Assembly (NCBI GenBank): GCA_001781995.1
Contig: MFNH01000040.1
Location: forward strand, 1-38,506
DNA: 38,506 nucleotides
Reading direction: 5' to 3'
Source: Candidatus Levybacteria bacterium RBG_16_35_11
Lineage (GTDB): Bacteria > Patescibacteriota > Microgenomatia > Levybacterales > UBA12049
This document shows positions 1 through 38,506 of this stretch, in pieces (positions within the stretch are counted from its first letter, which is position 1; every line of letters starts with the position of its first letter). Under the pieces are notes generated by a model that saw only the letters and a program-made list of their open reading frames with translations, did not search any database and was not told where the DNA came from. The position numbers and the translations under genes are program-made.

Positions 1-918
1 AAAGACTGTCTAACATCCCTATTTAATCAAACGTTTAAGGAGATAGAAATAGTAGTTGTAGATAATAACTCAACCGATGATTCCGTTGAATACTTAAAGA
101 AAAATTTCCCAAAAGTAAAAATTATAAAAAACAAAAAAAATATGGGACTTTCAGCCGCTTTTAATATCGGAGTAAAAAAGTCTATTGGGGAATATATACT
201 GCTTTTGAATAATGATACCTTTTTTAAAAAAGATTTTACTAAAAAGTTATTAAATTTTTATAAAAGCCATAATTATTCTGTAGTTGCCCCGATTGAAAAA
301 AGATTTAATGAAAAAGAAGAATTTAAATCTAATACCACAATTGATATTACAGGAAGTCCAGCCTATTACCTTCCTAATTTCTCAAGAGCGGATAAGTATT
401 TTTATTTAAGTGTTTGTTTTCTTTTCTCAAGAGAAGATTACCTAAAAAGTCAGGGACTGGATGAAAATTACTTTATGTATTATGAGGATGTAGATTGGTT
501 TTGGCGATTATCTCTTTTGGGAAAAAGCTTTACCTACGCATTAGATATTGTAATATATCATGCCGGAGCAGGTAGTAGCGGGAAAGGGTTAAAGTTAAAT
601 ACATTTTTATGGAGAAATCAAAATTGCCTCCAAACCTTAATAAAAAACTATTCGACCTTAAGTCTTGTTTTAATTTTGCCTTTATATTTAATCCAAAACC
701 TTATTGAAGCATTGTTTTTTCTATTAATATTAAAACCCAATATCTCCGTCTCTTATATTAGGGGTTGGGCCTTTAATGTTCAAAATATTAATAAGATTCT
801 TAGGAAAAGAGAATGGGTCCAGAAAAATAGAAGAGTTTCAGATTTCCAAATTTTTAAGAAAATGTATCCGGGATTTGGGAAAATGCTTCTTTTATATAAT
901 TACTTTTTTGCAAAATGA
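1..918 (+). CDS. Glycosyltransferase family 2 (5' truncated by window edge; ORF open upstream of the listed Met at 142)
   Basis: Frame 1 is open from base 1: KDCLTSLFNQTFKEIEIVVVDNNSTDDSVEYLKKNFPKVKIIKNKKNMGLSAAFNIG..., GT2 signature VVDNNSTD, NNDT, DEDxF-like 'DENYFMYYEDVDW'. Confidence 0.9.
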   Translation, partial: KDCLTSLFNQTFKEIEIVVVDNNSTDDSVEYLKKNFPKVKIIKNKKNMGLSAAFNIGVKKSIGEYILLLNNDTFFKKDFTKKLLNFYKSHNYSVVAPIEKRFNEKEEFKSNTTIDITGSPAYYLPNFSRADKYFYLSVCFLFSREDYLKSQGLDENYFMYYEDVDWFWRLSLLGKSFTYALDIVIYHAGAGSSGKGLKLNTFLWRNQNCLQTLIKNYSTLSLVLILPLYLIQNLIEALFFLLILKPNISVSYIRGWAFNVQNINKILRKREWVQKNRRVSDFQIFKKMYPGFGKMLLLYNYFFAK

Positions 919-1913
919 AAAATAAACAAGCTTTTTTCTTACAAAATAAATTTTCCTTTTCAATCATTACACCTACCTTAAACAATGAAAAAGAGATTGA
1001 GTTTTTCCTAAAATCCATTAGGAAACAAAAATATCCTCAAGATAAAATTGAAATAATCATTGCCGATGGGGGATCTAAAGATAAAACTCTAAAAATAGCT
1101 GGAAAATATAAGACAAAAATCATTCACAATAAAGAGGTCTTTGCTGACATAGGAGTGAATGAAGGAATAAAAAAAGCAAAGGGAGATCTAACAATGATTC
1201 TTGCCTGCGATAATATTTTTAAATCAGATAGAGCCTTTGAGAAAATAGCAGAAGTTTTTCAAAATAAAAAAATATTTGCCGCCTTTCCCAAACATGCAGT
1301 AAGCAATAAGGATAATTTTTTTACAAAATATATAAATACTTTCACGGATCCTGCAAATCATTTTGTTTATGGGTATGCCTCAAACCCAAGGACATTTCAT
1401 GAAATTTATAAAACTTTAGAAAAAAATAAGGAATATACAATTTTTAATTTTAAATCTAATTCATTGATTCCTATGATCGCATTTGCTCAAGGATTTACGA
1501 TAAGAGCCGGTTTTAGAAGAAGCAGTAAACATGCTTTTGACGATACAGCTCCGGTTATAGAGCTAATAGATAAAGATAAAACTATCGCCTATGTTCATTC
1601 GGTAGATTTATATCACTATACAATAAATAATCTTAGTCACTTTATAAATAAACAAGCATGGAAGACCAGAAATTATCTTCAGAAAAAGAACTTTGGAATC
1701 TCCCATAGAGTAACACTTTTGTCTAATAAGCAAACGGAAAGAATTCAAATTTGGCCTCTATACTCACTAACAATTATTCCTCCTTTTATTTATGCGCTCT
1801 ACCATTTAGTAAAGGATAGAGAGAAAATGTGGATTTTTCACCCGATTTTGTGTATTATCTCAGGTTACAGCAGCTTTTTTACCTATATTAGCTTTGTTTT
1901 AAAGAATAAATGA
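915..1913 (+). CDS. Glycosyltransferase family 2
   Basis: SIITPTLNNEKEIEFFLKSIRKQKYPQDKIEIIIADGGSKDKT; 4-nt overlap with previous CDS. Confidence 0.88.
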   Translation: MKNKQAFFLQNKFSFSIITPTLNNEKEIEFFLKSIRKQKYPQDKIEIIIADGGSKDKTLKIAGKYKTKIIHNKEVFADIGVNEGIKKAKGDLTMILACDNIFKSDRAFEKIAEVFQNKKIFAAFPKHAVSNKDNFFTKYINTFTDPANHFVYGYASNPRTFHEIYKTLEKNKEYTIFNFKSNSLIPMIAFAQGFTIRAGFRRSSKHAFDDTAPVIELIDKDKTIAYVHSVDLYHYTINNLSHFINKQAWKTRNYLQKKNFGISHRVTLLSNKQTERIQIWPLYSLTIIPPFIYALYHLVKDREKMWIFHPILCIISGYSSFFTYISFVLKNK

Positions 1914-2848
1914 AATATTTCATTCACGATAAAGCACTGGTTGCAACAAAAAAAATAGGCGAGAATACCCGTATTTGGGCTTTTTGCAATATCTTAAAAG
2001 GGGCAAAAATTGGGAAAGACTGTAATATTTGTGATCACGTTTTTATTGAAAATAAAGTAGTAATTGGCAATAAGGTTACTGTTAAATGCGGAGTTTTTCT
2101 TTGGGATGGAATTACAATTGAGGATAATGTTTTTATTGGGCCTAATGCTGCCTTTGCAAATGATAAATTCCCAAGAAGTAAAAAATATTTAAAAAAACCA
2201 GTAGCAACCTTAATTAAAAAAGGTGCATCCCTCGGTGCAAATGCAACTGTTCTTCCAGGCATTGTGGTAGGAGAGAATGCAATGGTTGGAGCAGGAGCGG
2301 TTGTAACCAAAGATGTTCCACCAAACGCAATAGTTGTTGGGAATCCTGCCAGAATTACTGGCTATGTTAATACGGTTGATTTTAAAAACATTAAAACCTT
2401 ACAAGATACGTCTTTTATAAAAACTAGATTACCAACTAAAGTCAAAGGGGCTGATGTATATAAATTATCTAAGGTAAGCGATATCAGAGGAGATCTTTCC
2501 TTTACCGAATATAAGAAAGAAATTCCCTTTTTAGTAAAGCGGGTGTTTATGGTCTATAACGTCCCAAGTAGAGAAGTTAGAGGTGAACACGCGCATAGAA
2601 AACTGCATCAATTTTTAATCTGTGTTAAAGGCTCGGTAAATATTGTTGTAGATGATGGCAAAAATAGTTTGGAAATTCCACTCACCCCAATGGACATTGG
2701 TATTCATATAAAACCAAGGACTTGGAGTGTTCAATATAAATATTCACAAGATGCAATTCTTCTTGTTTTTGCTTCGGAAAAATATGATGCTAAGGATTAC
2801 ATTAGAAGCTACGATCAATTCTTAAAACTGGTAAAAAATGGTAAATAA
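1910..2848 (+). CDS. Bifunctional left-handed beta-helix N-acetyltransferase + FdtA/WxcM-like cupin dTDP-4-oxo-6-deoxyhexose 3,4-ketoisomerase
   Basis: N-terminal hexapeptide repeats (IGKDCNICDHVFIENKVVIGNKVTVKCG...GNPARI), C-terminal RGEHAHRKLHQFLICVKGSVNIVVDDG...YIRSYDQFLKL typical of FdtA/WxcM cupins. Confidence 0.87.
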   Translation: MKYFIHDKALVATKKIGENTRIWAFCNILKGAKIGKDCNICDHVFIENKVVIGNKVTVKCGVFLWDGITIEDNVFIGPNAAFANDKFPRSKKYLKKPVATLIKKGASLGANATVLPGIVVGENAMVGAGAVVTKDVPPNAIVVGNPARITGYVNTVDFKNIKTLQDTSFIKTRLPTKVKGADVYKLSKVSDIRGDLSFTEYKKEIPFLVKRVFMVYNVPSREVRGEHAHRKLHQFLICVKGSVNIVVDDGKNSLEIPLTPMDIGIHIKPRTWSVQYKYSQDAILLVFASEKYDAKDYIRSYDQFLKLVKNGK

Positions 2849-3956
2849 GCAAATTAAAGTTCCCTATCTTGACTTAAAAGCAAGCTATAAAAAAATACTC
2901 CCACAATTACAAACTGCATTTACAAGGGTTTTAGAAAGTGGAATGGTTGTGCTTGGGAATGAAGTTAAAGAATTTGAAGAAAAATATGCACAGTTTTCAA
3001 ATACTAAATATGCAGTGGGCGTTGCCTGTGGGCTTGATGCCTTAATTTTATCCCTAAGTTCCTTAGGAATTGGGAAAGGGGATGAAGTTATTGTTCCCTC
3101 AAATACCTATGTGGCAACCTTAATTGCCGTATCCCGAGTCGGCGCAACCCCCATCTTAGTAGAATCAAAAATCGATACATATAATATTGATCCCGAAAAA
3201 ATTGAAAAATCGATAACTAAAAAAACAAAAGCAATAATTCCAGTTCATCTTTTTGGCCAGGCGTGTGAAATGGACAAAATATTAAAAATTGCAGAAAAAT
3301 ATAAGCTAAAAATAGTGGAGGACAATGCCCAGTCCCAAGGTGCAACCTACAATGGAAAAATTACGGGAAGTTTTGGGAACATAAATGCTACCAGCTTTTA
3401 TCCAGGTAAAAATTTTGGAGCAATAGGAGATGGAGGAGGAATTACAACCAACAGCAAAAAATATTATAAATTAATTCTCCAGCTTAGGAATTATGGAGAG
3501 AGAAAAAAATATTACAACAATTTGATTGGTTTTAATTCTAGATTGGATGAGCTCCAGGCAGCTTTTTTGAAAATAAGAATAAGCCAAATTGATGACATTA
3601 ATAAGAAAAAGAATAAAATTGCACAAATTTACATTAAAAACCTTTCAAACGTAGGTGATTTAATACTTCCAAAAACGCACCAAAAAGCAACCCACGTTTT
3701 TCATGTTTTTTGTATCAGGACCAAAAAAAGAGATCTTTTAAAAGACTACCTTCTAAAAAAGGGAATCGTAACCTTAATCCATTATCCTGTTCCGGGACAT
3801 CTCCAAGAAGCATATAAAAATTTAGGATACAAAAAAGGGGATTTACCGATTGCGGAAGAATTGGCAAAAACCTCCCTAAGCTTACCGATCTATCCAGAAA
3901 TTACAAGCGATAAATTGGAATACGTGATTGATTCGATAAAAAAGTTTTTTAAATAG
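2838..3956 (+). CDS. DegT/DnrJ/EryC1/StrS family PLP aminotransferase (sugar 3-aminotransferase, FdtB-like)
   Basis: VPYLDLKASYKKI...GVACGLDALILSLSSLGIGKGDEVIVPSNTYVAT...VEDNAQSQGATYNGKITGSFGNINATSFYPGKNFGAIGDGGGITTN. Confidence 0.92.
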   Translation: MVNKQIKVPYLDLKASYKKILPQLQTAFTRVLESGMVVLGNEVKEFEEKYAQFSNTKYAVGVACGLDALILSLSSLGIGKGDEVIVPSNTYVATLIAVSRVGATPILVESKIDTYNIDPEKIEKSITKKTKAIIPVHLFGQACEMDKILKIAEKYKLKIVEDNAQSQGATYNGKITGSFGNINATSFYPGKNFGAIGDGGGITTNSKKYYKLILQLRNYGERKKYYNNLIGFNSRLDELQAAFLKIRISQIDDINKKKNKIAQIYIKNLSNVGDLILPKTHQKATHVFHVFCIRTKKRDLLKDYLLKKGIVTLIHYPVPGHLQEAYKNLGYKKGDLPIAEELAKTSLSLPIYPEITSDKLEYVIDSIKKFFK

Positions 3957-3957
3957 A

Positions 3958-4920
3958 ATGCCAAAAGATCCTTTAGTTTCTATAGTAATTCCAACTTATA
4001 ATCGCAAAGAAATGGTGGAAAGACTAATAAATAGTATTTTTGCCAATTCCTACAAAAATCTTGAAATAATTGTAATTGATGATGCATCCCCAGACGATAC
4101 ATTAGACTACTTAAAAAAGAAATTTGCAAAAAATAAAAAACTGAAAGTTATAAAAAATAGAAAAAACCTCTTTACCGCCGGATCAAGAAATGTTGGAATT
4201 AAAAATTCAAAAGGAGAGCTTATTTTTTTCATTGACGATGACAATGTTTTAGATAAAGATACAGTTAAATTCTTAGTAGAAGAATTTAATATTGATGAAA
4301 AATTGGGGGAAGCAGGGCCGGTTAATTACAACTACAACAATAAGAAAAAGGCATTATGGTTTATAACAAAAAGAAATATGTTTACTACAAAAACTTCCCA
4401 GCCGAGGGATTTAAATGAGGTTTTTGGTAAAAAAGTATGGGAAACAGTCGATATTCCAAACGCTTTCATGGTAAGAAAAAGTGTTATTGAAAAAAATAAA
4501 ATATTTTTCAGAGAAAAATTAGGGATTATGTATGAAGAGAGTGATTTTGCTTATAGAATAAAAAAAGCTGGATATTCAATTAGGGTAATAAGAAATGCCA
4601 AAATTTATCACGACATCGAGAAAAAAGAGGGCTCTTTTATTAAAGATTACATGTATCACTTTATGGTGGATAAGAGAAGACCATTTGTTATAGCAAGAAA
4701 CAGAATAATTTTCCATTCAATTTACTCAACAAACTTTCAATTCTTTTTTATCCTAGTGTTCTTTATTTGGTTTTTTACCGCTTACTATTTCTATAAAATT
4801 ATCTTTTACAAGGGGTTAGGTAAATTTTCCGCCTTTCAGAGATTAGCTTTATGCGGGGAATATTTAAGAGGAAGTTTTATTGGTTTAAGTTTTGTAACAA
4901 GTGGAAAAAGGTTGGATTAA
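3958..4920 (+). CDS. Glycosyltransferase family 2
   Basis: PLVSIVIPTYNRKEMVERLINSIFANSYKNLEIIVIDDASPDDT...FIDDDNVLD. Confidence 0.9.
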   Translation: MPKDPLVSIVIPTYNRKEMVERLINSIFANSYKNLEIIVIDDASPDDTLDYLKKKFAKNKKLKVIKNRKNLFTAGSRNVGIKNSKGELIFFIDDDNVLDKDTVKFLVEEFNIDEKLGEAGPVNYNYNNKKKALWFITKRNMFTTKTSQPRDLNEVFGKKVWETVDIPNAFMVRKSVIEKNKIFFREKLGIMYEESDFAYRIKKAGYSIRVIRNAKIYHDIEKKEGSFIKDYMYHFMVDKRRPFVIARNRIIFHSIYSTNFQFFFILVFFIWFFTAYYFYKIIFYKGLGKFSAFQRLALCGEYLRGSFIGLSFVTSGKRLD

Positions 4921-4939
4921 TTGTTAGAATGCAGTAGTT

Positions 4940-6199
4940 ATGAATTCTTCAAAAAAAGAAGTTAGAAAAATTAAAAGTTGCAGAATCTGCGGATCAAAAG
5001 AACTTATTGATGTAATAAATTTAGGAAATCAGCCCACACCAAATGGTTTTTTAAAAAAAAAGGATCTTTCTAAAAAAGAAAAAAAATATCCCTTGGCTGT
5101 GTCATTTTGCACCAATTGTTCACTAATGCAATTAAAATATTTAGTTGATCCTAAAATAATGTTTAAAAATTATCTTTATATTCCTTCTTCTTCAAAGACA
5201 AGACTTGAGCATTTTCGTAACCTTGCAGAAACCGTAAGGAAGCTTGTTAAATTAGACCAGAATTCATTAGTAATCGATATAGGAAGCAATGACGGAAGCC
5301 TTCTTCTTTGCTTCAAAAACTTAGGGACAAAAATATTAGGTATTGATCCGGCAGAAAATCTTGTAAAAGTTGCCAATCTTAACGGTGTTGAAACGGTTAA
5401 GGGATACTTTAACCTAAATCTTTCAAAAAAAGTTAGGCAAAAATACAAGAGGGCAAAGGCAATACTTGCAACAAATGTAATTGCCCATATTCAAAATCTT
5501 CATGAGGTAATCTTAGGAGCAGAAGCTTTAATGGAGGATGATGCAATTTTTGTAATGCAATTTCCATACTTGCTGGATTTAATAGAAAAAAATCTTTTTG
5601 ACACAATTTACCATGAGCACCTTTCATATTTCTCCCTTAAGTCACTGATGTATTTGGCAAAAGACTCAAAGCTTGAAATCTTTAATATAGAAAAAAACGA
5701 TCTTGATGGGGGATCAATCAGGGTTTACTGGAAGAAAAAAATAAACAAGAAACAAAAACTAAATGAAAAAACAATTAAGAGTATTTTAGATACGGAGGAA
5801 AAATACGGATTATACAATAAAAAAACCTACTCTAATTTTGCAAAACGAGTGGAGAAACTAAAGACTGACACCTTAGTTAGACTTAAGGGCTTAAAAAGGA
5901 AAAAGAAAAATATTGTAGGTTACGGTGCCGCTGCAAAGGCAAATGTTTTAATAAATTACTTCGGAATTAACAATAGAACAATTGATTATATGGTTGATTC
6001 CACTCCCTACAAGCAAGGATTATTTACTCCCGGTTCTCATATCCCGATTTACTCAGAGGATAGGATATATGAAACAAAGCCGGACTATGTTTTAATTTTT
6101 GCCTGGAATTTTAGTAAGGAAATAATCGAGAAGAATAAAAGATATCAAAAAGAGGGTGGTAAATTTATTCTGGTAGAGCCAAACTTTCAACTTATCTAG
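4940..6199 (+). CDS. Zinc-binding class I SAM methyltransferase, NDP-sugar C-methyltransferase type
   Basis: N-terminal CRICGSKELIDVINLGNQPTPNGFL...CTNCSLMQL zinc-binding region, VIDIGSNDGSLL motif, C-terminal GYGAAAKANVLINYFGI...VDSTPYKQGLFTPGSHIPI. Confidence 0.88.
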   Translation: MNSSKKEVRKIKSCRICGSKELIDVINLGNQPTPNGFLKKKDLSKKEKKYPLAVSFCTNCSLMQLKYLVDPKIMFKNYLYIPSSSKTRLEHFRNLAETVRKLVKLDQNSLVIDIGSNDGSLLLCFKNLGTKILGIDPAENLVKVANLNGVETVKGYFNLNLSKKVRQKYKRAKAILATNVIAHIQNLHEVILGAEALMEDDAIFVMQFPYLLDLIEKNLFDTIYHEHLSYFSLKSLMYLAKDSKLEIFNIEKNDLDGGSIRVYWKKKINKKQKLNEKTIKSILDTEEKYGLYNKKTYSNFAKRVEKLKTDTLVRLKGLKRKKKNIVGYGAAAKANVLINYFGINNRTIDYMVDSTPYKQGLFTPGSHIPIYSEDRIYETKPDYVLIFAWNFSKEIIEKNKRYQKEGGKFILVEPNFQLI

Positions 6200-6218
6200 T
6201 TTTTATAAACCCCAATAA

Positions 6219-7136
6219 ATGAAAGGGAATAAACCTAAACAACCAAGATTAAAAAAGGCACTTAGCTTAAATACAAAGAGATTTGACTATGAAGATTTTT
6301 TTATGGGAGTTTTGGAAAGTAAAAATTACTCTAAAAAAAGAACATTTACCCAGGATTATAGATTAAAAAAATTGACAGAATTTTTAAAACTAGAAAAGGG
6401 GAATCTCTTGGACATAGGCTGTGGGGGAGGAATTATTACGGAATCTTTGCCTTACTATTATCCAAAGGTATCTATCTATGGCTGTGATATCAGCTTAAAA
6501 GCGATAAAATTTTCCAAGAAATTAGGCAGTGGGAAAGTAAACTATAGCCTCATCAAAAACAAGAGACTTCCCTACCCTGATAATTATTTTGATGCCTGTA
6601 TTGCCCTTGATGTGATAGAACATATCCCAAACGTTACTTTTTTCTTAAAAGAAGTAAAAAGGGTTTTGAAAAAAGACGGATACTTCTTTTCCCATACCCC
6701 ATGCGAAGGGCAAAAATATACCCATACCTGGTTTTCAAAAAAATTAGGGTTTTTAGAAAACATAACCTTTAAAAGGTATGGACACATCCATCCAGAATTT
6801 ACACATCAATACTTAGAGCAAATGATAGAGAATGCTGGTTTTAAGATAAAACAGAAAGACTATAGTGAGCATTTTATCTATCAATTCTTAAGTTTAATTT
6901 TTTATTTTATTCCTTTAGAAGTTTTAGAGAAAGTTTTGGGGAAAAAAGCTGATCTTTATAAAGATAAAAAAGTAGTAGAATCAACTAATAAAAATAAAGA
7001 TGGCTTGATGGATTTTAGAAGGACATGGCTTAAGCTTACGGCTTTTAGTAGACTGGTAACTTACTGGGAGCTTGTTGTTTTTAAAAAAGTACCCTTTGGT
7101 GCTCTTAAGCTTAATGTTTTGAGCATTAAGAAATAA
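6219..7136 (+). CDS. Class I SAM-dependent methyltransferase
   Basis: GNLLDIGCGGGIITESL...FDACIALDVIEHIPNVTFFLKEVKRVLKKDGYFF. Confidence 0.88.
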   Translation: MKGNKPKQPRLKKALSLNTKRFDYEDFFMGVLESKNYSKKRTFTQDYRLKKLTEFLKLEKGNLLDIGCGGGIITESLPYYYPKVSIYGCDISLKAIKFSKKLGSGKVNYSLIKNKRLPYPDNYFDACIALDVIEHIPNVTFFLKEVKRVLKKDGYFFSHTPCEGQKYTHTWFSKKLGFLENITFKRYGHIHPEFTHQYLEQMIENAGFKIKQKDYSEHFIYQFLSLIFYFIPLEVLEKVLGKKADLYKDKKVVESTNKNKDGLMDFRRTWLKLTAFSRLVTYWELVVFKKVPFGALKLNVLSIKK

Positions 7137-7138
7137 TT

Positions 7139-9466
7139 GTGAAGAAATTTATTAAAAAGAATTACTTGCTTTTATTAAATACTCTCGTAGTAATCGGATT
7201 ATTTCTTCTCCCATACTTACTATTTCAGGGCAAACTGTATCTAGGTGGAGACGATACCAAGCTTCAGTATGTTTTCCCGGCAGTTTTACTAAGAGATGTG
7301 CATCCTTTTTCCTGGTATCATTTTTCTTCACTTGGCTGGAATAATCCTGTTCAGTTTGAACTGCCCTTTTTAATTGTTTGGTCGTTTTTAGATTATTTAA
7401 TGAGAATAAAATTCGTTCTTAACTATCTTGGATTTTCACTGCCCTTAATTGCCGGTTTTATTTATTTTCAGAAATTCCTAGTGGAACTTTTGGAGGGAAA
7501 AAAAGGAAACCATAAAACTGAAGCATTCTTAGCCTCTTTTTTTTATATTTTGTCTCCGATAATAATCGTTAACCAAATGGTCAATTTTCTAATTTCAATC
7601 TGGCTTTTAGCTCTAATTCCTGCAAACCTTTACTTCTTTGTTAGATATCTAAAAACAGCAAGGTTTATTTACGTCTTTCTTGCTATGGTTCTTACCACAT
7701 TTTTTTCAATTGCCTTATTTTCAATTCCTTGGATTTTAGGTTACGTAGCCGTTTTGGTGCCCTCAATGTTAGTTAGTGCTTTTCTTTTTAAGAAAAAAGA
7801 GATTATCTATTTTTTAAAAAAACTTGTTTTTTTCCTTTTCTTTGTCTTAGTGTCCCAAGCTTTTTGGCTGTATGGCTTTTTAAATACCTATTTACTAATA
7901 AGCAAAAATAGTTTTGCCGCTAAAGTAGTGTCTAAGCAATTCTTAGATACTTTTTCCCCAGTAGTTTTATCAACCGCAAGGGGAACAATAATTTACCCTT
8001 TACTTAATTTATTTCATAGACAAATCGCTTTTGATTTTAACTGGGATTTAAAAAATGTCTTTTTAAATTTTTACGATAAAACAATGATACTTAACTCTAT
8101 TTATTTAATAATTTTAGTCCTCGCCCTTATAAATTTAAAAAAAGCTTTAAGTAAAAAAGAGAGAAAAATTTTTATTATCTTTTTTGGTTCTTTTTTACTT
8201 GCTTTATTCTTTTTTACGGTAAATATAGGGCCTTTGAAAGAATTATTCCTTTTTTTGAGAAACTTTCCCGGTTTTGTAGTTTTTAGGAACTTTTACGATA
8301 AATTTGCCCCGACGTATGTTACTTTCTTTTCAATTGTCATCTTCTTTTCCTTAGTTGTTGTAAGGAGAAGCCTTAAGAAGGCAAGTAAGATACTTTTAAT
8401 TGCATTTGGAATAATCGTTCTTGTAAATTTTATTCCTGTTGAAAAAATCGTTAATTCCCCTATCTGGCAAACCTCACAAAGCTACAAACATATTACTTTC
8501 CCAAAGGAATACATAAATTTTATGAAAGAGATTAATAATAAAATCCCGACAACCAATAATCTTTTAAGCGTTCCTTTCGGTTCATCGGTTTACTCAGTTA
8601 TCAAAGATGAGACAAGCAATAATGTTTATGTCGGAGTTTCTCCCGTAATAGTTTTTAGCGGATTAAATGATATTTCAGGTCATTTGTCTTTTAATTTCAC
8701 AGAAATAGCAAACATGATGGATGGTTTAATTGTTAACAGAAACTATTCAAAGTTAAACAGTGTTTTATATCAGCATAATATAAATTATGTCGTGGTTACA
8801 AAAAATATACCGAAAGACGCACTAAATGCGGATTGGCTTTTTGGCGCAAACGTCCTTAGAAAGCAAGATAAAGAGTTTCTAAACTCCATAACCTCAAAAA
8901 AGCTTTTAACAAGTCAGGAAGGGAATTACGAGCTATATCAAACTAAGAAAACAAATAGTCTGATAAGCTCAAGAAATGTTTATTTTAAAAAAATAAGCCC
9001 AGTCAAATATGTAATCTACATTAAAAATCTTGAAAAAAAGCAGGTTTTGTCATTTGTTGATTCTTATCATACTGGCTGGAAATTATACCTTAAAAAAAAT
9101 CCATCCCTAAGCTTTTGCTTAAAACCTGCACAAAACAGAGAATTACTCTCTTACCAATGTAAAGAGGAAAAAAAGATCTTTGAGCCTGAAGATTTATCTT
9201 TCTTATATTTAAGGCCGGTGTTTGATGAAAAACACGGGCTTTTAAATGATTATGCAAATAAGTGGGAGATTGACCCAAGCTACATAAAGCATAATTTTGA
9301 TAGTCTTTATTATAAAGAAAATAAAAACGGCAGTATTGATATTGAACTTGTCTTATATTTTAAACCCCAAACAGACTTTTTTATCGGCGTCTTTGTTAGC
9401 GCAATTGTCTTTTTAGCATCGGGAATCTATCTTATTCTAAAAAAGAAAAATGAAAAACTTAATTAA
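7139..9466 (+). CDS. Large multi-pass membrane protein, GT-C / YfhO-like (GTG start)
   Basis: Many TM segments; C-terminal soluble domain with 'VLSFVDSYHTGWKLYLKK' typical of YfhO-like proteins. Confidence 0.65.
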   Translation: MKKFIKKNYLLLLNTLVVIGLFLLPYLLFQGKLYLGGDDTKLQYVFPAVLLRDVHPFSWYHFSSLGWNNPVQFELPFLIVWSFLDYLMRIKFVLNYLGFSLPLIAGFIYFQKFLVELLEGKKGNHKTEAFLASFFYILSPIIIVNQMVNFLISIWLLALIPANLYFFVRYLKTARFIYVFLAMVLTTFFSIALFSIPWILGYVAVLVPSMLVSAFLFKKKEIIYFLKKLVFFLFFVLVSQAFWLYGFLNTYLLISKNSFAAKVVSKQFLDTFSPVVLSTARGTIIYPLLNLFHRQIAFDFNWDLKNVFLNFYDKTMILNSIYLIILVLALINLKKALSKKERKIFIIFFGSFLLALFFFTVNIGPLKELFLFLRNFPGFVVFRNFYDKFAPTYVTFFSIVIFFSLVVVRRSLKKASKILLIAFGIIVLVNFIPVEKIVNSPIWQTSQSYKHITFPKEYINFMKEINNKIPTTNNLLSVPFGSSVYSVIKDETSNNVYVGVSPVIVFSGLNDISGHLSFNFTEIANMMDGLIVNRNYSKLNSVLYQHNINYVVVTKNIPKDALNADWLFGANVLRKQDKEFLNSITSKKLLTSQEGNYELYQTKKTNSLISSRNVYFKKISPVKYVIYIKNLEKKQVLSFVDSYHTGWKLYLKKNPSLSFCLKPAQNRELLSYQCKEEKKIFEPEDLSFLYLRPVFDEKHGLLNDYANKWEIDPSYIKHNFDSLYYKENKNGSIDIELVLYFKPQTDFFIGVFVSAIVFLASGIYLILKKKNEKLN

Positions 9467-10406
9467 CTATTTTCTAATTCCGATTATTCTTTTGCTTCTT
9501 TGGGGATCATGCTCACTTTTTTTAGGAAATGACCTTAGTTTCTCTGTTATTAAAGTAAGCCACAGTAATAAGGATATTAATTTGTTGCCGGAGGGCAAAA
9601 TATTAAAAGGAGAAAAAGTAGTGGGGGAATTTAAGGCAAGAGAAAATTACTTAGGGATGGTTTTAATAAAATTTAATGATTATGTAAAACCAGATTATCA
9701 AAATGAAGACGTGCTTACTTTTAAGATAAAAGAAAAAGGTCTAAGGAAGTGGTATTACGATCATAATTATCGTTCAGGTTCCTTTGAGTATCTTAAATAT
9801 TACCCCTTTGGTTTTAGTCCGATTAGGGATTCAAAAAACAAAAAGTATCAGTTTGTTTTAGAGTCAACAAAAGGAACAGAAGAGAACGGACTTGAGATTG
9901 ATGAAAGTTTTGATATCCTTATGAGTGGATATCAAGTCCCAAAAGGAGAGATACAGTCTTCAATATCTTCGTTTATTTCTTTTATTCTAACTAAAGCTAA
10001 ATATTCTTTCACTAATTCTTCTTTTCTGCTTTATTCAACAATTTATCTTATCCCCTTTGTTATTTATCTTTTGGTTTTATTAACTAAAAAAAGAAAGGAA
10101 TTTGTGAGGAAATATCTTATCTATGTTATTTTGCTGTTAACTTTTTTTGATCTTTTTATTTTGAAAGATTTCTATTTAGGGGTACTTTTTTGCCTACTAA
10201 TACTCTGGATCGCATACGTTTTTGTTAAAAGGCTTGAAAGCAGGGTTACTTTTATATTTGCTTTCAGTCTAATTTTCATCTGGATTATTTTAGCCTTTTT
10301 TAAAAATATTGCAATTCAGCATAAACTAAATATCTATGCTTATTTCCTGCTTTTAATTGGCTTTGCCCAGTTTTTTATAGAAGAAAAAATGAATTTAAAA
10401 AAATGA
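9450..10406 (+). CDS. Membrane protein of unknown function (N-terminal TM, extracytoplasmic domain, C-terminal TM cluster)
   Basis: ORF with clear hydrophobic segments; overlaps neighbours on both sides, so probably translationally coupled. Confidence 0.7.
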   Translation: MKNLINYFLIPIILLLLWGSCSLFLGNDLSFSVIKVSHSNKDINLLPEGKILKGEKVVGEFKARENYLGMVLIKFNDYVKPDYQNEDVLTFKIKEKGLRKWYYDHNYRSGSFEYLKYYPFGFSPIRDSKNKKYQFVLESTKGTEENGLEIDESFDILMSGYQVPKGEIQSSISSFISFILTKAKYSFTNSSFLLYSTIYLIPFVIYLLVLLTKKRKEFVRKYLIYVILLLTFFDLFILKDFYLGVLFCLLILWIAYVFVKRLESRVTFIFAFSLIFIWIILAFFKNIAIQHKLNIYAYFLLLIGFAQFFIEEKMNLKK

Positions 10407-11149
10407 GTAAGTTTAATTACGAAAACAAACAGTATCTTAAAAAGTTAAATGATCTAACCTTAGATTACTACCTTAAATACATAAACCACATCAGAAGAAA
10501 TTTAAAGAATAAAAAATCGCTCTTTTTAGACGTTGGCTGCGGAATCGGGGTAGTTTTAAAAGCTTTGAAAAAAGAAGGGTTTGTCAACGGTTACGGGGTC
10601 GATATCTCACGGCTTTTTATAAAGCAAGGGAAAGCAAAAGGACTTTCAAACCTTTTTTATTATAAAGGAGAGAGTTTGCCTTTTAGAAATAATTTTTTTG
10701 ATCTAGTAGGCTCTTTTAACGTTTTGGAACATACGGATAATCCGGAAAGCTTTTTAAAAGAACAAATAACTAAGCTTAAAAAAGGAGGGATTATTATCGT
10801 CGCCAGTCCTAATTTCCTTTCGGTCCTTTTCCCCAGTAACCATAAAAGATTAAAGGGAATAAATAATAAGTTAAGAAATCTTACCTTAACCTTAAAAAAG
10901 CTTTTAGTAAGAAATAATGGTTTTGAAAAGATGAAACCCCTAATCAGAAAAAATTTTGAATATGATGATGATGCAATTGTAGTAACAAACATAATTGATG
11001 TAAAAAGGACACTGGTTATAAATAATTGTAAAATTACTTATGAAAGCGGTTTTGTAAACTTTGACGGTTTGTTTGCCCGCTTTATAAATAAACTTCCTTT
11101 AATGAAATACTTACTGCCATCCTGCTTTTTGGTTGCACAAAAAATATGA
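10403..11149 (+). CDS. Class I SAM-dependent methyltransferase
   Basis: SLFLDVGCGIGVVLKALKKEGFVNGYGVDIS...FDLVGSFNVLEHTDNPESFL. Confidence 0.88.
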   Translation: MSKFNYENKQYLKKLNDLTLDYYLKYINHIRRNLKNKKSLFLDVGCGIGVVLKALKKEGFVNGYGVDISRLFIKQGKAKGLSNLFYYKGESLPFRNNFFDLVGSFNVLEHTDNPESFLKEQITKLKKGGIIIVASPNFLSVLFPSNHKRLKGINNKLRNLTLTLKKLLVRNNGFEKMKPLIRKNFEYDDDAIVVTNIIDVKRTLVINNCKITYESGFVNFDGLFARFINKLPLMKYLLPSCFLVAQKI

Positions 11150-13191
11150 ATAAGAAATTAAAATGTGTTTTCTATTTGGCTTTTGCTACTACTATCTTTC
11201 TTACCTTTAAAGCCTGGTTTTTGCCGGGACTTATAACAGCAGGTGATTTATGGCCTAACTTTGCCTCGATGTATCCTAACAGGCCAATTTCGCTTTATGC
11301 CTGGGATTATGGAAATGCTGCGGGACTAGGAGGAGTGGTTTCTCCAATCCTCTGGATATATTTAAACTTTGGAATTGCCTCAACGGTTTTGGGAAAATTA
11401 TTTAATCTTAGCTGGTCAATTGTTGAAAGAGTTTATTTTTTATATCCAATTATTATTTTAAGCTTATTTAGCTCGTTTTACCTTTTTAAAAAACTTTTTA
11501 ATAATAGTAACTTTGCAATTTTATCCTCCTTTATATTTACGCTTAATACCTATCTATTAATGGTTGTCGGAGGGGGACAGGTATCGATTGCCCTCTCATA
11601 CGTAATTTCTCCGCTTGTTTTTTACTTTTTCCTAAAAACTTTTAACTTTGCAAAAAACGACAAATTAAATCTTAAAAACATTCTATTTTCAAGTTTAATA
11701 TTTTCCTTTCAATTTCAACTGGATATTAGAATTGCCTACGTTACTTTAATTGCTATATTAATTTACTGGGTTTTAAAAATTATTTTAAACAACAGTTTTA
11801 CTTATTTTTTAAGATCCTTTTTATTTGGAATAATTGTTCCCGGTATTCTAACCGCATTAATTCATTTTTATTGGATTTTGCCAACTTTTTTAACCGGAAA
11901 AAATCCTATCCAACAGATGGGGGATATTTATTCTTCCTCAGATGCGGTTAAATTTTTCAGTTTTGCCAAATTTGAAGATACAATGGGTCTTCTTCATCCC
12001 AATTGGCCTGAAAATATTTTCGGTAAAGTTTATTTTATGCGTCCCGAATTTTTATTACTGCCGATTTTAGCATATGCAAGCCTAATATTTTTCCCAAAGA
12101 TAAAAGACTTAAGGCTTAAAACTTACCTACTTTATTTTGCTTGTTTGGGAATAATTGGAGCGTTTTTGGCAAAAGGAGCAAATGCCCCTTTTGGGAATAT
12201 CTATTTATGGCTTTTTAATTATTTTCCGGGAATGCAAATGTTTCGTGATCCGACCAAATGGTATTTATTAGTAGCTTTAAGCTATTCAATGCTAATCCCC
12301 TTTACAATCTGGAAAATCTATGACTTTTTAAAATCTCATAAAGCATTAGTGAAATCTAAGTTTTTTAATCCCTCAAGTATATTTTTGATCCTTACCTTTT
12401 TATACTTACTGTTTTTAATTCGTCCTGCCTTAATTGGTCAGCTAGGCGGAACTTTTAAAGTTCGAAAGGTACCCAAGGACTATGTAAAGCTTGAGAAGTT
12501 CTTATCGCAAGATATAGACTATGGACGTGTCCTTTGGATACCTGCTACACAGCGTTTTTCATATTTTTCAAGTAATCACCCGGCAATGCCTGGATATGAT
12601 TATTTTAAGACCACTGATCCCACATCTACTGCAAGAAAACTTGGGGTTAAAAATATGGAACAAATTTTAAAGGAAAGCGCAGTCAAATACATTATTGTTC
12701 CAAATGATTCTGAAGGAGAAATATTTTTAGATGATCGAAAATACAGCGAAAGGGAATACTTAAAAACAGTCACAACCGTTAAAAAGACCCCCTTTTTAAA
12801 AGAAATAGAGGGTTTTGGGAAAATTAAGGTCTTTAAAGTCCCAAATCCTAAAGATCATTTCTGGCTAACAGGAGGTGGGGAAGTAGCGTATAAATTCGTC
12901 AGTCCGGTCGAATATCGCGTAAGTTTAGAAGATGTTAAAAATGGTGAGTTATTAATATTTTCAGAAAACTATAACAATAATTGGGTGGCAATGGATTTAA
13001 GGTATAAAAACCAGCCCTCAACCATCAAATCCCAAAAACACAATTTATTTAACAGCTTCAAAGTTCAAAGAGACGGAAGCTATGATTTTATAATCTATTA
13101 CCAGCCGCAAAAATGGGTTAATATAGGAATAATTGTAAGTCTCTTAAGCTTAGCCTCAGTATTAGGATTGAGTATAAAGATTGTTAAATAA
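11146..13191 (+). CDS. Large multi-pass membrane protein, GT-C / YfhO-like
   Basis: Many TM segments; C-terminus LLIFSENYNNNWVAMDLRYKNQPSTIKSQKHNLFNSFKVQRDGSYDFIIYYQPQ as in YfhO/arabinofuranosyltransferase-like proteins. Confidence 0.65.
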   Translation: MNKKLKCVFYLAFATTIFLTFKAWFLPGLITAGDLWPNFASMYPNRPISLYAWDYGNAAGLGGVVSPILWIYLNFGIASTVLGKLFNLSWSIVERVYFLYPIIILSLFSSFYLFKKLFNNSNFAILSSFIFTLNTYLLMVVGGGQVSIALSYVISPLVFYFFLKTFNFAKNDKLNLKNILFSSLIFSFQFQLDIRIAYVTLIAILIYWVLKIILNNSFTYFLRSFLFGIIVPGILTALIHFYWILPTFLTGKNPIQQMGDIYSSSDAVKFFSFAKFEDTMGLLHPNWPENIFGKVYFMRPEFLLLPILAYASLIFFPKIKDLRLKTYLLYFACLGIIGAFLAKGANAPFGNIYLWLFNYFPGMQMFRDPTKWYLLVALSYSMLIPFTIWKIYDFLKSHKALVKSKFFNPSSIFLILTFLYLLFLIRPALIGQLGGTFKVRKVPKDYVKLEKFLSQDIDYGRVLWIPATQRFSYFSSNHPAMPGYDYFKTTDPTSTARKLGVKNMEQILKESAVKYIIVPNDSEGEIFLDDRKYSEREYLKTVTTVKKTPFLKEIEGFGKIKVFKVPNPKDHFWLTGGGEVAYKFVSPVEYRVSLEDVKNGELLIFSENYNNNWVAMDLRYKNQPSTIKSQKHNLFNSFKVQRDGSYDFIIYYQPQKWVNIGIIVSLLSLASVLGLSIKIVK

Positions 13192-13199
13192 TTAACACC

Positions 13200-13484
13200 C
13201 TAAGTCGGACAAGAATCATCTGGGGTCATAGCCGCGTTTTGAAAAATTGTACTATACAAAAGTGCGTCCTCTGTAACCTTCGTTTTATCCTGTGTTTTAA
13301 AATTATCTAATTTGTTTAAAAAATTAACTAAGTATGGTTTTAAATTTTTATTATCCAACTGTTTTCGTCTTTTTAAAGCTTCTTCATAAAACCTCTCTGC
13401 CATTACATCAGACCCTCTAAAATACCCCATTGCTACTCGTTTTAGATCTAAGGCCAATGCGCCTAATATTTGATTGTTTTTCAT
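13200..13484 (-). CDS. Hypothetical 94-aa protein, second gene of a two-gene overlapping operon
   Basis: ORF overlaps upstream CDS by 4 nt; coherent helical sequence, no known motif recognised. Confidence 0.6.
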   Translation of the reverse strand: MKNNQILGALALDLKRVAMGYFRGSDVMAERFYEEALKRRKQLDNKNLKPYLVNFLNKLDNFKTQDKTKVTEDALLYSTIFQNAAMTPDDSCPT

Positions 13485-13819
13485 AAGATATCTTTAAAAA
13501 AATATTTGGTTAAGTCTTCAAACCTTTTTCTTAATACTTGGTCTTGGATCTCGTTGCTTGTGTTTTTATCTAACGGCCTTACATTAATAAATGAATTGCA
13601 GTCAATCATCTTTGTTTCCAAGTCTATTCCTCCACCCCAAAGATCAGATTGATTTGAGCCTTGATCAAGTAGAATTTTTTCGCAGTCAAAATGTCTATCG
13701 CATCCAGCTGAGCATATTTTCTTTTCAACATCAATTACAGTTTTAATATATATATCAAACATTTCTTTTAGTTTTATAATTTCAGCTTCTGTAAAGGGTT
13801 CTGATTTCGTAATTATCAT
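13481..13819 (-). CDS. DUF5674-like protein
   Basis: MIITKSEPFTEAEIIKLKEMFDIYIKTVIDVEKKICSAGCDRHFDCEKILL...QSDLWGGGIDLET resembles DUF5674 from memory; not searched. Confidence 0.65.
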   Translation of the reverse strand: MIITKSEPFTEAEIIKLKEMFDIYIKTVIDVEKKICSAGCDRHFDCEKILLDQGSNQSDLWGGGIDLETKMIDCNSFINVRPLDKNTSNEIQDQVLRKRFEDLTKYFFKDIL

Positions 13820-13928
13820 AATGTTATTATAACTCCATTCAAAATGTTTTAAAACAGTGATGTTTAAAAACGTAAGAAGTCATAGTCTGTTTTATTCGGT
13901 ATAAATAAAAACATTAATTAAATCATAC

Positions 13929-13957
13929 TTGCAAATCGTCTAATAATCGTCTATAAT
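13929..13957 (+). promoter_or_regulatory. Candidate sigma70-type promoter upstream of fic: TTGCAA - 17 nt - TATAAT, with an 11-bp-period direct repeat AATCGTCTA in the spacer
   Basis: TTGCAA 13929-13934, TATAAT 13952-13957, AATCGTCTA at 13934-13942 and 13945-13953. Confidence 0.5.
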
Positions 13958-13999
13958 ACGACCATGAAGTATTTCAAGCTTTGCTTATAATTTGTCCAT

Positions 14000-15034
14000 A
14001 TGTTTACTCCTAAATATTCCATTACTAACCGTTTACTAGAAAATATTAAGAGAATCAATCAGCTTATTAATGAACTTAATAGTAGAAGATTTCCCAACGT
14101 AGTCTTGGTTGAATTTGAAAAGACAGCTTTTGTAGTTTCTTCTTTTGCTTCAGTAAGCATCGAAGGGAATCCTCTTCCCCTAACTGAGGTTAAAAAAATT
14201 CTTAAATCAAAACCGATTAATGCTAGAGACAGTGAAAAAGAAGTTTTAAACTATAACCAGGCTTTACATGATTTAAATCAAAGAATTAACGAGGGGAAGA
14301 CAACTTTATCTCTAGAGCTTGTCCTAAAAATCCAAAAACAAATTGTTAAAGGACTCTTGCCAAAATTTGAATCTGGGAAGCTCAGGGAAAAACCGGTTGT
14401 TGTTAACGACCCAAAGACAAAACAGGTTATCTATCTCCCGCCCGACGTAAAAGATGTAAGGACACTTTTGGAAGATCTAATTATATTTATAAATAAAAAC
14501 AAAAACAAAATAGATCCTTTAATCTTGTCGGGAATCTTTCACAAGCAAATGGTTTTAATACATCCGTTTATGGACGGCAATGGTAGAACTACCCGATTAG
14601 CAACTAAAGTACTTTTGGCTCAAATGGGGCTAAATACATTTAATCTTTTCAGTTTTGAGAATTATTACAATAAAAACGTTACGAGATACTTCCAAAACGT
14701 TGGAGAATTTGGAAATTATTATGAAATAGTTAATGAAATTGATTTTACTTTATGGCTTGAATACTTCACGGAAGGAATTATTGATGAATTACTAAGAGTG
14801 CAAAAACAGTTAGGTGAGATCGGAATTAATCCTCAAACACAGCTTCAGGCACACCACATAAAAATACTTGAATTTATCCGTCAAAAAGGGTTTATTGCTG
14901 ATCGGGACTATTCAAAACTTACTAACCGTGCGAAAGCAACCAGAGCGCTGGATTTTCAAAAACTTATCAATCTTGGATTAATTGAAAGAAAGGGAAAAGG
15001 GAAAGCAACATATTATGTGTTAAAGGAGACATAA
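14000..15034 (+). CDS. fic: Fic family protein (probable AMP-transferase), class II-like with N-terminal inhibitory motif
   Basis: Fic motif HPFMDGNGRTTRL; N-terminal SVSIEGN matches (S/T)xxxE(G/N); C-terminal winged-helix-like region. Confidence 0.93.
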   Translation: MFTPKYSITNRLLENIKRINQLINELNSRRFPNVVLVEFEKTAFVVSSFASVSIEGNPLPLTEVKKILKSKPINARDSEKEVLNYNQALHDLNQRINEGKTTLSLELVLKIQKQIVKGLLPKFESGKLREKPVVVNDPKTKQVIYLPPDVKDVRTLLEDLIIFINKNKNKIDPLILSGIFHKQMVLIHPFMDGNGRTTRLATKVLLAQMGLNTFNLFSFENYYNKNVTRYFQNVGEFGNYYEIVNEIDFTLWLEYFTEGIIDELLRVQKQLGEIGINPQTQLQAHHIKILEFIRQKGFIADRDYSKLTNRAKATRALDFQKLINLGLIERKGKGKATYYVLKET

Positions 15035-15098
15035 TCAAGTTAAAGTCCTACAGGTTTAGATATTTGGTTACAAGATTAAAAAATGATAAAATACCCTC

Positions 15099-16019
15099 AT
15101 GATAAGCATTATTGTTCCTGTTTTTAATGAGGAAGAAAGCCTTCCTCATTTTTATAAAGAGTTAAAAAAGAACGTTTCAAAACTGGATAAAAACTATGAA
15201 ATAGTCTTCGTTGATGATGGTTCCACAGACAGCAGCCTTAATATAATTAAGGCATTAGAAGGTCAAGATAAAAATGTAAAAATAGTTAGATTTAGAAAAA
15301 ATCAAGGGAAAGCTGAGGCTTTAACCTTAGGCTTTGAAAAGGCAGAAGGGGATTTTATAATTACTCTTGATGCAGATTTGCAAGATAGACCTGATGAGGT
15401 AGGAAAACTCTTAAAAAAAGTAAAATCTGGTAGATTTGACATGGTAACCGGCTGGAGAAGATCAAGGCAGGATAATTTCTTAAGAAAAATGCCCTCTCGT
15501 CTTTTTAATCTCCTTGTTTTTATCTTCAGGGGCTTAAAACTTCATGATTATAATTCAGGATTAAAGGTTTATACAAAAGAGGCGGCAAAAAGCTTAAATT
15601 TATATGGAGGAATGCATAGGTTTATCCCCATTCTTTTGGATATGAACGGTTTTAAAGTAGGGGAGATTCCGGTTATCCATTCCAAAAGAAAATACGGGAA
15701 GGCAAAATACGGATTATCCCGGCTTTGGAATGATTATCCTGACATGTTTACGATGCTTTTTTTATCAAGATACAGTAAAAGGCCTATGCATTTTTTTGGT
15801 CCAATCGGAGGGATCTTACTTACCACTGGTATTGTTATCCTTATTTATTTAAGTGTTCTTAGATTTTACGGAGAGACAATTGGAAACAGACCTCTTTTAA
15901 TCTTTGGTGTTTTAATGGTTATAACAGGTCTTCAGATCTTTTTTACAGGTTTTTTAGCGGATTTAATAATTCATGTTACAAGAAAGGAAATAAACGGAAG
16001 TAATATAAATAATAAATGA
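15099..16019 (+). CDS. GT2 polyprenol-phosphate glycosyltransferase (DPM1/ArnC-like) with two C-terminal TM helices
   Basis: ISIIVPVFNEEESLPHFYKELKK...VFVDDGSTDSSL...ITLDADLQDRPDEV...C-terminal TM pair. Confidence 0.92.
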   Translation: MISIIVPVFNEEESLPHFYKELKKNVSKLDKNYEIVFVDDGSTDSSLNIIKALEGQDKNVKIVRFRKNQGKAEALTLGFEKAEGDFIITLDADLQDRPDEVGKLLKKVKSGRFDMVTGWRRSRQDNFLRKMPSRLFNLLVFIFRGLKLHDYNSGLKVYTKEAAKSLNLYGGMHRFIPILLDMNGFKVGEIPVIHSKRKYGKAKYGLSRLWNDYPDMFTMLFLSRYSKRPMHFFGPIGGILLTTGIVILIYLSVLRFYGETIGNRPLLIFGVLMVITGLQIFFTGFLADLIIHVTRKEINGSNINNK

Positions 16020-16228
16020 AGATACAAGATATATTATTTCTTCTTGTTTTTATCTTTTTAATCTTTAAAAACTATAATTGGTCAATTAATGCTGCCTTAA
16101 TTGCAATAGCACTTTCAATACCACTTTTTTTCTTTTGGATATTTTTTACAGCCCAGCATCTTATCTGGTATAGCGGGGCATTTTTAATTTTGGCTATAAT
16201 TAAGATGATATATGATAATAGGAATTGA
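16016..16228 (+). CDS. Small 70-aa membrane protein
   Basis: ORF overlapping both neighbours; almost entirely hydrophobic helices. Confidence 0.6.
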   Translation: MKIQDILFLLVFIFLIFKNYNWSINAALIAIALSIPLFFFWIFFTAQHLIWYSGAFLILAIIKMIYDNRN

Positions 16229-16787
16229 CATTTCCCAACTTGCCTACCAGGGGACAGGAGTTGCCGGTTATCTAGAAAATCTGGTTAAAGAATTAATTAG
16301 GTTAGATAAGAAAAATAAATATATTCTTTTCTTTTCCTCATTTAGAAACAGTCTTAAAGCTGAGATTTTAAATCTTAAGTCAAATCGGGTAGTGATTAGA
16401 CAATTTAAATTCCCACCAACATTATTGGATTTTTTTTGGAATAGACTTCATATCCTTCCAATTGAAAGCTTTATAGGAGATATAGATATTTTTATAACTT
16501 CAGATTGGACAGAACCACCTACTAAAAAAGCGAAAAAGGCAACTATTCTCTATGACTTAATCATCTATAAATATCCTGAGGAAACCCATGCTAAAACAGA
16601 ATTTAATCCATTTAAATTCATTATTTCTCCAAATATAGTTAAATCTCAAAAAAGAAAACTAAAATGGGTTAAAAAAGAATCAGATGCAGTTTTTTGTATT
16701 TCCAAATCAACAATAAAAGATGCACGGGAAATACTTGGAATTGAGAAGGCAAAGTTATTTACCACTTACCCTGGGTTTAATAACTAA
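16212..16787 (+). pseudogene. Truncated GT4-type glycosyltransferase (N-terminal domain only)
   Basis: MIIGIDISQLAYQGTGVAGYLENLVKEL...ISKSTIKDAREILGIEKAKLFTTYPGFNN-stop; compare full-length GT4 at 33775-34917, where 'VAVTYPGI' continues into a donor-binding domain (GTLQPRKNIKRLIEAF). Confidence 0.65.
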
Positions 16788-16844
16788 TAAAGCATCAAAA
16801 TTCCCAGTTTCAATTTCTTTTAAAATAATGTTATCATTATCTTT

Positions 16845-17384
16845 ATGGAAAAAGACGAGAAATGCCCCAAATGCGGATCGGATCTTGGAGAGGTTGTAGA
16901 AACAGTCTCGGGTCGCAGGCTTCAGCGTTGTTCTAAGGGATCATGGAACAAAGAAACCAGACAAACTGAAGGTTGTGATTATGTTAAATGGCTTTTGATT
17001 GAGCCGGAAAAACTGGATGAAAAATGTCCCAAATGCAAGTCCCCCTTAGTTATGCAGTTTACGCGCTTTGGCAAAAAGATGAAAAAATGTAGTGCAGGTG
17101 GTTGGGATAAAGAGACAAAAAAAGCAACAGGTTGTGATTACGTTGAATGGATTAACGGAACCACTGAAAAGCTGGATGAAGAATGTCCAGAGTGTGGAAA
17201 ACCATTGGTACATTTTACTACCAATGCCGGAAAAAGTATGAAGAAATGTTCAACTGCCGGCTGGGATCATGTCGCAAAAAAAGCAACAGGTTGCGCTTAT
17301 ATAGAATGGCTTAAGGCAAGCCCGAGAAAGCAAGAGCATAACGGAGAAGAGTTTCTATCACCACCGCCTACTGAGGAAAATTAA
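16845..17384 (+). CDS. Stand-alone protein with three tandem topoisomerase I-type zinc ribbons
   Basis: Three repeats CPKCGSDL..RCSKGSWNKETRQTEGCDYVKWL / CPKCKSPL..KCSAGGWDKETKKATGCDYVEWI / CPECGKPL..KCSTAGWDHVAKKATGCAYIEWL. Confidence 0.85.
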   Translation: MEKDEKCPKCGSDLGEVVETVSGRRLQRCSKGSWNKETRQTEGCDYVKWLLIEPEKLDEKCPKCKSPLVMQFTRFGKKMKKCSAGGWDKETKKATGCDYVEWINGTTEKLDEECPECGKPLVHFTTNAGKSMKKCSTAGWDHVAKKATGCAYIEWLKASPRKQEHNGEEFLSPPPTEEN

Positions 17385-17413
17385 GATAAGAAATTTGAGC
17401 CTAGGTAATAAAA

Positions 17414-17563
17414 CTATGTGTAATTACTTAAAAAATCATTCGCGATTGCCTTATCTATTTCTTTAAGCGCTTGCCTTGCTGCTTCTTCCACTTCAGCGGA
17501 TGCTTTGAAAACAGGGTATTCTTCAGTTTCTACGTCTTTTATTAAGACATGTTTTGAGTTCAT
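17414..17563 (-). CDS. Small 49-aa protein (below cutoff of supplied ORF track), downstream of hicA
   Basis: Reverse strand ATG to TAG: MNSKHVLIKDVETEEYPVFKASAEVEEAARQALKEIDKAIANDFLSNYT; same strand and direction as hicBA. Confidence 0.5.
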   Translation of the reverse strand: MNSKHVLIKDVETEEYPVFKASAEVEEAARQALKEIDKAIANDFLSNYT

Positions 17564-17620
17564 ATATTTATACCTCAATTAATACTTATTTTATACCCAT
17601 TTTAGTTCAGTGCCAATGTT

Positions 17621-17845
17621 TTATTTTAATTTCTCAAATTCGTTCCTTGAGATATTAGTATCTCGTAATATTTTTCTTAGCAATCCTACTCCAATTTTTT
17701 CACCAGCATGAACGGGGATTGTTGTTCGTCTTCCATCTGAATGTAACATTCTCACGTGACTTCCTTTTTGATGAACATTATGAAACCCTTGTTTTTCTAG
17801 TATTACAATTAACTCTTTACTTCGAATTGGAGAAAGTTTAGGCAT
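17621..17845 (-). CDS. hicA: HicA-family mRNA interferase toxin
   Basis: MPKLSPIRSKELIVILEKQGFHNVHQKGSHVRMLHSDGRRTTIPVHAGEKIGVGLLRKILRD. Confidence 0.93.
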   Translation of the reverse strand: MPKLSPIRSKELIVILEKQGFHNVHQKGSHVRMLHSDGRRTTIPVHAGEKIGVGLLRKILRDTNISRNEFEKLK

Positions 17846-18098
17846 AGCTTCGAATAGTTATCTCTTCAATACCAAAGAAGCGGGAAGGCGAAGAAAGAAT
17901 ATTCAACTTTTCTTCTTTAATATCTTTATCAGATTCCAATACGAGTTCTATTGCCTCTCTAATTCTTCCCCTTGCTTCTTCCAGTGTCTTGCCTTGACTA
18001 TAACAACCAGGAAGTTCAGGTACAGAAGTTACATACATACCATTTTCATCTTGTTCTATCAAAACTTTAAATTGTAATTCCTTTACAGCTTTTTTCAT
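17838..18098 (-). CDS. hicB: HicB-family antitoxin (short form)
   Basis: FKVLIEQDENGMYVTSVPELPGCYSQGKTLEEARGRIREAIELVLE; overlaps hicA by 8 nt. Confidence 0.93.
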   Translation of the reverse strand: MKKAVKELQFKVLIEQDENGMYVTSVPELPGCYSQGKTLEEARGRIREAIELVLESDKDIKEEKLNILSSPSRFFGIEEITIRSYA

Positions 18099-18200
18099 AA
18101 CTGATTAATTATATCATGTTTTGTAAAATTTTGAGGCAAATGAACTTGTCGAAGCAAGACAGATGAGGCGCTCCATGATTAAAAATATGATTGTTGACGT

Positions 18201-19562
18201 TTATTTACCTTTACAAATATTTTGGTAAAAATGCGGGGTCTCCTTTTTTAAACAGTGAGAATAAATCACATCACTTAATATCGGCTTTGTCTTATCGCTA
18301 ATATAAATATATAAAGGTTTTGGAATCTTATTTAGTAATTTTAGCTTTAACGATACGGGATCGTTTGAGAAAAAAGATCTCCACTGACTATCTGTCCAGT
18401 ATTTGTTTTCCCCTCCAAAGTTCCAGGCGATAACTTTTAGTTTTGTATAGCCTAAAAGCCAGGCAGTGTCTTCCTTATACGTAGATAAGACATAACCTTC
18501 TTTTTCAAAGTTTCTTATTTCATTTAAATTACTTGCTGAAATTAATGGCTGAGAAGTTCTAAAGACAAAGGCAAAAATAAAAATGATAAGGACAATATAG
18601 TAGAAAGGCAGAATATCTTTATAGCTTTTGTATTTTTCAAATACATAGTTTATTCCATATCCTGCAAAAAAGATTAAAAATAAGTCAAAAGGGATAAAAT
18701 AACGGCGGGAAAAGGCAAAGTTTGTTATTATCATCAGAAAAAGAAGAACCAGAGCAATTAGAAATGATCTTGCTTTTTGTTCTTTTTTAAGAAAATAGGC
18801 CCCAATAATTGCGAATAGAAGGTAAAAAATTGTCATTAAGAACGAAATTGGAATGCTATAGAAAGTTCCCCCTCCCGTCCCCAAGCTGCCGGTTGTTATT
18901 AGCCGATATGGGGCAATTGATTTTAGAACAAGAATAAGTAGGGGAAGAATTGTTGTATTAAAGGTAGGAAGATAATAGATAAAAAAGAAAACAAGAGTTG
19001 CAATAAGAACTTTTAGATAGAAGATTAAATTTTTTCGGTCAAAGAAAAAAAGAATGATTAAGATTAATAAAAAAATTAGGAAAGTTGGAAGATGGAAATA
19101 GGCCAAAGCTACTGCAAAAATTACTGACCAAAGAAAGTTCTTCTTCTGTAGAAAATAGAGTGCAGGTAATAAAATAGCAAGAGCAAATGTGTTTTTAACA
19201 TAGAAAAACCAGTAAGTTCTAAATTGGACAAGGGAGACTGTAAATAAAGAGGTATTAATAAGAGCAATCTTTTCGCCGAATGTTTTCCTTGAAACAAAAT
19301 AAACACTAAAAAAAAGAACAATTTGGGAAATAATCGAAAAAGGAATTAGTAAAGATTCAGGATTAAATATTTTTGTAAATGGGTAAACAACAGCAAAAAG
19401 ACCTGGTTGGAATCCTGCCAAATCCCAAAGAGGTAAAGACGGAAAAAGGCGAAATTCGTAAAGGTAAATGCCCGCATCATAGCCAAGCGGGATAGGACTA
19501 TTAACATATGGAAGCAATCTTAAGATTAGGAAAAAGGCAAAAATAGCAAGGATTTTTTTCAT
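18201..19562 (-). CDS. Multi-pass membrane protein, GT-C-like
   Basis: Many TM segments; N-terminal loop SPIPLGYDAGIYLYEF resembles GT-C first loops. Confidence 0.65.
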   Translation of the reverse strand: MKKILAIFAFFLILRLLPYVNSPIPLGYDAGIYLYEFRLFPSLPLWDLAGFQPGLFAVVYPFTKIFNPESLLIPFSIISQIVLFFSVYFVSRKTFGEKIALINTSLFTVSLVQFRTYWFFYVKNTFALAILLPALYFLQKKNFLWSVIFAVALAYFHLPTFLIFLLILIILFFFDRKNLIFYLKVLIATLVFFFIYYLPTFNTTILPLLILVLKSIAPYRLITTGSLGTGGGTFYSIPISFLMTIFYLLFAIIGAYFLKKEQKARSFLIALVLLFLMIITNFAFSRRYFIPFDLFLIFFAGYGINYVFEKYKSYKDILPFYYIVLIIFIFAFVFRTSQPLISASNLNEIRNFEKEGYVLSTYKEDTAWLLGYTKLKVIAWNFGGENKYWTDSQWRSFFSNDPVSLKLKLLNKIPKPLYIYISDKTKPILSDVIYSHCLKKETPHFYQNICKGK

Positions 19563-20452
19563 GGGTTTCCGAGTATTAGGATTATACCCGATTGGCTGGA
19601 GTTTGAAGGAGGCAACATATTAACAATTTTATATTTATCATTATCGTTTAATAAAAAAGTAATGTAGGATGCAACTTTAAGATCACTTGGATTAAATATT
19701 AAATAAGCATTTTTATAGTCTGACTTATCTGCGTCCCCCGTTTTTATATCCCCGAAAGCAAAGTCCGCTAAAAAAGCTGCCATAGAGGCTGCCTGTCCTG
19801 TTTTCCCAGATCCGTTTTGAACAAGAATCTCAGTTTCATCTAAAAGCTCTTGGTTCGGAATCTCAACCCTTGGTTGCTGAACAATGACTTCTGACTTCTG
19901 ACTGTTCACCCTAACCGAAGGGTTGACACTTCCCTGATATATGTAATACCCAAGCCCTCCAGCTACTAATAAAATTATGAACCCTGTTAAAGAGATTCCA
20001 ATAGGAGATAATAAAAACTTTTTATAACTAAATCTTTCTTTGCGTGTTTCCGAAAAATGTGCTCTTTTTTCTAAGTAAGGGAAAACAACAATAATTAAAG
20101 ACATAAAAAGAATAAAAACCGAGCCGACAAAAGAAACAACAAATCCAATCAGTCCTAAGTCAGAAGTCTTATAAACTAATATGACAAAGCTTAAAATAGT
20201 TAATCCTCCGATTAAGATAAGGCCCCACTTTGTAGGAGCTCTAATTTTATCCTCGGTCTCTTTTTGGCCAGGGCCAAAAGCGGCAAGCAATCCAAAAAAT
20301 ATAACTGGGATTAAAAAGTAGTTTAAGTCGGTAATGCGGCTAACAAAACCTGAGAAAACATTTTCAAGTAAAAATAGAATCAGATAAACTACCAATGCAT
20401 AGGGAAATAAGAAAGAGGAAAATTCAAAAAATGGATTCAGTATTTTCTTCAT
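19559..20452 (-). CDS. Multi-pass membrane protein with C-terminal LytR_C-like domain
   Basis: C-terminal ETEILVQNGSGKTGQAASMAAFLADF...IILILGNP. Confidence 0.75.
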   Translation of the reverse strand: MKKILNPFFEFSSFLFPYALVVYLILFLLENVFSGFVSRITDLNYFLIPVIFFGLLAAFGPGQKETEDKIRAPTKWGLILIGGLTILSFVILVYKTSDLGLIGFVVSFVGSVFILFMSLIIVVFPYLEKRAHFSETRKERFSYKKFLLSPIGISLTGFIILLVAGGLGYYIYQGSVNPSVRVNSQKSEVIVQQPRVEIPNQELLDETEILVQNGSGKTGQAASMAAFLADFAFGDIKTGDADKSDYKNAYLIFNPSDLKVASYITFLLNDNDKYKIVNMLPPSNSSQSGIILILGNP

Positions 20453-20500
20453 TCTAATATTCTAGCAAGAATATGCAAAATTCTAAATACCAAATTTATA

Positions 20501-22636
20501 CTATGGCGTCGGCGTTGGTGTGGAAGATTCGGGTGTCGGTGTTGCCGTCGGGGTGGGACTTGGTAATTCTCCAAGAATAACGATTAGCTCATCCTTTTCC
20601 GCGGTTGTCTTTCTTTCAATAGTTTCATACTCCTTGCTCATTATCGACTCAATTTCGGAAATTACTGAATCTAAATCTTTTTCCTGGTCTTTATTTACAG
20701 AGATAGTGGCATTTTTAATATTTAGCGCATTGCCTGTTTCCACGTTTTTAAATCCGGCATCTTTTAATAAATCTTGATATTTAGCAGCAATTCCCGGAGT
20801 TCCTCCTCCATTTTGAACGGTTATTTTAACCTTTTCTTTTAAAGACGGAGTCGGAGTAGGAGTATCCGTTGGTTTCGCTGTAGGCGTTGGTACCTGCCCT
20901 GAGCCTGTCGAACGGGTTTCTCCGAACGGCCATAGATTAACAAGAAAATCAGAGGTCGTTGTCCATGTATTCCCAAAAAATCCGGAAACCAAACTTCCAA
21001 TTCCCCCCAAAAAGCCTGTTATGCTGTCGCCAATTCCTCCAAAAAATTCGGTTGCACTCGTCCAAATATTCCCAAAAAATCCTCTATCTTCAATAGTGTC
21101 TAATTCTTCACTACTAGTTACTGGTTTATTGAACCATCCGGGTTTATCCACCGTAACCTCTAAGCTGCTTATTATAATTTCTCCTCCAGCTTGGGCAAGT
21201 CCTGGGGATTCAAGCGAAAAATATAATTTATCTCCGTCTATATTTATATCTTTGGGGTCAAAATAAGCTTGGGTAATATTCCAGTCCCCTTCTTTTTTAA
21301 TCTTTTGATATCTGGCAATAATATAGTCTACCTGGCTTGCATCCGTTATATCTGCTAAATTAATTGAATTGAGAGGATCTGGATTAAAAAAGGAATTTTT
21401 ATCAAAAGTAAAAACGCCATCCCCTTTAATAACCAAATCATTTTTTGGAATATTTATCTTGTTTAATTTAGAAGCCACCGTTGCCTGATTTTGAGGCGTT
21501 TGAGTTAAATCTATGTGATAAATCTCTCCTCTTTTTGCTATTTCAAAATCCTTACTGTCGTTTATTTTTAATGTTTGCAGTCCTTCTGGATGAGAAGTAT
21601 ATACAATTACTTGCGAAGCAGTTGTAAGTAAGCTTACTGGTTTATCATCAACAATAAAAATAGGAGATTTAAAAATAACATTTTTTTGATTGATCTTTAT
21701 TGAATTTATTCTAATATCGCCTCCCTTTGATTTATCTAGAAGTAAAAGTCTGTATACTCCAGGATTTAAATCATTCAATTCCAATTTTACCGCTTGCGAT
21801 TGAAGTCTCAAATTTGTTGCCTCTATTACTCCATCATCTCGAATTTCTTTTTTAAGCAATAACTTATTTTCCTTGTATAGTTCTGTCGATAAAATATCCG
21901 GTCCTTTGTACAGGTTTTGATCTTGTTTCTCGACTTCTATTTGAAGAGGACTTTTACTTACTCTAATAAGCAATTCATGACTTGCTCTTAATAACTTATT
22001 TGCTGAAAATGTTCCTAAACTTGAACTAACTGGTTGATAAGAGTAAATTTCAACCGGGTCAAAAAAATAAGCAGATGCTAATTTATCAAGCGGAGGTTTT
22101 CTAGCAAAATCACTAAAACTCTTAAACTTTTCCGATTTTTGCCAGAATATTAATCCGTTGTCTCTTTGGGAATTTTTCAAATCCTCGATTACCTTGTTAT
22201 ATAAAGGTTTATATAAGTAAGGATCTTTTATATCCCCCTTTACTCCGATTTTTACCTCATCTGGATTACCTTTGAATTTTAAATTTACCCAGACGCCATC
22301 TATTTTTTTAGAAAGAAGTTTTAAATTAAAGGTAACTATGTTAGATCTAATTGTTTGGGCGGGAATCGTGAGAGCATTGGTCGCATTACTATCGATTGTC
22401 TCTGACTGCTCAGCGCCTTTAAGGGTTGATATTTTATCCTTATCACTGACAGTAAATTGGTAAATTACAGTTGCGCCAAAAGGGGCAATATATTGATAGC
22501 CTAAAAATCCTAATATTATTAAGGCTACTACTCCTATTCCGATAAAAGCATAGAGATTTTTATTAAACTTCATCTCCTTTTTTGTCTCTTTGGGAGGCAG
22601 GTTAAAATCCTTAGAGATTTCAAAATTGTCTTGCAT
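20501..22636 (-). CDS. Single-pass exported 711-aa protein: extracytoplasmic domains, amphipathic Gly/Phe/Trp repeats, LytR_C-like domain and Pro/Thr-rich tail
   Basis: N-terminal TM LYAFIGIGVVALIILGFLGYQYI; KVKITVQNGGGTPGIAAKYQDLLKDAGF...ELIVILGE; PTPTAKPTDTPTPTPS and SPTPTATPTPESSTPTPTP tails. Confidence 0.8.
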   Translation of the reverse strand: MQDNFEISKDFNLPPKETKKEMKFNKNLYAFIGIGVVALIILGFLGYQYIAPFGATVIYQFTVSDKDKISTLKGAEQSETIDSNATNALTIPAQTIRSNIVTFNLKLLSKKIDGVWVNLKFKGNPDEVKIGVKGDIKDPYLYKPLYNKVIEDLKNSQRDNGLIFWQKSEKFKSFSDFARKPPLDKLASAYFFDPVEIYSYQPVSSSLGTFSANKLLRASHELLIRVSKSPLQIEVEKQDQNLYKGPDILSTELYKENKLLLKKEIRDDGVIEATNLRLQSQAVKLELNDLNPGVYRLLLLDKSKGGDIRINSIKINQKNVIFKSPIFIVDDKPVSLLTTASQVIVYTSHPEGLQTLKINDSKDFEIAKRGEIYHIDLTQTPQNQATVASKLNKINIPKNDLVIKGDGVFTFDKNSFFNPDPLNSINLADITDASQVDYIIARYQKIKKEGDWNITQAYFDPKDINIDGDKLYFSLESPGLAQAGGEIIISSLEVTVDKPGWFNKPVTSSEELDTIEDRGFFGNIWTSATEFFGGIGDSITGFLGGIGSLVSGFFGNTWTTTSDFLVNLWPFGETRSTGSGQVPTPTAKPTDTPTPTPSLKEKVKITVQNGGGTPGIAAKYQDLLKDAGFKNVETGNALNIKNATISVNKDQEKDLDSVISEIESIMSKEYETIERKTTAEKDELIVILGELPSPTPTATPTPESSTPTPTP
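20897..20916. repeat. REP-like imperfect palindrome CCCTGAGCCTGTCGAACGGG lying inside a CDS
   Basis: Sequence read directly; resembles the widely dispersed TTCGACAGGCTCAGG-type elements. Confidence 0.55.
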
Positions 22637-22769
22637 GGCAAAACTTATATTTATTAAGTATAATAGTCAATGTTTTAAAAAACAAGCTTAGTGATTCAAA
22701 TAGCTAAAGTTATAATAAAAGATTATGAAAATAGGATGTGATTGCGTGTAACTAAAAAACGAAAAGTAT

Positions 22770-23717
22770 ATGAAAAAAAAGATTAGAACCGCAGTTATAG
22801 GAGTAGGAAATATGGGAAAAAATCATGCAAGAATTTATTCTAAAATTTCCGATTTTATCGCTGTTTCCGACACTCAACCAAAGCTCGGAAAAAAAATCGC
22901 TGATAAATATAGGGTAAATTACTATGAAAATTACAAAAAAATGTTGCAGCAAGAAAATATTGAAGCAGTTTCAGTTGTTGTTCCAACAAAGCTCCATAAA
23001 AATGTTGTTTTGGATTGTCTGGAAAGAAGAATACCTACGCTAGTTGAGAAACCAATTGCAGAAAACATTAAAGATGCAAAATTAGTCTTGAGGAAAGCAA
23101 AAAGTAAAAAAACATTTCTAATGGTTGGTCATATCGAACGCTTTAATCCTGCTGTTAAAAAGCTAAAAGAAATCGTAGATGAAGGAAAACTGGGTAGAAT
23201 TATTAGCTTGCTTGCTATAAGGGTGGGAATCGCACCGCCTAAAGAACCTAATTCTGATGTAGCCTTAGACCTAGGCATACATGACGTTGATATTTTTAAT
23301 TACATATTAAATGGTTACCCAATTAGAAAAAAAGTCGTTAGAGGTAAATTATTTAGAGATAATTTAGCTGATTCTAGTGGGATTTTGCTTGAATATCCTC
23401 TTGCGACAGGCTATATTCAAACGAATTGGATTACTCCTATAAAAATGAGAAAGCTTTATGTAACCGGTTCAAAAGGATTTATAGAGCTTGATTATGTTTC
23501 TCAAAAATTAATTATGTACAATAAAATTATTGTCTCGAAAGCTTACGGGGATTACTACGACTTTGTTAAATTATCAAACTTATCTAAAAAGACTGTATAT
23601 GTTTCAAGAAAAGAGCCCTTAAAAGAAGAACTTTTATTCTTCTTAGGCAACATAAAAAAAGACAAGCATGCATTAGCCGAAGATGCCATAAACGCGTTAG
23701 ATATAGTGAGGGATTGA
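22770..23717 (+). CDS. Gfo/Idh/MocA family oxidoreductase (WlbA-like)
   Basis: RTAVIGVGNMGKNHARIYSKI...LVEKPIAENIKDAKLV...HIERFNPAVKKLKE...DLGIHDVDIFNYI. Confidence 0.9.
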   Translation: MKKKIRTAVIGVGNMGKNHARIYSKISDFIAVSDTQPKLGKKIADKYRVNYYENYKKMLQQENIEAVSVVVPTKLHKNVVLDCLERRIPTLVEKPIAENIKDAKLVLRKAKSKKTFLMVGHIERFNPAVKKLKEIVDEGKLGRIISLLAIRVGIAPPKEPNSDVALDLGIHDVDIFNYILNGYPIRKKVVRGKLFRDNLADSSGILLEYPLATGYIQTNWITPIKMRKLYVTGSKGFIELDYVSQKLIMYNKIIVSKAYGDYYDFVKLSNLSKKTVYVSRKEPLKEELLFFLGNIKKDKHALAEDAINALDIVRD

Positions 23718-24233
23718 ATGGATATATTTATTCATCATACAGCTGAAATATCGAGTGAAGCTAAAATCGGTAAGGGAACGAAAATTTGGAATGATACACA
23801 AGTTAGAGAAGACTGTGTCATTGGTAAGAATTGTATTATTGGAAAAGGAGTATATATAGATAAGGGAGTTAAAATAGGAGACAACTGTAAGATTCAGAAT
23901 TATGCTTGCATATACAAAGGAACAAATATTGGCAATGGTGTCTTTGTGGGGCCACATGTCGTTTTTGCTAACGACAAAAACCCTAGGGCAATTAAGAAAT
24001 CAGGACAATTAAAATCTGAATCAGACTGGAAAATCGGACAAACAAAGATCAAATATGGAGCTGCTATTGGTGCAGGGTCAATAATTTTACCAAATGTAAT
24101 AATAGGTAAATTCTCAATGATAGGAGCCGGCTCAATTGTTACGAAAAATGTTAAAGACTATGCTACTGTTTTTGGAAATCCAGCAGTTGAAAGAGTTGTC
24201 CAAAAGAACAAGGCTAAATGCAGAAAAAAATAG
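23718..24233 (+). CDS. Left-handed beta-helix acyltransferase (WlbB/WbpD-like)
   Basis: FIHHTAEISSEAKIGKGTKIWNDTQVREDCVIGKNCIIGKGVYID...GNPAVERVV. Confidence 0.9.
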   Translation: MDIFIHHTAEISSEAKIGKGTKIWNDTQVREDCVIGKNCIIGKGVYIDKGVKIGDNCKIQNYACIYKGTNIGNGVFVGPHVVFANDKNPRAIKKSGQLKSESDWKIGQTKIKYGAAIGAGSIILPNVIIGKFSMIGAGSIVTKNVKDYATVFGNPAVERVVQKNKAKCRKK

Positions 24234-24946
24234 CAAAAAAAGAACTAAAAAAGATCTACATCCTTAATGATTCCCATAAATGGATGGAAATAAAATCGGA
24301 TAGAGAAGTAAATCATCCTTATTTTTCAGAATATAAATTACAAAAAAAAAGACTCGAGAGATTAATTCCATTAATAAAATTAAAACGTAATTATATGGTG
24401 GTTGATTACGGATGCGGGACTGGTCTCCTAGCGGATTTAATTGGAAAGAAAGTGGATTCCTACGTTGGGGTAGATTTTTCAAAACAATTTATCAATGTGG
24501 CAAAAAGAAGACATAAGAATTCAAAAAACGCAGAATTTCATTGTCAAGATATTATTAAATTTTCAAAAAGTCATATCGGAAAATATGATCTAGCTTTTAC
24601 AATGGATTTCAGTGAACACCTCTATGACGACGAATTTATCATGATTTATAAAGCAATAAAAAATACTTTAAAACCTAATGGAAAGCTTATAATGCATACT
24701 CCCAATGGTGACTATTTCTTGGAAATATTAAAAAAATGGGGAATTGTTAAACGACAGACAGGGCACGTTGGGATAAGAAATGTCGAAGAATATATGATCT
24801 TATTAAATAAGACAGGATATCAACATATAAAAATTTCTCGTCTCTCGCATTACATCTCCTCATTAGCATGTTTTCATTTTATGAGCTTCGTTCCATTTCT
24901 TGGGATTTTTTTTAAAGCGAGACTCTTTATTGAATCTAAAAAATAA
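24218..24946 (+). CDS. Class I SAM-dependent methyltransferase
   Basis: MVVDYGCGTGLLADLIGKKVDSYVGVDFSKQFINVAKRR...LAFTMDFSEHLYDDEF. Confidence 0.88.
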   Translation: MQKKIAKKELKKIYILNDSHKWMEIKSDREVNHPYFSEYKLQKKRLERLIPLIKLKRNYMVVDYGCGTGLLADLIGKKVDSYVGVDFSKQFINVAKRRHKNSKNAEFHCQDIIKFSKSHIGKYDLAFTMDFSEHLYDDEFIMIYKAIKNTLKPNGKLIMHTPNGDYFLEILKKWGIVKRQTGHVGIRNVEEYMILLNKTGYQHIKISRLSHYISSLACFHFMSFVPFLGIFFKARLFIESKK

Positions 24947-25869
24947 GGGGCAGAATCTTTACTTTTAAACAATATATAGCTAAATATCGAGCCAAAGATA
25001 AGTATTATTATCAATCCCACAAATCTATCCAAAATACTTATGGCTAAAACCTGAGGAGTCGATACGTTTATGGTCTCCGCAGTGAACATGAGCAGTGTTT
25101 CTTTTACACCTAAGCTTCCCGGAGTGATACTAATAAATAAAGACAATGAAGAAACTATCGACAAAAATAACGCTTTCAATAGACTTATTTTAGCTCCAAA
25201 TATATAGAATTCTAAAACCATGGCAAAAACGATTATGAGTACATTAGTTAAAGAAACAAATATTGTGATAAAAACACTTTTTTTATTGCTTTTAATAAGG
25301 TGCCAACCATTAATTACACTGACGAGCTTATTAACAAAATAATATTTTGTTTCCTTAACTTTAGGTGAAAAAATTATGAGAGTTAATAGAAGTAGAAAAA
25401 GTACTAAGAAAATAGTAAAGATTAGAAGATTGAAGATGCCTAAAAAATACTGCAGTAAAATTAATGTGAGAATACCAATGAAAGAATTTACTAGAAAAAC
25501 AATTATATATATTCCAGCTAAGGTGCTAAGGAAATGGGAATAAGAAAATTTATGAAGCTTTTTTAAATAAATAGCCCTTACAACAGCCCCTCCCTTGAAA
25601 GGGGTTAAATAATTCCCCATAGAGTTAATGACCGATAACCCAAACCATTCTTTAAATTTTAGCTTAATATTAAACGGTTCCAATAAATACTTCAAAACTA
25701 AGCCATTTGTTGCTAAAAATAGAACCAGCAATAACGATAAAGGAAAAAAATATATTGGCGATACAACCTTCAACTGACTAAATTCATTCAAGTTTTTGTA
25801 AAAATAAAAACCAAACCAAAAAGCAAAGATTAATAAAGCAATTAATTGAATTAAAAATTTTTTCCTCAT
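24874..25869 (-). CDS. Flippase-like membrane protein (lysylphosphatidylglycerol synthase TM region / UPF0104 type)
   Basis: Multi-TM; KFKEWFGLSVINSMGNYLTPFKGGAVVRAIYLKKLHKFSYSHFLSTL...SITPGSLGVKETLLMF. Confidence 0.8.
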   Translation of the reverse strand: MRKKFLIQLIALLIFAFWFGFYFYKNLNEFSQLKVVSPIYFFPLSLLLVLFLATNGLVLKYLLEPFNIKLKFKEWFGLSVINSMGNYLTPFKGGAVVRAIYLKKLHKFSYSHFLSTLAGIYIIVFLVNSFIGILTLILLQYFLGIFNLLIFTIFLVLFLLLLTLIIFSPKVKETKYYFVNKLVSVINGWHLIKSNKKSVFITIFVSLTNVLIIVFAMVLEFYIFGAKISLLKALFLSIVSSLSLFISITPGSLGVKETLLMFTAETINVSTPQVLAISILDRFVGLIIILIFGSIFSYILFKSKDSAPYFLDSIKSLALKKIPRNGTKLIK

Positions 25870-26570
25870 TTTCTTAGTTTTCTTGCTTTTAGAGTGAGAA
25901 AAGCACTATGTCTTGGATCATATTTTGATATAAAATTCAATGGGTAATAACCAGCTCCCATAACTTTTTCAATTTCAAAACCTATTTCTCCTATATGCTC
26001 TATTAATCCACGGTATGCGAAAACTCTTATGTGCTGCCAACTTTTTGGATTCGACATTTTTTCTTTATAATGAGGTGTCATTGGATTCCCTATTCCAAAA
26101 TAAACTTGTGAAATATTTGTCAAAGAAAATGGTTGGTAACCAAATAGGAGTGAAAAAATATTGTGCCAACTAGCAAGATTTTCGGTAGAAATAACTATAT
26201 AACCACCTTTTTTAGTAACCCTAAAAACTTCATTTAAAAATTTGTGAGTATCAAATAAATGCTCGATTACCTGATTGATATGAACTATGTCAAAAAAATT
26301 ATCTTTGAAAGGTAAGGATTTATTTAAATCTGTTCTAACAACTTTGAACCCTTTTTTCTCTGCTAACCTAGCTCTTTCATCAACTATTTCAATCCCATAG
26401 CAATTTTTAACCCTAAACACACCCTTCTTAATTATTCTCGATGTCCATTCACCGTCATCGCATCCGCAATCAAGGAAAACAGCATCTCTATCTATTTCAA
26501 TACAATCGATAATATTTTTTTTATTCATAAATGTTGCACTATCTCTTAATTTTCTTACTATTTCAATCAT
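25866..26570 (-). CDS. Class I SAM-dependent methyltransferase
   Basis: AVFLDCGCDDGEWTSRIIKKG...FDIVHINQVIEHLFDTHKFLNEVFRVTKKGGYIVI. Confidence 0.9.
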   Translation of the reverse strand: MIEIVRKLRDSATFMNKKNIIDCIEIDRDAVFLDCGCDDGEWTSRIIKKGVFRVKNCYGIEIVDERARLAEKKGFKVVRTDLNKSLPFKDNFFDIVHINQVIEHLFDTHKFLNEVFRVTKKGGYIVISTENLASWHNIFSLLFGYQPFSLTNISQVYFGIGNPMTPHYKEKMSNPKSWQHIRVFAYRGLIEHIGEIGFEIEKVMGAGYYPLNFISKYDPRHSAFLTLKARKLRK

Positions 26571-26581
26571 AAATTATTTAA

Positions 26582-28189
26582 TTACCTTTCTATTTTATAG
26601 AGAAGGTTATTTATTTTAATTATTTTCAAATTATTCTTTACAAATTCGGGAAAATAATCTTTCCCTAATGTGTAAATGTCATATTGGCTAATTGAGTCCT
26701 CATTTAAAAAATAAACAGGTACATTATTTTCTAATAATTTACTTACGGTCGCCATTGTTAAATATACTCTTTTTTCAGATTGAAAAGTCGGATAGATTGC
26801 CGTCATTCTTTTTGGGAAAATAAATTTATCATAGTACTTGGTAAATATGACAGAATTACTCTCGGTATTTGACAAAATTAAGCTCTCAATACTCTTCAAG
26901 TCTTTTTTAATGCTAACTGTAGTATTGTATATTCCCTGCGGAGAAGTTATTGCCGTCAGTAAATTTGATATAAATAAAATCATTAGAATAAGAAGGATAA
27001 TGGTGTTTCTCATAGAGCTATTTTTCGTAGTATTTGCAAAATGACTTATATAGCTAGAAGAAATTAAAACTATAACTAAATAGGATGGCAAAAGGTATCT
27101 AGTGTACATAGAGTTTATATTGAAAATATCTTTAGTATAACCGGACCAAATATTCCCAGAATAGAAAAAAACATTAAATAGCAATATAAGAAAAAAAGAT
27201 AGCAGTGATAAATTAAATTTTATTGAATTTCTTTTGAATTGATAAATTAAAATTAAAAGAGCTAACACAAAGAAGAAGAATAAAAGAGGATCTGTTTTTA
27301 TCAAATAAACGTATGTATTCTCAAAGAATGCATCTATCTTGAAAGAGAAAATACCTAAGATTTTGTAGGAGTCTATCGCTTCAGCAATGTTCGGAGATAG
27401 AAGGTTAATGCCCTCTTCTAAATTTGCTCCAATTGGGCCCCTTACTCGATGAAATAATTCGAAATTAATAATAGCAAGGGGAAGCAACGTAAGAGCCAGA
27501 GCGACGAAGGCTAAAAAATTTTTTTTAACGAATACAATTTTCTCTCTTAAAATTAAATGAATTATAGGAATTAGTAATGGTAAATAATAAAGGGCAAGAT
27601 CGTACCTGATCCAAATAGATAAACCAGCAAATATCGAGAAAAATATAAATGATTTATTTTTTGTTAATAAATAGGCATGAAAGAAATAATAGAGAGCAAC
27701 TATAAAAATAGAGAGCCCAGCTATATTATTAATTAACATAGCTGACCAAAATAAAACAGGGGCGAGAAAGGCAAATAGGAAGATGCTAATAAAAGCAGTT
27801 TTTTTATCAAATAAAATTGACGAAAGTTTGTATAAGTAAAAAAGCCCCAAACACAAGAGAGAAGAGTTAACAATGAAAACAAAAGAAGGAGTAATCATTT
27901 TAAAAATGCCAACTATTATGATGTATCCAATGTGGGTAGCTGGAAATTCAGCTCCTTCTCTATTTACGTAAACTGCCCTTGGGCCAAAAATATTTGAACC
28001 AATCGTAGCATTGTAAGGATTGTTATAGGTGATTTTATGGTCTTTTGACACAATGTCGGAGAAAAAATTATTGTGAACGATGTCTACAGAGGGGTAAGTA
28101 CCATCTTGAAACATTGTAGAGAATAGTACTGTTGAAACGACGAAGTAAAAGGCAAGGAATATAAGTAAAAATTTGATATCTTTAGACAT
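26582..28189 (-). CDS. Multi-pass membrane protein, GT-C-like
   Basis: Numerous TM segments, FPATHIGYIIIVGIFK loop, FAGLSIWIRYDLALYYLPLLIPI. Confidence 0.65.
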   Translation of the reverse strand: MSKDIKFLLIFLAFYFVVSTVLFSTMFQDGTYPSVDIVHNNFFSDIVSKDHKITYNNPYNATIGSNIFGPRAVYVNREGAEFPATHIGYIIIVGIFKMITPSFVFIVNSSLLCLGLFYLYKLSSILFDKKTAFISIFLFAFLAPVLFWSAMLINNIAGLSIFIVALYYFFHAYLLTKNKSFIFFSIFAGLSIWIRYDLALYYLPLLIPIIHLILREKIVFVKKNFLAFVALALTLLPLAIINFELFHRVRGPIGANLEEGINLLSPNIAEAIDSYKILGIFSFKIDAFFENTYVYLIKTDPLLFFFFVLALLILIYQFKRNSIKFNLSLLSFFLILLFNVFFYSGNIWSGYTKDIFNINSMYTRYLLPSYLVIVLISSSYISHFANTTKNSSMRNTIILLILMILFISNLLTAITSPQGIYNTTVSIKKDLKSIESLILSNTESNSVIFTKYYDKFIFPKRMTAIYPTFQSEKRVYLTMATVSKLLENNVPVYFLNEDSISQYDIYTLGKDYFPEFVKNNLKIIKINNLLYKIER

Positions 28190-29186
28190 GAAAGTTAATT
28201 TTTCTACTGTAATTATTATTTTTTATTAATTTTAAAATTAGACCCCTAGCTATCCCTGCTTCAAAGAAGATACACATTAAGGGTACCATTATAAACAGAC
28301 CTATTAAATCTTTAAAATTCTCTGAAAGGCTAATTAAAAAAACTATGTAAATAAATAATAATAGAACTATCAGAGGAATTAAAAACATTTGCCTGAAAAA
28401 CATAATTAGAATTAAGAAGACTAATAATAATATTGGGAAGACTATAAAATACCAAAATCTTGCTTTCTTAATATTTAAATAATAATCAACAAACTTCGGA
28501 CCCCTTTCGTAAATGTGTCTAAAAAATTGAAAGCCTTTTCTTGAAAGGTAGATAGCTACAGGGACAGGGGACTTTAATATGTTGGTTTTATTAACAAAAT
28601 ACGATAATAACTTGATATCATCTGAGATATTAAAATCGTTGTCCATTTTGGAAGAGGCATGCAAGAATAAATTTTTCTTACAGAATAAAACCCCTGTCCC
28701 CTTGGCTATTTTGTCAAAATTAGCTTTATTGATAAATACAGGTTTAAAACGCTTGCCATAATAAGGCTGTTTTCGCTTGAGTAAATGCAAAGTCCTATCG
28801 TAAACACTTCTACTTTTGTTAATGATGCAGTTGGCAATTACAGGAGAAAATTTTAATTTTTTTAATTTATTTAGATAATTTTTTTCAACAATGCACCTGT
28901 TGTCAATAAAAGATAAATCGCTATATTTCGCAACCTCTGCGCCTTTCTTTCTTGCCGAAACTCTTCCAGAATTTTTATTAAAACTAAAAACCAAACATTC
29001 CACTCTTTTTTTCTTCGCCAGCTTCCTAAAATTCTCAATAATTTTTGGCGTATTATCCGTTGACCCATCGTCGATTATAATAATTTCGTAATTTTCTTTT
29101 GGATAATGTTGAAAGAGAATTGCATTTAGGCATGCAGTCAAAGTAGCTTCGCCATTATAAACAGGGACTATTACAGAAGTTTTCAT
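28182..29186 (-). CDS. Glycosyltransferase family 2
   Basis: TSVIVPVYNGEATLTACLNAILFQHYPKENYEIIIIDDGSTDNTPKI. Confidence 0.9.
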   Translation of the reverse strand: MKTSVIVPVYNGEATLTACLNAILFQHYPKENYEIIIIDDGSTDNTPKIIENFRKLAKKKRVECLVFSFNKNSGRVSARKKGAEVAKYSDLSFIDNRCIVEKNYLNKLKKLKFSPVIANCIINKSRSVYDRTLHLLKRKQPYYGKRFKPVFINKANFDKIAKGTGVLFCKKNLFLHASSKMDNDFNISDDIKLLSYFVNKTNILKSPVPVAIYLSRKGFQFFRHIYERGPKFVDYYLNIKKARFWYFIVFPILLLVFLILIMFFRQMFLIPLIVLLLFIYIVFLISLSENFKDLIGLFIMVPLMCIFFEAGIARGLILKLIKNNNYSRKINFHV

Positions 29187-29329
29187 AGAATTTTTGCTAC
29201 TATCTTAATCTATAGAATAAGTTAAAAGAATTAATTTAGCAATATCTCAATAGGCATTAAGAACGCAATAAAATATAATCTATAGATTTCTTGACAGAAC
29301 TTAAGATTTTTATTTTTGTTGAATATCTT

Positions 29330-30439
29330 TTAAATCAATACTTGCATTTTTTGAAAATAATCTACAACTACTTTGGAAGGATTTGCTTTAGGTTTTGTTA
29401 CTCCCTTTTTTAATGCCCCATACTTTAAAAAGAATTTATTGAGAATTGACTTGCTTTGATTAAATATTACAACATTTATATTCTTCCCCTCCTTATGTTC
29501 TGTTTTACTCCTCATCAGAAGACAAGGTTTCCCTAGATAGTAGCTTTCTTCTTGATTTCCTCCGCCGTCAGTTACTATGAATTCAGAGTTATAAAGTAGC
29601 TTAATAAATTTAAAATAATCATATTTTGGCCTAATATCAATATTAATGTCGTTTTTGAGCCTATCAAAAAGTCCAAATTCTTTTAGCTTTTCTTCAGTTG
29701 GTTTATGGATAATGAACAACACTTTTATTCGAGCTGATATAAGTAATATTTCTTTTACTATTTTCTTCATTCGGTCCTTATTAAAGATATTTTCAAAACG
29801 GTGAATAGAGACTATACAAAATTTTTCCTTAGGCATTTCGATACTCGTTTTTTGTATATTTTTAAGGGCTATCTCTAGGGAGTTAACTAAAGTGTTCGCT
29901 TTTGTGTTTATCTTGACCCCTTTGTATTTTTTTGAATTTCTTAAAGGACCTTGTCCAGGACAGAAATGGACATCTGCTAGATTCGAACAAATAATTCGAA
30001 AGATTTCTTCTGGGAAAGGATTTAATAAGTCAAAAGAACGCATCCCTGCTTCAACATAGCCAATTTCTTGACCGCAAAGCTTACCGACGATTGCTCCCAA
30101 TACTGTTGAAGCGGTATCTCCCTGAATTAAAAGAAATCCTTTTTGTGAAAAAAAAATCTTCCGACTTCTTAAAATTTTATAAAGACATCTAGTTCCCCAT
30201 ATGAGCATTTGAAGCACCCTTGTAATATCCTTCCCGTTATAGAGGATAAAATCTGGTTTCTCTAATTTAAATATATTTAATAACTCAGTAATCGTTTCTT
30301 TATGCTGACCGGTAAATATAAAGCTATAAGGAATTTTACGCTTCCTTAGCTCAAGCATTACTGGCGCCATCTTAATTAGCTGAGCCTTTGTTCCAAGAAT
30401 AATGGTAATATTTTTCTTTCCCTTTTTTAATTGCGGCAT
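29330..30439 (-). CDS. UDP-N-acetylglucosamine 2-epimerase family (WecB-like)
   Basis: TIILGTKAQLIKMAPVMLELRKRKIPYSFIFTGQHKE...GDTASTVLGAIVGKLCGQEIGYVEAGMRSFD...PEEIFRIICSNLADVHFCP. Confidence 0.88.
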   Translation of the reverse strand: MPQLKKGKKNITIILGTKAQLIKMAPVMLELRKRKIPYSFIFTGQHKETITELLNIFKLEKPDFILYNGKDITRVLQMLIWGTRCLYKILRSRKIFFSQKGFLLIQGDTASTVLGAIVGKLCGQEIGYVEAGMRSFDLLNPFPEEIFRIICSNLADVHFCPGQGPLRNSKKYKGVKINTKANTLVNSLEIALKNIQKTSIEMPKEKFCIVSIHRFENIFNKDRMKKIVKEILLISARIKVLFIIHKPTEEKLKEFGLFDRLKNDINIDIRPKYDYFKFIKLLYNSEFIVTDGGGNQEESYYLGKPCLLMRSKTEHKEGKNINVVIFNQSKSILNKFFLKYGALKKGVTKPKANPSKVVVDYFQKMQVLI

Positions 30440-30447
30440 TTTTTGAG

Positions 30448-31179
30448 CTAATATTTCCTGTTGAGAGCTAGTATGGTTTTAGATATTAAGTTTGATAAAT
30501 TACTCTCAAGGATTGTACAATTTGGAATTAAACAATGTCCTCCTATTTTTCCGGGATAATCTTTTAAAACCGGTCTTATTACATTTGCTTTTTTGAGTTT
30601 TTTATAGCCTTCATTGTAGGTTTCGTTCCATTTTTTATAAACCTGCTCAAAGGGAACTTTCTGTTTTTGGCAAATTTTATATAGCTCTTTTTGGAATATT
30701 ATGTTCCAAGCGTAATAAGTGGTATCAAAAAGCTTGGCGATTTCGGAAGTTTTTGAATCCTTGAACACTTCAGTCTTTACGTCTAGATTTTTGTAATAGC
30801 TTGAAACTTTTTTTCCTGCTATTGGCGTTGTCGGACCGATGTACTTAACAAATGTTTTTATACTCTTATATAAGTGCGGATGAATTCCTCGAATGGGGGA
30901 GTGGCAAATAAGAACTTTTGTTTTCTTGTAAATTCTTTCAGTTGTTCCCGGCGCAACTGTTGATTCAATTATTGTTAACCTCGGCAGGTAATCTTTTATT
31001 GCTTTAACTACTGTTTTCTCAAATTCAGTTGAGTAATGAATGCAAATATGAAGAATATCAATCTTATTTCCTTTAATTAGATCTATCTTTCTGTTTTTAG
31101 TAAAAACGTTATGTTTCTTTTCTGCTAATTTTTTTATTGCTGACCCAACTTCTCCGAGGCCGATTATTCCTACTTTCAT
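30448..31179 (-). CDS. Short UDP-glucose/GDP-mannose dehydrogenase-like protein lacking the C-terminal UDP-binding domain
   Basis: Rossmann MKVGIIGLGEVGSAI; SEIAKLFDTTYYAWNIIFQKELYKICQKQKVPFEQVY; catalytic-Cys-like GKIGGHCLIPN. Confidence 0.7.
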   Translation of the reverse strand: MKVGIIGLGEVGSAIKKLAEKKHNVFTKNRKIDLIKGNKIDILHICIHYSTEFEKTVVKAIKDYLPRLTIIESTVAPGTTERIYKKTKVLICHSPIRGIHPHLYKSIKTFVKYIGPTTPIAGKKVSSYYKNLDVKTEVFKDSKTSEIAKLFDTTYYAWNIIFQKELYKICQKQKVPFEQVYKKWNETYNEGYKKLKKANVIRPVLKDYPGKIGGHCLIPNCTILESNLSNLISKTILALNRKY

Positions 31180-31203
31180 TCGTAACGTATATATTACAGT
31201 ATG

Positions 31204-32163
31204 TTACTGTCTTTTCCAATGGGATTTTTTAATTTGATAAAGTATTTCTTCCTGAACGTCCTTAACTCTGCCAATCATGTCTGCAAGAATTCCGATCAAA
31301 AACAGAATTAGACCGAAAATGTTTAAAAAAGACCCGATTAGCCCGTAAGTTCTAAAAGGTGTAGTTCTTAATACCTCGATGTAGCCAATCACAAAAACTG
31401 CATCAAATAAAAGTCCAAGTATAAAAATATAAATACCGGGTCTGGCAAAAAAATAAAGTGGTCTATGGTCTCTGAATGAGCGGAAAATAATTTTTAAAGC
31501 CGAGTAACCATAATCTACTAGATTTCTTGAAATTTTAGATTCTCCAAATTGGCGTTTTGGTCTTACCCTAACAGGAACTTCCTTAATGGTTAATCCTTTG
31601 TGGATTAAATCCAAAAAGACTTCGTGCGTATAAGTAAAATGACCAAAAATAGTAAGCTTGAATAAAGCTTCCTTAGAATATGCCCTGAATCCGCATGAAA
31701 CATCAGTGAATTTACGTTTAGTTAGTCGGTTAATTAGCCACGTAAAAGCCTTATTGCCAAAATTTTTTATTCCTCGTCCCTTAAGGTTGTAATCTAGGTA
31801 TTTTTTATATCTTGTGGCTGTTACAACATCCGCTTCGCCTCTCAAGATTGGTTGGGCGAGCTTTGGGATATCCAAAGGGTTAAATTGCATATCCCCGTCA
31901 ATATTGACAACAATATCTGCTCCTATCTCAAGCGCTTTTGCCACACCTGTCCTAAAAGCAGCGCCTAATCCTTTATTACTCTTGTGGGAAACTAAGAATA
32001 CATGATACCTATTTGCAATTTGAGGCGTGTTGTCGGTTGAGCCATCATTTACGACTATTTTTTGAATTTTTCTAACTCCTTTGATTCTTCTTGGGATTGT
32101 TTTTAAAACAAGCGGCAGAGTCTTTTCTTCGTTATAGCAGGGGATAATTACAACCAATTTCAT
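31204..32163 (-). CDS. GT2 polyprenol-phosphate glycosyltransferase (DPM1-like) with two C-terminal TM helices
   Basis: KLVVIIPCYNEEKTLPLVLKTIPRRI...VVNDGSTDNTPQI...VNIDGDMQFNPLDIPKL. Confidence 0.92.
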   Translation of the reverse strand: MKLVVIIPCYNEEKTLPLVLKTIPRRIKGVRKIQKIVVNDGSTDNTPQIANRYHVFLVSHKSNKGLGAAFRTGVAKALEIGADIVVNIDGDMQFNPLDIPKLAQPILRGEADVVTATRYKKYLDYNLKGRGIKNFGNKAFTWLINRLTKRKFTDVSCGFRAYSKEALFKLTIFGHFTYTHEVFLDLIHKGLTIKEVPVRVRPKRQFGESKISRNLVDYGYSALKIIFRSFRDHRPLYFFARPGIYIFILGLLFDAVFVIGYIEVLRTTPFRTYGLIGSFLNIFGLILFLIGILADMIGRVKDVQEEILYQIKKSHWKRQ

Positions 32164-32201
32164 ATATCTAGTGTTTAATTTTTAATGTAACCCCATAAAT
32201 T

Positions 32202-32227
32202 GGGTCTTGACAAGGCCCTAATTTTTT
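32202..32227 (+). terminator. Terminator-like hairpin GGGTCTT-GAC-AAGGCCC followed by TAATTTTTT in a divergent intergenic region
   Basis: 7-bp stem with one G-T pair, 3-nt loop, T run on + strand. Confidence 0.4.
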
Positions 32228-32278
32228 AATAGTGTTTAATTACACAGTATTTTTACACATAGTTATTAAAAATACAAT

Positions 32279-32947
32279 ATGAAGAAAGCCACAATAAAGG
32301 TTTCACTTATTTTAACAGCCATTGTCGTATTGGCATTAGTCCCTCTAAACAAACAATTAATTTTTGGGTATGACTCTCCAACATTTGCAGGCTCAAGCAC
32401 AAATCCACCGGTTTGTAGCAAAGAAAAACCAGCAGCAGTTTTATTATATGAGCCAGGTCATTCACTTCTTCCAACGGCAGTAAATCCGGAAGATGTAAGA
32501 CTTAATTGGTTAAAAGTAGACAAAGCAAGTAAATATACAATCGCATTTGGTCTTGCATCTGGAAATTACATATATGGATTGCCTGATGTAGGAAATACAG
32601 ATCACTTTACAGTAGACGATCTAACGCCCGGAACAACATATTACTTTGTGGTCCGGGGAGTAAACGATTGCATGCCGGGTCCCTGGTCACAAGAATGGGC
32701 AGCAACTGCGGGAGGAGGGACAGGAACATTTACCCCGCTAGACACCAATTCGGGAGACATTGTAACGCCACCTAACATTCCTGTTATACCACCTTCGGGG
32801 GTAGGAGGACAACAGCCTCCGGCAGATGGAGGAACAGTGCCTCCACAAGGAACATACACACCGCCTACAAATCAACCTGCACCTCAAGCTGGAGGAGGAT
32901 TCTTCCAGAACCTTTGGCAGGGAATCCTCAATGTCTTCGGACTATAG
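32279..32947 (+). CDS. Exported fibronectin type III domain protein with Pro/Gly-rich linker and amphipathic C-terminus
   Basis: N-terminal signal/TM; PEDVRLNWLKVDKASKYTIAFG...FTVDDLTPGTTYYFVVRGVNDCMPGPWSQEW; ends GGGFFQNLWQGILNVFGL. Confidence 0.82.
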   Translation: MKKATIKVSLILTAIVVLALVPLNKQLIFGYDSPTFAGSSTNPPVCSKEKPAAVLLYEPGHSLLPTAVNPEDVRLNWLKVDKASKYTIAFGLASGNYIYGLPDVGNTDHFTVDDLTPGTTYYFVVRGVNDCMPGPWSQEWAATAGGGTGTFTPLDTNSGDIVTPPNIPVIPPSGVGGQQPPADGGTVPPQGTYTPPTNQPAPQAGGGFFQNLWQGILNVFGL

Positions 32948-33043
32948 AACTGAAGAATACTACAAATGCTACCAATCTCAAATAAGTGAATCCATCATTC
33001 TTTATTCGTAATTCTTAATCTGATAAGATTATATTAATGTGAG

Positions 33044-33676
33044 ATGAAAAAGAAGCCGAATTTGAAAAAGATTAAAACTAAATCTAAAAACTACCAAATA
33101 GACCAATCGGGAAAAATAGAACAGACAAGCATAAATACTATTATCGCATTATCAAATAATATTCGGTATGCTGTACTTTTGCCAAAGAAAACCAAAAGAG
33201 CCCTTCAAGAAATATTCCGCAACGAAGGAAGACCAAGGATGTTTATATATGATACTTTTTGTGCCTTAATCACGATAGTATTAATTAACACAAAACCTAA
33301 TAAAAAGGTGGTCATTGATAGGGAATATAAGAATGAAGATTTAATTAAAGCCAGAATTTTAGAATTTATAAAAGTCTTTAACATGAAACCAGTTTTAAAC
33401 TTTTCACTCGTTGGAAAATCTTCCCGTGCACACCTTCTGGCGGCAAAAGTAGCTAATAAAAAAGTTAAACCCAATGTGGTTGTTAAATTAGAAGATATAA
33501 GCAGTATTCTTTGGCCAGCAAAAAAGACCGGGTATTCTGGTATTAACAGAACCGAGGGCAACTTAACTCAGGACTGGTTACCTGGAGGTCGGAAGCCATC
33601 CCGATCTTTTAATAAACATATCTTATCACGAAAAAATAAAAAAGTCAAGAAAAATAAAAACGGGAGGCGTCGCTAA
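33044..33676 (+). CDS. Uncharacterised small protein, copy A of a paralogous pair (possible RNase H-like fold); C-terminal ~50 residues read through a conserved stem-loop
   Basis: KNYQIDQSGKIEQT...KVVIDREYKNEDLIKA...FSLVGKSSRAHLLAAKVAN aligns with the ORF at 35615. Confidence 0.75.
   Translation: MKKKPNLKKIKTKSKNYQIDQSGKIEQTSINTIIALSNNIRYAVLLPKKTKRALQEIFRNEGRPRMFIYDTFCALITIVLINTKPNKKVVIDREYKNEDLIKARILEFIKVFNMKPVLNFSLVGKSSRAHLLAAKVANKKVKPNVVVKLEDISSILWPAKKTGYSGINRTEGNLTQDWLPGGRKPSRSFNKHILSRKNKKVKKNKNGRRR
33523..33609. other. Stem-loop SL1, copy A (AAAGACCGGG ... CCCGATCTTT)
   Basis: 9 of 10 bp pair; two pairs covary with copy B SL1. Confidence 0.5.
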
Positions 33677-33715
33677 TAGACACGCAGTCTATTGGTCGTA
33701 TTCTCCCTCATGATT
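33651..33715 (-). ncRNA. Candidate structured small RNA, copy A (SL2: outer GGGAG/CTCCC, inner AATAGAC-ACGCA-GTCTATT, T-rich 3' tail on minus strand)
   Basis: Nested stems at 33662-33707; 20-nt core identical to copy B; compensatory changes in outer stem; minus-strand promoter immediately upstream. Confidence 0.5.
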
Positions 33716-33721
33716 AATAAA

Positions 33722-33750
33722 AATATAACATATGAGATCGAATTTGTCAA
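33722..33750 (-). promoter_or_regulatory. Minus-strand sigma70-like promoter TTGACA-N17-TATATT upstream of candidate sRNA A
   Basis: -35 at 33745-33750, -10 at 33722-33727, read on reverse strand. Confidence 0.5.
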
Positions 33751-33774
33751 TGATAGTTGCAAGGGGGAAGTTTT

Positions 33775-34917
33775 ATGACTATTGGTATTAATGGATATGA
33801 GGCAGTTGTGCCTAGGTTTGGGTTTGATAAAGAAACAGGTCTACCTATTAGAGTTGGTAGCTCTGAATATGTATTTCAGCTACTTTTAAACTTAAATAAA
33901 ATAGATAAGACAAACGTTTATCGAATTTATATTCCCCCAATAGATTCAAGCCCAGAAAAGCTTGGATTGCCCAAAGAGAATAAGAATTGGCTATATATCA
34001 AAGTTTCTAAGAAGTTTGGACCTTGGACATTGACTGATTTATCAAAAAAACTCTCTTCTGACAAAAAAGTACTAGATGTATTTTTTTCTCCCACCCACTA
34101 TCTTCCCCTGCGTGTTCCAATGCCTTGCGTAATTTCTATTCTTGATGTTTCCTACCTTTATTTCCCCGAGCTTTTTAAGAAAAAAGACTTATACAAACTA
34201 AAGCTTTGGGGGAGGTATTCTATAAAGCGGGCAGATAAGGTCCTAACCATAAGTAAGTCATCTAAAAATGATATAATTAATGAGTATAAATTAAAGCCGG
34301 AGAAGGTAGCTGTTACGTATCCTGGGATAAGGGAAATATTAAAAACTAGCATGAAAGAAGACCTAGTTGAAAAGTTTGGGATAAAAGGGGACTATATTTT
34401 GTTTGTAGGGACACTTCAGCCTCGAAAGAATATAAAAAGGCTCATTGAAGCTTTCTCAAGACTTAAGACCGATTTAGAACTTGTTATTGTGGGTAAAAAA
34501 GGCTGGATGTATGAGGAGATCCTAAACGCTCCAAAAGAGTATGGGATTTCTGATAAGGTAAGGTTTTTAGACTCCGTAACCAACGAAGACCTACCCTCTT
34601 TATATAAAAATGCTCTTTGTTTTATTCTCCCTTCTCTTTATGAGGGATTTGGTCTTCCAATTTTAGAGGCTATGCAATATGGCTGTCCGGTTATTACAAG
34701 CAGTATTTCAAGCCTTCCTGAGGCCGCAGGAGAGGCTGCATTGTATGTAAACCCTGAAGATGTAGATGATATCGCCCAAAAACTAGAAAAGATGATAAAT
34801 GATTCTAATTTAAGAGAGGATCTTATTAAAAAAGGCTATGAACAGGTAAAAAAGTTCTCCTGGGAAAAAACTGCAAAAGAAACACTTAATGTTTTAGAAG
34901 AAGTTGCAAAAAAATAA
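33775..34917 (+). CDS. GT4 family glycosyltransferase (ORF track start 33757 TTG; ATG at 33775 preceded by AAGGGGGAAG is more likely)
   Basis: KLSSDKKVLDVFFSPTHYLPLRVPMPCVISILDVSYLYFPE...YILFVGTLQPRKNIKRLIEAF...LPSLYEGFGLPILEAMQYGCPVI. Confidence 0.92.
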   Translation: MTIGINGYEAVVPRFGFDKETGLPIRVGSSEYVFQLLLNLNKIDKTNVYRIYIPPIDSSPEKLGLPKENKNWLYIKVSKKFGPWTLTDLSKKLSSDKKVLDVFFSPTHYLPLRVPMPCVISILDVSYLYFPELFKKKDLYKLKLWGRYSIKRADKVLTISKSSKNDIINEYKLKPEKVAVTYPGIREILKTSMKEDLVEKFGIKGDYILFVGTLQPRKNIKRLIEAFSRLKTDLELVIVGKKGWMYEEILNAPKEYGISDKVRFLDSVTNEDLPSLYKNALCFILPSLYEGFGLPILEAMQYGCPVITSSISSLPEAAGEAALYVNPEDVDDIAQKLEKMINDSNLREDLIKKGYEQVKKFSWEKTAKETLNVLEEVAKK

Positions 34918-34919
34918 CT

Positions 34920-35492
34920 ATGGATAAAAGCAAATTAACTCCTATGAGGGTAAAAAGAAGGATAAATGCAATTATCTTAGAGTTTGGCGTAGCCTTACTT
35001 CATTGTGCTGGACACATTCCCTTTCATTGCTGTCGGAGATTTTTCTATAGACTTTCAGGGATGAAAATAGGCAGAGGATCAACTATTCATATGCATGCCC
35101 GCTTTTATAAGCCATCGGGGATTAAAATAGGCAAGGATAGTAAAATCGGCGAATTTGTAGTTTTAGATGGCAGAGATGATCTAATAATTGGGGACCATGT
35201 ATCTATGGCAACAGGAGTGATGATTTACAATGCCCAACATGATATAGATGACCCTGATTTTAAGGCTGTTACAGGCAAAGTAATTATAGAAGATTATGTT
35301 TTTATTGGCCCAAGGTCAATAATTTTACCAGGAGTGACAATTAAAAAAGGAGCAGTAGTTGCTGCAGGAGCAGTTGTAAGAAAAGATGTTTTAGAGGGGC
35401 AGGTTGTTGGAGGAGTTCCCGCAATGCCAATAAGAGAAAGAAACCTTAAGGAATTCAACTACAAACTAGGACGTGCCGCCTGGTTCAGATAG
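34920..35492 (+). CDS. Left-handed beta-helix acyltransferase (WbbJ/maltose O-acetyltransferase-like)
   Basis: SGMKIGRGSTIHMHARFYKPSGIKIGKDSKIGEFVVLDGRDDLIIGDHVSMATGVMIYNAQHDIDD...VGGVPAMPIRER. Confidence 0.9.
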   Translation: MDKSKLTPMRVKRRINAIILEFGVALLHCAGHIPFHCCRRFFYRLSGMKIGRGSTIHMHARFYKPSGIKIGKDSKIGEFVVLDGRDDLIIGDHVSMATGVMIYNAQHDIDDPDFKAVTGKVIIEDYVFIGPRSIILPGVTIKKGAVVAAGAVVRKDVLEGQVVGGVPAMPIRERNLKEFNYKLGRAAWFR

Positions 35493-35515
35493 CTTCTTTT
35501 GAAAAAAATACGAAT

Positions 35516-35567
35516 TATCTGGTAATATTTGGCAATATCTGGAAGTATTTGGAAACGCCTTTATAAT
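35516..35567 (+). promoter_or_regulatory. Four ~10-bp imperfect direct repeats (TATCTGGTA / ATATTTGGCA / ATATCTGGAA / GTATTTGGAA) followed by TATAAT -10-like box at 35562
   Basis: Read directly from sequence upstream of the copy B small-protein gene. Confidence 0.45.
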
Positions 35568-35614
35568 ATTCCTTTTTAAGACATCATTTCTATTTTTTGA
35601 TAAGATTAAATTAA

Positions 35615-36121
35615 ATGAGGAATAAAAAGAAGTTGAATCTAAAAAAGATTAAAATTAAATATAAAAGCTATCAAGTAGATCAGTCTGGAAAAATAGAACA
35701 AACGAACAAAGTAACTATTATTGCTTTTTCTAATACTAAAAATGGTTCAATTAAACTTCTAGCAAAAGATAAGAGATATCTACAAAAAATTTACAGACAG
35801 GCTGGAAAATCAAAAATTTATATCTTTCAAGTTTTCTCTGCTCTCTTATATCTTCTTTTAGAAAAGTCTAAGATTGGAAGAGCTATAATTGTAATTGATA
35901 AAGAATACCCAGGTCAGGAAGCATTAATTAAAAGTTATCTGACACAGTTAGTTCAAAAACGAGGGAGGATAAAGCTAAATTTTGATGAGTTAAGATTTGA
36001 TTTTATCGGAAAAGGTAGCAATGCCCATGGAGTTGCTTCTAGAGCATACAAGATTAACCGTGCTAATTATATTGCCAGTAAAGAAGAAATATTGAGCCTA
36101 ATTCTATTATATGAGAAATAA
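35615..36121 (+). CDS. Uncharacterised small protein, copy B of the paralogous pair (possible RNase H-like fold)
   Basis: KSYQVDQSGKIEQTNKVTIIAFSN...AIIVIDKEYPGQEALIKSYL...FDFIGKGSNAHGVASRAYK. Confidence 0.8.
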   Translation: MRNKKKLNLKKIKIKYKSYQVDQSGKIEQTNKVTIIAFSNTKNGSIKLLAKDKRYLQKIYRQAGKSKIYIFQVFSALLYLLLEKSKIGRAIIVIDKEYPGQEALIKSYLTQLVQKRGRIKLNFDELRFDFIGKGSNAHGVASRAYKINRANYIASKEEILSLILLYEK

Positions 36122-36129
36122 AAAGATGA

Positions 36130-36197
36130 AAGACCAAGTACTTTATGGATATTTAAGAGCCGACTGGTTACGACTGGTCGACATCCTACTTGGTCTT
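36130..36197. other. Stem-loop SL1, copy B (AAGACCAAGTA ... TACTTGGTCTT, 11 bp perfect) enclosing a hairpin CGACTGGT-TACG-ACTGGTCG at 36161-36180
   Basis: Perfect inverted repeat; shares GACTGGTTAC and CATCC with copy A. Confidence 0.55.
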
Positions 36198-36268
36198 AAC
36201 AGTAAAATAATACCATAAGTTGAGTGAAAATGCAATACCCAGGGAATGTATTAAGAAGAAAAATCAAA

Positions 36269-36334
36269 GATAATAAAAATGGAGGGCGTTGCCAATAGAC
36301 ACGCAGTCTATTGTTCGTGTTCCTCCTCATGATT
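36269..36334 (-). ncRNA. Candidate structured small RNA, copy B (SL2: outer GGAGG/CCTCC, inner CAATAGAC-ACGCA-GTCTATTG, T-rich 3' tail on minus strand)
   Basis: Nested stems at 36281-36326; conserved with copy A including compensatory changes. Confidence 0.5.
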
Positions 36335-36340
36335 AATAAA

Positions 36341-36369
36341 AATAAAGCACATATGAGTGAATTTGTCAA
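36341..36369 (-). promoter_or_regulatory. Minus-strand sigma70-like promoter TTGACA-N17-TTTATT upstream of candidate sRNA B
   Basis: -35 at 36364-36369, -10 at 36341-36346, same spacing as copy A. Confidence 0.45.
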
Positions 36370-36391
36370 ACGTCTGTAAAAAATTTAACGT

Positions 36392-37264
36392 ATGAAACTT
36401 TCAATAGTAATCATTAATTACAATACTAAAGAGCTTACTTTAAACTGTATAGATTCTCTTTATAAGCAATATAAAACAGAGCTTGAAGATGGGGGATTTG
36501 AAATTGTTTTAATAGATAATGCTTCAACCGATGGTTCTGGAAAAGAGCTACTTAATCTATTAAAAAATAAAAAGGGCATAGTTTTTATAGAAAGCAGTCG
36601 GAACCTGGGTTTTGGAGGAGGAAATAATGAAGCTGCCAAAAAAGCAAAGGGAAAATATCTTTTATTTTTAAATTCAGATACTGAAGTTCTAGATAGAGGA
36701 TTAATAGATATGGTAGATTTTTTAGACAAAAATGAGAAAATTGGGGTGTTGGGCGCAAGACTTTTAAACATAGATGGCTCAGATCAAAGGTCGGCAGTCA
36801 AATTCTACAATCTTTTTAACCTTTTCTTAATGCTTGTTGGTCTTGAAAGAGTGGGATTTCTAAGATCCAGCCCTTCTAAAATTAAAAAAGTTGATTGGGT
36901 GAGTGGAGCATCGCTTATGATAAGACGTGATTTATTTGAAAAACTTAATGGATTTGACAAAAACCTTTTCATGTATTTAGAGGACATGGAGCTTTGTTTT
37001 AGGGTCCAAAAAGAGAATTTTGATGTGTTTTTTTACCCGAACATAAAAATTGTCCATAAAGAGAGAGGAAGTAGTAATAAGCCCTTTGCTATACTGAATA
37101 TATATAAAGGAATAAAGTATTTTTATAAAACTCATAAACCAAAATGGCAATATGTTATTGCAAATATCCTTTTAAAGAAAAAAGCTATTTTTGCACTAAT
37201 TTTGGGCATAATAAGCTATAATAGAGGGCTTATAAATACATATAAAGAAGCGATTAAAATATGA
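36392..37264 (+). CDS. Glycosyltransferase family 2 (rhamnosyltransferase-like)
   Basis: KLSIVIINYNTKELTLNCIDSLYKQ...VLIDNASTDGSGKELL...FLNSDTEV...FDKNLFMYLEDMELCFRVQ. Confidence 0.92.
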   Translation: MKLSIVIINYNTKELTLNCIDSLYKQYKTELEDGGFEIVLIDNASTDGSGKELLNLLKNKKGIVFIESSRNLGFGGGNNEAAKKAKGKYLLFLNSDTEVLDRGLIDMVDFLDKNEKIGVLGARLLNIDGSDQRSAVKFYNLFNLFLMLVGLERVGFLRSSPSKIKKVDWVSGASLMIRRDLFEKLNGFDKNLFMYLEDMELCFRVQKENFDVFFYPNIKIVHKERGSSNKPFAILNIYKGIKYFYKTHKPKWQYVIANILLKKKAIFALILGIISYNRGLINTYKEAIKI

Positions 37265-38506
37265 GATTTCTAAAAAAGATTTGGAGTAATATTTTATTTG
37301 TATTAACTATTTTTTTAATTGTTTTTATTCCTCTTTACCCAAAAATCCCCTTAATTAGCGTGTCGCACACCTGGGTTTATATAAGATTTGAGGATATTTT
37401 TGTTGCTCTATCTTTAATTATTTGGTTTATCTTTTTAATCCGGAAAAAAGTTAATTTTAAGACTCCATTAACATTTCCAATTCTTATCTTTTGGTTTATT
37501 GGTTTTGTCTCAACCTTAAATGCACTTTTGTTTATTTTCCCAAATTTAGCAAATGTTTTTCCAAACGTTGCTATTCTTAATTTCTTAAGAAGAATTGAAT
37601 ATATTTCAGTATTTTTTCTTGCTTATTTTGCAATCGATTCAAAAAGAAAAATAAAAATAACAATTGCCGCATTAGGAATAACAATGTTTCTAATCTTTCT
37701 CTACGGTTGGGGACAAAGGCTTTTAGGCTTTCCAGCATTTCTAACCATGAATGAGGAATTTGCAAAAGGCATTCCTCTTAGACTTTCTGCCCTTGCCCGA
37801 ATCCCCTCCACATTTGCAGGCCATTACGATCTTGCAGCCTATTTAATCTTAGTGATTCCAATTCTAGGAAGCATGTTTTTTGGCTTTAAAAAGCTTTATT
37901 TTAAAATTCTACTTTTGCTAACTTCTTTATTTGGCCTTATCTTACTTTTAATGACTGCGTCTAGAATTTCCTTTCTTGTCTATTTAATTGTTGTTTCGGT
38001 TCTTCTTATTTTCCATAAGAAAAAACTTTGGATAATCCCTGTTCTTATTGCAAGCATTCTTATTATGAATTCCTTTAACGGAATATCAAGCCGTTTTGCA
38101 AGTACAATTTCCCAAGTTGATTTAGTAGTTGATGCAAGAACTGGAAAACCGGTTGGAATTGCCACAAATTTAGGCAATAACGTTGTAATACAAGAAAAAC
38201 AGTCAACCGGAGAGAGCTTACCCCAAGGAACTGGATTTATTAATTTACCATCCGGAGCATCCAAGCAATCTACTGGCAAGGTTACCTATATTAGAACAAA
38301 GATTAAAGCCGGAAAAGAACTTTCTGAGATTACGACCATGGAAGGGGACTTCGTAATTAAAAAAGCCCTTGCTTATGATGTCTCTTTCACTACTCGTTTT
38401 CAAGGAGAATGGCCAAGGGCAGTTCAGGCATTTTCAAGGAATATTTTTTTGGGAAGCGGTTATTCCTCAATAAGTTTGGCAACTGACAATGATTACTTAA
38501 GAGCCT
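37261..38506 (+). CDS. O-antigen ligase / Wzy-like polymerase family membrane protein (3' truncated by window edge; absent from ORF track)
   Basis: ATG at 37261, open to window end: MRFLKKIWSNILFVLTIFLIVFIPLYPKIPLISVSHTWVYIRFEDIFVALSLIIWFIF...RIPSTFAGHYDLAAYLILVIPIL...MTASRISFLVYLIVV. Confidence 0.8.
   Translation, partial: MRFLKKIWSNILFVLTIFLIVFIPLYPKIPLISVSHTWVYIRFEDIFVALSLIIWFIFLIRKKVNFKTPLTFPILIFWFIGFVSTLNALLFIFPNLANVFPNVAILNFLRRIEYISVFFLAYFAIDSKRKIKITIAALGITMFLIFLYGWGQRLLGFPAFLTMNEEFAKGIPLRLSALARIPSTFAGHYDLAAYLILVIPILGSMFFGFKKLYFKILLLLTSLFGLILLLMTASRISFLVYLIVVSVLLIFHKKKLWIIPVLIASILIMNSFNGISSRFASTISQVDLVVDARTGKPVGIATNLGNNVVIQEKQSTGESLPQGTGFINLPSGASKQSTGKVTYIRTKIKAGKELSEITTMEGDFVIKKALAYDVSFTTRFQGEWPRAVQAFSRNIFLGSGYSSISLATDNDYLRA

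Follow-up and report, generated by a model that had tools for sequence, protein, structure and literature searches.

The window analysed herein, a stretch of 38,506 nt on contig MFNH01000040.1 of Candidatus Levybacteria bacterium RBG_16_35_11 (GCA_001781995.1), lies within a 1.23-Mb draft genome of 72 contigs and contains two related stretches. In each, a small gene of an unnamed protein family, termed DQSGKIE, is followed by two RNA elements on the opposite strand, SL1 and SL2 (Table 1). The DQSGKIE family is characterised by the motifs IDQSGKIE, IDxEYxG and GKxSxAHxxA, and is present in 32 of 366 genomes of the class sample, with weaker matches to the same motif also found inside open frames of 1335 to 4509 codons (genome G399, contigs C5:5329-5745 and C6:164255-164662; G229 C25:17721-18110; G196 C2:43486-43869), such that the domain may also occur within giant proteins. 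Searches against Pfam, NCBIfam, PADLOC and PHROGs returned nothing convincing for this protein. An AlphaFold2 model built from only three sequences reached a pLDDT of 66, without a meaningful Foldseek match, and thus the suggestion that the order of predicted elements would suit an RNase H-like fold rests on motif order alone.

Table 1. Positions of the DQSGKIE genes, SL1 and SL2 elements and their promoters within the window
Feature	Position	Strand	Details
DQSGKIE-family gene A	33044..33676	+	Homology to relatives ends near 33541; beyond this the frame reads through into the SL1 region
SL1 copy A	33518..33613	-	Closing stem 33600-33606/33526-33532, then T-run; promoter TTGACT-N17-TAAGAT at 33648-33620
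SL2 copy A	33650..33715	-	About 60 nt, transcribed leftwards; closing stem 33703-33707/33662-33666; inner stem-loop 33675-33693; T-run 33650-33660; start and end inferred from promoter and T-run; covariance model hit 33662-33709, 77 bits
Promoter of SL2 copy A	33722..33750	-	TTGACA-N17-TATATT (11/12 match)
DQSGKIE-family gene B	35615..36121	+	168 aa
SL1 copy B	36120..36200	-	Closing stem 36187-36197/36130-36140, then T-rich tail; promoter-like TTGCAT-N17-TATTAT at 36235-36207 (read by eye)
SL2 copy B	36270..36334	-	Closing stem 36322-36326/36281-36285; T-run on its 3' side; covariance model hit 36281-36328, 73 bits
Promoter of SL2 copy B	36341..36369	-	TTGACA-N17-TTTATT (10/12 match)

The closing stem of SL2 pairs GGGAG with CTCCC in copy A and GGAGG with CCTCC in copy B (plus-strand letters), confirming the claim of the earlier note that two compensatory changes separate the copies. 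The inner stem (AATAGAC/GTCTATT) and the loop are identical between the two. Both strands of copy B, and the plus strand of copy A, fold better than all 200 shuffled sequences, whilst the minus strand of copy A beats all but 3. With only two copies, however, one adjacent GA-to-AG double change per side could represent a single event, and a larger set of relatives was therefore assembled. A covariance model of five copies found matches in 9 of 82 genomes of the order, 36 of 382 of the class sample and 20 of 382 of the phylum sample (these samples overlap). Named relatives of the same RNA belong to Levybacteria, Woesebacteria, Roizmanbacteria, Shapirobacteria and other Patescibacteria. Three pattern or weak model hits were returned outside of this group (Acidimicrobiales, Eubacteriales and Aminicenantes records), two of which score below 24 bits and one of which is missed by the model, whilst the SL2 pattern was not found in viral contigs. 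No match to SL2 exists in Rfam 15 at the gathering cut-off, and permissive thresholds gave only chance matches, plus a true FMN riboswitch and an rRNA in neighbouring DNA.

Alignment of 55 copies is almost gap-free, and reveals standard pairing in 97.3 % of pair cells, compared to 81 % in shuffles, with slid controls collapsing. Nine of fourteen pairs change on both sides, including six of the seven inner-stem pairs, and thus the inner stem, described as invariant in the earlier note, is so only between copies A and B. Amongst 51 distinct sequences the third pair of the closing stem (model columns 5-46) is GC in 47 and AU in 4, whilst the fourth (6-45) is AU in 43, GC in 5 and GU in 2, with 1 mismatch. 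Covariation was assessed against a tree-based null written after the idea of R-scape, rather than with R-scape itself, in which substitutions reconstructed by parsimony are replaced at random sites. Seven pairs reach E < 0.05 given the structure: the third and fourth pairs at 0.041 and 0.042, respectively, 4-47 at 0.017, and inner pairs 17-35, 19-33, 20-32 and 22-30 at 5e-5 to 0.007. The five highest-scoring column pairs overall are all base pairs of the structure. Interestingly, unpaired columns 15 and 39 also covary (C with G/T, A with A), possibly reflecting a non-canonical contact in the internal loop. The earlier note's interpretation of selection on RNA structure is therefore supported by a larger alignment with a phylogenetic null, although it did not recognise the strand, the promoter and terminator, the partner gene described below, or that the window copies are orphan members of a phylum-wide family.

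The sequence surrounding the element indicates that the transcript derives from the minus strand, of which the plus-strand drawing of the earlier note is a mirror. Nearly every copy has TTGACA-N16..18-TATAAT ending 11-14 nt before the stem, followed by a near-invariant AUCAY leader, the RNA, and a T-run. A promoter ending 10-14 nt before the RNA is found in 46/53 copies, compared to 1.35 % of random positions, and a T-run after the closing stem in 49/52, compared to 17.8 %. On the other strand, a promoter of equal score anywhere upstream occurs in 10/53, and the T-run in 5/53. In addition, there are 15 G-U pairs and 3 A-C mismatches on the minus strand. A short ATG frame in copy A is not conserved, as most copies read ATCAC at this position. 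Thus, by sequence statistics rather than transcript data, SL2 is an independent non-coding RNA gene of about 60 nt, with its own sigma70-type promoter and a closing stem that doubles as an intrinsic terminator.

In most copies the 3' end of SL2 meets a convergent ORF of 170-200 aa, at -31 to +12 nt. The translations form one family, 59-76 % identical to the first row of their alignment, with an NYN domain by Pfam (PF01936) at the loci scanned in two genomes (E 4e-12 to 7e-17 in relatives). The only PDB relative found is VPA0982 (2QIP; HMM match at 2e-10). Acidic residues D19, D104, D128 and D130 are invariant in 34 sequences, and the nuclease is therefore predicted to be active. A protein search of the phylum set gives 15 hits above 265 bits, all of which adjoin SL2, with the next hits, from other NYN clades, at 212 bits or less. 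The order set adds six more, again all beside SL2, and thus 21/21 genes of this clade carry the RNA, across many families. The genome studied here retains an intact pair on contig 65, whereas the copies in the window are orphans, placed after the DQSGKIE-SL1 units. Curiously, the reverse situation is not observed: RNAs without an intact cognate NYN account for 14 of 52 copies, including copies A and B and several loci with a broken NYN, whilst NYN genes without the RNA number 0 of 21 (Fisher p = 0.007). These numbers are modest, the clade was defined from SL2 neighbours, and broken NYN genes in draft genomes may include sequencing errors. In one genome (G704 C11:6692-9084) three NYN genes lie in a row on one strand, one broken by a stop codon.

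A comparable arrangement is seen beyond this clade. Of 40 NYN genes of other clades examined at the same place, many have another RNA, consisting of a promoter, a AUCACGAUGA leader, a closing stem that changes sequence whilst remaining paired, and a GGUUUYGUCC hairpin. A strict promoter-plus-leader test passes in 23 of 40 on the RNA strand, 0 of 40 on the other strand, and 3.3 % of random windows. By inspection, both RNA types share the leader, the terminator-like closing stem and a U..GU-type loop. A second NYN gene of another clade (locus L007:1026-1568, genome G020) ends in a short hairpin, GAGCGGCGAUGUUCGUAAUCACCGCUC (about 1000-1030), followed by Ts and with its own minus-strand promoter, representing a possible third NYN-linked RNA type. 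A viral contig (IMGVR_UViG_3300025154_002520) carries an NYN gene 52 % identical to the family, with a class-3 RNA at its stop codon. Many DQSGKIE genes similarly face, by inspection, a promoter-driven structured RNA of varied type. SL1 is that RNA in the window, sharing GGAU..CGAC..CGUAA..CUUAAG..AUCC with relatives, and at one locus (L005:1962-2192, genome G040) two SL1-type RNAs lie in tandem behind one DQSGKIE gene, with the same closing stem but different inner hairpins. Neither the class-3 nor the DQSGKIE-linked RNAs match Rfam.

SL2 is thus the cognate RNA of one clade of NYN-domain nuclease, encoded tail-to-tail so that its 3' end abuts or overlaps the stop codon region. As to mechanism, the explanation that best fits, although held only tentatively in the absence of transcript, binding or toxicity data, is that the folded RNA, through its conserved internal loop and UNNGU loop, binds the NYN protein and restrains it in the manner of an RNA antitoxin, with the pair behaving as a small toxin-antitoxin-like or conditional defence unit. 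The orphan asymmetry is what an antitoxin predicts, and favours restraint over activation. In this scenario copies A and B would be RNA-only relics or extra copies, which may still act in trans on the intact pair on contig 65.

A nuclease requiring SL2 as an activating cofactor or scaffold, for example as a ribonucleoprotein defence effector acting on invading or cellular RNA, would give a similar pairing, and both the strict association and the separate RNA types of separate NYN clades fit this equally well; a viral contig also carries an NYN gene with a class-3 RNA. This seems less likely, however, as there is no variable guide segment, with the loop and leader constant and the variable parts base-paired, and as RNA-only copies keep promoter, leader and pairing. 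The convergent overlap might alternatively suggest an antisense RNA controlling stability of the NYN mRNA through its 3' end, but antisense pairing needs no internal structure, yet covarying stems, a constant loop and a G-U preference on its own strand are maintained, and orphan copies have no adjacent target. It is similarly unlikely that SL2 is a bystander housekeeping or regulatory RNA kept beside NYN by linkage or joint transfer: whilst orphans are retained in genomes without a same-clade NYN, the association in the 21 genes is always in the same orientation and at nearly the same distance. Least probable are readings of the element as a plus-strand 3'-UTR hairpin or terminator, or as a DNA hairpin used in recombination. 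The former is suggested by its position just after coding sequence and by the folding of the plus strand, but is opposed by the T-run, promoter and G-U bias of the minus strand. The latter is suggested by the clustering of units in which each small ORF is followed by a structured site, but covariation with G-U pairs and a promoter-terminator pair point to RNA, no recombinase was noticed amongst the ORFs of the window or of the cluster at L007, and no sign supported an integron-type attC site.

More broadly, it is possible, although not the likelier outcome, that Patescibacteria carry a wide and uncharted set of nuclease-RNA pairs, in which NYN clades, the DQSGKIE family and DUF3800 each have a dedicated, convergently encoded structured RNA, together forming a new type of toxin-antitoxin or defence system in which a free-standing small RNA with its own promoter controls a nuclease. 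As about 29 % of the Patescibacteria genomes sampled (112/382) carry an NYN gene of the wider group, such a rule could reveal a common control or defence device in these little-studied bacteria.

With regard to known systems, the partner protein belongs by profile to the NYN/LabA-like (DUF88) nucleases, for which no report of a dedicated convergent ncRNA was found in the open-licence papers searched. Type III toxin-antitoxin systems (ToxIN, CptIN, TenpIN; PMC5086642) are likewise two-gene units of an RNase-type protein and a cognate structured RNA, in which RNA and protein groups match one another. Their antitoxin RNA, however, comprises tandem repeats upstream of the toxin, with a terminator between, whilst SL2 is single copy in nearly all loci, lies downstream and convergent with its own promoter, has no pseudoknot that could be found, and is paired with an NYN rather than a ToxN fold. 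The DUF3800-associated RNA motifs (e.g. DUF3800-IX, RF02968, and DUF3800-I, RF02969; PMC11701678, PMC7657543) are also small structured RNAs beside a nuclease-like gene. RF02969 was not found in 79 genomes, nor in any control genome, and is therefore uninformative, but RF02968, present in 5 of 79 Patescibacteria genomes, lies convergent to Pfam DUF3800 genes at gaps of -34 to +27 nt, with a closing stem. SL2 differs from these in RNA sequence and fold, and in its protein family (NYN, not DUF3800); the DQSGKIE proteins also give no DUF3800 match. By architecture SL2 works like the DUF3800 RNAs, whilst by logic it may work like type III antitoxins.
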